Shown here one piece after another: positions 1 through 64,000 of a stretch of 64,000 nt of DNA. Position numbers and translations under genes: made by a program. The notes under the pieces were generated by a model. It was not told the origin of the DNA and searched no databases. It was given only the letters and a program-made list of their open reading frames with translations. Origin of the DNA: Nitrospira sp. (GTDB lineage: Bacteria; Nitrospirota; Nitrospiria; Nitrospirales; Nitrospiraceae); the NCBI GenBank assembly GCA_005116745.1, contig SWDS01000010.1, positions 442,552 to 506,551 on the forward strand, given 5' to 3'. Within the stretch, counting starts at the first letter, position 1. Each line of letters opens with the position of its first letter.

Positions 1-150
1 ACCTTCGTTCCGCTCATTCAACCCGCAGAAATTGCACTTATGAGTTGAATTCGCGGGTCCATATTGCATCGTGCGCGACGCGCGGGGTCATAATTGGCAC
101 CCGCTACGCTCAAACCGCCGCGACCTTCTGTACCTTCCTATATCTGGCTG

Positions 151-1716
151 TTAGGAAGATATGGGTAAACGGTTTTGTCCACAGAACCTCGTTGCCCATG
201 ACAGGAACGTCAGCCGAGGTGCTTGCATTAGTTCCAACTGAAACACATACACGCTTGGAGGGCCAATCCATAGAACAGAGGGAAGATAGCTAGGATCACA
301 GAGACACCAGAGAAGACGCGGGCCAACATATCCTTTGTCCAACAGAGAGCATTTTCCTAGAATGCAATGGCGTAACACATCCATGGCAAATCCACGCCAT
401 ACCCGGTGGTCTGAAGAAGTTCTAGGACCCTCAACGACAGCAGATTTTCGACCATAGGGAATGTGTGCGTACTGCGGGAATGCACGGTTAATTGCCTCCG
501 TATGAAAGCTGTGATCGACGAACATGCGTGCGGGAAGGCCTGCCAACAAATCGTAGACGGCATGGTCCAAAAAAGGGCTGAGTATCTGCCCGACATCAGC
601 CAGGACTCCATACGGGGACAATGCAATTTCCCGCCTTGTCCGGTTCCAGAAGATAAATGAACTGAAGGGATTTGGGGCATCAGCATGTCGTCGCAGTTCT
701 GTGACAATACGAGCGACGGCAACTGCTCGGTTTATTTTTGAACGAATGCCAGCATGCAGGAATGGAGGAACCGGCTGCACACCGATAATGTCCTCAGCCA
801 GTTCCGCCCATCGAGCAGCTTCGCTCAGGTCTAGTCGCTGCTGGGTCAGGAACAGTCCGGCTGACAAGACATCCCCACCAATGCCGTCATACAGCGTCTT
901 CACCTTCCCTTGTAGGTGCTGAGCTGCTGCGAGCATCCATGCGTGCTCATCGGTACAAAGACTCGTCTTGAGATTCTTCTCAAATTCCTCCCCGAAGCTG
1001 GTTTCTCGTCTCGGTAATATCGTGTGTGGGACATCCACGGCCTTTGCCAGTTGAGCAGCCACTACAGCATCTTCGTGTTGCACCGGCAAATCAACCGTCA
1101 GGCAGAACTTAGGACGGGCTCCACTTCGCACCAACTCAAGCAGGATATGTCGTGAATCACGTCCCCCACTGAGCAGAATTGCAAACTCTTCTGAATACGT
1201 CAGCCGGCGTACGATGGCCTGGCGAAACAGCTCGATATAGGCGTCTATGGCCTGATGTCGATCTAACCCTTGTGGCTTTGCAACGGCGAGCTGGGAGGAC
1301 ATCGTAACGGTTCCGTCCTGCCACTCGAAAGAAACCGAGGGCGGCACCGCTCGAATGCTCTGAAACGGCGTATCGTCACCGACAAAATAACCCAGATGGA
1401 AGAAGACGGCTAATGCGTCATAATCCAGATCGGTGGGAGCACTCAACGCAAGCAGCTCGGGCAATGAAGGAGATACCGCACACTCTCCGGGACGAACAAA
1501 ATAATACAATGGATAAAACCCAAACCGATCGTTGAAGACCCGAAGCCGTCTGCCATTCCACTCCCATCCGGCATAGATCCCTTCGGTTTTGCCATCCCGT
1601 GTTCCCTGAAGCTTGTGTCCGAGGTCGCACAAGGGCGCTCCCCGCATCGTGACTTCATTGTTCGACAGCTGGAGATGAATAAATTGGTTGTTAACCGAAC
1701 CTTCATCCTGAGACAC
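151..1716 (-). CDS. Asparagine synthase-like protein (degenerate glutaminase half)
   Basis: A 521-residue protein with the two-half layout of class II asparagine synthetases. Residues 61-73 (NDRFGFYPLYY) match the conserved N-terminal amidotransferase segment, and the ATP-pyrophosphatase loop SGGRDS lies at 183-188. The N-terminal Cys2 nucleophile that glutamine-dependent enzymes expose is absent: the protein begins MSQDEG. It therefore probably uses ammonia or another nucleophile, or makes an amide or macrocycle bond on an unusual substrate, as related AsnB-like tailoring enzymes do. It is shorter than housekeeping AsnB (about 550-650 residues). The start is GTG, preceded by AGGGGG. The next gene upstream on the same strand is a fatty-acid/sterol hydroxylase, which may suggest a lipid or surface-polymer role; that is inference. 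The family assignment is firm, the substrate unknown. Confidence 0.85.
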   Translation of the reverse strand: MSQDEGSVNNQFIHLQLSNNEVTMRGAPLCDLGHKLQGTRDGKTEGIYAGWEWNGRRLRVFNDRFGFYPLYYFVRPGECAVSPSLPELLALSAPTDLDYDALAVFFHLGYFVGDDTPFQSIRAVPPSVSFEWQDGTVTMSSQLAVAKPQGLDRHQAIDAYIELFRQAIVRRLTYSEEFAILLSGGRDSRHILLELVRSGARPKFCLTVDLPVQHEDAVVAAQLAKAVDVPHTILPRRETSFGEEFEKNLKTSLCTDEHAWMLAAAQHLQGKVKTLYDGIGGDVLSAGLFLTQQRLDLSEAARWAELAEDIIGVQPVPPFLHAGIRSKINRAVAVARIVTELRRHADAPNPFSSFIFWNRTRREIALSPYGVLADVGQILSPFLDHAVYDLLAGLPARMFVDHSFHTEAINRAFPQYAHIPYGRKSAVVEGPRTSSDHRVWRGFAMDVLRHCILGKCSLLDKGYVGPRLLWCLCDPSYLPSVLWIGPPSVYVFQLELMQAPRLTFLSWATRFCGQNRLPISS

Positions 1717-1826
1717 GAGTACCCCCTAAACCACTAACTCACATGCAACACTGCATCTCTATGTCGATCATGCGACCCACGGTATACCGATGACAGAGAA
1801 CCCCTCAGCAAAAGAAGCGCGTGTAC

Positions 1827-2891
1827 TCACACGGATGTCACATCTTTAACGTTACTCAGTTGTTTACGCGTTCGCCTCAGCACTTGTAAGGCTTTTTTAA
1901 ACAGAAGGACATACAGCTTACTCACACTGGAGAAGTCACGCGGATCACCATACGGTAGGCCAAACCGTATGGATTCCTGAGCTCTCGGCACGTAGAGGGA
2001 CCTAAAACACGCATCCCAAACTGCAAAGGTAAACCCAAAATTCTTGTCCCAATGTTGCGGGTCTTGACTGTGGTGGATCTGGTGTTGTGCGGGACTAATC
2101 AAGATCCGACTCAATACCGATCCGTATGATAGCCAGATGTGAGAATGCCTGAGCTGAAAAGCAAAGGCGAAAAACATGAAACTAATGGCGTTGACGCCAA
2201 AGATTTCGACGAAGACGAGATCTTTTTCCGACAGCGTGCTGTACGTCGCTGCCCCGACTGCACTGATACTACTGCCGATCAATCCATTGAGCAATTCTTC
2301 CACTGGATGGACACGGTGCACGGTGATCGGCGTCAAGACTTCGGCAGAATGGTGAACCTCGTGAAAGACCCACAACACGGGAATTTTGTGCATGAGATAG
2401 TGTGACAGAAAGAAACCAAAGTCGGCCAGAACGAAGCCAACCAGTCCCGGCATGAACGCCGACGAGAACAATACAGACGAGGAGAGATCGACTCCGATTG
2501 GCCGGAGAGCCGAGTAGAGACTTTTGTACAGAAGCCAGCTGATACCAGAGAACAACGGCACGTACACGAGGAGCTTAATGGAGAGATCCACGGCCACAAA
2601 TTTGTAATCCGTGACTGCAGATGGATGAAGATACACAGAACGAGGAAACACGTACTGCACAAAGGAACTATTCCTCAGGCGACCTGTTCGACAGTCATAC
2701 TGATAGACGAGCCCTGCGATCAATAGGCTAGACAGCATATACGGGAATGCCGTTTTGCTGTTCAGGTCGATGCCGTAGACGTGTAGGCCATGGGACACTG
2801 CGGACAGGAATCGTTCCCACGATTCGAAGGGCTCTAGTATCACAGCCAACGTCTTCTCTATAAACCCATTGAAGACATCACTTGCAGCCAT
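1827..2891 (-). CDS. Sterol desaturase / fatty acid hydroxylase family membrane protein
   Basis: A 354-residue integral membrane protein with the histidine boxes of the fatty acid hydroxylase superfamily, which bind a di-iron centre for O2-dependent C-H hydroxylation or desaturation of lipids. Visible are HYLMH (164-168), HEVHH (177-181), HRVHP (192-196) and HQIHH (270-274), followed by HWDKNFG near 280, all in the expected order between hydrophobic segments at about 50-65, 103-123, 145-162 and 225-247. The C-terminal tail is basic (RRTRKQ). It sits about 110 bp upstream of the asparagine-synthase-like gene on the same strand and could be co-transcribed with it. The lipid substrate cannot be read from sequence. 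Confidence 0.88.
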   Translation of the reverse strand: MAASDVFNGFIEKTLAVILEPFESWERFLSAVSHGLHVYGIDLNSKTAFPYMLSSLLIAGLVYQYDCRTGRLRNSSFVQYVFPRSVYLHPSAVTDYKFVAVDLSIKLLVYVPLFSGISWLLYKSLYSALRPIGVDLSSSVLFSSAFMPGLVGFVLADFGFFLSHYLMHKIPVLWVFHEVHHSAEVLTPITVHRVHPVEELLNGLIGSSISAVGAATYSTLSEKDLVFVEIFGVNAISFMFFAFAFQLRHSHIWLSYGSVLSRILISPAQHQIHHSQDPQHWDKNFGFTFAVWDACFRSLYVPRAQESIRFGLPYGDPRDFSSVSKLYVLLFKKALQVLRRTRKQLSNVKDVTSV

Positions 2892-3609
2892 CGCGATCCT
2901 CCATGGCCATCCCGAACTACTCTAGCAGGGTGCTGAAAGAGTCCACCAGTGACGAACTAGTATTGATAGACAGTACTTTCGAGCATCCTGAAGTAGTTCT
3001 GGTGTCAGCACCGAACGGAAACTTCTGGCCATATTTTCACATCGACCAAGCTTATCCTCAGCCTGCTAGATGATGTGGCCTATCAATGATTGCTCTAGAT
3101 GTAACCGGTCAGGTCGATAAGGATGGATCGGGTCAGCCAGCGCCAGATTGACGTCCCCTGGTCAGTGCACATTTTAGTTCGAGTATCTTCCATCGATGCA
3201 GTCTCTGATTCTGTTGTCCTCGTTAGCCCCTATCTTGTGAAATTGTCCCATAAAGTGATTGAGGTGACGAGCAAAATCCCTGTTATCTTGCGGAATGCAC
3301 GAATAGGGGCAGCGCGGATAATCCAATACAGAAGGCAGGGAACGCAGAGGGTTGAGGCATTCGTCACCTTCCTTCGGAGTCGGTGCTGGAAGGGCCTTTA
3401 CCGGAGCAGGATTCTTAAGTGCGGAATTATTTCCATGGCGCGTGCGGCATGGCCTGCGGGGGGCAAACCCATGACACTCATGAGCCTCGGGCTGTATCAA
3501 AATCCTGCCAGGTCTTTGCTTTCTTCTATATCGTACTGACCGCCACGAGGGTAGAAGAAATAGCGCAGCTACGTAAGGTCTCACAGTGCAGATCGGTGAT
3601 ACTCCCGTT
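2892..3609. other. Intergenic region, no convincing gene
   Basis: About 720 bp between the hydroxylase gene and the zinc-ribbon-like gene. It contains the imperfect inverted repeat near 2926-2990. Two long overlapping frames on opposite strands (3123-3539 plus, 3174-3584 minus) have no good ribosome binding site, and their translations are rich in Arg, Pro and Cys in a way typical of non-coding frames. I see no other structure. Confidence 0.5.
2926..2990. repeat. Imperfect inverted repeat in intergenic DNA
   Basis: CAGGGTGCTGAAAGA at 2926-2940 pairs imperfectly with ACTTTCGAGCATCCTG at 2975-2990: the reverse complement of the latter begins CAGGATGCTCGAAAG. About 34 bp separate the arms. The layout resembles a small intergenic repeat or the remnant end of a mobile element. 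No transposase lies inside it. Confidence 0.4.
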
Positions 3610-3969
3610 CTATGTTCCCATCATTTCCAGCCTGGCATCGAATTCATGTCCACAGGCTGTGCAGTGGATGCAGTCTGATTCGACGACGAGATCGTCGAAT
3701 TGAATCCCCATCCCTCCACAATCCGGACAGCGGACAAGGTGGACCCGCGCATCATTCATCGTTTCGTATTGAGTTCCATGTAGACAGTAGACTGGCTTTC
3801 CATCGAGGAGCCATGGTCGTCCTTGTTGATCGACGACCGGCAGGGTGAGATAATGACGGCTCACGTATTCTTCCATATCCTGCCGGTTCGTGAAACCGTC
3901 TTTGATCAACTTCCCTCCCAGCGCTTCGTAGAGAGCCTGTCCTTTCACGATCGCCTTGGTCGGTCCCAT
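3610..3969 (-). CDS. Hypothetical protein with C-terminal zinc-ribbon-like cysteines
   Basis: A 119-residue soluble protein. The C-terminal half holds two CxxC pairs, CPDC near residue 81 and CTAC near 103, with an extra Cys at about 100 and a neighbouring His, an arrangement fit to bind one structural zinc. The N-terminal part (KAIVKGQALYEALGGKLIKDG) resembles a short helical substrate- or nucleic-acid-binding segment. An excellent Shine-Dalgarno, AGGGGAGGG, lies just upstream of the ATG, which supports a real gene. I do not recognise the family. It appears to stand alone. Confidence 0.7.
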   Translation of the reverse strand: MGPTKAIVKGQALYEALGGKLIKDGFTNRQDMEEYVSRHYLTLPVVDQQGRPWLLDGKPVYCLHGTQYETMNDARVHLVRCPDCGGMGIQFDDLVVESDCIHCTACGHEFDARLEMMGT

Positions 3970-4604
3970 CGCTCCCTCCCCTTACAAAGGTTCAGATCAT
4001 CCAGCGAGTGTGTATGGGCGCACCCATTCCTTCCGAATCTCACCGTTTCAAACATGGAATCCCCCCACTGGCTCGTGCCCACAAAGAACGAGCCAACGCC
4101 ACACCGTCCTGCAGCTCGCCTATTGATGGTTGACGATTCGTGAGTCCTGTAAAGATGCGAGGCCGATGTCGATTCCCCAATAGGTCCATGACAGAGGTCA
4201 CCCGCTCGCGCTATACGATGCGAGCCCTTTGTGCGGTTGCCACCACTGGTCCCTACCGTGGGAGTGCCTCAGACGTCTGTGTATCGACTGCCTTCCTTGC
4301 GGCAGGCAGTCGGCATCAGACCGTCTATGCACGAATGTGGGTCGGTATGAGGAAAGGGCCCGTCTAGTGAGGAACTTACACCTGGCAGGTTTGGACCGTT
4401 GGAACTGTGCTCCACGGAGGACCATAGTTACCACCTCCAGAATGAGGCAGCGAAGTACTACGTACAACCTACGCCTGGGAGAATAAATAGGTCAAGGGGG
4501 GCGAATGAGGCCGCCTTCGCCATGGACGTGTTTCCGTCAGCACAGTAGAATAGAACGCTTCTTTCCCCTCATTGATCACGCTCCATATTTGAGAAGGAGT
4601 TCGC
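3970..4604. other. Intergenic region with small hairpins
   Basis: About 635 bp without a supported gene. Two small inverted repeats are visible: TGGCTCGT/ACGAGCCA at 4069-4095, and a GACTGCC/GGCAGTC pair at about 4289-4314. Neither is followed by a T-run, so neither is a clear intrinsic terminator. The short frames here lack ribosome binding sites and look like shadows. Confidence 0.4.
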
Positions 4605-5063
4605 ATGATGGTTCTGCAATTCACCCGGATCTTTCTGACGGTGATGATCGGTATCGGAGCGCTCAGCATTGGCACGCGTTCCGATGCCGCGCCGCCGCCC
4701 TGTTCACTTCTAACAGATGCAGAAGTCGAGCAAGTCGTTGGCCAGCTCATGGGGACACCGAAAGCCGACCAGGAAGGACGTGCTGCCTGGTGTAATTATG
4801 AATTTGCAAACGGCAAGGACGCCATGGAGGTCTGGGTATTTCCGGCTGACGGCATCGAGCGCGGGCGGAACAAATCCAAGAAGCCTATGGCGGTTAAGGG
4901 GCTGGGTGAGGATGCGTTCATCGAACGTGGTATGCATGGACTCGATTATGTCAATCTCTTCATCAAGAAGGGGGAGACAACCATCCAGCTATCTCTCAAA
5001 GAAACGGCGGGAGATGAGGAAAAGCTCAAGGCACTCGGGAAGAAAGCGGTCGGCCGTTTGTGA
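4605..5063 (+). CDS. Secreted hypothetical protein
   Basis: A 152-residue protein with an N-terminal signal peptide: a hydrophobic stretch over residues 4-22 and likely cleavage near SDAA-PPP at 26-29. The mature part begins CSLLTDAEVEQVVG and has a second Cys in AAWCNYEF, so a disulfide in the periplasm is likely. The pattern of a disulfide-bearing N-terminal half followed by a mixed alpha/beta C-terminus (LKALGKKAVGRL) resembles small extracytoplasmic lipoprotein-like domains, but I cannot name the family. AAGGAG precedes the paired ATGATG start by seven bases. A DUF3617-type gene follows 35 bp downstream on the same strand, so the two may share a transcript. Confidence 0.75.
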   Translation: MMVLQFTRIFLTVMIGIGALSIGTRSDAAPPPCSLLTDAEVEQVVGQLMGTPKADQEGRAAWCNYEFANGKDAMEVWVFPADGIERGRNKSKKPMAVKGLGEDAFIERGMHGLDYVNLFIKKGETTIQLSLKETAGDEEKLKALGKKAVGRL

Positions 5064-5098
5064 GGATGCGCCGATATCATTGAGAAGGAGGAACCGCT

Positions 5099-5665
5099 AT
5101 GCGCAAGACGAGTTGGGTGATGGGGCAGGTTCTAGTCGTAATCGAATGAGGGCTGATTCTCGGTCTGTGCATTCCTATGCTGGCACTGGATGCACGAGCC
5201 GAGTCGCTCAACGTGAAACCCGGTGCATGGGAAATGACAATGACAACCGTTGCATCGGGGATGAAGCTCTCACCGGAGATGGCGGCCAACATGACGCCGG
5301 CACCACGGGTTCAAATGGAGCAGATGATGAAAGCCCGCGACGGCAAGCCTCACACGATGACGGTATCATCATGTCTTACAAAAGAGGATGTGGCTCATGA
5401 CCGCATCATCAAGGAGATGGAAGACGAAGATGATGATGCTGCGGTGAACTGCAAGGTCAAAGTGATTTCGAAATCCTCCTCGAAACTCGTCATCGATCAA
5501 ATCTGTCCCGGCCCACCGGCATCAACTGGACACCTCACGATCGAAGCAAAGACATCCGAAAGTCTCGTGGCAACCGGTGATAGGAACCTCAAAGGATCAG
5601 GCAAGACTCACATGGACATCAAAGGCAAGTGGCTTCGCGCCAGTTGTGAGGGAATTGAAGATTAG
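5099..5665 (+). pseudogene. DUF3617-type periplasmic protein, signal peptide broken by TGA
   Basis: The intact-looking part (ATG at 5177, 162 residues) matches DUF3617 proteins: a LNVKPGAWEMT start, one Cys in SSCLTKED, a VICPGPP-like segment and a RASCEG end. The best ribosome binding site (AGAAGGAGGAACC) sits before an ATG at 5099 in the same frame. Translation from there gives MRKTSWVMGQVLVVIE, then TGA at 5147, then GLILGLCIPMLALDARA, which is exactly a signal peptide ending at an Ala-x-Ala cleavage site. The TGA thus cuts the export signal. Starting at 5177 would leave only a stub (MLALDARA) as leader, so any product would probably stay in the cytoplasm. A recent nonsense mutation or a base-call error are both possible. 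Confidence 0.72.
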
Positions 5666-6018
5666 AAGAGCCATCTATCGCTCTCGTGCATACTGCCTCC
5701 TCCTCGAGGTGAGAGGGACAGGGCTGTGTGTCACTGCCCATTGCAGATGCTGTCCGGCTTCACGTCCGGGTACGTGACGGGCGCAGTTTCTTTTGCGCTG
5801 CATTTCTTCCACTCGGAATCCTTGTTAGCATCTCACCGAACGTTCGGTATACCTACCTGGATGGCATACCTCATGGTGGCTACGAATCACGCGCCTCACA
5901 GCTCATCTGTTATGAGATGACCAAGCTGTGATGGTCACTGGCTGATTTTCTCAGAACAATGGCTGCATCAATAATTGTCCGCTAGACTGCCTCCTTAGAA
6001 ATAGTGAGGACCTGGACT
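5666..6018. other. Intergenic region with operator-like palindrome
   Basis: About 350 bp. The only clear structure is the 14-bp perfect palindrome at 5835-5848. Two short overlapping frames (5726-5931) have no recognisable domain and weak start sites. I see nothing else. Confidence 0.4.
5835..5848. promoter_or_regulatory. 14-bp perfect palindrome (candidate TetR-type operator)
   Basis: ACCGAACGTTCGGT is its own reverse complement. Length and symmetry fit operators bound by TetR/AcrR-family dimers. It lies about 170 bp upstream of a small membrane-protein gene. No TetR gene is visible in the window, so the regulator would be encoded elsewhere. The assignment rests on pattern alone. Confidence 0.3.
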
Positions 6019-6528
6019 ATGCGTGAGCGGAAGGAGACGTGCTCGACCGACCAGGCCGGCGAGACGACACCTCCCGGGACTTCCGGACCGGACAACATGT
6101 CCGGCGATAACGGAAGACGAAAAGGTCTCGCGCTACTGCTCAAAGCCGGCGCTGTTTATTTCCTTGTCGCATTTGGAGCGGGTTTCGTTTTTGAGATCAT
6201 TCGGCTTCAAGTGGTGGCCCTGCATGTCAGTGAGCGAATCGCCGCAGTGATGGAAACCCCCACGGCCCTCCTTGCCATGATTATCGGCGCACAGTGGGTG
6301 ATCGACCGATTCCACTTACCACCGTTACCACGTATACGACTTGGCATCGGTATTGTTGCGCTCTGCCTCATGATTCTCATCGAATCGATGCTTGTCTTGC
6401 CGTTCCATGACCTCTCACTCAATCAGTACTTCGCCACCCAGGATTTTGTCGTGGGGGTCCTGCCGGTCGGAGCACATGGTAGCTTAACTGCCATGCCACT
6501 GCTTGTGGGGTATCGATGGGAACGCTGA
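6019..6528 (+). CDS. Small integral membrane protein of unknown function
   Basis: About 169 residues from the ATG at 6019, chosen because GAGGA lies eight bases upstream (a GTG at 6004 is an alternative). The first 40 residues are polar, and four hydrophobic segments follow: roughly LLLKAGAVYFLVAFGAG, a stretch around ALLAMIIGAQWV, LGIGIVALCLMILI, and a weaker C-terminal one around VVGVLPVG. It is likely a four-helix inner-membrane protein. Acidic and Arg residues sit next to helices (FEIIRLQ). I do not recognise the family, and no catalytic motif is visible. The neighbours are unrelated small secreted proteins. Confidence 0.65.
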   Translation: MRERKETCSTDQAGETTPPGTSGPDNMSGDNGRRKGLALLLKAGAVYFLVAFGAGFVFEIIRLQVVALHVSERIAAVMETPTALLAMIIGAQWVIDRFHLPPLPRIRLGIGIVALCLMILIESMLVLPFHDLSLNQYFATQDFVVGVLPVGAHGSLTAMPLLVGYRWER

Positions 6529-6692
6529 TGTGATGTGCGGGACGAGCGCAGGAAACGACTCTCTCTGACAAGGCCCCACCCAACAGCCAAAACCGCGCTC
6601 ATTTCTTCCTTTGACAAGGCGTGCCTGGCTGTGTAGCGTACCCCTGTTTTGGACATTTCTCCCTTCGCCCAGCGAATCATACGGAGTGGCGC

Positions 6693-7217
6693 ATGATCTA
6701 TCCTCAGTTTCTTGCATGGCTGCTGATATTTCTGTTTAGCAGCATTGCTACCACTGTAATCGCATCGGAACCGTCCGGTCCCGAATCAGCTGTCCGTCGG
6801 ATGGTGCGAGCCAATGCCGAAAAGGACCTGCCGACGCTTTCACGACTGATGGCACACGATGTCGATATCATCAGTTACGGGGTTGCCGGCCGTAAGTATG
6901 TCGGTTGGACGGAGCTTGAGGAGGGCATGCGGGAAGAATTCGTTAATTCCCAGAAACTCGAGATTCCGATCAATGAACTGAAGGTCTGGACGAAAGGAGA
7001 TCTGGCTTGGTATGCGATGGAGCTCGACTATATTCGCTATGTGGCCGACGGACCTGACGTGAAACGGACCGTGCTTCCGATGCGGGAAACCGGGGTACTT
7101 GAACGACGCAACGGCCATTGGCAATTGTTATCGTGGCACGAATCCTTTCGATCCGCTCTGTTCAGCGGGCCTCTCGTTTCACAGCCTGCTGCATCTTCCA
7201 GTCCAGCTCGACAATAA
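6693..7217 (+). CDS. Secreted SnoaL/NTF2-like (DUF4440-type) protein
   Basis: About 174 residues from the ATG at 6693, which is preceded by CGGAG and begins a clean signal peptide (IYPQFLAWLLIFLFSS, cleavage near VIAS). The mature protein has the NTF2-like cone-fold pattern of DUF4440/SnoaL proteins: an N-terminal helix (ESAVRRMVRANAEKDLPTL), a DVDIISYG strand, a helix with WTELEEGM, alternating strands containing GDLAWYAMELDY, and a final RRNGHWQLLSWHES strand. Such proteins are often ligand-binding or steroid-isomerase-like and frequently have no known activity. The export signal places it in the periplasm. An upstream start at 6621 would bury the signal peptide and is unlikely. Confidence 0.75.
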   Translation: MIYPQFLAWLLIFLFSSIATTVIASEPSGPESAVRRMVRANAEKDLPTLSRLMAHDVDIISYGVAGRKYVGWTELEEGMREEFVNSQKLEIPINELKVWTKGDLAWYAMELDYIRYVADGPDVKRTVLPMRETGVLERRNGHWQLLSWHESFRSALFSGPLVSQPAASSSPARQ

Positions 7218-7268
7218 CAATATATTCTATTTGAGCAGTGGCGGCCTCATAGCCAGACTTGATAGAGT

Positions 7269-7595
7269 GTGGTGATGGAGTCCGAAGAACAAGCCACGAT
7301 GATAGAACTGCGGCTGAGCTATCGCTACATCAAGGAACAGCCCTGGGTGGTGACGGCTGTGAACGGTTTTCTCTCCGCCTACTTTATGGAGCAGCCCAGC
7401 TTTCGTGTGCAGCGCCATTTTGAAGAATTAGAATCAGGCATGCATGTTTGGGTGTGCGAAGTGCCCAGCAGGATGAAGATGACGACGCTCTTACGAAGAC
7501 TGCAAGCCGATATTCCCCCTTGCCGATACAGTCAGACCACAACAGAGCCAATCGACCGTCCGCAGTATGTCATTGATTCTCTCGATCAAGGCTGA
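7269..7595 (+). CDS. Hypothetical protein
   Basis: About 106-108 residues; start candidates GTG 7269, GTG 7272 and ATG 7275 lie together and no strong Shine-Dalgarno separates them. The product is soluble, with a hydrophobic core around VVTAVNGFLSAYFM, then a FRVQRHFEELESGMHVWVCEVPSRMKMTTLLRRLQ-like alpha/beta pattern. No family is recognised. It lies 71 bp before the lysine-catabolism-type operon on the same strand, but a candidate promoter at 7634-7661 suggests separate transcription. Confidence 0.55.
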   Translation: MVMESEEQATMIELRLSYRYIKEQPWVVTAVNGFLSAYFMEQPSFRVQRHFEELESGMHVWVCEVPSRMKMTTLLRRLQADIPPCRYSQTTTEPIDRPQYVIDSLDQG

Positions 7596-7633
7596 CGACT
7601 TGCCCCGTTTGGTGCTCCATTTCTCAAAGCCAG

Positions 7634-7661
7634 TGGTCAGAATTCTACGGTGGAGTATAAT
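7634..7661 (+). promoter_or_regulatory. Candidate sigma-70 promoter at the start of the dehydrogenase operon
   Basis: TGGTCA (7634-7639), a 16-bp spacer and a perfect TATAAT (7656-7661). The expected transcription start, about seven bases later, falls on or next to the ATG at 7667/7670, so this promoter would give a leaderless or near-leaderless mRNA. A GGAG at 7652-7655 overlaps the -10 box and could instead act as ribosome binding site on a longer transcript. Confidence 0.4.
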
Positions 7662-7666
7662 GTCTC

Positions 7667-8758
7667 ATGATGCATCGCGTGCTTGTCCTCGGTGCCGGCA
7701 AGATCGGGTCTCTGATCGCCTGTCTCCTGAATCAGCGTGGCCAGTACGAGGTTCATCTGGGTGACATGGCCTTGGATGCGCCGAAGCATCTGGTCGAAGA
7801 GCTCGGTTTGGAACGGGTCACCCCCTGTCTGCTGGACGTCCTGCATCCGGATGCCGTTGGCACCTATCTCTCAGCGCATCGATTCGATGCGGTGCTCTCA
7901 AGTCTCCCCTATTTCTGTAATCCGACCGTGGCCGGTCTGGCCCTGACCCATCATCTGCACTACTTCGACCTGACGGAAGACGTCGAGGTCACGAATCAAA
8001 TCAAGGTCTTGAGCACAGGTGCCACGCAGGCTTTTATGCCGCAATGTGGGCTGGCGCCAGGCTTTATCAGTATTGTGGCGCATGAGCTCATGACGCATTT
8101 TGAAACGCTGGATACGGTTAAGATGCGGGTGGGCGCGCTGCCGGTCCATCCCAGTAATGCGCTCAAGTATTCGCTCACCTGGTCGACCGATGGGCTCATC
8201 AATGAATATGGCAATGTGTGCTACGGCATCGAACAAGGCGAGAAAGTCCCACTGCAACCGCTCGAAGGGTACGAAACGATCGAGCTGGACGGGCTGCTGT
8301 ACGAAGCCTTCAATACATCAGGTGGATTGGGTACTTTGGCCGACAGCTACGCGGGAAACGTTCGAACCATGAATTACAAGACTCTCCGATATCCCGGCCA
8401 CTGTGAAAAAATACAACTGTTGATGAAGGACCTCAAGCTCAACGAAGATCGAGGGACTCTGAAGCGTGTGCTCGAACATGCCGTTCCCCAGACCCTTCAG
8501 GACGTCGTCTTGGTCTATGCCTCGGTCACGGGCAAGAACGAGGATGGGTTCTTTGAGGAGAATTATGTGAAAAAAGTGTATCCGCAATGTATCAAGGGAA
8601 GGCTCTGGTCGGCGATACAAGTGACGACCGCATCGAGTGTCTGCTGTGTCATGGATCTTGTGTTGACCCATCCATCGGCGTACCATGGATTCGTCACTCA
8701 GGAATCCGTATTACTGAAAGATTTCTTGGCGAATGATTTTGGAGCCTGCTTCCGATGA
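7667..8758 (+). CDS. Saccharopine dehydrogenase / lysine 6-dehydrogenase-like oxidoreductase
   Basis: A 363-residue protein starting with a Rossmann fold: VLVLGAGKIGSLIA (GAGKIG at about residues 9-14, the dinucleotide loop). A C-terminal saccharopine-dehydrogenase-type catalytic domain follows, including QCGLAPGF and the SGGLGT segment. Members of this size act as NAD-linked lysine epsilon-dehydrogenases, giving allysine (piperideine-6-carboxylate), or as saccharopine dehydrogenases. It overlaps the next gene by 4 bp (ATGA), and the ALDH7-type product of that gene would oxidise 2-aminoadipate semialdehyde. That context favours a lysine-degrading role; it is inference, and a reductase role on another amino acid is possible. 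Confidence 0.82.
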   Translation: MMHRVLVLGAGKIGSLIACLLNQRGQYEVHLGDMALDAPKHLVEELGLERVTPCLLDVLHPDAVGTYLSAHRFDAVLSSLPYFCNPTVAGLALTHHLHYFDLTEDVEVTNQIKVLSTGATQAFMPQCGLAPGFISIVAHELMTHFETLDTVKMRVGALPVHPSNALKYSLTWSTDGLINEYGNVCYGIEQGEKVPLQPLEGYETIELDGLLYEAFNTSGGLGTLADSYAGNVRTMNYKTLRYPGHCEKIQLLMKDLKLNEDRGTLKRVLEHAVPQTLQDVVLVYASVTGKNEDGFFEENYVKKVYPQCIKGRLWSAIQVTTASSVCCVMDLVLTHPSAYHGFVTQESVLLKDFLANDFGACFR

Positions 8759-10284
8759 GCACGAGTCACACTGCGCTGAGAGACCTGGGTATCCAAGCCG
8801 TGAATTCTGGGGGGAGCACCGGCAGTAGTTGGTGGTCCGGTCGTAATGATGGGTCTCTCCTCCCCTCGATTAATCCTTCTACTGGTGAGCAGATTGCCGG
8901 CGTTTATCCCTGTTCGCCAGAGGATTACGAACGGATTGTAAAAGAATCGTGTGAAGCGTTCCGTGCCTGGAGGATGGTTCCTGCACCGAAACGTGGCGAG
9001 ATTGTTCGGCGCATCGGCCAAGCGCTCCGTGAGAAGAAGGATCAATTGGGCACGCTCGTCTCTCTGGAAGTCGGCAAGATCAAGGCAGAGGGCGATGGCG
9101 AAGTCCAAGAAATGATCGATATGGCGGATTTCGCCGTCGGTCAATCTCGAATGCTCTACGGCGCCACGATGCAGTCTGAGCGCCCGGCCCACCGGATGAG
9201 CGAACAGTGGCATCCCTTAGGACCGGTCGGCGTGATCACCGCCTTCAATTTTCCAGTTGCTGTGTGGGCCTGGAATGCCTTTGTGGCTGCCATCGCCGGC
9301 GATACGGTCATCTGGAAACCGTCACCCAAGGCGCCCCTCTGTGCCGTGGCGGTGCAACAGATCTGCAATCGTGTGATGCAGCAACAGGGGTATGCCGGCA
9401 TTTTTTCGCTCTTCATCACCGACCAACCGGCCTTGACGGATAACATGGTGCAGGATCCCCGGTTGCCGCTGATTTCGTTCACGGGATCGGTGCCGGTTGG
9501 ACGCCGAGTCGCCGCCGCTGTCGGTCAGCGATTGGGACGCACGCTGCTCGAACTCAGCGGTAACAATGCCGTCATCGTCGATGAGACCGCCGACTTGGAC
9601 ATGGCTGTCCGCGCGATTGTGTTCGGTGCCGTCGGGACTGCGGGGCAACGATGCACGACAACCAGGCGTCTCATTGTCCATGAATCGCGCTGTGAGGAGC
9701 TCGTCGGCAGACTCGTGAAGGCCTATGCTCAAGTGCAGATCGGTAATCCTCTCGACAAAGAAGTGCTCATGGGGCCGCTCATCGACCAGGTGGCGGTGGA
9801 GGGCTATCGCACTGCGCTGGACGAGATTAAGAAAGAGGATGGCCAGATTCTTTGCGGTGGCCACGTCCTGAGCCGAGCTGGATTTTTCGTTGAGCCCACG
9901 ATTGTGCGTGCACAGAACCACTGGCCTGTCGTACAACGCGAAACCTTTGCACCGATTCTGTATATCATGACCTTTCAGACGATCGATGAGGCGATTCAGA
10001 TGCAGAACGACGTGCCTCAGGGACTCTCCTCCGCCATGTTTTCCAATCATCTGCGTCATGGCGAACGGTTTATCTCCGCGGCCGGCAGCGATTGCGGCAT
10101 CGCCAATATCAATATCGGAACATCAGGAGCCGAGATCGGCGGGGCATTTGGCGGAGAGAAGGAAACAGGGGGAGGCCGCGAAGCGGGTTCGGATTCCTGG
10201 AAAGCCTATATGCGTCGCCAGACTAACACAGTCAACTGGGGAGCGGAACTCCCGCTGGCTCAAGGCATTAAGTTTGGATCGTAA
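8755..10284 (+). CDS. ALDH7-type aldehyde dehydrogenase (probable 2-aminoadipate semialdehyde dehydrogenase)
   Basis: A 509-residue NAD(P)-dependent aldehyde dehydrogenase, full length for the family. The catalytic Cys300 lies in TAGQRCTTTRR and the general base Glu266 in LLELSGNNAVIV. The cofactor segment FTGSVPVGRRVA and the C-terminal GGAFGGEKETGGGREAGSDSWK are typical of the antiquitin/ALDH7 branch, which oxidises 2-aminoadipate-6-semialdehyde (or cyclic P6C) to 2-aminoadipate. It is translationally coupled to the upstream dehydrogenase (ATGA overlap) and is followed 7 bp later by a VOC-fold gene, forming a compact operon. The family subtype is read from these motifs; the substrate is inferred from context. 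Confidence 0.88.
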   Translation: MSTSHTALRDLGIQAVNSGGSTGSSWWSGRNDGSLLPSINPSTGEQIAGVYPCSPEDYERIVKESCEAFRAWRMVPAPKRGEIVRRIGQALREKKDQLGTLVSLEVGKIKAEGDGEVQEMIDMADFAVGQSRMLYGATMQSERPAHRMSEQWHPLGPVGVITAFNFPVAVWAWNAFVAAIAGDTVIWKPSPKAPLCAVAVQQICNRVMQQQGYAGIFSLFITDQPALTDNMVQDPRLPLISFTGSVPVGRRVAAAVGQRLGRTLLELSGNNAVIVDETADLDMAVRAIVFGAVGTAGQRCTTTRRLIVHESRCEELVGRLVKAYAQVQIGNPLDKEVLMGPLIDQVAVEGYRTALDEIKKEDGQILCGGHVLSRAGFFVEPTIVRAQNHWPVVQRETFAPILYIMTFQTIDEAIQMQNDVPQGLSSAMFSNHLRHGERFISAAGSDCGIANINIGTSGAEIGGAFGGEKETGGGREAGSDSWKAYMRRQTNTVNWGAELPLAQGIKFGS

Positions 10285-10291
10285 ATGAGGT

Positions 10292-10894
10292 GTGACCATG
10301 GATCAGACCCAAAAACTTGATGATCTCATGGAGCGGATGGTTGCCGACTATCTGGCGCGTAATCGTGCCGCCACGGTGCTGAAGGTGATGCTCGATGAAA
10401 CCGGTGTGGGATTTTCTCCTCTCATTGATCATGTCACACTTCGAACGTTCGATATTGACCGGGGTGCTGAACCATTCGTACAGCTAGGTTACAGCTATGA
10501 TGAGACCTTGCAGTACGACGATTGGTACGCAAAGGTCTATCGGAAGCCGGGCTACCCGGCGCTCTTTGTCGACCAGGCCTATCCGGATGAACGAGGCAAG
10601 ACCAGCATTATTCCCGGGTGGGTCAATAAATTCGGTGACAAGGTCTTTCACCACGTTGCCGTTCGTGTGGAGGACATCGACCACGCAGTGGCCCGGCTCA
10701 AACAGAAAGGTGTGGTATTTGCCGGCAACATCGTCGGAGCTCCGGGAGACCATCTCCGACAGATTTTTTCTTCTCCGGAGATGGTTGACGGCCAACCATT
10801 CTCTGTCTTGGAATTGGCGGAACGACACCGAGGCTACCTCGGCTTCCTCCCTCCACAAGCCGACAGCCTGATGAAATCTTCTGCCGGGCGCTAA
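10292..10894 (+). CDS. VOC-fold protein, candidate short HglS-like 2-oxoadipate dioxygenase/decarboxylase
   Basis: A 200-residue protein with two glyoxalase/VOC-type beta-alpha-beta modules. Three residues sit where VOC metal ligands are expected: His47 in LIDHVTLRTFD, His121 in VFHHVAVRVEDID and Glu174 in SVLELAER, a 2-His-1-Glu iron or divalent-metal site. DUF1338/HglS enzymes, which turn 2-oxoadipate into 2-hydroxyglutarate, use such a triad but are roughly twice as long. The gene follows the ALDH7 gene by 7 bp, the position in a lysine pathway where that step would be needed. The metal-site reading is direct; the reaction is inferred from context. It could also be a glyoxalase-like or extradiol enzyme. 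Confidence 0.65.
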   Translation: MTMDQTQKLDDLMERMVADYLARNRAATVLKVMLDETGVGFSPLIDHVTLRTFDIDRGAEPFVQLGYSYDETLQYDDWYAKVYRKPGYPALFVDQAYPDERGKTSIIPGWVNKFGDKVFHHVAVRVEDIDHAVARLKQKGVVFAGNIVGAPGDHLRQIFSSPEMVDGQPFSVLELAERHRGYLGFLPPQADSLMKSSAGR

Positions 10895-10986
10895 ACCGTT
10901 CTACTACGTTCGGCGCACGCAGGTCTTGAGCAACACGAAATTTACGTGGATGAAGCCCCCTACTGTTTGCTGATCGTCATCAGCTG

Positions 10987-12591
10987 CTACCCCATGTCCC
11001 GCAGCACATGATCGGGATTCCGATCTCGTGCGATGGTTTTCATGAGCTGATCGCCGAAGAGGACGACGACTCGATCCCGGTGGTCCTTCACCATCATTGA
11101 GGCCGATGGTGACTTGAATGTGGCTGGGTCGCCGTTCAGCCAGGCACTGCAGGTAAAGGGTAGCGCATCCAGAATGGTGTCCACACGGTATTCGTGGCGC
11201 AGTCGATATTGCAATACGTCAAACTGGAGACGGCCGACCGCAGCAACCAACGCTTCCTGATCATTGAGACTCCGCATGATCTGCACCGTCCCCTCTTGCG
11301 CCATCTGGGACAGGCCCTTGTCGAATGCTTTGCGTTTTCCAACGTCAGTCGGTCGAAGACGGGCAAATATTTCCGGCTGAAACTGCGGCAGAGGTTTGAA
11401 GTTGAATCCGCCCGTCAGCGATACCGTATCGCCGATCGTGAAGATACCGGGGTTGATGATCCCGATAATATCGCCTGGGTACGCCTCCTCTACTGTGCTC
11501 CGTTCCTGCGCCACTAGGCTATGCGGACGCGAGAGCCGAATGTCTCGCCCCAGCCGATGATGTTTCACCACCATATCGCGCTCAAATCGGCCTGAACAGA
11601 CTCGAAGGAACGCGGTACTGTCACGATGCTTGGGGTTCATGTTGGCTTGCAGCTTGAACACATAGGCGCTGAACGGCCTGTCGATCGGTTCCACCGACAT
11701 CTCTGCTCCGTCCTCGCGGTTCGCCTGCCTTGCCCCAGGACTCGGGGCCAATTCCACAAACGCGTCCAGAAATCTCTCGATCCCAAAGTTGGTCAGTGCC
11801 GATGCAAAAAAAACAGGGGTAATGTCACCTTGCAGAAACTGTTCACGCGTAAAGGGATTGCCGGCGATGTCCAAGAGATCCAAATCGTGCTGGACCTGGT
11901 CCATGGTTTCTTGCGAGACACGACCTGTGACATCGAGTTCGGCGAGCGGCAAGGTCTGCGTCGTCACTTTCGAGGCCCCACCATGCGCGGTCTTGCTGAA
12001 CAGCTGCACCTGGTTGTCGGCCCTGGTCACGATGCCGACAAAGTCGCTGCCTGACCCGATCGGCCAATTGACCGCACTCGCATGAATGCTCAAGGCTTGT
12101 TCCACTTCCGTCATGAGATCCAGTGGCGGCCGTCCTGGCTGGTCCATTTTGTTGATCAAAGTGAGGACGGGAATGCGCCGCAGCCGGCACACCGCAAAGA
12201 GTTTGCGCGTTTGGGCCTCCACGCCCTTGGCTGCATCGATCACCATAATCGCGCTGTCAGCCGCCGTGAGGGTGCGATAGGTATCTTCTGAGAAATCCTG
12301 GTGCCCGGGCGTATCGAGCAAATTCATGACGGCGCCTTTATAAGGAAATTGCATGGCTGAGGCGGTGATGGAGATCCCGCGTTCCTGCTCCATGCCCATC
12401 CAATCCGATGCCGTACTCTTTCCGCCCTTGCGTCCACGAACCATCCCAGCTGTGCGGATAAGCCCGGAGTAGAGCAGGAGCTTTTCCGTCAACGTCGTCT
12501 TTCCGGCGTCCGGATGACTGATGATGGCAAAGGTGCGCCGTCGCCCTGTGGCGGCCGTCAGTTCTGTTGAGGGAGTCGTCTCAGTCGTCAT
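10987..12591 (-). CDS. prfC: Peptide chain release factor 3
   Basis: A 534-residue translational GTPase, close to the E. coli length of 529. It contains G1 SHPDAGKTT (25-33), the RF3 segment GRKGGKSTASDWM, the switch region EQERGISI, G3 DTPGHQDFSEDTY and G4 NKMD, followed by EF-G-like domains II and III. RF3 binds the post-termination ribosome and, through GTP exchange and hydrolysis, releases RF1 or RF2. It is convergent with the VOC gene (92 bp apart). Nothing is missing from the catalytic motifs. Confidence 0.95.
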   Translation of the reverse strand: MTTETTPSTELTAATGRRRTFAIISHPDAGKTTLTEKLLLYSGLIRTAGMVRGRKGGKSTASDWMGMEQERGISITASAMQFPYKGAVMNLLDTPGHQDFSEDTYRTLTAADSAIMVIDAAKGVEAQTRKLFAVCRLRRIPVLTLINKMDQPGRPPLDLMTEVEQALSIHASAVNWPIGSGSDFVGIVTRADNQVQLFSKTAHGGASKVTTQTLPLAELDVTGRVSQETMDQVQHDLDLLDIAGNPFTREQFLQGDITPVFFASALTNFGIERFLDAFVELAPSPGARQANREDGAEMSVEPIDRPFSAYVFKLQANMNPKHRDSTAFLRVCSGRFERDMVVKHHRLGRDIRLSRPHSLVAQERSTVEEAYPGDIIGIINPGIFTIGDTVSLTGGFNFKPLPQFQPEIFARLRPTDVGKRKAFDKGLSQMAQEGTVQIMRSLNDQEALVAAVGRLQFDVLQYRLRHEYRVDTILDALPFTCSAWLNGDPATFKSPSASMMVKDHRDRVVVLFGDQLMKTIARDRNPDHVLRDMG

Positions 12592-12637
12592 AATTGGAGG
12601 CGCAGCATACCATATCGCATGTCAAAGCGGATGATCA

Positions 12638-13171
12638 TCAGAAGCGCATCGAATTGGAGAGATATTCATACCCGGCCCGTTCCACAGCCCGACGGACGGC
12701 ACTGAGCACAGCCGGAGTATCCGAATGTGGTAGCACCGCCACGGCTGGGGCGGCACGGAGTTTCGCCATCAGATTCTCCGTCTCAGCGCCCACCAACTTG
12801 TCGCAGGTGGCGTACAAACCGTCTCGGCCTTCCTCGACCTTGTTGTGCTTCGTCAAGATCGAGCGTAGTGCCGCGATGAGTTCGGGCGTGGGAGTGGGCA
12901 TGAGTAAAGCCGCAATGGCCCCATGGTCGAGTCGAAGCGTTGCCGCAATCGACAGCGGTGTGCCCCCGTTTGCTCGCTGTGCCGCAGGTAGGAGAATCTT
13001 CTCCTCCATCCCAATATGGCGAAGCAGCCCGGCTCGAAACTCATCATACTGTCCCTGCTCGATCCGGCTCTCAGAGGCCAGGGCTTTGTTGAGGAGTTCC
13101 TCTAGTCGTCGGTGGTCGTCTTCGAGAAACCTCGCGACAGGGCCTGATGATGGATGTGTGTCTGGTTCCAT
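12638..13171 (-). CDS. Hemerythrin-like (HHE domain) protein
   Basis: A 177-residue all-helical protein of the hemerythrin/HHE type. Histidine and acidic positions spaced as in a di-iron four-helix bundle are visible: DDHRRLEELL near residue 18, RHIGMEEKILLPA near 51, RLDHGAIAAL near 80, and KHNKVEEGRDGLY near 108. Such proteins bind O2, NO or iron, or act as redox sensors. The C-terminal third (DTPAVLSAVRRAVERAGYEYLS) lacks ligands. It lies directly downstream of two small membrane-protein genes on the same strand, with a 240-bp gap. Confidence 0.8.
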   Translation of the reverse strand: MEPDTHPSSGPVARFLEDDHRRLEELLNKALASESRIEQGQYDEFRAGLLRHIGMEEKILLPAAQRANGGTPLSIAATLRLDHGAIAALLMPTPTPELIAALRSILTKHNKVEEGRDGLYATCDKLVGAETENLMAKLRAAPAVAVLPHSDTPAVLSAVRRAVERAGYEYLSNSMRF

Positions 13172-13410
13172 TGACTGCTGCTGCTCAGTTGAAAACTTTC
13201 ACAAGTCACCCTTCCCCCGTTGCCTTTGTTAGGGAATGATTGGAAGGGCAAATTTCCGAGTACGGTGCTTCAAAGAATACAGCCGAACGAGGTGCAAATT
13301 CCACAGGTGTTCGTCGGACTTGGGAATCAAACGGTTCCCGTTCGGATGAAGCAGTTGCATCCCCGCCTCAAAAGGTTGGTCCGCAAGATCCGGAAGGCGA
13401 GCGGGGAATC

Positions 13411-13623
13411 TCAGTGCCACATGGCTGGTGCGCAGGCCATGAAGACGGAGGCCACAAGAATGAGAATGGCGCCGAGGAAGGACGAGGTGAGCGAGAAGGG
13501 CCCATATGATTGGAATGGCGGTCGTCGCGTGTGAGGAAATCGCATGAGGCAAAAGGTGATGAAGGACGATCCCGCTCCGATGAGTATCAGTAGAATGTGT
13601 CCGGAGTCTATCATGCCGGTCAC
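13411..13623 (-). CDS. Small two-TM membrane protein
   Basis: A 70-residue protein with two hydrophobic helices (SGHILLILIGAGSSFITFCLM, and LGAILILVASVFMACAP near the end) joined by a short basic loop (RFPHTRRPPFQ). It starts 9 bp after the stop of the next gene upstream on the same strand (13632-13952), so the two are probably co-transcribed. No family is recognised. The length and clean helix pattern favour a real gene, but another frame (13229-13552) overlaps it on the same strand. Confidence 0.5.
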   Translation of the reverse strand: MTGMIDSGHILLILIGAGSSFITFCLMRFPHTRRPPFQSYGPFSLTSSFLGAILILVASVFMACAPAMWH

Positions 13624-13631
13624 GTCCTCGC

Positions 13632-13952
13632 TTATGTCAGGACATAGGTAAGCCCTGCCCCACCGATGAGCAAGAAGATCAGCCAGCGAAGCAAACCCTC
13701 TTGCGCATCCGCTTGAGTTTCGTCGATTCGATTCTTGAGGGCTGGCTGTGCCTGGAGATACGTCTCGATCACATCCTTGGCTTCATGTAATCCGATGTTC
13801 CGCTCAAGACGAACCAGTTTGATGGCGTCCATCCTGTGACCTTGCCACAGTGCGGCCATCGCTGCTGGTGAAAGCGTGAGATTCTGTGGAGGAACTGTCG
13901 GGACTTCGGAGATGGAAGGCTGAAGTGATGACGGAAGCATAGGCTGAAACAC
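13632..13952 (-). CDS. L7/L12 C-terminal-domain-like protein with C-terminal TM helix
   Basis: A 106-residue protein. The middle part (residues about 36-66) follows the pattern of the ribosomal protein L7/L12 C-terminal domain: KLVRLERNIGLHEAKDVIETYL compares with the KAVRE-TGLGLKEAKDLV signature. A single hydrophobic helix, WLIFLLIGGAGLTYVL, ends the protein. The first 30 residues are Pro- and Ser-rich. Small membrane-anchored L7/L12-like proteins of this kind are found outside ribosomes and have no established function. It is likely co-transcribed with the two-TM gene downstream. Confidence 0.65.
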   Translation of the reverse strand: MFQPMLPSSLQPSISEVPTVPPQNLTLSPAAMAALWQGHRMDAIKLVRLERNIGLHEAKDVIETYLQAQPALKNRIDETQADAQEGLLRWLIFLLIGGAGLTYVLT

Positions 13953-14097
13953 AGCCTAGCACCATCGTGTGAGCGACCGAAGGGAAACCGAAGAATTGAC
14001 GAGAGGGATCGATGGTCCACGCACCCCACCCGTCTAAATTTCTTCTCTTGCTTCGTATTTTTGAGGCCTAGTCGTAGGATGTTTATCGGAGGTGTGT

Positions 14098-14937
14098 GTG
14101 TATCTTCGATTGTTCTCAATCCTATTGGCAACCCTCATGGAGAGTTTCTGGGAGACGGCTGGTATTGCCGAGACAACCAGAACCACGAACGAGCTCATTG
14201 GGCCTGTTCGTAGTGTGACGATTAAGAAACTGGGCTACTCCGCAACGGAAAACTACGATCGTGCCGGTCACCTTATCGAAGCTGTCATCGACATGGCCCA
14301 TGCCAATACGGCCACGTATTCCCTGTTTCGGTACGACCAGGCTGGCCATCTCCAAGAAGAACTCGTGCTCGATTCCAGCGGGAGACTCATACTTCGAAAA
14401 CAGATTGTGTATGCTCAAGACGCAGAGGGCCGTGACAGTGCGTCTGTGACGACCTCGGAGAACGGTGGTTTTCAGCATGCTGAGTTTTCTCTGTACGACC
14501 AGCATGGCCACCTCGCGGAACAATTGTGGGTCGACGATTCGATCGCCTACAAGAGTCTGTTTGACGTATTCGGGCGGCGCATTTATTCCGCTCGGTATAG
14601 TAAGGGTGAGCTGTTCAGTGAGTTGAAACACCAATATGACGCGTGGGGACGGCTACGTGAGCTCGTTATTTACAATGGGCACGGGACTATGGCTGGTCGG
14701 GTCGCGAACGACTATGACGACAGGGGAAGGCGGGTGCGAGCGACGACCGAAGCGTTTGACCAGGATCAGCAACAGAAGTGGATCACCACCTATGAGTATG
14801 ATGACATGGGCAACTGGATCAAAGAAGTGACCGCAGAACACTCGTCTCCGTTACCGAACGCGACGGCTTCCGCTCTTTCGCTCGTGCAAGAACGTCTGAT
14901 TCAGTACTACCCTCTCACCGAGAATACGACTCCATAA
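14098..14937 (+). CDS. Secreted YD/RHS-repeat-like protein
   Basis: About 279 residues from the GTG at 14098, chosen because GGAGG lies five bases upstream (a GTG at 14092 overlaps that site). A signal peptide (LRLFSILLATLMESF, cleavage near GIAE) leads into at least six repeats of the YDxxGxLxE type: YDRAGHLIE, YDQAGHLQE, YDQHGHLAE, FDVFGRRIY, YDAWGRLRE, YDDRGRRVR and YDDMGNWIK. These resemble the YD repeats of RHS and teneurin proteins, which build a beta-barrel or shell. At this length it is a free-standing fragment-sized shell without a toxin tip, presumably extracytoplasmic. Function unknown. Confidence 0.7.
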   Translation: MYLRLFSILLATLMESFWETAGIAETTRTTNELIGPVRSVTIKKLGYSATENYDRAGHLIEAVIDMAHANTATYSLFRYDQAGHLQEELVLDSSGRLILRKQIVYAQDAEGRDSASVTTSENGGFQHAEFSLYDQHGHLAEQLWVDDSIAYKSLFDVFGRRIYSARYSKGELFSELKHQYDAWGRLRELVIYNGHGTMAGRVANDYDDRGRRVRATTEAFDQDQQQKWITTYEYDDMGNWIKEVTAEHSSPLPNATASALSLVQERLIQYYPLTENTTP

Positions 14938-15142
14938 GAACTGCTCCTCCATCGAGTTCAGCCAGGCACGTCTTGGGGACCTGACTCGTAAGGTCTGAGC
15001 GTTTCACTCAGAGCTATGAGGGGAGGTCTCGAGGCATGGTCTTATCGCCGCAGAGAAACGAACAGGCTGCTTCTCAGGCTCTCACCACGCGCACGGAACA
15101 CGTGTGGCTCAGAACCGGGTCAGGCGAAGGTGGAATAGTCAG

Positions 15143-15583
15143 TTACACCACAGACAGGCTGTGGTCACGACGAAATGCGGGAGCGTTGTGGGAAGGAACT
15201 GATCCCTGTTCTTGTTGTTGACGGAACGCGGATATGGCAATGGTTTTCTCGATATGTGTAAGACCGGGAACTTGAGAAGCGGCTCGTTCAAACTCAAATA
15301 GAGTCACATTCTTCTGACTACGAAGCCATTGAAGGAATGGTTTCCAGACTGGATCAAAGTGATGGAACCACCAGTCTGGCGATGTATTTTCTACTACGTC
15401 TTCCCTTGATGACGTTTGTAAGGCCTGAAGTTGTGGCATGGGGCCACTAGCCACCCCACTCTGATGAGACTTTATGGCCATTAGCCGATGTAGAAGAACA
15501 ATTCGTTCGTTCCGTCTTAGGTTATCCACAATTTCCCCATACCGCTCCATACCACACACTGCATTGCTTGAAGTGTTAAGCAA
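15143..15583 (-). CDS. Hypothetical protein, uncertain
   Basis: A 146-residue frame with plausible soluble composition: a helical N-terminus (VDNLRRNERIVLLHRLMA) and a compact C-terminal part (WWFHHFDPVWKPFLQWL, then THIEKTIAISAFRQQQ). No family is recognised, no strong ribosome binding site is visible, and the flanking sequence is gene-poor. I list it because it is the only plausible gene in about 1.3 kb. Confidence 0.35.
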   Translation of the reverse strand: MLNTSSNAVCGMERYGEIVDNLRRNERIVLLHRLMAIKSHQSGVASGPMPQLQALQTSSREDVVENTSPDWWFHHFDPVWKPFLQWLRSQKNVTLFEFERAASQVPGLTHIEKTIAISAFRQQQEQGSVPSHNAPAFRRDHSLSVV

Positions 15584-16206
15584 TTCAGGTGCCCAATCTG
15601 TAATATTTCTGTTTGCTAATGTATTGTGAGATATTTCTACTGAGGGTAAGTGACTCGACTGTATGAAATACTAGCCATATGTATTACTTTAGAACGCTCA
15701 TTTAATTCACGTTTGACGCCTCGTTTCAAATTGAGCAGACTCATTGCTCCGATGAGATAAGAGAATGGCCTATGTTCTTGGGAGTCTGACGCCGATTCTG
15801 TTTCGCTCAGGATGATGTTATGCCAATATGAACTGTTTCGTTATGGGACACTCGTACTAATTATAAAAAATCGATATGATCCATAATCATCGTCTAATCT
15901 GAAGTGCGTACCACATGGAATACGAATGATCATGAAGACGTACCTAGATGTTGCGGACAACTCATCTTCTTCATAGTGTTTCATCATGAAACACTTCTCA
16001 AGTATATGCGGTTCGGCGAGTCAACCTTTTCAAGCACAAACAAATGTCTGTTGAAATTAGGCCTTGACACGATCCATAACAGATCTTGCTGTATTGCATG
16101 GAAGACAGAGGGAATTGACTGATTGCCGTCTTGAATTGTAAATGAGTCAAACCTCCCCTCGATTATTACTGAGTAGATCTACTGGAGGAAGGAAAATCTT
16201 TTGTAA
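15584..16206. other. AT-rich gene-poor region with a 21-bp palindrome
   Basis: About 620 bp, visibly more AT-rich than the surrounding DNA, with no supported gene (the frame at 15904-16122 has no domain and no good start). It holds the palindrome at 15975-15995. The composition shift suggests regulatory DNA or a foreign remnant. Confidence 0.45.
15975..15995. promoter_or_regulatory. 21-bp palindrome (operator-like)
   Basis: AGTGTTTCAT, a central C, then ATGAAACACT: ten-base arms that are perfect reverse complements. A one-base centre cannot form a good RNA loop, so a dimeric protein-binding site is likelier than a terminator. No adjacent promoter or regulator was recognised. Confidence 0.4.
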
Positions 16207-16244
16207 TGCACCAGCTCTGCGAGTTGGTTAAGAGAGCTGGTGCA
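16207..16244 (-). terminator. Stem-loop at the end of the sigma-54 activator gene
   Basis: TGCACCAGCTCT (16207-16218) and AGAGCTGGTGCA (16233-16244) are perfect 12-base arms with a 14-base loop. The stop codon of the leftward gene (16228-16230) lies in the loop, so the stem encodes the last residues. On the minus strand it is followed by TTACAAAAGATTTT, which is only moderately T-rich. It may serve as a terminator or 3'-end stabiliser. Confidence 0.45.
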
Positions 16245-17313
16245 CCGGTTCCAAGGGGGCACCTACCGGAGCAGATTCAGGCGATTCCTCAGGCTTGCTC
16301 TCCTGCGCGGAGAGTGTTGCGGATTTCTTGGACTTGGTTCTGGAACCAAGAGAATGCGGGGTGGCGGCGGGCACAAACTTTTTAAGTCCAAAGATTCGCA
16401 GTTTGCGATACAACGTCGAGCGGCTTACTTCCAAGTCTCTGGCCACGCGGGTCAAGTTCCCTCGATGCAGACTGATCGCCTTCACCAGCAACTCCATCTC
16501 AATCCGACGGTGAGCGGCCCGCAGGGAATCCAGTGAGTCCACCGTTTGGAGTTCTTCGCTGGCCAGATCTAAATCCTGAGGAGTAATCTCCATTCCTTCG
16601 GCCATGACGACGGCGCGTCGGATCCGATTGCTGAGTTCCCGCACATTTCCTGGCCAGGAGTAGGTACGCAGCACGTCAACGGCTTGGGCAGTATAGCCTT
16701 GAATCGGCTTGCGGTAGGTTATGGCGGCGCGCTTGAGAAAGACCATTGCCATGAGTAAGGTGTCCTCGCCCCGGTCCCGCAGCGGTGGCAGATGAATGCG
16801 TAACACGCCAAGCCTATAGTAGAGGTCTTCCCGAAACAGGTTTTTGTCGATTGCCGCTTTCAGGTCGACATTGGTCGCGGCAAGAACACGCGCATCCACA
16901 TGGAGCGTCTCTTGTCCCCCGACCCGTTCGAAGGTGCCTTCCTGTAAGAATCGAAGCAGCTTGACTTGTAGGGTGGGCAGCAGATCGCCAACCTCATCAA
17001 GAAACAACGTCCCACCAGCTGCCGCTTCCAGTTTGCCCTTCTTTTGTTGAACGGCTCCTGTAAAAGCGCCGCGTTCATGACCGAATAGTTCCGACTCCAA
17101 TAATGTTTCCGGGATAGCTCCACAGTTGATCGGCACGAATGGCCCATGCTTCCTGAGGCTTCGCTCATGGATCTCTTGCGCAGTCAATTCCTTGCCCGTG
17201 CCTGTCTCGCCGGTGATCAGTACCGGCATCTCGGTGGTCGCCATCTTGCGAACTAAGTCAAAGACTGCGCAGATAGCGGGACTTGCTCCCACTATTTCGT
17301 TCACGGTTTCCAC
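16228..17313 (-). CDS. Sigma-54-dependent transcriptional activator (no receiver domain)
   Basis: About 361 residues. The AAA+ domain has Walker A GETGTGKE (35-42), the sigma-54 contact loop GAFTGA (82-87), Walker B GGTLFLDEVGDL and the R-finger region FREDLYYRLGV. A Fis-type helix-turn-helix (GNLTRVARDLEVSRSTLYRKL) follows near 275-310, then a 50-residue basic, Pro- and Ser-rich tail. There is no N-terminal receiver, GAF or PAS domain: the AAA+ module begins almost at residue 1, so activity must be controlled by a partner protein, by expression, or constitutively. The GTG at 17313 is preferred because GGAGG lies five bases upstream. Targets are unknown. Confidence 0.9.
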   Translation of the reverse strand: METVNEIVGASPAICAVFDLVRKMATTEMPVLITGETGTGKELTAQEIHERSLRKHGPFVPINCGAIPETLLESELFGHERGAFTGAVQQKKGKLEAAAGGTLFLDEVGDLLPTLQVKLLRFLQEGTFERVGGQETLHVDARVLAATNVDLKAAIDKNLFREDLYYRLGVLRIHLPPLRDRGEDTLLMAMVFLKRAAITYRKPIQGYTAQAVDVLRTYSWPGNVRELSNRIRRAVVMAEGMEITPQDLDLASEELQTVDSLDSLRAAHRRIEMELLVKAISLHRGNLTRVARDLEVSRSTLYRKLRIFGLKKFVPAATPHSLGSRTKSKKSATLSAQESKPEESPESAPVGAPLEPVHQLS

Positions 17314-17699
17314 AAGCACCTCCCCGGTGTGGATTCCTGGAATGACACCCCTAAGATCTTCTTTTCCTGAAGCACGTGTCCACGATACGGTCTTGCGTGG
17401 TTCACGTCCTAGCCGGCCTGAATGGCTCTATTCTGAGTCATGGTCATTGGTGATGGGTATATTCATACCGTGTAAGTTGAGACGATACTTGTACAGATGG
17501 CTCTAGCTTATACCACAAAGAGGCACTAGGGCTCTCGTCAAAGTACTTGCTCTGTTCTACGTATCACTCAGAGTCTCCGCATACTGTCCTATCTTGATAC
17601 ATGACATTGAATGTAAGGCAGTGATTAGTGCCTAATAGGCCTGTTGTGTATATTCAGTTAGAGATGTATGGCTCTAGCTGTCTTTCTATTGGAGGTGTG
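17314..17699. other. Divergent intergenic region
   Basis: About 385 bp between the leftward sigma-54 activator and a possible decayed rightward gene. It should hold the promoter of the activator. I see no -24/-12 element and no strong -35/-10 pair I would defend. Confidence 0.35.
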
Positions 17700-18040
17700 A
17701 TGCATATGGCTCACCATGGCATAAGGACGACGGATGAACAGTTTCTGACCGTCACGCGCTAGGTGGAGCGTAATGCGCCGCAGGTAAGACTGGTCAGAGA
17801 GGCTAAAAATAACTGGCTATGACTCAGCGTAAAGCGCTGAACGCCGAGAGACGTGAAGCTCCCCGCGTGGTTGAGTAACTGGCCGGTCGACCTTCCACGG
17901 AATTAGGTCGTGCAGGTAGTCGTCTTGAAACCGGCGAGGAGTTAGAGGCTCTTGAGAGCGTGTATAGCGTGGCCGCCCATTTTGGCGAGGAAGGTTCAAT
18001 GAACCGCATGGTGAAATGGTTTGGGATGGAATCTACGTGA
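17700..18040 (+). pseudogene. Possible decayed small gene
   Basis: TTGGAGGTG precedes an ATG at 17700 that opens MHMAHHGIRTTDEQFLTVTR and then hits TAG at 17760. The frame continues protein-like (VERNAPQVRLVREAKNNWL) to a TGA. A shifted frame then reads MTQRKALNAERREAPRVVE, TAA, then LAGRPSTELGRAGSRLE and ESVYSVAAHFGEEGSMN to a TGA near 18040. The run of hydrophilic, protein-like segments separated by stops and one frame change suggests a degenerate gene of about 110 codons. I do not recognise it, and chance is not excluded. Confidence 0.3.
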
Positions 18041-18164
18041 CGACCCTGCAGGTGTCAAAGCGTCCATCCACCCGTAATGTCTCTTACTGCCCCCCTGCCC
18101 TCCCAATGTGGGATACCGCATCACATGGTAGCTGTGTACAATCAGTCTCCATCACGGAGAGGCC

Positions 18165-18542
18165 ATGGCGCAGTTTTCTCACAAGCGCACCTATATACGG
18201 TTTCCCTTCCATGCTCCGCTCATTATAGGCGGCGAATCCCATATCTGTGAGGGGATACTTAGGAACCTCTCGATGGATGGTTGTTCGATCGTATGCGATC
18301 GTGAAGCGGACCTCGGCAGCAAGGTACGCGTGAATCTGCTCTTGCCAGATCAGACCTCGTCCTTACCCATTGAGCTGGGCCGGGTGACCTGGGTGCAGGG
18401 CCGTGAGTGTGGAGTGGAATTTATCCAGCTGCCCTTGCATGCGAGGTTGCGCCTCAATCGCACATTGCGAACCGCGCTCATTCAGTTTCTCGACGCTCCC
18501 AAGAATCGAAAGTTACCAGAACATATCGTCTCAGGCTTGTGA
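18165..18542 (+). CDS. PilZ domain protein
   Basis: A 125-residue single-domain protein. The c-di-GMP-binding signature appears as KRTYIRFPF near residues 7-15 (the RxxxR-like arm) and NLSMDGC at 34-40 (the D/NxSxxG loop), followed by the strands VRVNLLLPD, LGRVTWVQGRECGVEFIQL. PilZ domains bind cyclic di-GMP and control motility, exopolysaccharide or enzyme partners. The first Arg of the arm is Lys here, so binding should be tested rather than assumed. GGAGAGG precedes the ATG. A c-di-GMP-type EAL gene lies elsewhere in the window, near 36 kb. Confidence 0.8.
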   Translation: MAQFSHKRTYIRFPFHAPLIIGGESHICEGILRNLSMDGCSIVCDREADLGSKVRVNLLLPDQTSSLPIELGRVTWVQGRECGVEFIQLPLHARLRLNRTLRTALIQFLDAPKNRKLPEHIVSGL

Positions 18543-18664
18543 TCGCTGGTCCCTGTACGGTGTCATCATCCCACGTAGGCCGTCTCTCAGTTTTCCAAGT
18601 CTAACCGTGGTCCTCAGAAACAGAACGCTTCACGAAGGGAACGGCAATTAGAGGCCATCGCACG

Positions 18665-19393
18665 CTACAGATTCTTCGGCCACAATGAACCCAACTCTGG
18701 ATACTTCGCGCGATAGTCGGCGTGACTAGCACGAATGACTTTCCGCGCTTCCTCCCGTCCATATACACTGGTGATTTCTACTTTGTGATGGGTCGTCCCT
18801 GGCGCGCTCTTATAGGTCAAAAAATAATGCTGAAGGCGATCCATGAGTGCAGACGGACATTGTGAAATGTCCGTGAAACTCCCGTACACGGCATCGTCCC
18901 GCATCACGGCGATGATCTTGTCATCGGCTTCACCGCCGTCGGCCATGCTCAATCCGCCGATTGGCAGCGCTGTGAGGAGGATATCGCTATGGGGAATGCT
19001 CTTTTCCGACAACACGCAAATATCAAGTGGATCGCCGTCTCCGACCATGCCCTTGCGGCGAGCTCGTTTGGCAAAGATGCCGGCGACTTGGTCTCCTGAG
19101 TAGGTCTGCGGAATGAGTCCATAGTAGACGGGACAGAAGTTTGAAAACCGCTGCGGCCGATCCACCTTGAGAAAGCCACTGTTCTTGTCCACTTCATATT
19201 TGACGGTGTCAGTCGGGACGATTTCAATGTAGGCCGTGACCACATCCGGGGCCTCTTCTCCAATAGACACGCCGTGCCACGGATGTGCCTTGAACATCAG
19301 CCCGAGCAGACGTTGAAAGGGGTCGCTCCCTGCCCGTATCTCGGTTGTCTTATCTGAATCCTCTCCCCTTCCCTTTCCCTTCCGCTCTTTCAT
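18665..19393 (-). CDS. ppa: Inorganic pyrophosphatase (family I)
   Basis: A soluble family I pyrophosphatase that hydrolyses PPi to two phosphates and pulls biosynthetic reactions forward. The metal-binding signature DGDPLDICV is present, with KYEVDKNSGFLKVDR and the FCPVYYGLIPQTY active-site region. From the ATG at 19393, which follows GGAGGGG, it is 242 residues, longer than the E. coli enzyme (175). The extra N-terminus is highly charged (KERKGKGRGEDSDK) with a FKAHPWHG segment resembling eukaryotic-type or extended bacterial forms. A farther upstream start (19465) has weaker support. Confidence 0.92.
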   Translation of the reverse strand: MKERKGKGRGEDSDKTTEIRAGSDPFQRLLGLMFKAHPWHGVSIGEEAPDVVTAYIEIVPTDTVKYEVDKNSGFLKVDRPQRFSNFCPVYYGLIPQTYSGDQVAGIFAKRARRKGMVGDGDPLDICVLSEKSIPHSDILLTALPIGGLSMADGGEADDKIIAVMRDDAVYGSFTDISQCPSALMDRLQHYFLTYKSAPGTTHHKVEITSVYGREEARKVIRASHADYRAKYPELGSLWPKNL

Positions 19394-19638
19394 GTCCCCT
19401 CCGGTTCTTTTCTGAATATCTTGGCGAATTGCAACGCTTCTGAATCGTGCCCCAGTATCGCCCAAGATGTTAGCGAGAGCAATGACTTCCTAATCTTAGA
19501 TGGGGAGAGGTTGAGAAGATCTGTGATTCACAGCTGCTTGGACTAGCCGGGGACCTAAGCCCGAGGCGTCTTCTCTGTGGGTCTAGCGAGTGTGCTGTCT
19601 TGCTGACGATGTTGTTCTGGAGATCTCTCGCTTTAGGA

Positions 19639-22600
19639 TTAGGTTTGGTCGGCATCTGCTGCGGCAGATCGAGGATGTTCCAATTTGTCTTGATTGGAAG
19701 CGCGATCATCGACGGGGGATTGCTGAGTCGTTGTTTCGGGAGAGACCTTTGACGCACCTGCAGGGCGTGAAATCAACCGACTAAGCTTCGTGTTGTTTCC
19801 TAATCCATTCTGTAAGACAACGCCGGCCAGTCCTATGGTTGCCGATAGCTTGAGCGCCGTAGACTCTTCGACGTTTTCTATTGGGTCGTCGGGCTTAAGA
19901 AACTCTTTAGGCTCTGCCTTGGCTGTGGCGGTGTTCTGACTATCCGTCTGGTATCCCATTGCATCTGGCTCACGCTTTTCTCCAAGATTGGGCAGCCGTT
20001 CTGCCTTATGCTCAGCAAGGGCTTTCTCCACAGGGGCAGAAACAACCGAAGGGTCTGTATGGTCAGGAGTGAGAATTTCTATCGGCAGAGGGCCCTCCGT
20101 CTTAATGTCAATCACGTTCCGAGGGTTATCCGGCAGACGGAATCTATCCTCTTCAGACTCATTCGATAAGTTTATTCCTGGCAAAGAAGCATTTGTAAAC
20201 ACATTGCTATCACGAATTCCAAAATTGGCTGTTGCCAGTCTGTGTGCCATATCTTCCGAAAACTCATCCGCCACAGTAGTGGCGATCGGCCCTTCGTTCA
20301 CATTCGTGAGGTTGATGGTGAATTGCTCGGTATAGCTCTGGCCGCCACTGTCCGTCACTTGCACGGTGAGGTTGTGGCTCGCGGCCGCTACATAATTGAG
20401 GAGGCTCCCGTCCGCCACCGTGATCACACCCGTACTCGCATCGATGGCAAAGCGGCCGCCCGCCGTATCGGTCAGGCTATAGGTTTTTGTGTCACTCGCA
20501 TCGGGATCGGTGCCCGTGACTGCGCCGACTACGGTCCCGGTTACTGCGCTCTCGGCGACGGTGTTGGCGGAGAGGGCGAGGTCCGTTGGCCCCTCGTTCA
20601 CATTGGTGAGATTGATGGTGAATTGCTCGGTATAGCTCTGTCCCCCGCTGTCCATGACCTGGACCGTCACCGTGTGGTTGGCGGCGCTCTCATAATCAAG
20701 CAAGCTGCCGTCGGCGACGGTGAGCCGACCAGTGGCACTGTTAATGGCAAACCGGCCCCCGGCAGTATCGGTCAGGCTATAGGTCTTCGTGTCGCCCGCA
20801 TCCACATCGCTTCCCGTGACGGTGCCCACCACCGTGCCGGTCGTGGCATTCTCGGCGATGGTGCTCGCGGACAGGCTCAGGTCTGTCGGCGCTTCATTGA
20901 TATTTGTCACTCGAACAGTGATCGCTTGTGAATCGATGCCTCCTCGTCCGTCGCTGGCCTGTACGACGACCTGATACGTATTGTTGCGGTCTGTATCGGT
21001 TGGCTGTTCAAAGTTTGGGGTTGAGTTTAAATGTAATACACCAGTGTTCGGATTGATCGTAAATTGAGCCGCATCCGCCCCTCCAACAACGCTGTACGTG
21101 ACCCGTGCACCTTGATCCTGGTCTATGGCACGAACTCGTGTGACGCTCGCGTTGTTTTCTCGAATCGTTACGGAAGCGATATCGCCTCCTTGATTGCTGG
21201 TAATCCTTGGTGCTTCGTTGACATCCGTGACACGCACACTAATTGACTGTGTGGCCGTCCCTCCGTGGCTGTCAGACACCTGAACCGTCACATCATAGAC
21301 ATTGTCTCTCCCCACATCCGACGATAGCTCGAAGTTCGGAGCAGTGGAGAATCGAAGAGCGCCGGTGGCGCTATCGATCGAAAACCGCGCCGCATCCGGT
21401 CCTCCGGCGATGCCGTACGTCAGGGTTGTTCCAGTATCAACGTCCATCGCAGCTACTATAGTCACGGTATTTTGATTTTCCGCTACATTCACAGCAGCCG
21501 CTGCTCCTCCGTCATTGCTGGTGATGATCGGCGCCTCATTCACGTTCGTGAGATTGATGGTAAAGCTCTCGGTGTAACTCTGCCCGCCGCTGTCGGTGAC
21601 CTGGACCGTCAGGCTGTGGCTCGCCGCCGCTTCGTAATTCAACGAGGACCCGTCCGCGACCGTGATCACGCCGGTGCTGGCATTGATGGCAAAGCGGCCG
21701 CCGGCGGTATCGGTGAGGCTATAGCTCTTCGTGTCCCCCGCATCGACATCGGTGCCGTGACTGCGCCGACTACGGTCCCGGTTACTGCGCTCTCGGCGAC
21801 GGTGTTGGCGGAGAGGGCGAGGTCCGTTGGCCCCTCGTTCACATTGGTGAGATTGATGGTGAATTGCTCGGTATAGCTCTGTCCCCCGCTGTCTGTGACC
21901 TGGACCGTCACCGTGTGGTTGGCGGCGCTCTCATAATTAAGCAAGCTGCCGTTGGCCACCGTGAGCTGGCCGGTGGCACTGTTGATTGCGAACCGGCCCC
22001 CCGCCGTATCAGTCAGGCTATAGGTCTTCGTGTCGCCCGCATCCACATCGCTTCCCGTGACGGTGCCCACCACGGTGCCGGTGGTGGCATTCTCGGCCAC
22101 GGTGCTCGCCGACAGGCTTAGGTCACTCGGCGCCGTATTCGCATCCGCAACGTTATAGTCCACGTGAACGTTGTCGATGAATAAGCGATCTCCCCCGCTC
22201 GTTCCAGTCACCACAAACTGAATCTTGGTATCGGCAGACATGTGTTCCGAGATATCGAAACTGGCCGTGCCACTGCCTGTATGATTCGTCTTAGAAAAAG
22301 TGCCGTCGCTCAGGGTACGATAGTTGGCGCCGCCATCGGTTGAGATGCGGACTTCGACAGTGCCCCCCTTATCCAAATCATTATTGTAGTCAAAGCTGAG
22401 AGTGGCACTCCGTGCACTACTCAGATCCACAGCTCGGCTCACGGACGCCCCAGCTACCTGGGTCTGAATCCGCAACTCACCGGAATTGATCTGAATATGT
22501 CCACCATTGGCATCACTCTTCCCTACATCGACTTCCGTCCAGTTTGAGGACCATGACCTGGTTCCATCATTGTTTCCATAGGACTTGTCCGAGAATGTGT

Positions 22601-23414
22601 CGGCAACCGTTTCATTTCCCAAGACCTCAGCCCAATTCATTTGCGCATCGTAATCGACAGCCAACGACGTCTCGATGGTTCCCGTACTAACTTCCAACTC
22701 CCAATCTCCGCCGAGCGAGATGCTGCCGGTGAGGTCATTGCTCGCCTGCACATCGGCTCCTGTGAGGTTAGCCAGCATGTCCACCGCAGCTTGTCCTGCT
22801 TCCCCTTGCGCAAATTCACAGCCATAGACCAGGATATCGGCCTGCTCAGAAAGTGATTGGTGAATGACCGCCAGATCATCCGCATATTGAGTAGACATCG
22901 AGTCCGCATTGAGCACCCCAGTCCCGAGCTGGAGTTCACCGGCACCTCCGTGTGAAATAAGATGAATGGCATCGATGCCGTTACGTTGGGACAAGGCGTT
23001 CGCCATCTGCTCAATGCCATCCTGTCCGCCGTCGAGCATAATGACTTCGACGTTCGAGTTCATGCTGCTGAGGAGATCCTGGTAGTTCGGAACGGTGGGG
23101 TCAACAAACACCACTTCACTTCTTGACTCACCTGGATTATAGGTCGCAATCGCGTCAAGTACGCCCTGCGATTCAGCCTGCTCTGCAGACGGGCCATCGG
23201 CATGATGATCTGACGAAACGGCCGTCTCGGCCTGCTCTTGCGCGACCTGTTCAGATGCCACCTCAGAAGCCGTCGCTGAGGCAGCTGCGTCGAACATGAG
23301 CCGCTGTTCGAGAGAAATGAGAGACCCTTTGATACCAGACGATGATGTCTGGGCCGGTCGGTCCTTCTGGCCGCTTGAGTGAGGTGCTTTCTTTTTTCTA
23401 CCGAAACCGAACAT
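19639..23414 (-). pseudogene. DUF4347/cadherin-repeat surface protein, split by a one-base frameshift
   Basis: Two frames (21666-23414 and 19639-21669) form one gene of about 1258 codons. The N-terminus has a LEPR-like motif (SLEQRLMFDAAA) and a DUF4347 domain (VIMLDGGQDGIEQMA, HLISHGGAGELQLG, DILVYGCEFA), then a jelly-roll-like domain. At least five cadherin-type repeats of about 95-100 residues follow, with GTVVGTVTGSDVDAGD-like calcium sites and a C-terminal hydrophobic stretch (LSATIGLAGVVL). Such proteins are large exported adhesins, often secreted by type I systems. At 21751-21760 the sequence reads GGTGCCGTGAC where the sister repeat at about 20508 reads GGTGCCCGTGAC: one C is missing and the frame is lost. 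Mutation or assembly error. Confidence 0.85.
20513..20930 (-). repeat. Cadherin repeat nearly identical at DNA level to 21757-22130
   Basis: This segment and 21757-22130 share long identical stretches (for example the same wording from CCGTGACTGCGCCGACTACG onwards); by eye about nine in ten bases agree over some 370 bp. The similarity at silent positions points to recent duplication or gene conversion between repeats, and makes the region prone to slippage and misassembly. Confidence 0.7.
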
Positions 23415-23703
23415 AGGTATGCCTCAGTCCATCCAGATAAAGACCCACATCACATATCAGTAAATCTCGGTACGAGTGAGGGTGATCCACAAGCGACAGG
23501 GAGGAACCGATCCCAACCATGACAAATAATCAGCTACGCGTGTATACCCCCTTGATTACACTCTAATCTTTCACATTGTATGTGGTCGGTAAGACATTGC
23601 TTATTAAGCATGTATCACTTCATTTCATACAGCGGTATGCATTTCACTCTGAAGCGTTAGTTCGATCAGCTCAAATTTGAACTCCGCTTTCTCGCCTCGC
23701 GGC
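23415..23703. other. Intergenic, AT-rich upstream region of the surface-protein gene
   Basis: About 290 bp that should contain the promoter of the leftward DUF4347 gene. I see no gene and no box strong enough to call. Confidence 0.35.
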
Positions 23704-23990
23704 CTGATGCATATGCCGAGTCTTTCAATGTCAAACTCGGTGCATGAGGAATGACCGTGACCACTGTTGGTACAGTGCAGGCTCAAGGCACTCTCCAAAT
23801 CCTCAACCAAACTTGTACTCGACCAACTGTGCCCTGGCCCACCCAGCTTGATCACCCAGTTCACCATTCATACGAACACCACGGAACGTATCTTGGCAAT
23901 TGGAGATCGAAGTGAGGCAGGATCAGACAGGTTCCATCTTGATATCAAGGGGAATTAGTTCGGCGCCAGTTGCGTTGGCTCGATGAATAG
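23704..23990 (+). pseudogene. Decayed DUF3617-type gene, paralogue of the one at 5.2 kb
   Basis: DNA and protein match the 5177-5665 gene in two blocks. The first (GCCGAGTCTTTCAATGTC, FNVKLGA) carries TGA where the paralogue has the Trp of GAWEM. The second (SKSSTKLVLDQLCPGPP, then GDRSEAGSDRFHLDIKG) carries TAG where the paralogue has the Trp of GKWLRASC, and continues GASCVGS. About 200 bp between the blocks is deleted. Two nonsense codons plus a deletion make this a true pseudogene, not an error. It has no partner genes of its own. Confidence 0.75.
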
Positions 23991-24298
23991 AAGTGTCACT
24001 CAATACATTCACTCTGCTATTTAAACTCATGATACGAATCATGTTTTGCTCGACGAGGAAATAATGGCCTAAGAGCCGTCCATACGGAGAATTGCCCCAA
24101 TACGACGCCCATCTTCGCCCTCCTCGGTAATCTCCAAGCCGGCACTCCAATCGTGACCATGGAAACACAGCTGGCAGGGTCCGCTCTTGAGGGGTCAACA
24201 ATGTAGCCCTTGAGGAACACCGGGAGTCAGGGTACACTGAATTTCCTGCGCTCTTCCCAAACCCAAGTACGGTACCGTCATCAGAAGGAGATTCTTGT
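23991..24298. other. Intergenic region
   Basis: About 300 bp before the rhodanese gene. Minus-strand frames here are long but have no domain; one reads SGPCQLCFHGHDWSAG, which contains a CxxC, and could be a decayed fragment. I cannot support a gene. Confidence 0.3.
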
Positions 24299-24766
24299 AT
24301 GAAGACCATGAATGGGTTAGCTCTCTGTCTCGTCTCTGCCCTCATCGGCGCATCCCTGTCCCTATCTTCTCCCGCTCTCGCTCAGAGCCTCCCACCGGCA
24401 GCCAAACAAAACGGTGCCGCGGTACAGAAGCCTGTCAGAACCATCGGTATGGAAGAGTATCGAAAGATCGTCGAGAATCCTGGACCAGCCTTGATCGTCG
24501 ATGTACGAGAGCCGTACGAATATGCAGCCGGGCACGTCCCGGGGGCAATCAACATTCCACGGGGCGTGATCCAAACCGAAATCTGGAAACACGTCGGATC
24601 TGCAGAGAAAGCCGACGCGGAACGCCCGATCGTGCTCCAGTGCCAAGCTGGGAGGCGTGCAACCCTTGCTGCTCAAACCCTTGGAGAACTTGGATTCACG
24701 CAGACCTCTGCGGTCATCATGAACCTCGACGACTGGAAGCAATCCGGCAATCCTTTCGTGAAGTAA
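24299..24766 (+). CDS. Periplasmic rhodanese-like sulfurtransferase
   Basis: A 155-residue single-domain rhodanese with a signal peptide (LALCLVSALIGASLSLSSPALA, cleavage near residue 29). The CH2A-type motif VDVREPYEYAAGHVPGAINIP spans 67-87 and the active Cys115 sits in the loop QCQAGRRA, which begins the anion-binding helix. It is expected to carry a persulfide or process thiosulfate in the periplasm. AAGGAG precedes the ATG. A small monooxygenase-like gene follows 37 bp later on the same strand. Confidence 0.88.
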   Translation: MKTMNGLALCLVSALIGASLSLSSPALAQSLPPAAKQNGAAVQKPVRTIGMEEYRKIVENPGPALIVDVREPYEYAAGHVPGAINIPRGVIQTEIWKHVGSAEKADAERPIVLQCQAGRRATLAAQTLGELGFTQTSAVIMNLDDWKQSGNPFVK

Positions 24767-24803
24767 TCGTTTAGGTATTCAGATTCCAACTGTGGAGAAT
24801 CCC

Positions 24804-25106
24804 ATGAGCGTCGACCGCTCTCTCCGTGTGATTGCCCGTGCCAAGGCCAAGACCGACCATGTGGGACAGGTGCGAGAGATCCTGACTGTCTTAGTTGATG
24901 CGACTCGCCGGGAACCTGGCTGTCTCAGCTACGAGCTTTTGCAGAACCATGCCGATCCGACTGACTTTGTGTTTGTCGAACGATGGGCCAGCCCGGTAGC
25001 AGAACAGGCGCATTTCCTGACGCCTCATCTGTTGGCCACGCTGCAACAGTTGACCGGTCTTCTAGCCTCTGAACCTCAGATCTGTCGGTATGGTGTCGTG
25101 CGATAG
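24804..25106 (+). CDS. Antibiotic biosynthesis monooxygenase (ABM/YgiN-like) protein
   Basis: About 100 residues from the ATG at 24804, which is preceded by GGAG (a GTG at 24792 is an alternative). The dimeric ferredoxin-like ABM fold is shown by LRVIARAKAKTDHVGQVREIL, RREPGCLSYELLQN, FVFVERWAS and the HFLTPHL helix. Relatives are quinone monooxygenases or have no known activity. It ends inside the 5' part of the longest frame of the following epimerase gene, whose real start is downstream. Confidence 0.85.
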   Translation: MSVDRSLRVIARAKAKTDHVGQVREILTVLVDATRREPGCLSYELLQNHADPTDFVFVERWASPVAEQAHFLTPHLLATLQQLTGLLASEPQICRYGVVR

Positions 25107-25215
25107 TTGGCTGTCTTGGTCGATCTCTGTCAGGATGAACCCCAGGATGGGATATCCTGAGATTCCCCTCCAAGTCGACGTTGGCACAACCGAACCCGCA
25201 CGGAGAACCCAGACG

Positions 25216-26169
25216 ATGACACTCGTGACGCCAGACACAGAACTCACTCTCTCGTACCACAATCAGCGAGCTGTCGTATCTCCCTGGGGCGCGTCGTTAC
25301 GACGATACTTCTTTATTGATGCAGACGGGCAGGAGATCGATATTGTCTGGGGCTATTCTGGTGGGAGTGGGAAGCGAGGCGGACAGGGCGACGTGCTCAT
25401 CCCCTTTCCCGGTCGCATTGGGAATGGCCAATATTCATTCGACGGGCAAGTATTCCAACTTGACTGCAATGACAAGGAGGGCCCCAATGCCATTCATGGA
25501 TTTGTTCGGAGTCTGCCGTGGCAGGTGCAGGATGTTCACGCAAACAAGGTGACGTTTGAAATTCGTCTCGATGCCGAGACATATGCTGGACGAGGCTATC
25601 CTTTTTCACTTGCCGTAAGAGTGATGTATGACCTCGGTGCCTCTGGGCTCACCTGCACATTCACCGTGAGAAATGAAGGGCAACAGGCTGCGCCGGTCGG
25701 AGTCGGATTTCATCCCTACTTCACCGTTGGAACGTCTGTGATCGACGAGGCTGAGGCGCAGATCCCAGGAGCCGCCTCTGTGGAATTCAATGAGTGGCTT
25801 GTTCCAACAGGCAAGATCCTGAGCGTGACCGGCACGCCGTGGGACTACCGGCGATTTCGCGGGATTGGCCATCAGCGCTTCAACCATTGTTATGTACAGC
25901 TCGAACGTGACGCACAGGGAATGGCCACGGCATCCTTGCGTCATCCCGCAAGCGGCCGTGTCATCGACATGATAATGGATCCCGCGTTTTTCGCAGTGGT
26001 CGTGTATACCGGAGATGCCATTGCCGACGCGCCACGAGCCGCGCTTGCCATCGAACCGATGACCTGCGCGAGTGATGCGTTCAATCATCCGGACTGGGGG
26101 CTGAAGCGGCTCGTTCCCGGTGAGACATTCTCCGGGCGGTATGCTGTACGGCATCGGGTCATATCGTAA
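25216..26169 (+). CDS. Aldose 1-epimerase family protein
   Basis: About 317 residues from the ATG at 25216. It is a beta-supersandwich mutarotase-type protein: ISPWGASLRRYF-like start, PFPGRIGNGQYSFDG, NAIHGFVRSLPW (first catalytic His), VGVGFHPYFTVG (second His) and LAIEPMTCASDAFN (catalytic Glu). These enzymes interconvert alpha and beta anomers of aldoses or act on phosphosugars. No sugar-pathway genes are adjacent, so the substrate is open. A longer frame from 25090 would overlap the preceding gene and adds an unrelated N-terminus. Confidence 0.88.
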   Translation: MTLVTPDTELTLSYHNQRAVVSPWGASLRRYFFIDADGQEIDIVWGYSGGSGKRGGQGDVLIPFPGRIGNGQYSFDGQVFQLDCNDKEGPNAIHGFVRSLPWQVQDVHANKVTFEIRLDAETYAGRGYPFSLAVRVMYDLGASGLTCTFTVRNEGQQAAPVGVGFHPYFTVGTSVIDEAEAQIPGAASVEFNEWLVPTGKILSVTGTPWDYRRFRGIGHQRFNHCYVQLERDAQGMATASLRHPASGRVIDMIMDPAFFAVVVYTGDAIADAPRAALAIEPMTCASDAFNHPDWGLKRLVPGETFSGRYAVRHRVIS

Positions 26170-26403
26170 GGCCGCTTGTGGCTATCGTTCGCAAGAAGAC
26201 TCAATAAAAAAGCGATGAGGCGTCAGGCGACTCCCTGGATCTAAAAACATGTGCGCTGATGTTTGGGGAAAAGGTTCAAGGGGAAGAGAAGCATGAATCT
26301 AGCGTGATGTCTGAAGCACAATTCTGGCTGTATGAGTCAAACGAATGCCTAAGCCGTTGGTCTCAAGCCACCGGCTCGGCCTTGCGTCACAGCAGACAAT
26401 CTC

Positions 26404-26574
26404 TCAGGCGATTTTCCGGAGAGGAGCAGGCTTGTCGCTGGTTCGTTCACGGGAGAGATGGCCAAGCTTGAGCTGCAGCTCCTCGAACGACTCTGCTTGA
26501 ACCTGTTGTTCAGGAGAGCTCTGCAGACAACCACGCCACTTACCCTGCTCTTGCCAGATCGTGTATTTCGTCAT
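26404..26574 (-). CDS. Small HicB-like protein, orphan
   Basis: A 56-residue frame beginning MTKYTIWQEQGKWRG, followed by AESFEELQLKLGHL, the pattern of the partial-RNase-H HicB antitoxin fold (WQxxGxWxGYL, SLEDLxxxL). No HicA toxin gene is adjacent. The Shine-Dalgarno is weak, which lowers confidence. Upstream extension of the frame to 26829 overlaps the alpha/beta hydrolase gene and is unlikely to be real. Confidence 0.45.
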   Translation of the reverse strand: MTKYTIWQEQGKWRGCLQSSPEQQVQAESFEELQLKLGHLSRERTSDKPAPLRKIA

Positions 26575-26742
26575 GTTGCAGAGTCTAGCTGTAAGTCGAT
26601 ACGCTGAAAAGAATTTTCTCTGTTTTTGCCGTGGTGCGTAAACAAGCGAGGCGGCAACTCCTCTGGGCGGGCATGACTCCTCGTGCAAACCTTGCTTCAG
26701 GTCTTGCAGTGGATGGATCTCAATACCGCTGATGCGCAAGCC

Positions 26743-27606
26743 ATGACCTTTCAACAGATTGTCTCGAACCGACTGTCCTTTCGCGTGGCCATGGCCGGGT
26801 CCGGCGAGAAGCTGGTGCTCTGCCTGCATGGGTTTCCAGAATCCGCGATCTCATGGCAACATCAAATTGACCCGCTGGCGCAGGCAGGGTATCGGGTCTG
26901 GGCCCCCGATCTCCGAGGATATGGTGGCACGACGCGACCGACGAGCATAGACGCCTACCGAATTGAATCCTTGATGGATGATGTTACCGGACTTCTCGAT
27001 GCCGCGCAGGTTCAACGCGCCATCCTGGTCGGGCATGATTGGGGTGGAATCATCGCCTGGTACTATGGGATGCGGCACGCCGGGCGCGTGGAAGCCTTAA
27101 TCATTGTGAACGCGCCTCACCCCGCCTGCTTTGAACGGGAAGTACGACATTGGCGGCAATTGCATCGTTCCTGGTACATGGGATTGTTTCAAATGCCCTG
27201 GCTACCGGAAGCGGCAATGTCTACCGGTCATGGCTATGTGATTGGTGAGATCTTTCGGCGCATGACGAAGCAGATGCCGGATGATCTCATTCAACGGTAT
27301 CGACGGCAAGCGTGCGAGCCAGGAGCACTCACAGCCATGCTGAATTACTATCGCGCCGCCCTACGCGGCGGCGGGGCATTGCGGCAGCGAAGGTTGGGAT
27401 ATCCTCCTGTCCCCGTCCCTACACTGGTGATCTGGGGAGTGCAAGATCACGCACTCGTCAGCGAGAATCTTGATGGGTTGAATGAGTTCGTCGACGACCT
27501 GACGGTGGTGACGGTCACCGACGCCGGACATTTCGTGCATGAAGACAAGCCGGAGCAGGTCACGCGCGACATGTTGATGTGGTTGCAGCATCACGAGCGA
27601 ACCTGA
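26743..27606 (+). CDS. Alpha/beta hydrolase, epoxide hydrolase-like
   Basis: About 287 residues from the ATG at 26743 (26713 ATG and 26683 GTG are alternatives; none has a strong ribosome binding site). The oxyanion loop HGFPES, the nucleophile elbow VGHDWGG with an aspartate nucleophile, and the catalytic His in DAGHFVHEDKPE define the epoxide hydrolase/haloalkane dehalogenase branch. Cap-domain helices lie between about residues 125 and 215 (SWYMGLFQMPWLPE). The Asp nucleophile with HGFPE favours epoxide hydrolysis over esterase activity. The substrate is unknown. Confidence 0.87.
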   Translation: MTFQQIVSNRLSFRVAMAGSGEKLVLCLHGFPESAISWQHQIDPLAQAGYRVWAPDLRGYGGTTRPTSIDAYRIESLMDDVTGLLDAAQVQRAILVGHDWGGIIAWYYGMRHAGRVEALIIVNAPHPACFEREVRHWRQLHRSWYMGLFQMPWLPEAAMSTGHGYVIGEIFRRMTKQMPDDLIQRYRRQACEPGALTAMLNYYRAALRGGGALRQRRLGYPPVPVPTLVIWGVQDHALVSENLDGLNEFVDDLTVVTVTDAGHFVHEDKPEQVTRDMLMWLQHHERT

Positions 27607-27899
27607 TTCATAGACGCCATAGCTGACCTTCCTCATCGAACCGCCAGACACTTTCTCCCTTTGATGTGCGTCAACGCGCAAGCCCCATTCGACTGCGTGC
27701 CTCCTCATGATTTCACCGTTCTTCATGCGCCCAATTCCCGCCTTGTTATGGGCCGAGTGAAAACCTCCACAGTCTGCGTCACGTCTCACCGCTGTCTTAT
27801 CCCGCTGAAAGTAGCCAAGTTGTTGACCAATAAGACAACTGCGTTAGTATGCAATGAATTCCTTCTACGTCATTCACAGTCCGACGAGATGAGGTTCCC

Positions 27900-28334
27900 A
27901 TGAGAGAAGCGACGACAGCCATGGCTTCGCCTGTCGACACAGAATCCGATCGACGCACCAGGGTCCTCCTTGTGGTCGCCTGCGTGATGCTGGCCGGCCT
28001 GATCTATGCCGTGGTGGCACGAGACGAAGCCGTCTCTTGCCCAAACGAACTGATCGGCGCATGGGTCACATCGGCGAAAGGATACGAGGACGGAATGATC
28101 GTGTTTACCAAGACCGGCGTGGCCTTCAGCGTCGGAGCAGAACACGTGGATGCGCAGGCCCTTCGTCGCCTCGAGGTGTTTCCTGAAGGCCCTCGTACGT
28201 TGTACACGGTAATCTACGGCGACTCGCGACGCGACGAGCAAACCTTGTCGTTCTATTACCACACGAACGAGCAGACCATCACCTTCAAGAACCAGTTGCA
28301 TCTCGTCTGGACCAGAAAAGCGATGCAATCATGA
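27900..28334 (+). CDS. Membrane-anchored hypothetical protein, first gene of the signalling operon
   Basis: A 144-residue protein: a 20-residue cytoplasmic head, one TM helix (VLLVVACVMLAGLIYAVVA, about 22-40), then an extracytoplasmic domain of about 100 residues with beta pattern (LIGAWVTSAKGYEDGMIVFTKTG, TLSFYYHTNEQTITFKNQLHLVW), resembling small lipocalin-like or TIGR-type GxW domains. The GAWVTS start followed by an even strand pattern suggests ligand or surface sensing, but I cannot name a family. Its stop overlaps the next start (ATGA), which shows translational coupling to the HAMP-like gene. Confidence 0.72.
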   Translation: MREATTAMASPVDTESDRRTRVLLVVACVMLAGLIYAVVARDEAVSCPNELIGAWVTSAKGYEDGMIVFTKTGVAFSVGAEHVDAQALRRLEVFPEGPRTLYTVIYGDSRRDEQTLSFYYHTNEQTITFKNQLHLVWTRKAMQS

Positions 28335-28996
28335 AGGGAGTGTTTCAGCGCCGACAGCTCTTTGTTCATCCGGTTCAATACTGGTTTGTGATCACCACCC
28401 TCCTCTACTTCGCCTGTCTCCTGCTCACGCTCTATGCCGTAGTGTTCCTGCCGATGGCTCAGCCGCTCTATGATTCGACTATTTCCTGGGAACAACGCGC
28501 GGACATTGCGACGCAGTTTCTCGAGTTGAATGGGAGAATTTGGCCCTGGTTGATCATCACATTTCTCGTGTTGCTCCTCCATTCCCTGTACTTCATGCAT
28601 CGCATTGCCGGCCCGCTCTATCGGTTTACGGCACTCTTTCGGTCGATCGGAACCGGTCAACTGCATCAGCGGGCACGCTTGCGGAAGCATGACTATTTGC
28701 ATCGAGAAGCACAGGCCTTGAACAGCATGCTGGACCATTTCGAAAGCAGGATACAGGCCGTCAACCTGCAGTCGGCACTTGTGGTAGAAGCCTACGAAGC
28801 CGTCGCGCGGCGGATTCATGAGCAGACTTCCGACCAGATCACCCCTGCCCTTCAGATGCTCGATGAGGAGATGGGACGGTTCAAGACCTGTCTGGCTGAA
28901 TGTGAGCTACAGACACAGCAACCACTCGCACAACAGTGCTCTGAACGTGCCGAATCGAGCACCAGTCAATCTTCCACTGCAATGAAGGCCGCATAA
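28331..28996 (+). CDS. Two-TM HAMP-like membrane protein (paralogue 1)
   Basis: A 221-residue protein with a short basic N-terminus, TM1 (about 17-42), a 40-residue periplasmic loop containing SWEQRADIATQFLELNGRIWPW, TM2 (about 75-95) and a HAMP-like linker beginning HRIAGPLYRFTALFRSI and running to DYLHREAQALNSMLDHFE. A predicted coiled-coil tail ends in a polar Ser/Gln-rich stretch. It has no kinase, methyl-accepting or cyclase domain, so it could be a signalling adaptor. It shares layout and the AGPLYR motif with the next gene, so the two probably arose by duplication. Confidence 0.75.
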   Translation: MKGVFQRRQLFVHPVQYWFVITTLLYFACLLLTLYAVVFLPMAQPLYDSTISWEQRADIATQFLELNGRIWPWLIITFLVLLLHSLYFMHRIAGPLYRFTALFRSIGTGQLHQRARLRKHDYLHREAQALNSMLDHFESRIQAVNLQSALVVEAYEAVARRIHEQTSDQITPALQMLDEEMGRFKTCLAECELQTQQPLAQQCSERAESSTSQSSTAMKAA

Positions 28997-28998
28997 TC

Positions 28999-29742
28999 AT
29001 GGGAGAACCACTTCGAGCGACAAGCCCATCCGACCACCAGGCCGACACTCCAACCGACACCAACGTCTCCAAGGAATCCTCCGGCCCACGTCCGGCACTG
29101 GTGTCAGTGCCATTGCAAGATGCGCGAGCGAAGTCGAGCGGCGATCGCACGCACAAACGCCGATTGATGAGCTTCGTCCATCCGCTCCAAGCGCGTGTCC
29201 TCAGCCACGTCATTGTGTATTCGCTGATCGTGTTCGTGGTATTGGCCATCCCGGTCTTCAAACCACTCCTGCAATCACTCGACAATCCAGCCCTCTCCTG
29301 GCAGAAGCGCGCCGTGGTGGCCGACGACTTGCTCAACCTGCACGCCAGATTCTGGCCCTGGGCGCTTGGCGCGAGTGTCGTGGTCCTGATCCATTGCATT
29401 CATTCCTTGCTGCTCATGCAACGTGTCGCCGGCCCGCTCTATCGTCTCGCGCGAGTGTTTCCCCAAATCGGTGATGGGAACTTATGTATTCGGGCCACGT
29501 TTCGAGAAGGTGACTATCTTGTCCCGGAAGCCGATCTCGTGAATCAGATGACCGCCCAGCTGCAAACGAAAATTAATATGCTGAAACATGCGCAGGTCAT
29601 GCTGGCACTCGACACCGCGCGGTTCAAAGAAGTGGCCGTCATCAAGAATGATCCAGCCTTGACGGCTTTGGCCAAGCAGATGGAGCAGAACCTGGCCGGG
29701 CTCAAGACCTCCCTCGATACATTTAAAACCTACAGCGGGTAG
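28999..29742 (+). CDS. Two-TM HAMP-like membrane protein (paralogue 2)
   Basis: A 247-residue paralogue of the preceding protein, with an added 60-residue hydrophilic Ser/Thr/Pro-rich head before TM1 (SHVIVYSLIVFVVLAIPVF). The periplasmic loop again carries SWQKRAVVADDLLNLHARFWPW, TM2 follows, and the HAMP-like part starts QRVAGPLYRLARVFPQIGDGN. The C-terminal helices (LDTARFKEVAVIKNDPALTALA) are coiled-coil-like. Its start lies two bases after the previous stop, and its own stop abuts the pseudopilin start. It may form hetero-oligomers with its neighbour; that is inference. Confidence 0.75.
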   Translation: MGEPLRATSPSDHQADTPTDTNVSKESSGPRPALVSVPLQDARAKSSGDRTHKRRLMSFVHPLQARVLSHVIVYSLIVFVVLAIPVFKPLLQSLDNPALSWQKRAVVADDLLNLHARFWPWALGASVVVLIHCIHSLLLMQRVAGPLYRLARVFPQIGDGNLCIRATFREGDYLVPEADLVNQMTAQLQTKINMLKHAQVMLALDTARFKEVAVIKNDPALTALAKQMEQNLAGLKTSLDTFKTYSG

Positions 29743-30492
29743 ATGGTCAGGATGGGAAACGGGACCGTGCGTGTCATTCGAAAGCACCCATTTTGTGCGG
29801 CGCCACAGTCTGCGCTCACACAGACTGAAGGCTTCACCCTCATTGAACTCATGCTCGCGGTCTCGATCGTTGGGGTATTGGCTTCCCTTGCCGTTCCGAA
29901 TTACGTGGACTTCATCGAAAAGGCCCGCATGGCCAAGACCGTTGCGGAACTCCACGGCCTCACGAAAGAAATCAAAGGATATGCGCTTGGTGCGGAACAA
30001 TATCCAGATTCACTGGCGGACATCGGACGGAGCACGATGTTGGACCCATGGGGAACGCCGTATCAGTACTGGCGAGTCAACTGCGATCCTGTTTATGACA
30101 TCGGCAGCCTTGCCAAACTGAAATTGCGTAAGAAGGGAAATCCACGAGTGATCCCTGCCGCTGACTCCCCCTTCACGCATAACGATTGGCATCGTTCTCT
30201 CGCCGTTGATAACGGGGATCATCAAGATCTTCTCCATTTTGCTGCTGGTGGTGGCAACGGTGGCGGAGGTGGAAATGGAGGGGGGGGCGGTGGCAATGGC
30301 GGCGGCGGGCAGAATTGTGGACAGGGTGGAGCGAGGAAGGACCGTCACCTCCACCCGATTAGTTCAGACTTTGATCTTTACAGCATGGGAACGGACAAAG
30401 ATTCTGTGAAGCCCCTGACGGCACAGAAGAGTCATGATGATGTCATCCGGGCAAGTGATGGTGGGTATTACGGCTTGGCCAGGAACTTCTAA
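29743..30492 (+). CDS. Type II pseudopilin (GspG-like) with enlarged glycine-rich segment
   Basis: A 249-residue prepilin. The leader ends TEG (residue 30) and the mature part starts FTLIELMLAVSIVGVLASLAVPNY with Glu at mature position 5, the signature cut and methylated by prepilin peptidase. The GspG-type core (DPWGTPYQYW) and end (SDFDLYSMGTDKDSV, then GGYYGLA) are kept. Between them an insert of about 80 residues ends in a Gly/Asn-rich run (169-196). The leader is unusually long and no other secretion or pilus gene is in the window, so it may work with a distant assembly machine or as a sensor subunit. It sits directly between the HAMP-like proteins and the histidine kinase. Confidence 0.82.
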   Translation: MVRMGNGTVRVIRKHPFCAAPQSALTQTEGFTLIELMLAVSIVGVLASLAVPNYVDFIEKARMAKTVAELHGLTKEIKGYALGAEQYPDSLADIGRSTMLDPWGTPYQYWRVNCDPVYDIGSLAKLKLRKKGNPRVIPAADSPFTHNDWHRSLAVDNGDHQDLLHFAAGGGNGGGGGNGGGGGGNGGGGQNCGQGGARKDRHLHPISSDFDLYSMGTDKDSVKPLTAQKSHDDVIRASDGGYYGLARNF

Positions 30493-30504
30493 CTCGTTGA
30501 GACC

Positions 30505-33500
30505 ATGCAAACTCCGTTTTCGCTTTCACTCCTTCACAGCCGCATCGGGCGCCGGATTCTTGGTCTGTTCGTGCTCTGTGCGCTGGTGCCGACCTCCATA
30601 CTCGGATGGGTTTCGTACCGGCAAGTCACGGAACAGCTGATCGTTCAAGCTTCGGCCAGACTGAAACAGGAGAGCAAATCACAAGGGATGGTGCTGTATA
30701 GCCATCTCCTGACCTTGACGGCCGATCTGGATCGGATCGCTTCCGAATTGCCGAAGGATGGAATCGTTCTTACAGACACGGCCATCACGGCCTCGGTGAA
30801 AGAGTTGGGTCGGCGCTTTCACGAGATTCATCTTTTAGCAGCTGGGGGTTCTGGCCGCCGTGGGCTCACCCAGGCACAGATCGCACATCTTCAGGAAGGG
30901 AAAGCCTTGCTGGAGATTCATCCTGTGCCGGACCACCTTCCTCAGCTCACCCTTACTCGCATCGTGAACCCACGCCGATGGGACGCAGGACTTCTCTCCG
31001 CTCAGATCGATGAGACATCACTGTGGAGCACACAGGTCAAAGAGGCCCTGCCTGGGGATACGGATCTTGTGATCGAGGACGGCGCCCGACAAGTGCTCTA
31101 CACAACCTTTTTGCAGCACGTCACTCTTCCTGATTTCAGACGGCGGGACGTTGTCGCCCCGATGGGCGAAGGGGCTTTGTGGCGTTTCGGCAGGCAGGAG
31201 TATGTCGCAGGGGCTTGGTCGATGCCGCTTCGACATACGTTTCTTGTCGAACCATGGGTCATTGTGCTGAGTCAACCCAGAGAATCGGCGCTGGCTCCGG
31301 TTGAGCAATTTCGCCACACGTTCCTGCTCGTCATCGCGTCCGCGTTGAGCGCTGTTGTTCTGCTCAGCTTCGTACAGATCCGCCGTAGTTTGTACCCGGT
31401 GGCGGTCTTGCAAGAAGGCACGGCCCGTCTCGCGGGTGGCGATTTCACGACTCGCGTCACCGTGAAGAGCGACGATGAATTCCACGACCTCGCAAGCTCG
31501 TTCAATAGTATGACTGGAAAGCTCAGTCAGCAGTTTCACATGTTGGAGACCATTTCGGCGATCAGCCAAGCGATTCTTTCGAGCCATGAACCAACGGCCA
31601 TGATCAAGATCGTCCAGTCACGCATTACTGACACGATCACGTGCGACGCCGTGGGGATGACCTTGGTCGATCCTGAAGAGGGAGGCTCCGCCGTCCTATG
31701 GGTGCGTGTCATTGACGGTCCATCAGATCATGAGTCGCAGGCCTATCCGTGCCAGTTTTCCGACGACCATCTCGCCGCGATGAAGGCCCACCCCACCCAC
31801 TTTATTGCTACGGCCTCTACCCTGCCGCCATACCTGACGCCGATGCAGAAGCCGGACCTCTCCCTCTTTGTCACGTTTCCAATCATCGTGAACGAGATCG
31901 TCAGCGGCGCGTTGGTGCTGGCCTATCGCCAGAGACACAAACCACCGGCCGACAATCTGGCCCATGCCCGTCGCCTGGCCGATCAGGTGGCCGTGGCCTT
32001 GGCCAAGAACCAAGCCATGAAAGCGCAGATACAGGCGCAGATCGAATTGATTGGGGCCGTCGACGACAAGCAGCAGGCAGAGGAGCGTGCGACGATTCTC
32101 CAATCCGCCAATCAGTTATTGGAAACAAAGGAAGAGCGGCTTCGCCATCAACAGAGCGCCACACTGGCCCTAGTGCAGGACCGCACGGTGTTTGAGGGGG
32201 CGCTCCCGTTTACGGCCAAACAGCTGACCACCGTCGCGGCGCAGGCGCTTGTCGTCGATCGTGTCAGTGTGTGGATTTTTGAAGAGCAGACACAAGCCCT
32301 GTATTGTCTTGATAGTTACGATCGACCGGCCAATACGCATGCCTTCGGCGGAAAACTGACCCGCGCACAGTCTCCAATCTATTTTGAAACACTGGGCTGC
32401 GGACACCTGCTCGCTGCATCACAGGCGCAACAAGATCCGAATTTACGGGAACTGGTCACAGGGAGTCTCGCCCCTCAGCAAATCGGTGCTCGAATCGACG
32501 CACCGTTTCAGACCCAGGGCAAGCTGACAGGCGTCATCACCATCGAACATGTCGGCTCGTCTCGAGACTGGGCGCCGGATGAACAGCAATTCACCCAGGC
32601 CTTGGCGAACTTTATGACGCTTGTGCTGGAAGCCGCGCGGCGCCGTGAGTCTGAGGAAGCCCTCGCCCTCGCCAAGATCGCGGCGGAAGATGCGACGAAG
32701 GCCAAGGCGGAGTTTCTGGCGAATATGAGCCACGAAATCAGGACGCCGATGAACGGTGTCATTGGCATGACCGAAATTCTCGCCCGCACTCCCCTCTCCG
32801 ACACGCAACGCCATTATGTGGACACGATTCACAACTCCAGCGACACGCTCTTAACACTGATCAACGACATTCTCGACTTTTCAAAGATCGAAGCCGGCAA
32901 ACTGGATATCCAGTCGGTGCCGATCGATCTCAGAGATCTCGTCGAACGAACCGTTGAGCAGTTGGCCGAGCGCGCACAGCGCAAACACCTCACCCTGTCG
33001 GTGGAGTACGATCCAACTCTCCCAACCGCGGTGATGGGCGACCCGATCCGAGTCCGACAAATCCTCACCAATCTATTAGGCAATGCCATCAAATTCACCC
33101 AAGCCGGCGACGTGAGTGTGACCGTGGCACTCGATCCATCCCTTTCCAGTGAGGGGACTCCACATATGATCAGACTGGCCGTCACGGACACAGGATCCGG
33201 CATCAGCGCCGAAGGCCAGGCGAAACTCTTTCAGTCTTTTTCCCAAGTGGATGGGTCCTCGACCAGAGTCCATGGAGGGACTGGTCTTGGCTTGAGCATC
33301 TGTAAACAACTGAGTGAACTGATGGGTGGGACGATCGGAGTCGAGAGTGTCATCGGGCAAGGCAGCACGTTCTGGGTCGTCCTCCCGTTTCCGCTCCAAG
33401 CTGGAACGGTGGTCGAGAACCCGGCTGATTCCGTACTGGCAGGTGTGCGGGTATGCGCGGCTATCAATCACCCTGTGACCCGTCGGATTCTGACCCGCTA

Positions 33501-34695
33501 TCTCAGGCACTGGGGCCTTTCGGTCAACATGGCCAGCTCAGGCTCAGAATTTCTTGAGTTCGTCATGAACGAGCTCGCCACGGATGGTGGTAAGGTATTG
33601 GCCCTCGTTGATGAATCCTGTGCAGACATGACCGGCCAGGAACTATTGCAGGCACTGACCTCCGATTCCTCACTGAGCGAAGCCGGCATCCTCCGCTTGG
33701 TATCGTTCACGCAGCGGGCGGAGATCGAACAAGACCCCGCATTCGGTGGGATGCACTGTCTCACCAAGCCACTTCGTTACCAGACCCTGCGTGATGGGCT
33801 CGTCAATGGGTTGACCAACACATCGGTGATGGTCTCGCAGACACAGATCGCGCCGACTTCGGCCTCGGAGTTGTGTGGACAGGTGTTATTGGCCGAAGAC
33901 AACCCAGTCAATCAAGAGATCGCCGTGCTCATGCTCCAGACCCTGGGTTGCACCGTCACGGTGGCTCAGAACGGCCAAGAAGCGGTGGACCAGGCGAAGA
34001 GAGCCGCCTATGACCTCATTCTCATGGATTGCCAAATGCCGGAGATAGATGGTTTTGAAGCCACCAAGGTGATCCGTGAATGGGAAATGGCTGGATCTCG
34101 GCCTGCCATTCCGATCATTGCGCTCACGGCCTATGCGACACCGGGTGACCGTGAACAGTGCTTAGCCGCCGGCATGAGCGACTACATCGCAAAGCCCTTC
34201 TCCATGGAACGGCTGCGGGCAGTGTTGACCTCCTGGCTGCAACCGGCTCCGACACCATCAACGATCAATCAGCCTGCTTCACAGCCGACCGTGACGTTGG
34301 TCGCGGCGACGCCGGAACCAGAGTTTGAGGCGTCCTTGATTGTCGATGTGAAGGCGTGGGAGTCGATTTCAAGCCTCCAGCGACCGGGCAAAGCAGATCC
34401 GCTCGCCAAGATCCTGTCGCTATATTTGGCGGACTCACAACAACTTGTCGATATGCTGCATCAGGGCATGGATGTTGGAGATGCCACGGCTGTCAACCAG
34501 GCTGCGCATAGCTTGAAAAGCAGAAGCGCGGTCCTCGGAGCCCTCTCTCTCGCAACACTCTGCCAGCAGTTCGAGACTCTCAGTCGCCAGGGGCAGCTGA
34601 ACGAGGCTGAACCACTGTTGAATCAACTGGATGCGGCATTTGACCACGCCTGCCAGATTTTTGGAGCTGAACTCAACAAGAGGAGAGCCGCATGA
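30505..34695 (+). CDS. Hybrid sensor histidine kinase (HAMP-GAF-HisKA-HATPase-REC-REC-HPt)
   Basis: A 1396-residue membrane sensor. TM1 (about 12-33), a periplasmic sensing region to about 265, TM2 (about 268-288), a HAMP segment, one GAF-like domain (about 360-500), a coiled coil, a second GAF-like domain (about 560-710), HisKA with His743 in NMSHEIRTPMNG, HATPase (DTGSGIS, GGTGLGLSI), a first receiver without the acidic pair (INHPVTRR in its place), a second receiver with Asp1175 in LILMDCQMPEIDG, and an HPt domain with His1335 in AAHSLKSRS. This is a full intramolecular phosphorelay. The 4-bp overlap with the next gene pairs it with the REC-PAS-GGDEF-EAL output protein. Confidence 0.92.
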   Translation: MQTPFSLSLLHSRIGRRILGLFVLCALVPTSILGWVSYRQVTEQLIVQASARLKQESKSQGMVLYSHLLTLTADLDRIASELPKDGIVLTDTAITASVKELGRRFHEIHLLAAGGSGRRGLTQAQIAHLQEGKALLEIHPVPDHLPQLTLTRIVNPRRWDAGLLSAQIDETSLWSTQVKEALPGDTDLVIEDGARQVLYTTFLQHVTLPDFRRRDVVAPMGEGALWRFGRQEYVAGAWSMPLRHTFLVEPWVIVLSQPRESALAPVEQFRHTFLLVIASALSAVVLLSFVQIRRSLYPVAVLQEGTARLAGGDFTTRVTVKSDDEFHDLASSFNSMTGKLSQQFHMLETISAISQAILSSHEPTAMIKIVQSRITDTITCDAVGMTLVDPEEGGSAVLWVRVIDGPSDHESQAYPCQFSDDHLAAMKAHPTHFIATASTLPPYLTPMQKPDLSLFVTFPIIVNEIVSGALVLAYRQRHKPPADNLAHARRLADQVAVALAKNQAMKAQIQAQIELIGAVDDKQQAEERATILQSANQLLETKEERLRHQQSATLALVQDRTVFEGALPFTAKQLTTVAAQALVVDRVSVWIFEEQTQALYCLDSYDRPANTHAFGGKLTRAQSPIYFETLGCGHLLAASQAQQDPNLRELVTGSLAPQQIGARIDAPFQTQGKLTGVITIEHVGSSRDWAPDEQQFTQALANFMTLVLEAARRRESEEALALAKIAAEDATKAKAEFLANMSHEIRTPMNGVIGMTEILARTPLSDTQRHYVDTIHNSSDTLLTLINDILDFSKIEAGKLDIQSVPIDLRDLVERTVEQLAERAQRKHLTLSVEYDPTLPTAVMGDPIRVRQILTNLLGNAIKFTQAGDVSVTVALDPSLSSEGTPHMIRLAVTDTGSGISAEGQAKLFQSFSQVDGSSTRVHGGTGLGLSICKQLSELMGGTIGVESVIGQGSTFWVVLPFPLQAGTVVENPADSVLAGVRVCAAINHPVTRRILTRYLRHWGLSVNMASSGSEFLEFVMNELATDGGKVLALVDESCADMTGQELLQALTSDSSLSEAGILRLVSFTQRAEIEQDPAFGGMHCLTKPLRYQTLRDGLVNGLTNTSVMVSQTQIAPTSASELCGQVLLAEDNPVNQEIAVLMLQTLGCTVTVAQNGQEAVDQAKRAAYDLILMDCQMPEIDGFEATKVIREWEMAGSRPAIPIIALTAYATPGDREQCLAAGMSDYIAKPFSMERLRAVLTSWLQPAPTPSTINQPASQPTVTLVAATPEPEFEASLIVDVKAWESISSLQRPGKADPLAKILSLYLADSQQLVDMLHQGMDVGDATAVNQAAHSLKSRSAVLGALSLATLCQQFETLSRQGQLNEAEPLLNQLDAAFDHACQIFGAELNKRRAA

Positions 34696-36419
34696 CGTCC
34701 CCTACCCAACCACCTTTTCCCCTCGCACTGATCGTCGACGATGATCCAACGTTGCGTGCATTATCACGGATGAGCTTGGAACAAGAGGATCTCCGAGTGG
34801 AAGAAGCCTCGTCGGGGCAAGCTGCCATCGACTGTGCCGCGGTCACGATGCCGGACATCATCATCCTCGACTTGCAAATGCCGGGCATGGATGGGTTTGT
34901 TGCCTGTCAGCAACTCCGGCAGTTGCCGCGCGGGGAATTTGTGCCTATTCTCATCATGACGGGGCTGGATGACATCGATTCGATCGCGCAGGCATACGAA
35001 GTCGGCGCGACCGACTTTATCGTGAAGCCTTGTCCTGGGCTCATCCTGAGTCAGCGAGTACGGTACATGCTTCGGGCAAGTGAGATGCTCAACGCGCTTC
35101 GCAGCAGCGAATCCCGGCTTGCTCAAGCCCAGAGAATCGCTCAATTAGGCGGATGGGAATGGGATCTCGTCAAAGACCGCATGCACGTCTCGGATGCGGC
35201 GTGCCGGATCCTCGGAATCGCGCCAACCTTGTGTGATCACTCCCAGGCTTCGTATCTTGCGCGTGTGCACGAAGCGGATCGCGCATGGGTTGCCGAGGCC
35301 ATGCGAGCGGCGGTCGCCGATGGAACAGAATTTGATCTAGACCATCGCCTCGTCCAGAACGATGGTGCCGAACGCATCGTCCACGTCCTCGGAGAGACTA
35401 TCATGGACGATGCCGGGCAGGCGGAGTGTATGGTGGGCACGGTCCAAGATGTCACCGATATGCGAGCGACGGAAGCGAAGATCTATTTTCTCGCCAACTA
35501 TGACAGCGTGACTCATCTTCCCAATCGAAGCTTATTCCTCCATCGCGTGGCACAAGCGATGACCTGTGGCGCAGGCAGCCATGTCATCGGCGCACTCCTC
35601 GTCGTAGGCCTCGACCGGTATCATCGCCTGCGTGACATGCATGGCTCGCGAAAAGCAGAACAGCTCGTCAAGGACGTCGTGGAGCGCCTCCAGCATACCC
35701 TTTCGGCTGGCGTCATACCTGTACCGTCCACCGGTGCTGAGACTCCTGTCCTGGCGCGTCTGAGCGATGATCAATTTGCGATGCTGTACACCCATCTGTC
35801 TGCGCCTGAGGACTCTGCCAAAGTGGCTCACACATTGATGAGCGCTCTCGGTACTCCGTTTGTGATCGACGGTACGAGCGTGACGCTTTCGGCACATATT
35901 GGACTCGCGATACCTGGAGCCGACGGTGCGGATGCTGATGTGCTCCTGCGCAATGCCGTCACAGCCCTTCAAGCCGCCACAACCACGGGCCAGAACAGTT
36001 ACCGATACTACTCCTCTGCGATGAACACCTCACTGGCTGCCCGGATCAGCCTGGAACAGGATTTACGCGCCGCCACTACCGCAAATCAATTCGTCCTCCA
36101 CTATCAACCACAGGTCGATATTCTCTCGGAGAAGGTCGTCGGCTTTGAAGCGCTCATCCGATGGCAACATCCCACTCGTGGGTTGATCTCTCCGGCTGAG
36201 TTCATTCCGGTGGCCGAAGAAGAGGATCTGATCATCCAGATGAGTGAATGGGTGATCACGAGCGTGGTGCGGCAACAGAGGATGTGGCACAAAGGAGGAT
36301 TGGCTCCGACCGCCGTGTCCATCAATCTTTCTGGGCTTCATTTCCGACAACGCCATATCGCTAGTCACATCAAGGCACTCGTCTATGAGCAGGGCGGGAA
36401 TCCACAGGATAATGAAGCT

Positions 36420-36439
36420 CCCCGCAGCAAGCTGCGGGG
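36420..36439. repeat. Left hairpin of the IS200-type element
   Basis: CCCCGCAGCAAGCTGCGGGG forms a perfect nine-base stem with an AA loop. It is matched at the other end by 36927-36946, and in each case the stem is followed by G(T/A)ATCACA. Confidence 0.85.
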
Positions 36440-36449
36440 TATCACAGAA

Positions 36450-36899
36450 CTAAAACATGTGGAGCTGCCGGAGATCATCGCGGGATTGTCCTTGCCGCTG
36501 TACATACCGCTCGACTGTCTGCCAGTTCGCTCGCTCTCCTACCGTGGCCACATAGTACCCATCGGTCCAAAATTCTCCACCCCACAGCACTCGTTTGACG
36601 GCAGGCTTTCGGCGAAAGATTTCCCGGGCCGTGATGCTCTTAAATATCTGTACAATCCGCCCCGGCGCCATTTTCGGATGGGCACTGCAGAGGAGATGGA
36701 TGTGATTCTTGTCCGTCCCAATCGCTTCCATCTCGATCGGAAATCGTTCTGCAATCTCTGCCGCCGTGTCCTCAATAATCGCGGTCACTTCCTCATCCAG
36801 CAGCGCCTTGCGGTATTTCACCGGAAACACAATATGGTAGTGGATTTGCCATGCACAGTGCGCCCCCTTGCGAACCTCATTGTCCCTCTGATCCGCCAT
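36450..36899 (-). CDS. tnpA: IS200/IS605-family transposase TnpA
   Basis: A 149-residue Y1 HUH single-strand transposase. The N-terminal [16 protein letters not shown] matches the family start, the HUH pair is HIHLL, and the catalytic Tyr lies in the helix [10 protein letters not shown]. It is full length and uninterrupted, and so possibly active. It is encoded opposite to the host gene. No tnpB accessory gene is present, as in the IS200 subgroup; a REP-associated (RAYT) transposase is the alternative, but the length fits IS200 better. Confidence 0.88.
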
Positions 36900-36926
36900 G
36901 CGCCAGAGGGTACCAGAGAAACGGAT

Positions 36927-36946
36927 CCCCGTAGCAAGCTACGGGG
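36927..36946. repeat. Right hairpin of the IS200-type element
   Basis: CCCCGTAGCAAGCTACGGGG differs from the left hairpin only by compensated base pairs in the stem (C to T and G to A), so the structure is conserved while the sequence has drifted. Confidence 0.85.
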
Positions 36947-37442
36947 AATCACAAGTTGAACTGGAACTCACGGAGAGCGTGTTGATGACCGATGCCTCGA
37001 CCACCATTGCCACGCTCAGGGAATTGAAGGAGTCTGGGTTCCGCTTGGCCATCGATGATTTTGGCACGGGATACTCATCGCTCGCGTATCTTCAGCGGTT
37101 TCCCCTCGACACGCTCAAGATCGATCGGGCGTTCGTTAAAGATCTCAAGCTCGGCACAGTTGATTCCCCCATCATACGAGCGATCATCGGCATGGGTCGC
37201 GCACTCAAGCTTCACGTCGTGGCCGAAGGAGTGGAGACTCGCGACGAGCTGGCATTTCTTCGCATGCAAGGCTGTGCCGCGTACCAGGGCTACCTGTTTA
37301 GCAAACCGGTCCCCGCGAATCAGCTGCAGCATCTCCTGCGGGATCGCCGATCCGAAGACGCATCAATGGCAGCCGAGCGTTTCCGAAATCGCCTGGCCAG
37401 CTGAAGCATGGTGTTGCTAACGGAGAGGTTTCGACAGCTAAC

Positions 37443-38708
37443 CTATGGTCGGCCAGGCGTCGCAATCGCAGAGGGTGTGGTTCCCGCCAGAAAAGGATTA
37501 CCTACCAGCACTGTCAATGGGACAAGCGTCCCTGTTTCGGGGGTGATGGTAAAAGCCGACACACGCCCCCCCAGGGTTGTCACGTTGGTTGCCACGTACA
37601 GGAATCGCCCATCTGGTGACATCGTCAGGGCTACGGGAGTTGCATTTGCCCCGGCTGAAATGGGATTGAGGTTGCCCGCCGAGGTTGACACGAGCCCCAA
37701 GAGTCCGTCGCTTCCGATCGTGAATGCCGATATGGTGCCGCCACCATTGGCGGCATAAAGAAATCGTCCATCAAGGGAGACCATGAGGGAGTTGGGAGCC
37801 GTAGCGCCGGTGCCCGTGAGGATTGGATTTGTCGTGCCCCCTGCAGGCGGCACTAACGTTAAGAGGCCGTTTGTTCCGATCTGAAAAACCGTCACGTTAT
37901 GAGAGCCGCTGTTGGCCACATAGAGAAACGATCCGTTCGGCGAGATGGCCATGCCTTTTGGGGCTGTCACACTGGTCTTGATAGGGTTGGCATTTGCTCC
38001 AGACGGAGCGATCGGACTGAGAAGTCCGGTGGCTCCGATCGAGAAGGCCATGACATCGTTGGATCCGCTGTTGGCGACATAGAGAAATTGCCCGTTTTGA
38101 GTGATCGCAATGGCTGCGGGATCTGCTCCGTTGACTGATACAGGATTCGTGGTGCTGGCCGCTTGCGGTATCAAGGTCAAGGCGCCGGAGGCCTCTATGT
38201 TGAACGCGGTCACCTTGTCCGTGCCACTATTCCCTACATACACATGCTTGGTATTTGGAGCGATGGCCAGTGCACCTGGAGCTGCTTCGACCGACACCGG
38301 ATTGGGATTGGATGGCGTCGTTGGGACTGATAGGAGTGCGCCTTCTGTAGACACTCTGAATGCCGTGACCGTACTTGTTCTACCGTTCGTCACATAGGCG
38401 AAAAACCCATCGGAGGACACGGCCATGGCGGAAGGGCCTGAGACATTCGAGAACGGAGAGCCCGGAATCGGGGCGAGGATTCCGCTTGTGGCATTGATAC
38501 TGTACCCCGACACATTATCAGAGCCGCTATTTGCGACATAGAGGATGGATGTCGTTCCAAGCCCTCCTAATGTTCCCCCGGTTCCTCCAAATCCCCCACC
38601 CTCTCCTCCGTCGTCGCCACAGCCTGATGAGAGCACGACCAATGAAAAGAGCCCTCCCAGTAGTGCCTTCTTCAGGATCACAAAGTTGTGCGTGTCTCGG
38701 CGGATCAT
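37443..38708 (-). CDS. YVTN-type beta-propeller lipoprotein
   Basis: A 421-residue lipoprotein: a signal peptide ending LVVLSSGC (lipobox, Cys at about 30), a Gly-rich linker, then seven or eight propeller blades marked by repeats such as ILYVANSGSDNVSGYSI, FAYVTNGRTSTVTAF, FLYVANSGSNDVMAF and FLYAANGGGTISAF. The fold is that of 6-phosphogluconolactonase-like and YVTN proteins, but no catalytic site can be read. It is probably held on the outer surface or in the periplasm by its lipid. A paralogue lies about 230 bp upstream on the same strand. Confidence 0.85.
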   Translation of the reverse strand: MIRRDTHNFVILKKALLGGLFSLVVLSSGCGDDGGEGGGFGGTGGTLGGLGTTSILYVANSGSDNVSGYSINATSGILAPIPGSPFSNVSGPSAMAVSSDGFFAYVTNGRTSTVTAFRVSTEGALLSVPTTPSNPNPVSVEAAPGALAIAPNTKHVYVGNSGTDKVTAFNIEASGALTLIPQAASTTNPVSVNGADPAAIAITQNGQFLYVANSGSNDVMAFSIGATGLLSPIAPSGANANPIKTSVTAPKGMAISPNGSFLYVANSGSHNVTVFQIGTNGLLTLVPPAGGTTNPILTGTGATAPNSLMVSLDGRFLYAANGGGTISAFTIGSDGLLGLVSTSAGNLNPISAGANATPVALTMSPDGRFLYVATNVTTLGGRVSAFTITPETGTLVPLTVLVGNPFLAGTTPSAIATPGRP

Positions 38709-38939
38709 AGTTGTTTTATATCACCCTCACGAAGCGCTGACAACGAAGCAGTTTGGGGTGTTGTACGATTGTCACGTGCGATTAACACGGAGTCGTAGTG
38801 AGGTGAGAGTAAGAGATGTGGAGCGCTGGTTGGATGTCGGCGGCAATGGCTGCCGCTTTCAAGTTCAGCGTCTTTGTGGGCAAATAGCCAGCGGCGCAGT
38901 ACATGCGCCACGGGCTACTATTCGGTTATAGAAGATGAC

Positions 38940-40055
38940 TTACGGTCGACCGGGCGTGGCGATACCAGACGGTGTCGTTCCTGCGGGAAACGGGTTTCCC
39001 AACGTCCCACTGACTGGAGTCAGAGCGCCAGTTCCTGCTGTGATGGTATAAGCTGATACATTATTACTGCCACCATTGGCGACGTATAAAAATAGACCAC
39101 TCGGTTCGATGGAAACTCCGCTTGGCGATGTGCCAGCAGCAATTGTGGCTGGTGATGTCAATGCTCCTGTAGCTCCATCAATTGTGAACATCGACACATT
39201 GTCGCTGCTGCCATTCGTCACATATAAGAAGTTTCCGTTAGGGGAGACCGTCACCGCGTTGGGGGTGGTTCCAGCCGCAAAGGGTGAACCGGCTGCCGGC
39301 GTGAGTGCGCCTGTGCCTGCCGTGATGGTGTAGGCTGACACGTTTCCACCGCTATTTGCGACGTATAAGAAGTTTCCATTGGGGGAGACTATCACCGCAT
39401 TGGGGGTGGTCGCAGCTGGAAAGGGTGACCCTGCCACCGGCGTGAGTACGCCCGTGCCTGCCGTGATGGTGTAGGCTGAAACGTCTCCACCGCCATTTGC
39501 GACATATAAGAAGTTTCCGTTGGGGGAGATCGTCACCGCATTGGGCGTGGTTCCAGCCACAAAGGGTGACCCTGCTACCGGTGTGAGTACGCCCGTGCTT
39601 GCCGTGATGGTGTAGGCTGAAACGTTTCCACCGCCATTTGCGACATATAAGAAGTTTCCGTTGGGGGAGACCGTCACTGCATTGGGCGTGGTTCCAGCCA
39701 CAAAGGGTGACCCTGCTACCGGCGTTAACGCGCCCGTCGTGCTGTTGACCGTGAATGCCGATACACTGTTCGCGCCACCATGATTTGTCACATAGACGAA
39801 TGAGCCGTTGACGGACACAGTAACCGCAGATGGGGCCGTTACACCAGAAAATGGAGACCCACCAATGGTGGTCAGAGCTCCGGTTGTCGCGATCATGTAC
39901 CCAGACACATTGTTGGATCCGCTATTCGCGACATACGCGATTCGCGAGCTTATTCCACCGCCGTTTCCAAATCCCCCATCCCCACCACCTCCACTTGGGC
40001 AGCCGGTCAACAGCAGGAGCGGCAAGGCGAGCCATGACGACATTCGTGTGTTCAT
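38940..40055 (-). CDS. YVTN-type beta-propeller lipoprotein with tandemly duplicated blades
   Basis: A 371-residue lipoprotein from the ATG at 40055 (AAAGGAC precedes it; an upstream extension to 40226 has no signal peptide). The signal peptide ends LLLLTGC, and a Gly-rich linker leads into propeller blades of 47 residues: FLYVANGGGNVSAYTI and TPVAGSPFVAGTTPNAV recur almost unchanged. The three central blades differ by only a few bases. It is a paralogue of the downstream lipoprotein; both may be surface-exposed carbohydrate- or partner-binding proteins. No enzyme motif is visible. Confidence 0.86.
   Translation of the reverse strand: MNTRMSSWLALPLLLLTGCPSGGGGDGGFGNGGGISSRIAYVANSGSNNVSGYMIATTGALTTIGGSPFSGVTAPSAVTVSVNGSFVYVTNHGGANSVSAFTVNSTTGALTPVAGSPFVAGTTPNAVTVSPNGNFLYVANGGGNVSAYTITASTGVLTPVAGSPFVAGTTPNAVTISPNGNFLYVANGGGDVSAYTITAGTGVLTPVAGSPFPAATTPNAVIVSPNGNFLYVANSGGNVSAYTITAGTGALTPAAGSPFAAGTTPNAVTVSPNGNFLYVTNGSSDNVSMFTIDGATGALTSPATIAAGTSPSGVSIEPSGLFLYVANGGSNNVSAYTITAGTGALTPVSGTLGNPFPAGTTPSGIATPGRP
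39246..39668. repeat. Three 141-bp tandem repeats (47-codon propeller blades)
   Basis: Units start at 39246, 39387 and 39528, with a fourth diverging from 39669. The spacing is exactly 141 bp each time, and the units are nearly identical in DNA. Blade number could change by unequal recombination without loss of frame. Confidence 0.85.
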
Positions 40056-40203
40056 GTGGTGTCCTTTTGTGTGTCTCGGAGTATGAGATCGCTCATTTCT
40101 CGTATAGCACGATAAAATACGTACACCAACTAAAATGACGTTTTTTGTTGGACTCTGATCGGTTCTCGCTGGCACACTGCGGACCCATCGGCATGGAGTA
40201 TGA

Positions 40204-41034
40204 TTGATCGTGCATCGCTCCCTCATTATTCTCGGATCTGGCTACACGGCTAAGTTTCTCTTGCCGCTCGCTCAGCACCGCTACTCTCAGGTCTTCGCTA
40301 CCAGTCGGGACCCCGAGCGGCATCTCGGCCATCTGCATCCTGACCAACGGATACGATTCGATTTGGCACAACCTGAGACCTGGCAGGCGATTCCACCCTC
40401 AACCGATATCGTATGGTGTTTTCCCGCAATACCGATCGAGTTGGTTCGGCAGTTCGCTGATACCGTATCGCTACGCACCCGCCAGCTGGTCGTGCTCGGC
40501 AGTACCTCCGCCTACGACGTCGACGCCTCAGCCGAGTACCCCCCGTCCTGGGCTGACGAAACAGCCCCAATCGATCTGAAGAAACCTCGCGTACAAGGCG
40601 AGGAACTCTTACGAACATCATATGGAGCCATCGTCTTACGAGTTGCGGGGATCTATGGCCCTGGCCGCAATCCCGTCGGATGGATCAGAACAGGCCGAGT
40701 GAATCGCTCGCGCAAATATGTCAATCTGATTCACGTTGAGGATCTGGCCTCATCCTGCCTCGCAGCCCTCACGCATGCCGACTCCGGCGAGGTCTACAAC
40801 ATCAGCGATGGACATCCGAGGACCTGGATGGAGATCTGTCAGATGGTCGAGCAACGATGGGCTGTTCGATCTTCCGACTCTCAAGAGGTCCAGGCTACAG
40901 GGAAGCGGGTGTTGAACAAGCGGATGTGCGAGTTGCTGAAGTTGGATGGTAGAGGTTTGCGCTATGGGGATCTCTTTGAGGCACTTGAACTGATACAGAG
41001 CAACTCGCTCAACGAAGCAACGCCATCACCGTAA
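40204..41034 (+). CDS. NAD-dependent epimerase/dehydratase-like SDR protein
   Basis: A 276-residue extended SDR resembling YeeZ. The dinucleotide loop is GSGYTAKF near residue 11; LVVLGSTSAYD holds the active-site Ser region; VLRVAGIYGPGRNP is the C-terminal substrate-domain segment. The usual YxxxK is replaced by a segment around KKPRVQGEELL, so classical catalysis is doubtful. The TTG at 40204 lies five bases after GGAG; a GTG at 40210 is an alternative. Its 3' end overlaps the convergent CPBP gene by 26 bp. The substrate is unknown. Confidence 0.78.
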   Translation: MIVHRSLIILGSGYTAKFLLPLAQHRYSQVFATSRDPERHLGHLHPDQRIRFDLAQPETWQAIPPSTDIVWCFPAIPIELVRQFADTVSLRTRQLVVLGSTSAYDVDASAEYPPSWADETAPIDLKKPRVQGEELLRTSYGAIVLRVAGIYGPGRNPVGWIRTGRVNRSRKYVNLIHVEDLASSCLAALTHADSGEVYNISDGHPRTWMEICQMVEQRWAVRSSDSQEVQATGKRVLNKRMCELLKLDGRGLRYGDLFEALELIQSNSLNEATPSP

Positions 41035-42505
41035 GGCACACGAGCAAATTGTTCATCGCGTGGGCAACCATGCCGGGAATCAGGCTCCCCGTCCGTTCGT
41101 AGATCCACGCCCAGAGGAACCCGCTCCAAAACACGCTGATGAATCCAATCAAGCTATAGCCATGGGCCAGCGCAAAGAGACTGGTACTGATCAAGGCGGC
41201 GGGAAGGAATTCCAACCGGCGACGAAGCATCGCGAACAGCAACCCACGAAACGCAAGTTCCTCGAAGATCGGCGCGAAGACGACGTACTCGAGTATGCTC
41301 ACGGCTATGATGGGTGGAGTTCCCCACACAAGATCCCGATCAAACCATTCCGTCCAGTGGTTATTTAGATGCAGGAATTCGGCGGCACGTCCCATGGCCC
41401 ATTCACCCCAGAGTCCGGCTGCGACCACTGCGAGCACGGTGCAGGCGAGGCGTCCAAGGTCCTCTCGCTTGATTCCGAGACCGAAGCCGTTCGTGAACGT
41501 TAGGCCGGCCGGCTTGAGCAATTGGATATAGGCAAGGACGAGCAGCGGTAGGTTCGCCAATGGAATGGCCAATGCGCGCAACGACACATGCTGAAATGAC
41601 GGAGTAGACAGAATCAGAGCGGTCGTCACGACTCCTAAGGCACCGCCACGCAGGATGACGGCAGCGGCAGTTTCTCCAGACCACGGAGGCGGAACGCCGG
41701 GTCCATGGAGACGCAGGATGTTCATCCGCTGTCCCCGCAGTCTGGCAATACCCAAGAGCATGAGCGACCCTATCACCAGGCATATCGATTCGAACGAGAT
41801 CAACGGGCGGATCCATTGCTGAACCCGATCTTCCCTGAGTGCACCCTGCTCTTCAACCGTCAGGAGGAGATCCTGGTTGCCCGCTCGTCGTGCCAGCCGT
41901 GCAGCCAGGTGATCATAGAACCATCCGCTCGGCAACGTCTCTGCCAATACCGCCTGCAATTCTATTTCTTGGGTCCTATCAAGTGGCTGGGTGCCATACG
42001 CCGCGTCGATTAGTTGTCCAAATAACAATGCAGAGGTACCGCGGTCTTGCCACCCCTTGGTCTCAGTGAGTGCTGCTGTTTCTTGCCCGGACTCCCCGAG
42101 TAGGATGGCCAGCCGAAGCTTGGAGAGAGGATCATCGGTCGTCTCAACCAGCTCCCGGTACCATTGAATTGCTTGTTCTCTCGCTTCCTCATCGCTGCCC
42201 ATCGTCCAGTCAGCCATCCATTGCTGCCATGTCGGCGCTCGACGAAGGCTGTCTTGTGTGTCCAACGTACGGCTGACCATCAGATCAAGCGCGCGATCTG
42301 GGTCCTCAAATCGCTGGAGTTTGGGAAGGGTCACCGAAAACCACAGCACGGTGCCGAGTGCCGCCACCAGGATGCCGGCGCAGACCCCGCTCACAACCAG
42401 CGACCATCGAGAGCCATACGGGGCAATCGATGGCTTGGGAGCTGCCGGTTGGTCATGCTGTGGGAAATCCGATGATTGTCCGATTGAAAGTGCCTGATCG
42501 TTCAT
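41009..42505 (-). CDS. CPBP-family intramembrane protease
   Basis: A 498-residue membrane protein. The first 240 residues are mainly soluble with one N-terminal TM helix and helical repeats; the C-terminal half has about eight helices and the CPBP motifs EELAFRGLLF (glutamate-metal motif 1), a FALAHGYSL motif and a final HAMNN. These match Rce1/CAAX-prenyl-protease-like glutamic endopeptidases, whose bacterial members often act in bacteriocin immunity or protein processing. The large N-terminal part is not typical and may be a regulatory or partner domain. Confidence 0.85.
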   Translation of the reverse strand: MNDQALSIGQSSDFPQHDQPAAPKPSIAPYGSRWSLVVSGVCAGILVAALGTVLWFSVTLPKLQRFEDPDRALDLMVSRTLDTQDSLRRAPTWQQWMADWTMGSDEEAREQAIQWYRELVETTDDPLSKLRLAILLGESGQETAALTETKGWQDRGTSALLFGQLIDAAYGTQPLDRTQEIELQAVLAETLPSGWFYDHLAARLARRAGNQDLLLTVEEQGALREDRVQQWIRPLISFESICLVIGSLMLLGIARLRGQRMNILRLHGPGVPPPWSGETAAAVILRGGALGVVTTALILSTPSFQHVSLRALAIPLANLPLLVLAYIQLLKPAGLTFTNGFGLGIKREDLGRLACTVLAVVAAGLWGEWAMGRAAEFLHLNNHWTEWFDRDLVWGTPPIIAVSILEYVVFAPIFEELAFRGLLFAMLRRRLEFLPAALISTSLFALAHGYSLIGFISVFWSGFLWAWIYERTGSLIPGMVAHAMNNLLVCLTVMALLR

Positions 42506-42649
42506 AGGTTTGTGACTATACCATGCGCTCCTGAGGCTCTAAATCCCCTCAAAGTGGCTACAGCCTAGTTCTAGCGATAACTTCTCACATAGCCTTGCCC
42601 CTTCAACTTGGCTATACTAACCGCGTAGATGGAAGGAGCTTATTTGGTG

Positions 42650-43828
42650 ATGGAGAGTTTTCTCGCTCCGCGACGACTGCTTCTGGGGCCAGGCCCCAGC
42701 ATGGTGCATCCTCGGGTACTCCAAGCATTGGCCACTCCGCTAGTCGGACATCTGGACCCGACATTCTTGCAGGTGATGACCGACATTCAGATCCTCTTGC
42801 GCCGTGTCTTCTCGACGACGAATCAATTTACGATTGCCGTTTCAGGGACTGGATCGGCTGGAATGGAAGCGGCGATTGTCAATATCGTTGAACCAGGCGA
42901 TGCTGTCATCGTGGGCATTAACGGTGTGTTTGGTACCCGACTTTCCACAATCGTTGAGCGCTGCGGAGGCAAGGCCATTCGACTGGAAGTTCCGTGGGGG
43001 CAGGTGATCGCGCCAGATATGATTGCCGCGGCGCTCCAGCAATCGTATCCGGTGAAGGCCGTTGCGCTGGTGCATGCAGAAACATCGACGGGGGCGTGCC
43101 AACCCCTCGAACCACTCAGTTCCCTGTGTCGCACGTACAATGTGCTGCTGATCGTCGATGCGGTCACCTCGCTTGGTGGAATCCCTGTGGAAGTTGATCG
43201 ATGGGGCATCGATGTGTGCTACAGCGCCACGCAAAAGTGTCTCAGTTGCCCGCCTGGATTGGCTCCCCTGACGCTCAGTGACCGTGCCCTTTCGGTCATC
43301 AAGAATCGCCGCTTCCCTTGTCAAAGCTGGTATCTAGACCTGTCCCTCATTGCGGAGTACTGGACAGAGCACAACCGAGCCTACCACCATACGGCACCGA
43401 TTTCGATGCTCTATGCGCTCCGGGAGGCATTACGCCTGATCGACGAAGAAGGGCTTCCCGCCCGGTTTGCCCGCCATCAACTGAATAGTCGTGCGCTGCT
43501 CGCAGGGCTGAAGGCGCTCGGTCTCGACCCGTTGCCTCCCCCTGATCGGCGGCTTCCGACGCTGATCTGCGTGACCCTTCCAGCGCACATCGATGAGGCA
43601 GCCATCCGCTCCCAGTTATTGGAAAAATTCGGCATCGAAATCGGCGGTGGCCTTGGCCCACTCAAGGGAAAAGTCTGGCGAATCGGATTAATGGGAGAAT
43701 CGTCGACGGAGGCCAATGTCCTGACTCTTCTCAACGCATTGGAGGAGATTGGTATTCGTCGCGGTTGGGTTTCAACTCCTGGCGTTGCGCTACAAGCGGC
43801 TGCGCATGTTTATAGTGGAGGACGGTAG
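42650..43828 (+). CDS. Class V PLP aminotransferase (alanine-glyoxylate / serine-pyruvate type)
   Basis: About 392 residues from the ATG at 42650 (a longer frame starts at 42629; AAGGAG lies at 42632-42637). The fold-type I core shows LLLGPGPSMVHPRVLQAL at the start, SGTGSAGMEAAI, VDAVTSLGGIPVEVD with the PLP-binding Asp, and SATQKCLSCPPGLAPL with the Schiff-base Lys in TQKCL. Such enzymes move amino groups from alanine or serine to glyoxylate or similar acceptors. Three bases separate it from the amidohydrolase gene, so the two are an operon. Confidence 0.9.
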   Translation: MESFLAPRRLLLGPGPSMVHPRVLQALATPLVGHLDPTFLQVMTDIQILLRRVFSTTNQFTIAVSGTGSAGMEAAIVNIVEPGDAVIVGINGVFGTRLSTIVERCGGKAIRLEVPWGQVIAPDMIAAALQQSYPVKAVALVHAETSTGACQPLEPLSSLCRTYNVLLIVDAVTSLGGIPVEVDRWGIDVCYSATQKCLSCPPGLAPLTLSDRALSVIKNRRFPCQSWYLDLSLIAEYWTEHNRAYHHTAPISMLYALREALRLIDEEGLPARFARHQLNSRALLAGLKALGLDPLPPPDRRLPTLICVTLPAHIDEAAIRSQLLEKFGIEIGGGLGPLKGKVWRIGLMGESSTEANVLTLLNALEEIGIRRGWVSTPGVALQAAAHVYSGGR

Positions 43829-43831
43829 GTT

Positions 43832-45040
43832 GTGACGATTGCCATTCATCACGTGCGCCTCATTGATGGGACGGGAGACCATCACGATAACGCGACGCTG
43901 CTCGTGCGCGGTACCAAAATCTCGGCAGTCGGCCCAAGCAACGAGGTCAAAATTCCTCAAGGAGCTGTCCGTATCGACGGCCGTGGCCTCTCGATTATCC
44001 CAGGACTCATCGACTGTCATGTCCATCTGTGCTTGGGCGGAGAGCCGGACGTTATCGCCACACTCGAATCAGAGCAGCCCTCCTATACGTTGTTGAAGTC
44101 GGCTCGGCATGCGAAGGCAACGATTGACGCTGGATTTACCACGGTGCGCGACGTGGGATCTCGGGATCATTCGATCTTCACGTTGAAACAGGCGATCGAA
44201 TCTGGCGTGATGCCCGGGCCACGCATCGTCGGTGCAGGACTCGCTATCTGTATGATTGGTGGCCACGCACGGTTCATCGGCCAAGAGGTTGAAGGAATCG
44301 AACAAGTCAGGAAGGTTGTGGCGGAACAGGTCGCTGCCGGCGCGGGAGTCATCAAGATCATTGCCTCGGGGGGAGTGCTGACGCCCGGCACCTCGCCGGA
44401 TGAGGCCCAAATGACGATGGAGGAGTTGGCGGCAGCGGTCGATGCGGCACAGCAAGCGGGGAAGCGAGTCGCCGCCCATGCCCACGGCGCCGCCGGCATG
44501 AAGAACGCGATTCATGCAGGGGTGCGATCGATCGAACATGCGACCTTGTTGGACGACGAGTCGGGAGCACTCATGAAGCGGTACGGAGTCTACATGGTCC
44601 CGACCCTTTCAGCTCTGGCGACGACGGCGGCCAGCCGGCCCGGCTGCGGTATCCCGGACAGTGCACTCCACAAGGCTAAAGCGATGACCAAGCGCCACCG
44701 AGCCAGCTTCAAAGCCGCCCATCAGAGTGGTATCGCCATTGCCATGGGCACCGATGCCGGCACGCCGTTCAATTACCACGGGGATAACGCGCAGGAGCTG
44801 GAACGGATGGTCGCGTTTGGCATGACGCCGATGGAGGCCATTGTCGCCTCAACCGCCACGGCAGCCTGTCTCATCGGGATTCAGGACTCAGTCGGAACCG
44901 TGACCAAAGGAATGGAAGCTGATCTTGTGATCCTACAAGGAAACCCTCTTCGACGGATCGAGGTCCTACGAGACCGGGACAAAATTATGGGCGTGATGAA
45001 AGCCGGCAAGTTTGTGTCGGGACCGCTCGCCAGAACGTAA
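43832..45040 (+). CDS. Amidohydrolase family protein (imidazolonepropionase/prolidase-like)
   Basis: A 402-residue metal-dependent hydrolase of the amidohydrolase superfamily. HxH lies in DCHVHLCLGG, the bridging Lys in VIKIIASGGVL, metal His residues in AAHAHGAAG and SIEHATLLDD, and the catalytic Asp in GTDAGTPFNYHGDN. The N-terminal beta-sandwich begins IAIHHVRLIDGTG-like and ends with the C-terminal MKAGKFVSGP segment. The start is GTG with GGAGG some ten bases upstream. The 3' end is duplicated 1.2 kb downstream. The substrate, probably a dipeptide or cyclic amide, is not fixed by sequence. Confidence 0.9.
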   Translation: MTIAIHHVRLIDGTGDHHDNATLLVRGTKISAVGPSNEVKIPQGAVRIDGRGLSIIPGLIDCHVHLCLGGEPDVIATLESEQPSYTLLKSARHAKATIDAGFTTVRDVGSRDHSIFTLKQAIESGVMPGPRIVGAGLAICMIGGHARFIGQEVEGIEQVRKVVAEQVAAGAGVIKIIASGGVLTPGTSPDEAQMTMEELAAAVDAAQQAGKRVAAHAHGAAGMKNAIHAGVRSIEHATLLDDESGALMKRYGVYMVPTLSALATTAASRPGCGIPDSALHKAKAMTKRHRASFKAAHQSGIAIAMGTDAGTPFNYHGDNAQELERMVAFGMTPMEAIVASTATAACLIGIQDSVGTVTKGMEADLVILQGNPLRRIEVLRDRDKIMGVMKAGKFVSGPLART

Positions 45041-45072
45041 GACGTAAGGGGTGAGGGGTGAAGCGACAATGA
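44939..45072 (+). repeat. Direct repeat, copy 1 (3' end of the amidohydrolase gene)
   Basis: Coding and 3'-flanking DNA from GGAAACCCTCTTCGACGG through the stop and GACGTAAGGGGTGAGG. It matches 46131-46256 at roughly 85 to 90 percent by eye, with most differences silent. Confidence 0.8.
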
Positions 45073-45115
45073 CCTCATTACCTGAGCGCGGAATGATCCA
45101 GCGGCAGGCCATGTA

Positions 45116-45655
45116 TTAAACCGAGTACGGGTATTTCCCGCTCTTATCACCGAGCGTTTTTCTCGCTTCCGCGAGAGTGATCATCACTGTCATTGGGTCA
45201 ATCGGCGAAGCGATGAAACCGTAGCTCTGATAAAAACGCTTCGCAGCCTCCGATATTGCATGGACCAGGATGGCGTGGATGCCTGCGATCTCCGCAGCCT
45301 GGACGTTACGAAGAACCGCATCGCGCAGCAGCCCGCTTCCGATCCCTCGGCTCTGGAAGTCCTTATCGACGGCAAGGCGCCCCAGCACCATAACCGGCAC
45401 AGGGTCAGGCATGTTGCGTTTCACACGTCCCGGTGCGCCGGCATGCGCAACCGCCCCCACGGCGAGGGTATAATATCCCACTATCCTCTTTGCAGCAGAA
45501 ACCACGTAGGTGCGCGATGAGCCGTTTTCTTCATTGGCGAGGGCTCGCCGGCGGAGCCAATCATCGAGGAGAGTTGCTCCGCAATCAAAGCCGGCAAGAT
45601 CGTGCTCTGCTGAAAGTTTTTCAGGCGGGGTGAGGTCAGAGGCCGATTTGCTCAT
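45116..45655 (-). CDS. GNAT acetyltransferase toxin, TacT-like
   Basis: A 179-residue GCN5-type acetyltransferase. The acetyl-CoA loop is SRGIGSGLL, preceded by the VLGRLAVDK strand, and FYQSYGF holds the Tyr that serves as general acid. The N-terminus (EKLSAEHDLAGFDCG, LDDWLRRRA) is typical of TacT/AtaT toxins, which acetylate the amino group of charged tRNA and stop translation. It overlaps the upstream DUF1778 antitoxin gene by 4 bp. Context and fold make the toxin role very likely; which tRNA is targeted is unknown. Confidence 0.88.
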   Translation of the reverse strand: MSKSASDLTPPEKLSAEHDLAGFDCGATLLDDWLRRRALANEENGSSRTYVVSAAKRIVGYYTLAVGAVAHAGAPGRVKRNMPDPVPVMVLGRLAVDKDFQSRGIGSGLLRDAVLRNVQAAEIAGIHAILVHAISEAAKRFYQSYGFIASPIDPMTVMITLAEARKTLGDKSGKYPYSV

Positions 45656-45939
45656 TTATCCCACGGAGCTCTTGTTTCAAGGAGCCGTCGCAGTTTCGAA
45701 TTGCTTGCCGGAGGCTTGTCGAGCATGGCCGTGAAGCGTTTGAACGCATTCGAGGACAGTCCGAAATATCGACAATCGAGCAGCACTGTTTCAGCTTCCC
45801 TGCACGCTGTTTCCAGCATGAAATCAGACCGAGTGCGTCCGAGCAACTCCGCCGCCCGGTCAATCAGCATTTTCTGCTTTTGACTGGCGCGCAGGTTGAT
45901 CGTTTCCCCTCGCCCCGCCCCTCTTGTCATAGTGGCCAT
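45652..45939 (-). CDS. DUF1778 antitoxin, TacA-like
   Basis: A 95-residue ribbon-helix-helix antitoxin from the ATG at 45939, preceded by AAGGAG at a good distance. ETINLRASQKQKMLIDRAAELLGRTRSDFML is the DUF1778 DNA-binding part; the C-terminal SSNAFKRFTAMLDKPP helix wraps the toxin in known pairs. It represses its own operon together with TacT. Upstream, GATGTATA and GATGTACA lie as a short direct repeat that could be its operator. Confidence 0.87.
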   Translation of the reverse strand: MATMTRGAGRGETINLRASQKQKMLIDRAAELLGRTRSDFMLETACREAETVLLDCRYFGLSSNAFKRFTAMLDKPPASNSKLRRLLETRAPWDK

Positions 45940-46130
45940 AACGTTCTCCTTGTATGTACATCCTCTATACATCACAGTATCTACATTGTGAATGCAAATA
46001 TGACGAGCAGCTGTCGTTCGTCAAAGAAGTCCCTTCCGTGTCAAGGAAAGCTCCTTGACCAGCCGCTGTATCTTGATAGAATGCGCTCAATTGCGCAGAC
46101 ACAAGCAATGCAAATGAAGACTTATGAAAG

Positions 46131-46256
46131 GGAAACCCACTTCGACGGATCGATGTCCTACAAGACCGGGACAAGATTGTGGGCGTGATGAAAGCCGGTA
46201 AGTTTGTGGCGGGACCGCTTGCATGAACGTAATACGTAAGGGGTGAGGCGGCAATG
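46131..46256 (+). pseudogene. Duplicated 3' end of an amidohydrolase gene (copy 2)
   Basis: GNPLRRIDVLQDRDKIVGVMKAG and so on for 31 codons to TGA at 46224, in frame and mostly silently different from the intact gene's end, then the same flanking AATACGTAAGGGGTGAGG. There is no start or upstream part. The segment between the copies carries tacAT. Confidence 0.8.
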
Positions 46257-46300
46257 AAGAATCATTGGATCGGCTGAGTGGCGAAAGTTTCGGAGGTTAT

Positions 46301-46573
46301 ATGATGCGCGAACCAAAGCTCGAAGACCTCACCGTGGATGAAACCGGCACAGTGCGCCTGCGGGCCGCAGTGGCACGGGAAAAGGCGGTGAAGATCACCA
46401 TCACGATCGATACGAACAGTCTTTCTGCACTCAGGAATGCCTCGCAGCGAACGGGGGTGCCGTATCACGCTTTGGTGAGCCGGGTGCTGAAGAAAGACCT
46501 CGCAAGGCAGACCGCCACGGAGTCGCGGCTGGACCAATTGGAGCGAGAAGTGAAACGAATCTTGGTTGCCTGA
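46301..46573 (+). CDS. BrnA/CopG-like antitoxin, orphan
   Basis: A 90-residue protein from the ATG at 46301 (CGGAGG just upstream). AVKITITIDTNSLSALRNASQRTGVPYHALVSRVLKKDL is a ribbon-helix-helix DNA-binding pattern like BrnA antitoxins, and a coiled C-terminus (ESRLDQLEREVKRIL) follows. No BrnT toxin is adjacent. It could be a solitary antitoxin or regulator. The complete brnTA pair lies 0.5 kb downstream. Confidence 0.65.
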   Translation: MMREPKLEDLTVDETGTVRLRAAVAREKAVKITITIDTNSLSALRNASQRTGVPYHALVSRVLKKDLARQTATESRLDQLEREVKRILVA

Positions 46574-46612
46574 GTGCGACAATGGGTAGCCGGTTCACCC
46601 GGCGACCTCAAT

Positions 46613-46813
46613 TTACTGGAGTCTGACAAACCGTGGCAGATCTTCGCCGGCATCTTGATATTCTTCAAGACATAACCCCAGCACTTCTTTTAGATTCTTC
46701 TGCAATTCGTCCAAGCTTCTCCCTTGTGTATGCGCCCCTGAAATCCCAGGCACAAAGCCAACATACAAGTTTGTTTCTGGGTCCCATTCCAAACAAACAG
46801 TAAACGTCTTCAT
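46613..46813 (-). CDS. HicB-family antitoxin, orphan
   Basis: A 66-residue HicB-type protein: FTVCLEWDPETNLYVGFVPGISGAHTQG, then SLDELQKNLKEVLGLCLEEY, the partial RNase-H fold that blocks HicA. No HicA reading frame is present on either side: I searched the 250 bp upstream on the minus strand and found only a short stop-broken frame. It is either a relic of a TA pair or a stand-alone regulator. Confidence 0.75.
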   Translation of the reverse strand: MKTFTVCLEWDPETNLYVGFVPGISGAHTQGRSLDELQKNLKEVLGLCLEEYQDAGEDLPRFVRLQ

Positions 46814-47117
46814 TCAGCGCCCCTCGACAATATGCTCATTTCCTTACCGACGTGACTACGATGGCAGATCTCACCGGAATGGTGGAGAGGAGACGGGAAT
46901 TCCCCAGCTTAAAAGCCATAGCATTAACTCTGAGAGTCTATTGTGTCTCCAGGCGAATGGGTGGGAGTCGCATACTTCTGCCCCGAAAATTCTCGCCAAC
47001 TATTCTTGCCTCGTGTGACACGCTCCTCGTGGGTGTTTTTTAACTTCTGACTTGGTGGAGCCTTGGAACCAAGGTCTTCCTATTCATTTACAAGAAGAGC
47101 CACAGTATTGTATCGTC

Positions 47118-47133
47118 CCATATAACTATATGG
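47118..47133. promoter_or_regulatory. Palindrome upstream of brnT (candidate BrnA operator)
   Basis: CCATATA, AC, TATATGG: seven-base arms, perfect reverse complements, ending ten bases before the GTG start. BrnA-type antitoxins repress their operon through such palindromes. The AT-rich centre could also overlap the -10 box. Confidence 0.5.
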
Positions 47134-47142
47134 TATCGTGAA

Positions 47143-47433
47143 GTGCCTAAACCAAGTTTTGAATGGAATGAAGAGAAAGACATCCTCAACCAAAAGAAGC
47201 ATGGTGTTTCCTTTGAAGAAGCTCAACAGGCCTTTGACGATCCCAAGCGCATCATTGTTCGAGATCTTGATCATGAAAAAGGCGAGAAGCGGTTCTTCTG
47301 CCTCGGATTGGTCGAGAGGAATGTTCTAACGGTACGATTTTCATATAGAAAGAAGCGCGTACGAATTTACGGAGCAGGATACTGGCGGCAAGGGAGGAAA
47401 CGCTATGCGCAAGAAAATCAGATACACCAATGA
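47143..47433 (+). CDS. brnT: BrnT-family ribonuclease toxin
   Basis: A 96-residue toxin with the RelE-like BrnT pattern: FEWNEEKDILNQKKHGVSFEEAQQAF, then DLDHEKGEKRF and VLTVRFSYRKKRVRIYGAGYW. BrnT cleaves RNA and arrests translation. The start is GTG without a clear Shine-Dalgarno. It overlaps the antitoxin gene brnA by 29 bp, so expression is coupled. Confidence 0.88.
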   Translation: MPKPSFEWNEEKDILNQKKHGVSFEEAQQAFDDPKRIIVRDLDHEKGEKRFFCLGLVERNVLTVRFSYRKKRVRIYGAGYWRQGRKRYAQENQIHQ

Positions 47434-47644
47434 GCGCTTGACCATGGGGGACCGTGTCGCAGATTTCCTGCCACCACCTTCGGCCTTAGTCAAGCGTGAG
47501 CCAACCACAAAGGTTACGCTTGAGCTGACGCAGAGCAGTCTTGCGTTCTTCAAAAAACAGGCCAAGCGTGCACATGTACCCTATCAACGAATGTTACGCG
47601 GTCTCATCGATGCCTATGCAAAGCAATACGACGTTGCGGTGTGA
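47405..47644 (+). CDS. brnA: BrnA-type antitoxin
   Basis: A 79-residue protein ending in a ribbon-helix-helix domain (KVTLELTQSSLAFFKKQAKRAHVPYQRMLRGLIDAYA). Its N-terminus (KKIRYTNERLTMGDRVADFLPPP) is the toxin-wrapping part. It forms a repressing complex with BrnT. The start lies inside the brnT 3' end, the normal arrangement for this pair. Confidence 0.85.
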   Translation: MRKKIRYTNERLTMGDRVADFLPPPSALVKREPTTKVTLELTQSSLAFFKKQAKRAHVPYQRMLRGLIDAYAKQYDVAV

Positions 47645-47705
47645 AAGACCTATTATCCTACTGTCCGGATTTCCGGAGCCCCTTCTAATATGTAGAGCGC
47701 TCCGT

Positions 47706-48371
47706 CTACCGTCTTTCATAGAACAGCTCCAGCGCCGAGGCCACGCCGTGGATACGGCCTTTGTGAAAACGCTCTTCCAGACGAGATCGGAGTGAACGAA
47801 TTTCTCTTTCGTCGTTTCGCTTGGCGAGTCCTTGAGACACCAACATGTCCGTGGCGACCTCGACAAGCCGTTGTTTCCGTTGATTCATGTCTGTCGTCAC
47901 GAACTCATCCAAGATTTCAGATGCCCTCGCCGCCACGACCGGTTCCAGGAATGAATCGTACCCCTGTTCTCGGATGGTTCGCTCTCGAATCACGCCCAAT
48001 TCCGCCCGCACTCGCGCGACGTTCTGCATCAAGAGTGAAAACAGTTCTTTCCGGCCTTCATCGAACAGCTTCTGTTCGATGTCGTCGAGAATGATGCCAG
48101 GATCAACCGCCTCCGCGCGAGGCTCGTCTCCCCACGACAACCGATCGTAGCTTCGGCGCTTGTCCGCATCACCGATGATTTCGTAGGCGGCATTAAGTTC
48201 GCGGATCTTGGCGTCGGCGTCCTTGCTGTCGGGGTTGCGATCTGGATGGTACTGAAAAACAAGCTTGCGGTAGGCTCTTTTGATGTCGTCATCAGACGCG
48301 ACACGGGAGACTCCCAGCACCTGATAGTAGTCCATTCGACGCATGCGCGGAACTATAACATGGCGCTTCAA
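47706..48371 (-). CDS. J-domain (DnaJ-like) protein
   Basis: A 221-residue co-chaperone. The J domain occupies about residues 12-75: [24 protein letters not shown], the HPD motif in [12 protein letters not shown], and [15 protein letters not shown]. There is no Gly/Phe region, no zinc fingers and no DnaJ C-terminal domain; a helical domain of about 140 residues follows instead, so it is a type III J protein that would bring DnaK to a special client. An ATG at about 48335 (MDYYQVLG) is another possible start. Confidence 0.85.
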
Positions 48372-48410
48372 AGTCCTTCACCTGGACTCCAACTGTCCCC
48401 GATGTAGTGA

Positions 48411-48605
48411 CCAGCGACAGGAGCCGGATTCTGTTTTGACGCGAGGCGAGTCTTAGCGGTGGCTTCCCTCCTTCTGATCGGTTGGCTGGTCACAACAGTA
48501 GGCAGGTTTGGGTATGCAGCCAGCACCGTCGCGTTGACCTATCTTCTCGAACTTATTGTGATTTTGTTCTTCCTAGAAACGAAAGGCAGATGCCTTCCTG
48601 GCTAG
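48411..48605 (+). pseudogene. C-terminal remnant of an MFS transporter gene
   Basis: Open for 64 codons from 48411 to TAG at 48603, reading PATGAGFCFDARRVLAVASL, then VGRFGYAASTVALTYLLEL, then LFFLETKGRCLPG. TGAGFCFxxxRVLA, a YAAS helix and an ETKGR end are the standard last two TM helices of sugar/acid MFS permeases. The upstream DNA matches only in another frame (TWTPTVPDVV) and no further helices are found. It is a vestige with no start. Confidence 0.7.
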
Positions 48606-48643
48606 CTCTTGACTTGTTAGAGCCCGGGCTTATCTAATTGATC

Positions 48644-49330
48644 ATGGATACGACACGTACCCCACGAGTCCTCACTCACGACGAGCGAAAAGCCGCCGAA
48701 GCAGCGTTCGCTGGTCGACCCTGTAATCCCGTTTGGTCTGAATCTGCTAAGCAAGTGTATGAAGGCCTCATCCATGCACTCCCCACTTTGCCGGATGAGA
48801 TTGTTGTGACATCCAATCAAAACGTTCCAGGAGACAAAGCGCCTCTTGAAGCGGTTCCAACATTACCGACAGCAGAAGAGCCGAAACTCGAAAACCCCAC
48901 TCATTTAGGCAATGTGCTGGAGATGCGGACCGATATCCCGGCCAGCCAACTGATCGCGAATCGCCAACAGGCGATTCAAGACGGATTTTTGATCGATGTG
49001 TCAACGGATGCGCAAAAACTCGGCCTGACCTTTCCGGTCACGGTGACGAAACCGCTTTGGGAAGTTGGGATTGCGCCTGATCAGTCGATATCAGAGGAAG
49101 ATAAGACCCAACGGTTGCGGGATGTGTTGATGGCCTTTCGGCTTCGTATCGCCAACCAAGCCACACTTTCGCCGCTGATCGACTTTCCAGCGATGCTGTC
49201 CATGCCACCAGGAGAGGTCCCTCAACCGGTACCGTTGTTCGCGTTGATTCAACCGGACGAACAGAATCGCGCGGTGGCGACTCTACTGCTCCCCAACGAA
49301 GTCTCCGCGACGATCATTCCGATGAATTGA
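48644..49330 (+). CDS. DUF6573-like hypothetical protein
   Basis: About 228 residues. The C-terminal half contains QQAIQDGFLIDVSTDAQKLGLTFPVTVTKPLWEVGI, the pattern of small phage- and plasmid-associated proteins of the DUF6573 type, followed by LLPNEVSATIIPMN. The N-terminal half (LTHDERKAAEAAFAGRPCNPVW) is separate and soluble. Function unknown. It sits in the accessory island. Confidence 0.65.
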   Translation: MDTTRTPRVLTHDERKAAEAAFAGRPCNPVWSESAKQVYEGLIHALPTLPDEIVVTSNQNVPGDKAPLEAVPTLPTAEEPKLENPTHLGNVLEMRTDIPASQLIANRQQAIQDGFLIDVSTDAQKLGLTFPVTVTKPLWEVGIAPDQSISEEDKTQRLRDVLMAFRLRIANQATLSPLIDFPAMLSMPPGEVPQPVPLFALIQPDEQNRAVATLLLPNEVSATIIPMN

Positions 49331-49556
49331 TCCGTCTTCAGGGTCTTTTCAACTTCACCCACCTACGCAAGAAGCCACTGTTGTTAAACCGTGCAGCTCA
49401 TCCTCGTGTGCTCAGGGCCGCCACGCAATGGATGCGACATAGATCTTCGCCCATCTGGGAAACCTGTCTATCCCCGTTTCTATAGCAGGCGCGGGTGAGC
49501 TGCAACGTTAGGCCGAAGACTGGCGAGTCCTGTGGGAATGCGTTATTGTGTGGTCG

Positions 49557-49800
49557 ATGGTGCAGTACACCTTTACCGAATATTTCGAAAAGGAAGTGTT
49601 GCGGAAACGTCCGTACCTGAAGAAGGAGTGGTGCATCCGGATTCTTGAGAACTCGCTACGAAGCGAGCCTCAAGAGAGAAATCGATACCGATTCTGGGGT
49701 AGGATTGAGGAGCTTGAGGGAAAGGATAGTGAGGGTGATCACCCTCGAAGATAAGACCACAATACACAACGCTTTTCCAGACAGAGGGTTTAAGCCATGA
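49557..49800 (+). pseudogene. Partner gene of DUF2283, frameshifted
   Basis: The frame from 49557 reads VQYTFTEYFEKEVLRKRPYL, WCIRILENSLRSEPQERNR and RFWGRIEELEGK, then leaves the family pattern (DSEGDHPRR, stop at 49754). The +1 frame from about 49732 reads RVITLEDKTTIHNAFPDRGF and ends at TGA 49798-49800, exactly overlapping the next ATG. So one base was lost near 49722-49732. Intact relatives, as I recall them, are about 80 residues with this C-terminus and sit before DUF2283 genes; a toxin role is suspected but not shown. Confidence 0.72.
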
Positions 49801-50015
49801 AGCTCAATTATTATCCTGATACCGATTCGCTGTATATCGATCTTTCAGAACAACCGAGCGTCGAAAGTCGAGAGGTCACTGAAGGTATCGTTCTCGATTA
49901 CGATGCCGCGGGACATCTTGTGGGGATCGACATCGACAACGCGAGCCGAAAGGTCGAGCTGAAACAGCTCACGCTCAGCAAGCTGCCGCTGCTTGTACAG
50001 ACCATTTCCGCCTAA
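49797..50015 (+). CDS. DUF2283 protein
   Basis: A 72-residue protein of the DUF2283 family: LNYYPDTDSLYIDLSEQPSVESREV, then VLDYDAAGHLVGIDIDNAS. It is a small beta-rich domain often paired with a short upstream gene in TA-like operons. Its ATG overlaps the stop of the frameshifted partner (ATGA), which supports co-translation before the frameshift. Function unproven. Confidence 0.85.
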   Translation: MKLNYYPDTDSLYIDLSEQPSVESREVTEGIVLDYDAAGHLVGIDIDNASRKVELKQLTLSKLPLLVQTISA

Positions 50016-50128
50016 CTTGAAACTAACAGACCGCCCGCTCATTATACGGACAGCAACCGGCCAATCCCATTCTTATGTGGATCGGCCCACACAGTGTTAG
50101 CCCGGCATGACACTAAGGAGACCGCGAC

Positions 50129-50260
50129 TTGCACTGGGTCGCACCAACCGAAAAAGACGCCGCCGATCAATTCCGCGCCAACTCCGGCCTCATCCTCAGA
50201 TTGATCTTCCTGCGCTTCGCCGAGGCGCGCTTCATGTTAAGAGGCGATGACCATGCATAG
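50129..50260 (+). pseudogene. Remnant of the 5' end of an hsdM gene
   Basis: After AAGGAG, TTG at 50129 opens 43 codons: LHWVAPTEKDAADQFRANSG, then LILRLIFLRFAEARF, ending in TAG. Type I methyltransferase subunits of another subtype contain the blocks DAADQFRANSGL, a short linker, and LGLIFLRFAEVRF near their N-terminus. Here the blocks are joined with short internal deletions and nothing follows. The hsdR start (50247) overlaps its end. Confidence 0.65.
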
Positions 50261-52913
50261 TTCCTCTGACAGCAAGTACCCAACCGCCGACGCATCTTCC
50301 TCCGTCCTCCGCGAGGACACGATCGAATACGGCTTCATCGGCACGCTGCAGGGCCTGAAATATGACTACCGCTCGGACATCATCGACCGAGCCTCGTTGG
50401 AAAGGAACTTCCGCGAAAAGTTCGAGGCCTTGAACCGTGTCCACCTGACAGACGCTGAGTTCGCCCGACTCCTCGACGAGATCGTCACCGTCGATGTCTT
50501 CACCGCCGCCAAGACCCTGCGGGAGATCAACGCGTTCACTCGCGACGACGGCACGCCGTTGAACTACTCCCTCGTCAACCTCAAGGACTGGTGCAAGAAC
50601 ACCTTCGAGATCGTCAACCAGCTCCGCATCAACACGGACAACAGCCACCACCGCTACGATGTCCTCCTGCTCATCAACGGCGTGCCCTGCGTGCAGATCG
50701 AGCTGAAGACGCTCGGCATCAGTCCGCGCCGAGCCATGGAGCAGATCGTCAACTACAAGAACGACCCCGGCAACGGCTACACTCGGACGCTGCTCTGCTT
50801 CCTCCAGCTCTTCATCGTCAGCAACCGCGACCGCACCTACTACTTCGCCAACAACAACGCCCGCCACTTCGCCTTCAACGCCGACGAGCGCTTTCTGCCC
50901 GTCTATGAGTTCGCCGACGAGGCGAACAAGAAGATCACGCATCTCGACGACTTCGCGGCCCGCTTCCTCATGAAGTGCGCCCTCGGCAAGACCATCAGCC
51001 GCTACATGGTGCTTATCCAGAGCGAGCAGAAGCTCATGATCATGCGGCCCTACCAGGTCTATGCCGTGCAGCAGATCGTGCAGTGCATCGAGGACGACGC
51101 GGGTAACGGCTACATCTGGCACACCACCGGCAGCGGAAAGACGCTGACTTCCTTCAAGGCCTCCACGCTGCTCAAGCTCAACGACCACATCCACAAGTGT
51201 CTGTTCGTCGTGGACCGCAAGGACCTCGACCGCCAGACCCGCGAGGAATTCAACCGCTTCCAGGAAGGCTGCGTCGAGGAAAACACCAACACCGCCGCCC
51301 TCGTCCGCCGTCTGCGCTCCGAGGACTACGCGGATAAGGTCATCGTCACCACCATTCAGAAGCTCGGCCTCGCGCTGGATGAAGATAGCAAGCGCAACAA
51401 GCAGCGGAAGAAGAACGATCAGCCCACCTACAAGGAGCTATTGGAGCAACTACAAGATAAACGCATCGTCTTCATCTTCGACGAATGCCACCGCTCGCAG
51501 TTCGGCGAGAATCACAAGGCCATCAAAGCGTTCTTCCCCAAGGCCCAGCTCTTCGGTTTCACCGGCACGCCCATCTTCGAGCAGAACGCCAGCTTGCAGA
51601 AGATCGAGGACACGCAAGCGTCGATGAGGACCACGGAGGACCTCTTCCAGAAGCAGCTCCACGCCTATACCATCACCCACGCCATCGAGGACGGGAACGT
51701 CCTGCGCTTCCATGTGGACTACTTCAAGCCCAAGGAGGAGACGGGCAAGAAGGCACCGAAGCCCGGCGAAGCCATCGCCAAACGCGCCGTCTTCGAGGCC
51801 ATCTTCGCCAAGCACGACGCCGCTACCGCGGGACGCCGGTTCAATGCCATTCTCGCTACTTCGTCCATCAATGACGCCATCGAATATCACGGCCTGTTCA
51901 AGACCGTGCAGGCGGAAAAGCAGGCCGCCGATCCCGAGTTCCAGCCGCTGAACATCGCCTGCGTCTTTTCCCCGCCAGCCGAAGGCGACAAGGACGTGCA
52001 GCAGATACAGGAAGATCTGCCGCAGGAAAAGACCGACAACGAGCAAGACCCCGAGGGCAAAAAAGCCGCGCTGAAAGACATTCTTGCTGACTACAACGCC
52101 CGCTACGACACCAATCACAAGCTCGGCGAGTTCGACCTTTACTACCAAGACGTGCAGAAGCGCATCAAAGACCAGCAGTGGCCCAATGCCGACTACCCTC
52201 ACGCGCAGAAGATCGACATCACCATCGTGGTGGACATGCTGCTCACCGGCTTCGATTCCCAATACCTGAACACGCTCTACGTGGACAAAAATCTCAAGCA
52301 CCACGGCCTCATCCAGGCCTTCTCCCGCACTAACCGCGTGCTCAACGGCACCAAGCCCTACGGCAACATCCTCGACTTCCGCCAGCAGCAGGCCGAGGTG
52401 GATGTCGCCATCGCGCTCTTCTCCGGCGAGAAAACCGGCGAGCAGGCGTGGGAAATCTGGCTCGTGGACAAGGCCCCCGTGGTCATCCAGAAGCTGGAGG
52501 TCGCCGTGCAGCAGCTCGACAGCTTCATGAAGTCGCAGGGGCTCGACACCACGCCGGAAGCCGTGCCGAACCTCAAAGGCGATGCCGCCCGCGCCTGTTT
52601 CATCGAGCGCTTCAAGGAAGTCCAGCGCCTCAAGACCCAGCTGGACCAATACACCGACCTCACTGAGGAGAACAGAGCCGCCATCGCCGCCAAGCACGGA
52701 CTCGCCACCGATACCCTGCAAAGCTTCGTGGACGGCATCCTGGACCGCATGATCTTCGATGCCGAGCAACTCGGCGACCTCTTCGCCCCGCTCGACCTCG
52801 GCTGGAAGGCCCGCACCCAGGCCGAACTCGCCCTCATGGCCGATCTGCATCCTCTCCTCACAAAACGCGACGGGGGGCGCGACATCTCAGGACTTCGCGC
52901 ATATGAGCAGTAA
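50247..52913 (+). CDS. hsdR: Type I restriction enzyme R subunit
   Basis: An 888-residue motor-nuclease. The N-terminal nuclease has the D-ExK pattern (RYDVLLLINGVPCVQIELKTLG), followed by SF2 helicase motifs: TTGSGKTLTS (motif I), FDECHRSQFG (motif II), GFTGTPIF (III), LLTGFDS (V) and QAFSRTNR (VI). With HsdM and HsdS it translocates DNA and cuts at collisions. It is shorter than EcoR124I HsdR (1038) but reaches the natural C-terminus (RDISGLRAYEQ). It overlaps hsdS by 11 bp. With hsdM frameshifted, modification may be missing. Confidence 0.93.
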   Translation: MTMHSSSDSKYPTADASSSVLREDTIEYGFIGTLQGLKYDYRSDIIDRASLERNFREKFEALNRVHLTDAEFARLLDEIVTVDVFTAAKTLREINAFTRDDGTPLNYSLVNLKDWCKNTFEIVNQLRINTDNSHHRYDVLLLINGVPCVQIELKTLGISPRRAMEQIVNYKNDPGNGYTRTLLCFLQLFIVSNRDRTYYFANNNARHFAFNADERFLPVYEFADEANKKITHLDDFAARFLMKCALGKTISRYMVLIQSEQKLMIMRPYQVYAVQQIVQCIEDDAGNGYIWHTTGSGKTLTSFKASTLLKLNDHIHKCLFVVDRKDLDRQTREEFNRFQEGCVEENTNTAALVRRLRSEDYADKVIVTTIQKLGLALDEDSKRNKQRKKNDQPTYKELLEQLQDKRIVFIFDECHRSQFGENHKAIKAFFPKAQLFGFTGTPIFEQNASLQKIEDTQASMRTTEDLFQKQLHAYTITHAIEDGNVLRFHVDYFKPKEETGKKAPKPGEAIAKRAVFEAIFAKHDAATAGRRFNAILATSSINDAIEYHGLFKTVQAEKQAADPEFQPLNIACVFSPPAEGDKDVQQIQEDLPQEKTDNEQDPEGKKAALKDILADYNARYDTNHKLGEFDLYYQDVQKRIKDQQWPNADYPHAQKIDITIVVDMLLTGFDSQYLNTLYVDKNLKHHGLIQAFSRTNRVLNGTKPYGNILDFRQQQAEVDVAIALFSGEKTGEQAWEIWLVDKAPVVIQKLEVAVQQLDSFMKSQGLDTTPEAVPNLKGDAARACFIERFKEVQRLKTQLDQYTDLTEENRAAIAAKHGLATDTLQSFVDGILDRMIFDAEQLGDLFAPLDLGWKARTQAELALMADLHPLLTKRDGGRDISGLRAYEQ

Positions 52914-53553
52914 GACGAAAAACACCGCCGCAGCCGTGATGGTGCCGAAGCTGCGGTTTCCGGAGTTTCGCGGAGTGGCGTTGCGAAGCGTGCAGCTCGG
53001 TGACGTGACGGAAGAAGGTCGGCGCCGCAACGGCAAAAAGCATTCCGTCGCTTCGGTGATGGGAGTGGCAAAGGCCGACGGTATCGTTCCGATGAAAGCG
53101 CGACTCATCGCGGCAGACATCGAGCGCTACAAACTCGTTGAGCATGATTGGTTCGCCTACAACCCTATGCGGCTCAACATTGGTTCTATCGCTCGGTGGA
53201 AAGGCGAGAGCGAAATACTCGTCAGTCCCGACTATGTCGTCTTCAAGTGCATCACAGATGATGAATCGGGCATAGTTCCCGATTATCTCGACCACTTCCG
53301 GCAAGCCAAAGCTTGGGAAGATTTCGTCACCGAAGGCGGGGATGGTGGCGTTCGCGTCCGCATTTATTACAAGGACATCGCCCGTCTTCAATTAGCACTT
53401 CCATCTCTACCCGAACAACAAAAAATTGCCGAGTGCCTGAGTTCGGTGGACGAGGTGATTGCGGCGCAAGCGCAGAAAGTGGACGCGCTCAAGACCCATA
53501 AAAAAGGGCTGATGCAGCAGCTTTTTCCATCCCCGGAGGAGGTGGCGGGATGA
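52903..53553 (+). CDS. hsdS: Half-size type I specificity subunit
   Basis: A 216-residue HsdS from the ATG at 52903. The N-terminal MVPKLRFPEFRG segment, one target recognition domain (about 35-150) and one conserved helical region (LPSLPEQQKIAECLSSVDEVIAAQAQKV, then KKGLMQQLFP) are present. Normal HsdS has two TRDs in about 400 residues; a single-TRD form can dimerise and recognise a palindromic bipartite site. Either that or it is a truncation; the clean ends favour a functional half subunit. It overlaps the next start by 4 bp. Confidence 0.85.
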   Translation: MSSKTKNTAAAVMVPKLRFPEFRGVALRSVQLGDVTEEGRRRNGKKHSVASVMGVAKADGIVPMKARLIAADIERYKLVEHDWFAYNPMRLNIGSIARWKGESEILVSPDYVVFKCITDDESGIVPDYLDHFRQAKAWEDFVTEGGDGGVRVRIYYKDIARLQLALPSLPEQQKIAECLSSVDEVIAAQAQKVDALKTHKKGLMQQLFPSPEEVAG

Positions 53554-54068
53554 GCAAAAAGATCATCATCATCGCTGGCCCCAACGGCGCAGGAAAAACG
53601 ACCTTTGCGCGTTCGTTCCTCCCGGAGGAAGCGCAATGCCCGCGTTTCATCAATGCGGACCTGATCGCGGCGGGACTGGCACCGTTCGCCCCCGAAACCG
53701 CGGCGATCAAGGCCGGACGCCTGATGCTGGAGGAGATTGCCGCCTGTGCTCAACGTGGAGAAAGCTTTGCCTTTGAGACGACGCTCGCCGGGCTGAGTTA
53801 TCTGTCCCACATCAGACAGTGGCGGGAGCAGGGTTATCACGTGAGCCTGTTCTTCCTCGCACTGCCGGATGCAGATGCGGCAATTGCTCGCGTGGCGGAG
53901 CGGGTGCGGCAAGGCGGGCATGACATCCCGGAAAGCGTGATCCGGCGGCGGTTCGCTGCAGGACTGCGTCACTTCCACGAGGCCTACAAGGCCGCTGTGG
54001 ATGCCTGGGCACACTATGATAGTGTGGGTGAAACTCCGATCCTGCTGGAATGGGGGGAGAACCAATAA
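53550..54068 (+). CDS. Zeta-toxin-like P-loop kinase
   Basis: A 172-residue nucleotide kinase of the zeta-toxin/AAA type: IIIIAGPNGAGKTTFARSFLP (Walker A), FINADLIAAGLAPF, FETTLAGLSYL and a lid-like RVRQGGHDIPESVIRRRF. Zeta toxins phosphorylate UDP-GlcNAc or other nucleotides; small stand-alone members like this are less studied. It is coupled to hsdS (ATGA) and followed 2 bp later by a 62-residue protein that may be its antidote. The gene pair is inserted between hsdS and hsdM. Confidence 0.85.
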   Translation: MSKKIIIIAGPNGAGKTTFARSFLPEEAQCPRFINADLIAAGLAPFAPETAAIKAGRLMLEEIAACAQRGESFAFETTLAGLSYLSHIRQWREQGYHVSLFFLALPDADAAIARVAERVRQGGHDIPESVIRRRFAAGLRHFHEAYKAAVDAWAHYDSVGETPILLEWGENQ

Positions 54069-54070
54069 CC

Positions 54071-54259
54071 ATGAAAAACATTCAAGAAGCCAAAGATGCC
54101 GACCTCCGCGCCTCCATCGCGGCCATGCGCCGCGCTGCCGAAGCTGCCCGGAAGACTGCAATCCAGACCGGCACAAATCTCATCATCGTGAAAGACGGCA
54201 AACTCACCAGAATCCCGGCGCAAGCGCTACGTAAGGCGACACCAAGCTCCGACCGCTGA
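54071..54259 (+). CDS. Small partner of the zeta-like kinase (possible antitoxin)
   Basis: A 62-residue protein from the ATG at 54071: KNIQEAKDADLRASIAAMRRAAEAARKTAIQTGTN is a helical head and LIIVKDGKLTRIPAQALRK a beta-hairpin tail. It follows the kinase by 2 bp and ends 4 bp before hsdM. It is too small for an epsilon-type antitoxin, but its place makes it the natural candidate for control of the kinase. That is inference. Confidence 0.65.
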   Translation: MKNIQEAKDADLRASIAAMRRAAEAARKTAIQTGTNLIIVKDGKLTRIPAQALRKATPSSDR

Positions 54260-54263
54260 GTTC

Positions 54264-55906
54264 ATGACCGAACACAACCAAAAACAACTGGGCAACACCC
54301 TCTGGAGCATTGCCAACCAACTGCGTGGGGCGATGGATGCGGACGACTTCCGCGACTACATGCTGTCCTTCCTCTTTCTGCGTTACCTCTCGGACAACTA
54401 CGAGATGGCGGCGAAGAAGGAGCTGGGCAAGGACTACCCCGATGCAGGCGAGGACAGCCGCAAGGTGCCGCTGGCACTCTGGTATGCGAATAACGTGGAC
54501 GACACTGCCGAGTTCGAGAAGCAGATGCGGCGCAAGGTGCATTACGTCATCAAGCCGGAACACTTATGGACGAGTATCGCCAACCTGGCGCGCACACCCA
54601 CAACGGCGACTTGCTGAACACGCTACAAACGGGTTTCAAATACATCGAAGAGGAATTCTTCGAGAGCACCTTCCAAGGTCTGTTCTCAGAAATCGACCTG
54701 ACCTCTCCCAAGCTGGGCAAGACCTACGCCGACCGCAACGCCAAGCTCTGCACCATCATCCAGAAGATCGCCGAAGGGCTGAACGAGTTCTCAGCCAACA
54801 TCGACGTGCTGGGCGATGCCTATGAATACCTGATCGGCCAGTTTGCCGCCGGGTCAGGCAAGAAGGCCGGCGAGTTCTACACGCCGCAGCAGATTTCCGA
54901 TATCCTCTCCGCCATCGTGACGCTGGACAGTCAGGAGCCAAAGACGGGAACCAAGAAACGGCTGGAAAGCGTGATGGACTTCGCCTGCGGCTCCGGCTCC
55001 TTGCTGCTCAACGTCCGCAAGAAGGTAGCCAAGGCGGGTGGCACCATCGGCAAGATCTTCGGACAGGAAAAGAACATCACCACCTACAACTTGGCGCGCA
55101 TGAACATGCTGCTGCACGGGGTGAAGGACACGGAGTTTGATATCTTCCACGGCGACACCCTGCTGAACGAGTGGGACATCCTGCGCGAGCTGAACCCGGC
55201 CAAGAAGCCGCTCTTCGACGCCATCGTCGCCAATCCACCGTTCAGTTACCGCTGGGACCCGAGCGAGAGTATGGGCGGCGATGTGCGCTTCAAGAGCCAC
55301 GGTCTCGCCCCCAAGTCCGCCGCCGACTTTGCTTTCCTGCTACACGGCTTCCACTTTCTGAAAGACGAAGGGGTGATGGCGATCATCCTGCCGCACGGCG
55401 TGCTCTTCCGTGGCGGAGCCGAAGAACGCATCCGCACCAAGCTGCTCAAGGACGGCCACATCGACACCGTCATCGGCCTGCCCGCCAACCTCTTCTACTC
55501 CACCGGCATCCCGGTCTGCATCCTTGTGCTGAAGAAGTGCAAGAAGCCGGACGACGTGCTGTTCATCAACGCCGCCGAGCATTTCGACAAAGGCAAACGC
55601 CAGAATCAGCTCAAGCCCGAACACATCCAGAAAATCATCCACACCTACCAGAACCGCACGGAAGAGCCCCGCTACTCCCGCCGGGTGGAGATGGCCGAGA
55701 TCGAGAAGAACGACTTCAACCTCAACATCTCCCGCTATATCAGCACGGCGGTGGGCGAGGAGGAGATTGATCTGGCGGCGACGCACGCCGAGCTGATGGA
55801 AATCGAAAGCACGATTCAAACAGCAACGGGCAAGCACAATGAGTTCCTGAAGGAGCTGCGAATTCCTCTGCTGCCAACAGGTAAGGTCGGCTCGTCAAAG
55901 GCATAG
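54264..55906 (+). pseudogene. hsdM: Type I methyltransferase subunit gene, frameshifted
   Basis: Two frames make one HsdM of about 546 residues. The first (54264-54617) covers the N-terminal helical domain (NTLWSIANQLRGAMDADDFR) and ends wrongly at ARTPTTATC. The second continues from THNGDLLNTLQTGF through SAM motif I (MDFACGSGSLLL) and catalytic NPPF (DAIVANPPFSY) to the C-terminus. At about 54590-54601 the DNA reads GCGCGCACACCCACAACG, whereas in-frame coding needs GCGCGCACCCACAACG: an extra AC. The repeat is too short for an obvious phase-variation switch. Without HsdM neither methylation nor cleavage should occur. Confidence 0.9.
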
Positions 55907-56003
55907 CTGGTGCTGAAACCGGCGGCAGAAGTCGATAGCTATGCGTGAGTCCTTACGCTGTTGTTCCACCCATGCAACCCCCGCCAATGGCGCGAGCACT
56001 TGT

Positions 56004-57491
56004 TCACGGTCTCTGCGCAACCACCATGAGTAGATTGCTGACGGATTCACGGATGAGCTGGATCAGCGGTTCTGGATAGACTCCCAAAAGAAGGATGATC
56101 GATGCGACAAATCCGAGCGAGCATACGGCCGTCCAACTGACAAACTCTGACCGCTGCACCGTCTCCTGTTGAGGAAGTGCTTCCTGTATTGCTACCTCAC
56201 CGAACAGAGTCACGAACAGTCGAAGGTAATAGTAGAGACTCACGACGCTGTTCGCAATCAGCGCCAACACCAGCCACCACAGGCCAGCCTCAACACCAGC
56301 CGTGATCGCATAAAATTTCCCGATGAATCCCGCCGTCACTGGGATGCCGGCCAACGACAACAAGCTCAGTGCCAACATGCCCGCGAGCCAAGGACGAGTC
56401 CAAAACAAGCCTTGATAGTCCTCGACACGGTCCTTCTCCCCTCCCTCACTCGAATAGACCGTGACGACGCCAAAAGCCCCTAACGACATGGCACAATAGA
56501 CGATCACATAGAAGGTGACTGCTTCCGCAGCGGGAGGACCACCGGCCAGCAAGGCCACGAGCACGTAGCCGAAGTGGGCAATCGACGAATAGGCCAGGAG
56601 CCGTTTCACATTCTGTTGCAAGAGCGCAAGCACATTCCCTGTGACCATCGAGACAACAGCCAGAAGACTGAACAGGTGCACAACGGGTGGCAATTCCAAT
56701 ATCCCGACCTCAGTGGCAAGGCGGAGCAGCAGTGCCATCACCGCTGCCTTGGAGACCGTCGCGATGTATGTCGTGATGGGAGTCGGTGCTCCCTGATACA
56801 CATCGGGAATCCACATGTGAAACGGTGCGAGACCGAGCTTCAATGCGATACCGACCAGGACCAGGATCAATCCTCCCAGCCACAGTGCTGGAACCGTCTG
56901 CCACTGTTTCACACTCACGCCAACCTCGTGGAAGGTCATGGCCCCGCTTTCGAAATACAACAAGGCCAGGCCAAACAGGAGGAATGCTGATGCCGTGATG
57001 GAGAGCAGCAGGTACTTCACCGCGGCTTCGAGCGGATTTCGTCTGGTTCGCAAATACCCGATCAGACTGCAGAGCGACAGCCCAAGGAGTTCGAATCCAA
57101 GAAAAAATGATACGAAGTGCGCAGCGGTGGTCAGGACCAATCCCCCGAACGTGGCAAGTAGCAAGAGCAGGTAATATTCCTCGACACCGTCTTGCTCATG
57201 AAACTGACTGTTCAGGTATCGGTACGACAGTGCAATGATGACCATCGTCGCACTCAATATGAGCCCCATATACAACAAGGCATGTCCATCCACGACCAGT
57301 AAGGTTGTCACGGCTCGTGGTGCCACCGTGGCTGCCCAGGGCAACGTTGCGAGGGTGAACAGGCACGATAGAAACGCACAGACCGCAATCCTTGCATGAT
57401 TCCGTCTGAAGGCAATCGCCAGCATCGTCACGATGCAGAAGGCCCCGAGATCCAGAATGGGCGAAAGAGCGATGAAGTCTTGGAGGATCAT
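56004..57491 (-). CDS. nuoN: NADH-quinone oxidoreductase subunit N
   Basis: A 495-residue antiporter-like membrane subunit of complex I with about 14 TM helices. Conserved points seen are the RRNPLEAAVKYLLLS Glu/Lys region, FHMWIPDVYQGAPTPITTYIATVSKAA (proton channel helix 8) and VKRLLAYSSIAHFGYVL (helix 10-11). It pumps protons coupled to quinone reduction. It is the last gene of the leftward operon and overlaps nuoM by 4 bp. Confidence 0.95.
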   Translation of the reverse strand: MILQDFIALSPILDLGAFCIVTMLAIAFRRNHARIAVCAFLSCLFTLATLPWAATVAPRAVTTLLVVDGHALLYMGLILSATMVIIALSYRYLNSQFHEQDGVEEYYLLLLLATFGGLVLTTAAHFVSFFLGFELLGLSLCSLIGYLRTRRNPLEAAVKYLLLSITASAFLLFGLALLYFESGAMTFHEVGVSVKQWQTVPALWLGGLILVLVGIALKLGLAPFHMWIPDVYQGAPTPITTYIATVSKAAVMALLLRLATEVGILELPPVVHLFSLLAVVSMVTGNVLALLQQNVKRLLAYSSIAHFGYVLVALLAGGPPAAEAVTFYVIVYCAMSLGAFGVVTVYSSEGGEKDRVEDYQGLFWTRPWLAGMLALSLLSLAGIPVTAGFIGKFYAITAGVEAGLWWLVLALIANSVVSLYYYLRLFVTLFGEVAIQEALPQQETVQRSEFVSWTAVCSLGFVASIILLLGVYPEPLIQLIRESVSNLLMVVAQRP

Positions 57492-59041
57492 GGGGTACTC
57501 CCCTGCGAGGTCACGATGTGGGACGACAGCAGGGATTCTGATGGCATGTGAGGCGGATTGGCAGACACCAGTGCATGCTGTATCAGTTGTTCCATGACCG
57601 GCTTCGTCGTGGTCAACACGACCTTCGGATAGAGCCCCAGCCAGATCTGCAGGCCTGCGATGAACAGTACGGTTCCAAATGCGACATTTGATAGGTCTGA
57701 GGCTGTACGGGTGTCTTGTTGTCGGCCAAAGAACGTGCGCTGCATCATACCCAGGGAATAGATGGCCGCCATCACCATGCCGAGGGCTGCCAGAATGATC
57801 ATGACCGGTTGAGTCGCATAGGATCCAAAGAGCACGAGGAACTCACCGATAAAATTTGCCAGCCCTGGCAACCCCAATGACGCACAGGCAAAGAAAAGCG
57901 TCATCGTGGCAAGACGTGGCGTCACGCTCCAGAGTCCTCCCATCTGGCCCATGTCCCTCGTCTGATACCGCTCCTCAAGTGCGCCAGCCAGCAGGAAGAG
58001 GCCAGCGGTACTCAGCCCATGCGCCACCATCTGCATCATCACTCCCTGCAACGCGAGTTCCGTGCCGGCGAAGGTGCCAAGCAGGATGAACCCCATGTGG
58101 CTGATGCTGCTGTAGGCCACCAGTCGTTTGATATCTGTTTGGGCACAGGCCAATACCGCTGCATAGAGAATCCCAACCACACCGAGCCCCATGGCGATGG
58201 GCGAAACCTCGCTCAAGGCCTCGGGAAACAATGGAAGTGTGAATCGCAACAAACCATAGGCGCCCGTCTTCGCTAAGATCCCGGCGAGGATGATCGTGGC
58301 TCCGGTGGGAGCCTCTGCGTAGGTATCCGGTAGCCACGTATGAAAGGGAGGGGCCGGCAGCTTCACGAGAAACCCGATGAGAAATGCCAGCATCAACCAT
58401 CGAGCTGTCTCACTGGTCAGGGTCAGTCCCATCAGATCGGCATAGTCGAAACTCGGTCGCCCAGTGGCCTGTTGATGCAGGAGCGCGAGCGCCACAATCG
58501 CAACCAGCAGCACCAAGCTCCCGGCCTGTGTAAAGAGAAAGAATTTGAACGAGGCATGCCGGCGCTGTGCATGGCCCCAGATGACGATCAGGATATACAT
58601 GGGGATGAGCATGAGCTCCCAAAAGAAGAAAAACAGAAACAGGTCGATGGCCAAAAACACCCCGATGACACCCCCCAGGGTGAGCAGGACCTGACAATGA
58701 AACAATCCGACGCGACTCTGGATGTCTGTCCAGGAGGCGATCGTGGCCACGATCCCGACGAAGACCGTTAATAGAATAAGGATGACACTCAGTCCATCGA
58801 GGCCGAGATGGAGACTGATGCCCCAACGGGGAATCCAACTGGTGTGACTTTCTACAAGCCATGCCCCATGTTCTGAAGGCTGTACTGCGGAATGTTGTCC
58901 TCCGAGCAGAAGCGCCAGGATGAAATCAATCGCCAACGCCCCGAGTACGATCCAACGAGGCGCGTGACGAGACCATTGCTGTCCCATCCATGCAACGGGC
59001 GCTGCGAGAATTGGGATGAGTATGAGTAGCCAGAGAGCCAT
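57488..59041 (-). CDS. nuoM: NADH-quinone oxidoreductase subunit M
   Basis: A 517-residue antiporter-like subunit from the ATG at 59041 (a longer frame from 59173 would overlap nuoL and adds a non-membrane N-terminus). It has FFFWELMLIPMYILI, the channel helix PPFHTWLPDTYAEAPTGATIILAGILAKTGAYG and KRLVAYSSISHMGFI. The conserved Lys and Glu residues of the half-channels are present. Its start is 5 bp from the nuoL stop. Confidence 0.95.
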   Translation of the reverse strand: MALWLLILIPILAAPVAWMGQQWSRHAPRWIVLGALAIDFILALLLGGQHSAVQPSEHGAWLVESHTSWIPRWGISLHLGLDGLSVILILLTVFVGIVATIASWTDIQSRVGLFHCQVLLTLGGVIGVFLAIDLFLFFFFWELMLIPMYILIVIWGHAQRRHASFKFFLFTQAGSLVLLVAIVALALLHQQATGRPSFDYADLMGLTLTSETARWLMLAFLIGFLVKLPAPPFHTWLPDTYAEAPTGATIILAGILAKTGAYGLLRFTLPLFPEALSEVSPIAMGLGVVGILYAAVLACAQTDIKRLVAYSSISHMGFILLGTFAGTELALQGVMMQMVAHGLSTAGLFLLAGALEERYQTRDMGQMGGLWSVTPRLATMTLFFACASLGLPGLANFIGEFLVLFGSYATQPVMIILAALGMVMAAIYSLGMMQRTFFGRQQDTRTASDLSNVAFGTVLFIAGLQIWLGLYPKVVLTTTKPVMEQLIQHALVSANPPHMPSESLLSSHIVTSQGSTP

Positions 59042-59046
59042 AGCCG

Positions 59047-60945
59047 TTACATCGCAAATAGACCAAGTAACATCAGCGTTCCAACTGCAATGGTGGCGGC
59101 ATACCACCGGACCTGCCCCGTCTGGGTGTGACTCAACCAGCCATGACAGGACTCGGCGCAGACGGCCAGCCACTCGTACCCGCGATCGACCATATCACTA
59201 GAATTTCTGGTTACAGCAAACCAGGGCCGCACGAACAGACGATCATAGAGTCGATCGAACCCCCACCCTCCTTGCAGCAAGGTTACCGAAGGGTGAGACG
59301 TGGATTGATCTGTCCCTCGCGCACCAACGAGGGAGCCAGGCAGGAACAGGAGCGCGGCAAGGCCGATCCCGAGCAGTGCCGCGACGGTCACTGCCAGCTG
59401 TTCACGGGCCTCGCTCGATTCATCCATCCCAGGAAGCAGCGCTGTCGTTGGGAGCGCATGCGACAGGTAGTGGCTAAACAGAGTGACATTCCCGAGTGTG
59501 TGGGGCATCTCGAGAAAACCGACGGTGAGCGCCAAGAACGCCAGCACCACCAGAGGTAGGCGCATGGCCAGCCCTGATTCGCCGGTCGGTTGTGTGCGAA
59601 CCTCTCCGAAAAAGACCCGAAAGATCAGCCGGAAACTGTAGAGCCCGGTCAGCATGGCCCCGAGTAGCGCACCAAACCAGATCCATCGATGGCTGAGAGG
59701 TGAAGACCAGACCGACCATAAGATCCAATCTTTGCTGTAAAACCCGGATGTGATGAGAGGGACACCAGACATAGCCGCAGCCCCAATCAAGAACGTCCAA
59801 AAGGTCCAGGGCAGATGCCGCCGAAGGCCACCCATCTTGAAGATGTTCTGCTCATGGTGGAGACTGTGAATGACTGATCCAGCCGCCAGGAAGAGCAAGG
59901 CTTTGAAGCAGGAATGGGTGAGAAAATGAAAGAGCGCGGCAGACCAGGCTCCGACGCCGAGTGCCAGAAACATGTAGCCGATCTGGCTCATCGTCGAATA
60001 GGCGAGCACCCGCTTAATATCCTGCTGCACCAAGGCGCTGGTTGCTGCAAGCAGCAACGTCACGAGGCCGAGCACCGCAATACCCTCTTGCACCATCGGC
60101 GCGAGCTCAAACAGATGATGCATGCGAGCAATAAGGTAGACCCCTGCTGTCACCATCGTGGCCGCATGGATCAGCGCACTGACTGGAGTGGGGCCTGCCA
60201 TCGCGTCCGGTAACCACACTTGAAGCGGCAATTGCGCCGACTTTCCAACCGCTCCGATCAAGAAGAGCACGGCCACGATCATGGCCAGGTTCGAACCCAC
60301 TGGCCAGGCCTCCGTCGCCAGACTCTGGACCTGTTGGATCGATAAGGTTTTGAATTGTGTGAAGAGGATGAAGAGCCCGATGGCCAGCGCCGTATCTCCG
60401 ATGCGAGTCACGATGAAGGCCTTCTGCGCGGCCGTGCCGTACTCGGGTTCGCGATACCAAAATCCAATCAACAGATAGCTGCAGAGCCCTACCCCTTCCC
60501 AGCCCAGATAGAGCAGAAGGAGATTGTCGGCCAACACCAGCGTCAGCATGGCGGCCACGAAGAGATTCATGTAGGCGAAAAACCTGGCGTAGCCATCATC
60601 GTGAGCCATGTACTCAGCGGAGTACAGATGGATCAAGAAACCGATGCCGGTGATCACCGCCACCATCAAGAGTGACAACGCATCCAGATACCAGGAAATG
60701 CCGACCGTCATTCCGGACGTGTCGATCCAATTCCATAACGTTTGCTGGTAGGACTCGCGGGCGGGAAAGAGGCTGAAAAAGTCTGTGGCGACAAGCGCGG
60801 TCGTCACGGCGGCTGCCCCAACCGATCCGCAACCAACCCACGCGATGTGCTGTCGACTCAACCGTTCACCACACAGAGCCAACAGCAGAAAGCCTGTGAG
60901 TGGGAAAACGGGAATGAGCCACAGTAGACTAAGCATAATGTTCAA
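59047..60945 (-). CDS. nuoL: NADH-quinone oxidoreductase subunit L
   Basis: A 632-residue subunit, the distal antiporter-like pump with about 16 helices including the long lateral helix at the C-terminal side. Seen are YLGWEGVGLCSYLLIGFW, PLQVWLPDAMAGPTPVSALIHAATMVTAGVYL and IKRVLAYSTMSQIGYMF. The full-length C-terminus has two further helices. A 68-bp gap separates it from nuoK. Confidence 0.95.
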   Translation of the reverse strand: MNIMLSLLWLIPVFPLTGFLLLALCGERLSRQHIAWVGCGSVGAAAVTTALVATDFFSLFPARESYQQTLWNWIDTSGMTVGISWYLDALSLLMVAVITGIGFLIHLYSAEYMAHDDGYARFFAYMNLFVAAMLTLVLADNLLLLYLGWEGVGLCSYLLIGFWYREPEYGTAAQKAFIVTRIGDTALAIGLFILFTQFKTLSIQQVQSLATEAWPVGSNLAMIVAVLFLIGAVGKSAQLPLQVWLPDAMAGPTPVSALIHAATMVTAGVYLIARMHHLFELAPMVQEGIAVLGLVTLLLAATSALVQQDIKRVLAYSTMSQIGYMFLALGVGAWSAALFHFLTHSCFKALLFLAAGSVIHSLHHEQNIFKMGGLRRHLPWTFWTFLIGAAAMSGVPLITSGFYSKDWILWSVWSSPLSHRWIWFGALLGAMLTGLYSFRLIFRVFFGEVRTQPTGESGLAMRLPLVVLAFLALTVGFLEMPHTLGNVTLFSHYLSHALPTTALLPGMDESSEAREQLAVTVAALLGIGLAALLFLPGSLVGARGTDQSTSHPSVTLLQGGWGFDRLYDRLFVRPWFAVTRNSSDMVDRGYEWLAVCAESCHGWLSHTQTGQVRWYAATIAVGTLMLLGLFAM

Positions 60946-61013
60946 TGATGAATAGGCAGTTCTAAGTTGATGTCCCTAACTCACAATGAATCACTCGACA
61001 CGCACAAGTTGTG

Positions 61014-61313
61014 TCACCCTCTCATTTCACAGAATGCATCAGCGTCCAATGTCCTGAACCGATACGACAGCTGCAGCACAATCCCCAGTGCCACAGACAC
61101 TTCAGCTGCCGCCAAGGTGAGGATAAACAGGAACATGATCTCCCCATCGACTTGTCCCCAACGAGCCCCTCCGGCAATGAACGCAAGCGCGGCAGCATTC
61201 AACATGATTTCGAGCGAGAGGAGCATGTACAGGATGTTTCGCCGACTCAATAAGCCGATCAATCCGAGACCAAACAATATGATGGCCAATACCAGTGCAG
61301 GCGTACTCAGCAT
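61014..61313 (-). CDS. nuoK: NADH-quinone oxidoreductase subunit K
   Basis: A 99-residue three-helix subunit: [34 protein letters not shown] with the conserved Glu of the central proton axis, and the helix [17 protein letters not shown] with the second Glu. Full length. It overlaps nuoJ by 7 bp. Confidence 0.95.
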
Positions 61314-61810
61314 GAACGGGCCTCACTCAATAGACGGCGCCCTAAGTGATAGGCCCCGATCAACCCTGGCAACAACAGCATGGACGCCAATTCCACCCCA
61401 ATGATGTAGGGTCCGTAGAGGGCGATAGAGATCGCTTTCTGCCTAGGTTCCCCGACTGCCATCGTGGGATGGTCCCCGGAAGCAATGAGATATCCCACTT
61501 CTCCCAGAAGCACCAGGGCCAGGATACTAGGCCCTACCCATGCACTAAGTGAGAACCACGTCCGTTCCTGTTCAACCGCGAGTGGTCCTAAGAGCATCAC
61601 GACAAAGATGAACAGGACCATGATGGCACCGCCATAAATAATGATTTCAAGCGCGGCGGCAAACTGTGCACCGAGCAAATAGAAAATCAGTGACAACGCG
61701 ATCAGCGCGACGACCAGATAGAGCAGCGCGTGGACGGCATGCACATGCGTGATCACGCGTAGCGTCGCCAAGACAGTCACCGCGGCAGCGATATAGAAGA
61801 GCATCTCCAT
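61307..61810 (-). CDS. nuoJ: NADH-quinone oxidoreductase subunit J
   Basis: A 167-residue five-helix subunit. Helix 3 carries the usual [24 protein letters not shown] pattern with the Tyr-Gly-Gly bulge that helps couple quinone reduction to proton pumping. The C-terminus ends [15 protein letters not shown]. Full length and in operon order. Confidence 0.95.
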
Positions 61811-61879
61811 AATCGTTCTCTCTGTGCTGAGTCCTGAGGTGTGAAGCCAGGACTTGTCTACTTCTTACTCAGCCTTTCC

Positions 61880-62422
61880 TTACGGCATCAAACTCTTCAC
61901 ATCTACCGGTGGAAGTTCGTGCTCCCCTTCTCCTTTGTCTTTGTCGCGAGTCCTTACGCCGGCCATTCGATAAAAATTATACTCGTGATACTTACCGGTC
62001 CCGCTGATGAGGAGGTCTTCTTTCTCATAGACCAGATTCCGGCGCGCATATTCACTCTGTTCGAAATCTGGAATCAGCTGGATCGCATTGGTCGGACAGG
62101 CTTCTTCGCACATGCCACAGTAAATGCAGCGCGAAAAGTTGATTCGGAAGAACTCCGGATAACGGCGCTCGTGAGCCTCTGGATTGTCCGCAGCCTGAAG
62201 CGAAATGCAATCGACGGGACAGGCTGCAGAGCAGAGGTAACAAGCCACACACCGCTCTTCTCCGTCGGGATCTCTGGTGAGGACGATGCGTCCACGCCAA
62301 CGTGGTGGCAAATAGGGTTGCTCTTCTGGATACTGAACCGTCACCGGCTTCGTGAAGGTCCGTTTAAAGACGATCCATAACCCCACGACGAGATTCCGGG
62401 CGTATAACCACGTGTTCATCAT
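61880..62422 (-). CDS. nuoI: NADH-quinone oxidoreductase subunit I
   Basis: A 180-residue ferredoxin-like subunit with two 4Fe-4S binding motifs, [15 protein letters not shown] and [15 protein letters not shown], which carry clusters N6a and N6b to N2. RDPDGEERC precedes the first. The start ATG at 62422 is paired with a second Met. The tail ([13 protein letters not shown]) is longer and more charged than in E. coli. Confidence 0.95.
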
Positions 62423-62500
62423 ACGTACAGCCGTTCTACAGGAATGATTCCCCTTTGCATCAGATCCAAGCCAAGCTCACTGCCACAGAGTGAATCCCTG

Positions 62501-63457
62501 CTATCCTGCTCTCCACAACACCACCCCGCCCGTCACCAACAGATTGATCAACGCGAGTGGCATCACGACTTTCCACCCGAATGACAGGAGCTGATCAAAT
62601 CGGTATCGAGGCCAGGCCGCGCGAATCAGGATGATCAAGGCGATGAAGCCGAACATCTTCAAGCCAAACCACACCACCGGCGGCAGCCAGGGTCCGTGCC
62701 ACCCACCGAAGAAAAGAATGACGGTCATGGCTGAAAGGAGGAGGATGCTCAGGTATTCGCCGACAAAGAACATCCCAAATTTCATCCCACTGTACTCGGA
62801 GTGGTAGCCGGCAACGAGCTCCGCTTCCGCCTCAGGCATATCGAATGGGGTGCGGTGCGCTTCAGCCAGTCCCGCCATGAAAAACCCAAGAAACCCAAAG
62901 AACTGAGGGATCACAAACCATTGATGCTGTTGCGCATTCACGATATCGCTTAGGTTGAACGAGCCTGCCAAAATTACAGCTCCCATCAGCGAGATCCCCA
63001 TGAAGACTTCGTAGCTCAACAATTGCGCGATCGCCCGAAGGCTGCCGAGAAACGCGAATTTGTTGTTGGAAGCCCATCCTCCAATGATGACACTGTAGGC
63101 GGCCAGGCTCGACATGGCCAAAAAGAAGAGGACACCCACATTGAGATCGGCGACCACGAAGTTGGGCGCGATCGGTATCACCGCAAACGACATGAGTGCC
63201 GTGATTACGACGATGGCCGGCGTAATGACGAACACTGCCTTATCAGCGAAGGGCGGAATCCAATCTTCTTTCGTAAAGATCTTGATCATATCCGCCAGTG
63301 ATTGCAGGCACCCGCCTGGCCCCAGACGGTTGGGGCCGTATCGTTCTTGCCACACTCCGAGCAGTCGACGTTCGACCCAGATCAGCATCCCGGCCAAGGT
63401 CAGGCAGCTGCCAAGAATGACGGCGATGGTGAGTGCGGTATGGCTCCAATCGATCAT
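62501..63457 (-). CDS. nuoH: NADH-quinone oxidoreductase subunit H
   Basis: A 318-residue eight-helix subunit that forms the quinone channel with NuoB/D. Seen are WVERRLLGVWQERYGPNRLGPGGCLQ, DMIKIFTKEDW, the matrix-side FDMPEAEAELVAGYHSEYSGMKFG acidic loop and WPRYRFDQLLSFGWK. Full length. It overlaps nuoG by 4 bp. Confidence 0.96.
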   Translation of the reverse strand: MIDWSHTALTIAVILGSCLTLAGMLIWVERRLLGVWQERYGPNRLGPGGCLQSLADMIKIFTKEDWIPPFADKAVFVITPAIVVITALMSFAVIPIAPNFVVADLNVGVLFFLAMSSLAAYSVIIGGWASNNKFAFLGSLRAIAQLLSYEVFMGISLMGAVILAGSFNLSDIVNAQQHQWFVIPQFFGFLGFFMAGLAEAHRTPFDMPEAEAELVAGYHSEYSGMKFGMFFVGEYLSILLLSAMTVILFFGGWHGPWLPPVVWFGLKMFGFIALIILIRAAWPRYRFDQLLSFGWKVVMPLALINLLVTGGVVLWRAG

Positions 63458-64000
63458 GCAGCCCTCCGCGTTTGTTCCGTTTGGATTGCCTTCAACAGAT
63501 CAACCCAAGCCGGCACGCTGACGCCAGATACCTCAGGCACAAGGGAGAGACCTGCCGTCCCCACAGGGGTAGAAGGATCGAGGTGCACAACAAGGCGGTA
63601 CGTCGTCCCCTGCAACATCAGATCAATCGTGCTGTGGTCCTCAAGGGTCAACCGCGCTCCATCTGATGGATGCAAGGACAGGAACGGCTTGCCAATCCGT
63701 TGGGCAATCGCCGGAGATTGGTTGCTGAGTTCGTCGCTTCCAAACACGGCAGATAGAGGAAGCAGCAACCATTGATGTGCGGTTGGTTGAAATGCACGTG
63801 GAATGGTGGTGAACCAACCGGCTGCCTTCGGGGCAACTGGTTCGATGAGCCGGACTCCCGGCATTTCATCGCGTAATGGACCACCGACTTCGTCTTGATA
63901 CGTATTCACAGCCTGGATAGAATTCCAGCCAGGAGCCCAGAATTGGGAAATCAGCGGTGAAGGAAGTGGTCCTCGATATCCTTCCATCGTAAATCCAAGC
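63454..64000 (-). CDS. nuoG: NADH-quinone oxidoreductase subunit G, 3' part
   Basis: The frame stays open to the right edge, so the gene continues beyond the window; only the C-terminal 180 or so residues are seen. They carry a C-terminal molybdopterin-oxidoreductase-like beta domain (DGARLTLEDHSTIDLMLQGTTYRLVVHLDP, then GTAGLSLVPEV) and end in LKAIQTEQTRRAA. The assignment rests on position directly before nuoH and this domain; the Fe-S part is outside. Confidence 0.85.
   Translation of the reverse strand, partial: LGFTMEGYRGPLPSPLISQFWAPGWNSIQAVNTYQDEVGGPLRDEMPGVRLIEPVAPKAAGWFTTIPRAFQPTAHQWLLLPLSAVFGSDELSNQSPAIAQRIGKPFLSLHPSDGARLTLEDHSTIDLMLQGTTYRLVVHLDPSTPVGTAGLSLVPEVSGVSVPAWVDLLKAIQTEQTRRAA

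Follow-up and report, generated by a model that had tools for sequence, protein, structure and literature searches.

An adhesin-like gene of Nitrospira sp. is read as two open reading frames (ORFs) where one base is missing relative to a sister repeat of the same gene, and the question is whether the cell has lost this reading frame or the genome sequence has lost a base. The gene was analysed in a window of 64,000 nucleotides (G000:C10:442552–506551), the whole stretch of DNA studied, from a source genome of 3.86 Mb in 32 contigs that is 99.96% complete. It is encoded on the minus strand, with a divergent rhodanese-like gene upstream and an inorganic pyrophosphatase gene downstream, and the features at the locus are:

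18665–19489, minus strand, inorganic pyrophosphatase gene, downstream neighbour and locus marker (NF001886, 329.9 bits versus a cut-off of 247)
19639–20289, minus strand, C-tail, pieces of which occur at the same locus in relatives
19639–21669, minus strand, downstream ORF, 676 amino acids, starting at a GTG overlapping the stop of the upstream ORF
21666–23414, minus strand, upstream ORF, 582 amino acids, ATG at 23414
21755–21756, minus strand, position where one base is missing, the gene strand having two G versus three in the sister repeat
22620–23114, minus strand, DUF4347 domain (PF14252, E = 3.1e-57; converted from residues 104–268 of window:21666–23423)
24191–24766, plus strand, gene of a rhodanese-like protein, upstream divergent neighbour and locus marker

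The upstream ORF carries the motif SLEQRLMFDAA in its N-terminal part, DUF4347 and a choice-of-anchor-J-like stretch; one complete cadherin repeat and the first part of another are also encoded, and the final 29 residues of the ORF are out of frame. The downstream ORF continues the frame of the adhesin and encodes the remaining cadherin repeats and the C-tail, so that the whole split gene has ~1,258 codons with six cadherin-type repeats (counted by eye). It belongs to the DUF4347 family (193.4 bits versus a gathering score of 24.6, model positions 1–164 of 164), and both halves exceed the gathering score of 28.8 for Cadherin (PF00028), with 50 and 150.7 bits; the cadherin match of the downstream ORF has an E value of 1.6e-44. 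Among NCBIfam models, VCBS_repeat scored above its curated cut-off (34.7 versus 15.5), while choice_anch_J (21.7 versus 30) and tand_rpt_95 (58.8 versus 90) remained below theirs. The part of the C-tail at 19639–20250 (203 residues) had no Pfam match at E 0.01. From the DUF4347 head, the cadherin-type repeats and the C-tail we infer a surface or secreted adhesin-like protein; for the LEPR-XLL or type I secretion label, which we take to be the one given to such a protein, there was no model among the NCBIfam matches listed.

The DUF4347 and cadherin frame that starts at 23414 leaves register at 21755–21756 and ends after 29 out-of-frame residues at a stop (21666–21668), and the cadherin frame resumes in the next register, down to 19639. 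At 21751–21761 the window copy reads GGTGCCGTGAC, and the sister repeat, which begins at 20509, reads GGTGCCCGTGAC. The missing base is the sole uncompensated gap relative to the sister copy over ~610 bp; BLAST placed two further, mutually compensating single-base gaps slightly more than 100 bases beyond it, in a stretch that MAFFT aligned without gaps. Over the 76 codons downstream, 29.8 synonymous and 16.2 non-synonymous changes separate the two repeats (dN/dS ~0.10, a ratio that reflects constraint over the time since the divergence of the repeats and not over the time since the break), which identifies the downstream register as the coding frame. A sequence-only reading of this DNA had already noticed a one-base deletion in a CCC run that splits a giant surface protein. 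Alignment confirmed the missing base, with two G on the gene strand against three in the sister, and the two ORFs (23414–21666 and 21669–19639) support the split; the position needed a small correction, the C pair being 21755–21756 rather than 21754–21756, and "giant" was an overstatement for ~1,258 codons, given an open relative of 4,751 codons in the same genome.

The split adhesin gene has its reading frame broken relative to relatives, as a pseudogene would. It shares the N-terminal motif, DUF4347 and cadherin repeats with other DUF4347 (PF14252) cadherin-repeat surface-type proteins of Nitrospira, several of which also have the same gene neighbours. Unlike these relatives, whose complete single-frame members have 738 to 2,229 codons, the window gene is broken in its second cadherin repeat. 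Single-frame and complete are L104 (2,125 codons, stop to stop), L105 (948), L106 (940), L107 (738), L108 (940) and the genes of G060 (831), G080 (1,781) and G006 (2,229); in L107, which is the gene of G053, a stop falls within the stretch matching the tail of the window gene. Loci related to the head occurred in named genome records (n = 14) of Nitrospira sp. (n = 11), a Nitrospirae bacterium (n = 1), Nitrosospira sp. (n = 1) and Gammaproteobacteria (n = 1). A survey of 34 loci located 59 distinct repeat sites in 22 of them; 18 sites had no readable upstream motif and were left out, and 40 of the 41 motif-bearing repeats are in frame, the single exception being the broken repeat of the window gene. 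A frame change without N occurs in G001 (L094), in the stretch after DUF4347 and at a different site from that of the window gene. Apparent recurrent frameshifts in G049, G090 and G046 were rejected, as N runs lie at those places. A literature search found no paper joining DUF4347 with cadherin, and for Nitrospira adhesins or cadherins the titles among the matches listed concern human microbes or cancer. As a split adhesin gene, the finding is an ordinary one.

We favour a real and recent loss-of-function deletion of one base, at an even chance; in its favour, near relatives have lost the gene at the same locus. Among 79 genomes of the genus, our own included, the pyrophosphatase was found in 61, and the C-tail had matches in 21 of the 79 (E 0.01), not all of them at the adhesin locus. 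Kinship was approximated by one gene, and the nearest genomes were the eight with 94–98% pyrophosphatase identity. None of these eight has a complete ungapped gene between the same neighbours, and six retain only remnants at the locus: a C-tail piece between the same neighbours in G047, G077, G050 and G094, 58 N-terminal residues followed by the C-tail in another frame in G019, and a shorter scar in G007. The gene is present with a run of 100 N in G049, and the contig of G055 ends inside the C-tail. No trace of the adhesin was detected at the locus in G042 and G083, which are somewhat more distant than the eight. The C-tail remnants of G047, G077, G050 and G094 (L084, L086, L088 and L090) start at what seems by eye to be the same junction (ATGAEAE), as if one ancestral deletion had left an open remnant of ~100 codons. 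The source genome adds to the case for a real deletion: of its four DUF4347 genes, one ends at 474 codons.

On this reading, a single base would recently have been deleted close to where a homogenised internal repeat ends, at the cost of the adhesin's frame. Translation would stop 29 codons later and yield a truncated product lacking the greater part of the second repeat, all four repeats after it and the C-tail, and the adhesin would be switched off, a loss of function and the first step of gene decay. The base would then be truly absent from the cell and the truncated product presumably functionless. Single-base frameshift pseudogenes likewise have one lesion, an intact downstream frame and gene loss in near relatives; unlike them, the window gene shows no further decay.

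Against a real loss, nothing except the one base points to decay, since no second lesion occurs in the ~1,258 codons of the split gene and the head (427 codons) has dN/dS of 0.07–0.15 against the seven relatives with an estimate, similar to the values among the relatives themselves; an eighth comparison, with G049, was saturated. Because constraint is apparent both in the head and in the repeat that directly follows the break, the lesion looks either young or not real. For the C-tail, where ratios are rough owing to ~90 codons and short, closely related pairs, dN/dS was 0.38–1.26 in 28 pairs (G000 and the eight near genomes minus G007; 25 of 28 between 0.4 and 0.85) and 0.38–0.73 for G000 versus its seven near relatives. 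Pairs with the intact gene of G053 (n = 8) gave 0.17–0.38, the lowest value being that with G000, and the contrast is weak because of the short, closely related pairs on one side and the much larger dS of the G053 pairs on the other. The head of the window gene has its best segments, at 81–86%, in L103, L104 and L107 from more distant Nitrospira, and matches G049 at 61% (N-terminus) and 69% (DUF4347) although the pyrophosphatases are 96% identical; judged by this closeness to distant Nitrospira, the adhesin may be mosaic or exchanged.

The constrained and clean head and repeat past the break would fit an error of assembly or polishing that dropped a base which the cell still has, leaving the adhesin gene ordinary and intact; to this explanation we assign somewhat less than an even chance. 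It is proposed because, close to the site, reads from either of two near-identical repeat copies are difficult to assign to the right one:

20514–20652, minus strand, copy 2 of a 139-bp exact internal repeat, 1,241 bp from copy 1
21755–21893, minus strand, copy 1 of the same repeat, ending at the missing base

This is the longest exact repeat in the window (repeats of 40 bp or more). If a gap is allowed, identity between the copies continues for 7 bases and then falls to ~80% over the next 228, and upstream of the break the copies are ~95% identical over 300 bp. The break site thereby looks like it is near the edge of a recently homogenised block. The missing base lies 7–9 bp inside the end of a block otherwise identical over ~146 bp whose twin is 1,241 bp away, and this location inside a near-perfect internal repeat counts against a real deletion. 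The abstract of the Polypolish paper (PMC8812927) describes short-read alignment as unreliable in repeats, where errors often survive polishing. Assemblers seem to struggle at the adhesin gene of relatives too, because N runs interrupt it in G049, G090 and G046 (some could be masking by the genome collection) and the contigs of L103, G055 and G073 end inside it. The earlier suggestion of a common sequencing error stays a live option, with the internal repeat as a stronger reason than the homopolymer, the run being only 2–3 bases long.

Several points weigh against assembly loss. Runs of three bases are not among the classic sites of error. The coincidence of site and repeat edge is post hoc and modest, with 2.6% of the gene situated no more than 12 bp from an end of the 139-bp repeat; as proof of an artefact the edge is weakened, as the gap itself ends the exact match and the natural edge is 7 bases past the run. 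Other large repetitive genes of the genome are open, namely relatives of 4,751 and 1,568 codons and a 722-codon ORF holding a 301-bp exact repeat. Residual indel errors of draft assemblies are likewise located inside near-perfect internal repeats; in the present case, no other such error was accepted in the part of the window that was compared. Comparison with relatives' ORFs, covering ORFs of at least 150 codons (spurious antisense ones included) in sequence shared with G047, G049 and G050 and leaving out the adhesin and an interrupted EAL gene, returned frame-change candidates in 0 of 34 (G047), 0 of 44 (G049) and 3 of 61 (G050). Two of the three G050 candidates sit at the boundary between the rhodanese-like gene and the next gene, which are in different frames in G050 too, and were not counted as frameshifts; the third, which affects just the initial 27 residues of an ORF, was not counted either.

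Other features of the window and the genome were recorded alongside. The interrupted gene (34692–37404) encodes response-regulator, PAS, GGDEF and EAL domains and carries an insertion in the last of these: EAL model positions 2–115 fall in ORF 34692–36959 and positions 116–236 in ORF 36898–37404, and the additional sequence, ~0.5 kb, is flanked at either end by translated PRSKLRGIT (REP-like by eye). Within 36430–36960, only the last ~60 bases recur elsewhere in the genome in near-identical form, apart from one 85% match of ~43 bases. A beta-propeller (Lactonase-type) gene contains a 141-bp tandem repeat (39220–39725, minus strand; 3.6 copies, 89% matches). On contig C6, a DUF4347 head (L131, G000:C6, 3342–4763) stops at 474 codons after DVDSTNFDTGTL and adjoins a piece whose match to an integrase core (rve) is weak (E = 8.5e-5; 23.2 bits versus a Pfam cut-off of 32.6). 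On C2, a 722-codon fragment without DUF4347 (L130, G000:C2, 15612–17777) begins near VLSIRHQGSGAG. In one intact repeat of the same protein the DVDSTNFDTGTL motif is followed by VLSIRHQGSGAG, and the C6 head and C2 fragment may be head and tail of one adhesin gene on two contigs.

It is very unlikely that the shift is corrected in expression, by a minus-one slip at a G5 run, or that the two ORFs are translated separately from the overlapping GTG. A G5 on the gene strand (C5 on the plus strand, 21735–21739) does lie within seven codons after the site where the needed shift is minus one, and the upstream stop and the GTG do overlap at 21666–21669. The slipperiness of this run is, however, our own reading of the sequence, no ribosome-binding site was seen by eye before the GTG, and the eight complete relatives are single-frame, with none seen split at the same place. 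A conserved programmed frameshift was rejected, because the complete relatives keep their frame, as do all but one of the 41 motif-bearing repeats. The neighbourhood of the break site had no match in a scan of viral contigs.

Marginally less credible still is a slow, repeat-driven contingency locus in which recombination between the near-identical internal repeats, and not the short run, sets the frame state. Gene conversion or crossing-over between the repeats could then spread, remove or create the frame change; the repeat spacing of 1,241 bp is not a multiple of three.

Least probable of all is the simple on/off switch of the sequence-only reading, in which a C/G run slips by a base and turns the adhesin on and off within the population: like a phase-variable homopolymer contingency locus, this is a surface-type gene with a one-base change within a run, but the run has only 2–3 bases where a hypermutable tract has well above three, no second length state was seen (one genome per species), the gene's own longer C5 and C6 runs leave the ORFs open and the other 40 motif-bearing repeats are all in frame. 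Passages in the literature give mainly G9 and G10 for the phase-variable G tracts of C. jejuni (PMC8355987) and mention a variable C5/C6 tract (PMC5084427). Runs of exactly three are abundant in the window (546 CCC and 499 GGG, 1,045 in all), and the homopolymer switch was rejected on tract length and this background.

If the break is an artefact, it is a warning that adhesins with internal repeats can seem disrupted in public genomes. If, as we favour, the cell really lacks the base, the window adds another adhesin loss at a locus from which the gene has gone in near relatives as well, and this may bear on how nitrifiers retain or abandon attachment and the formation of flocs.
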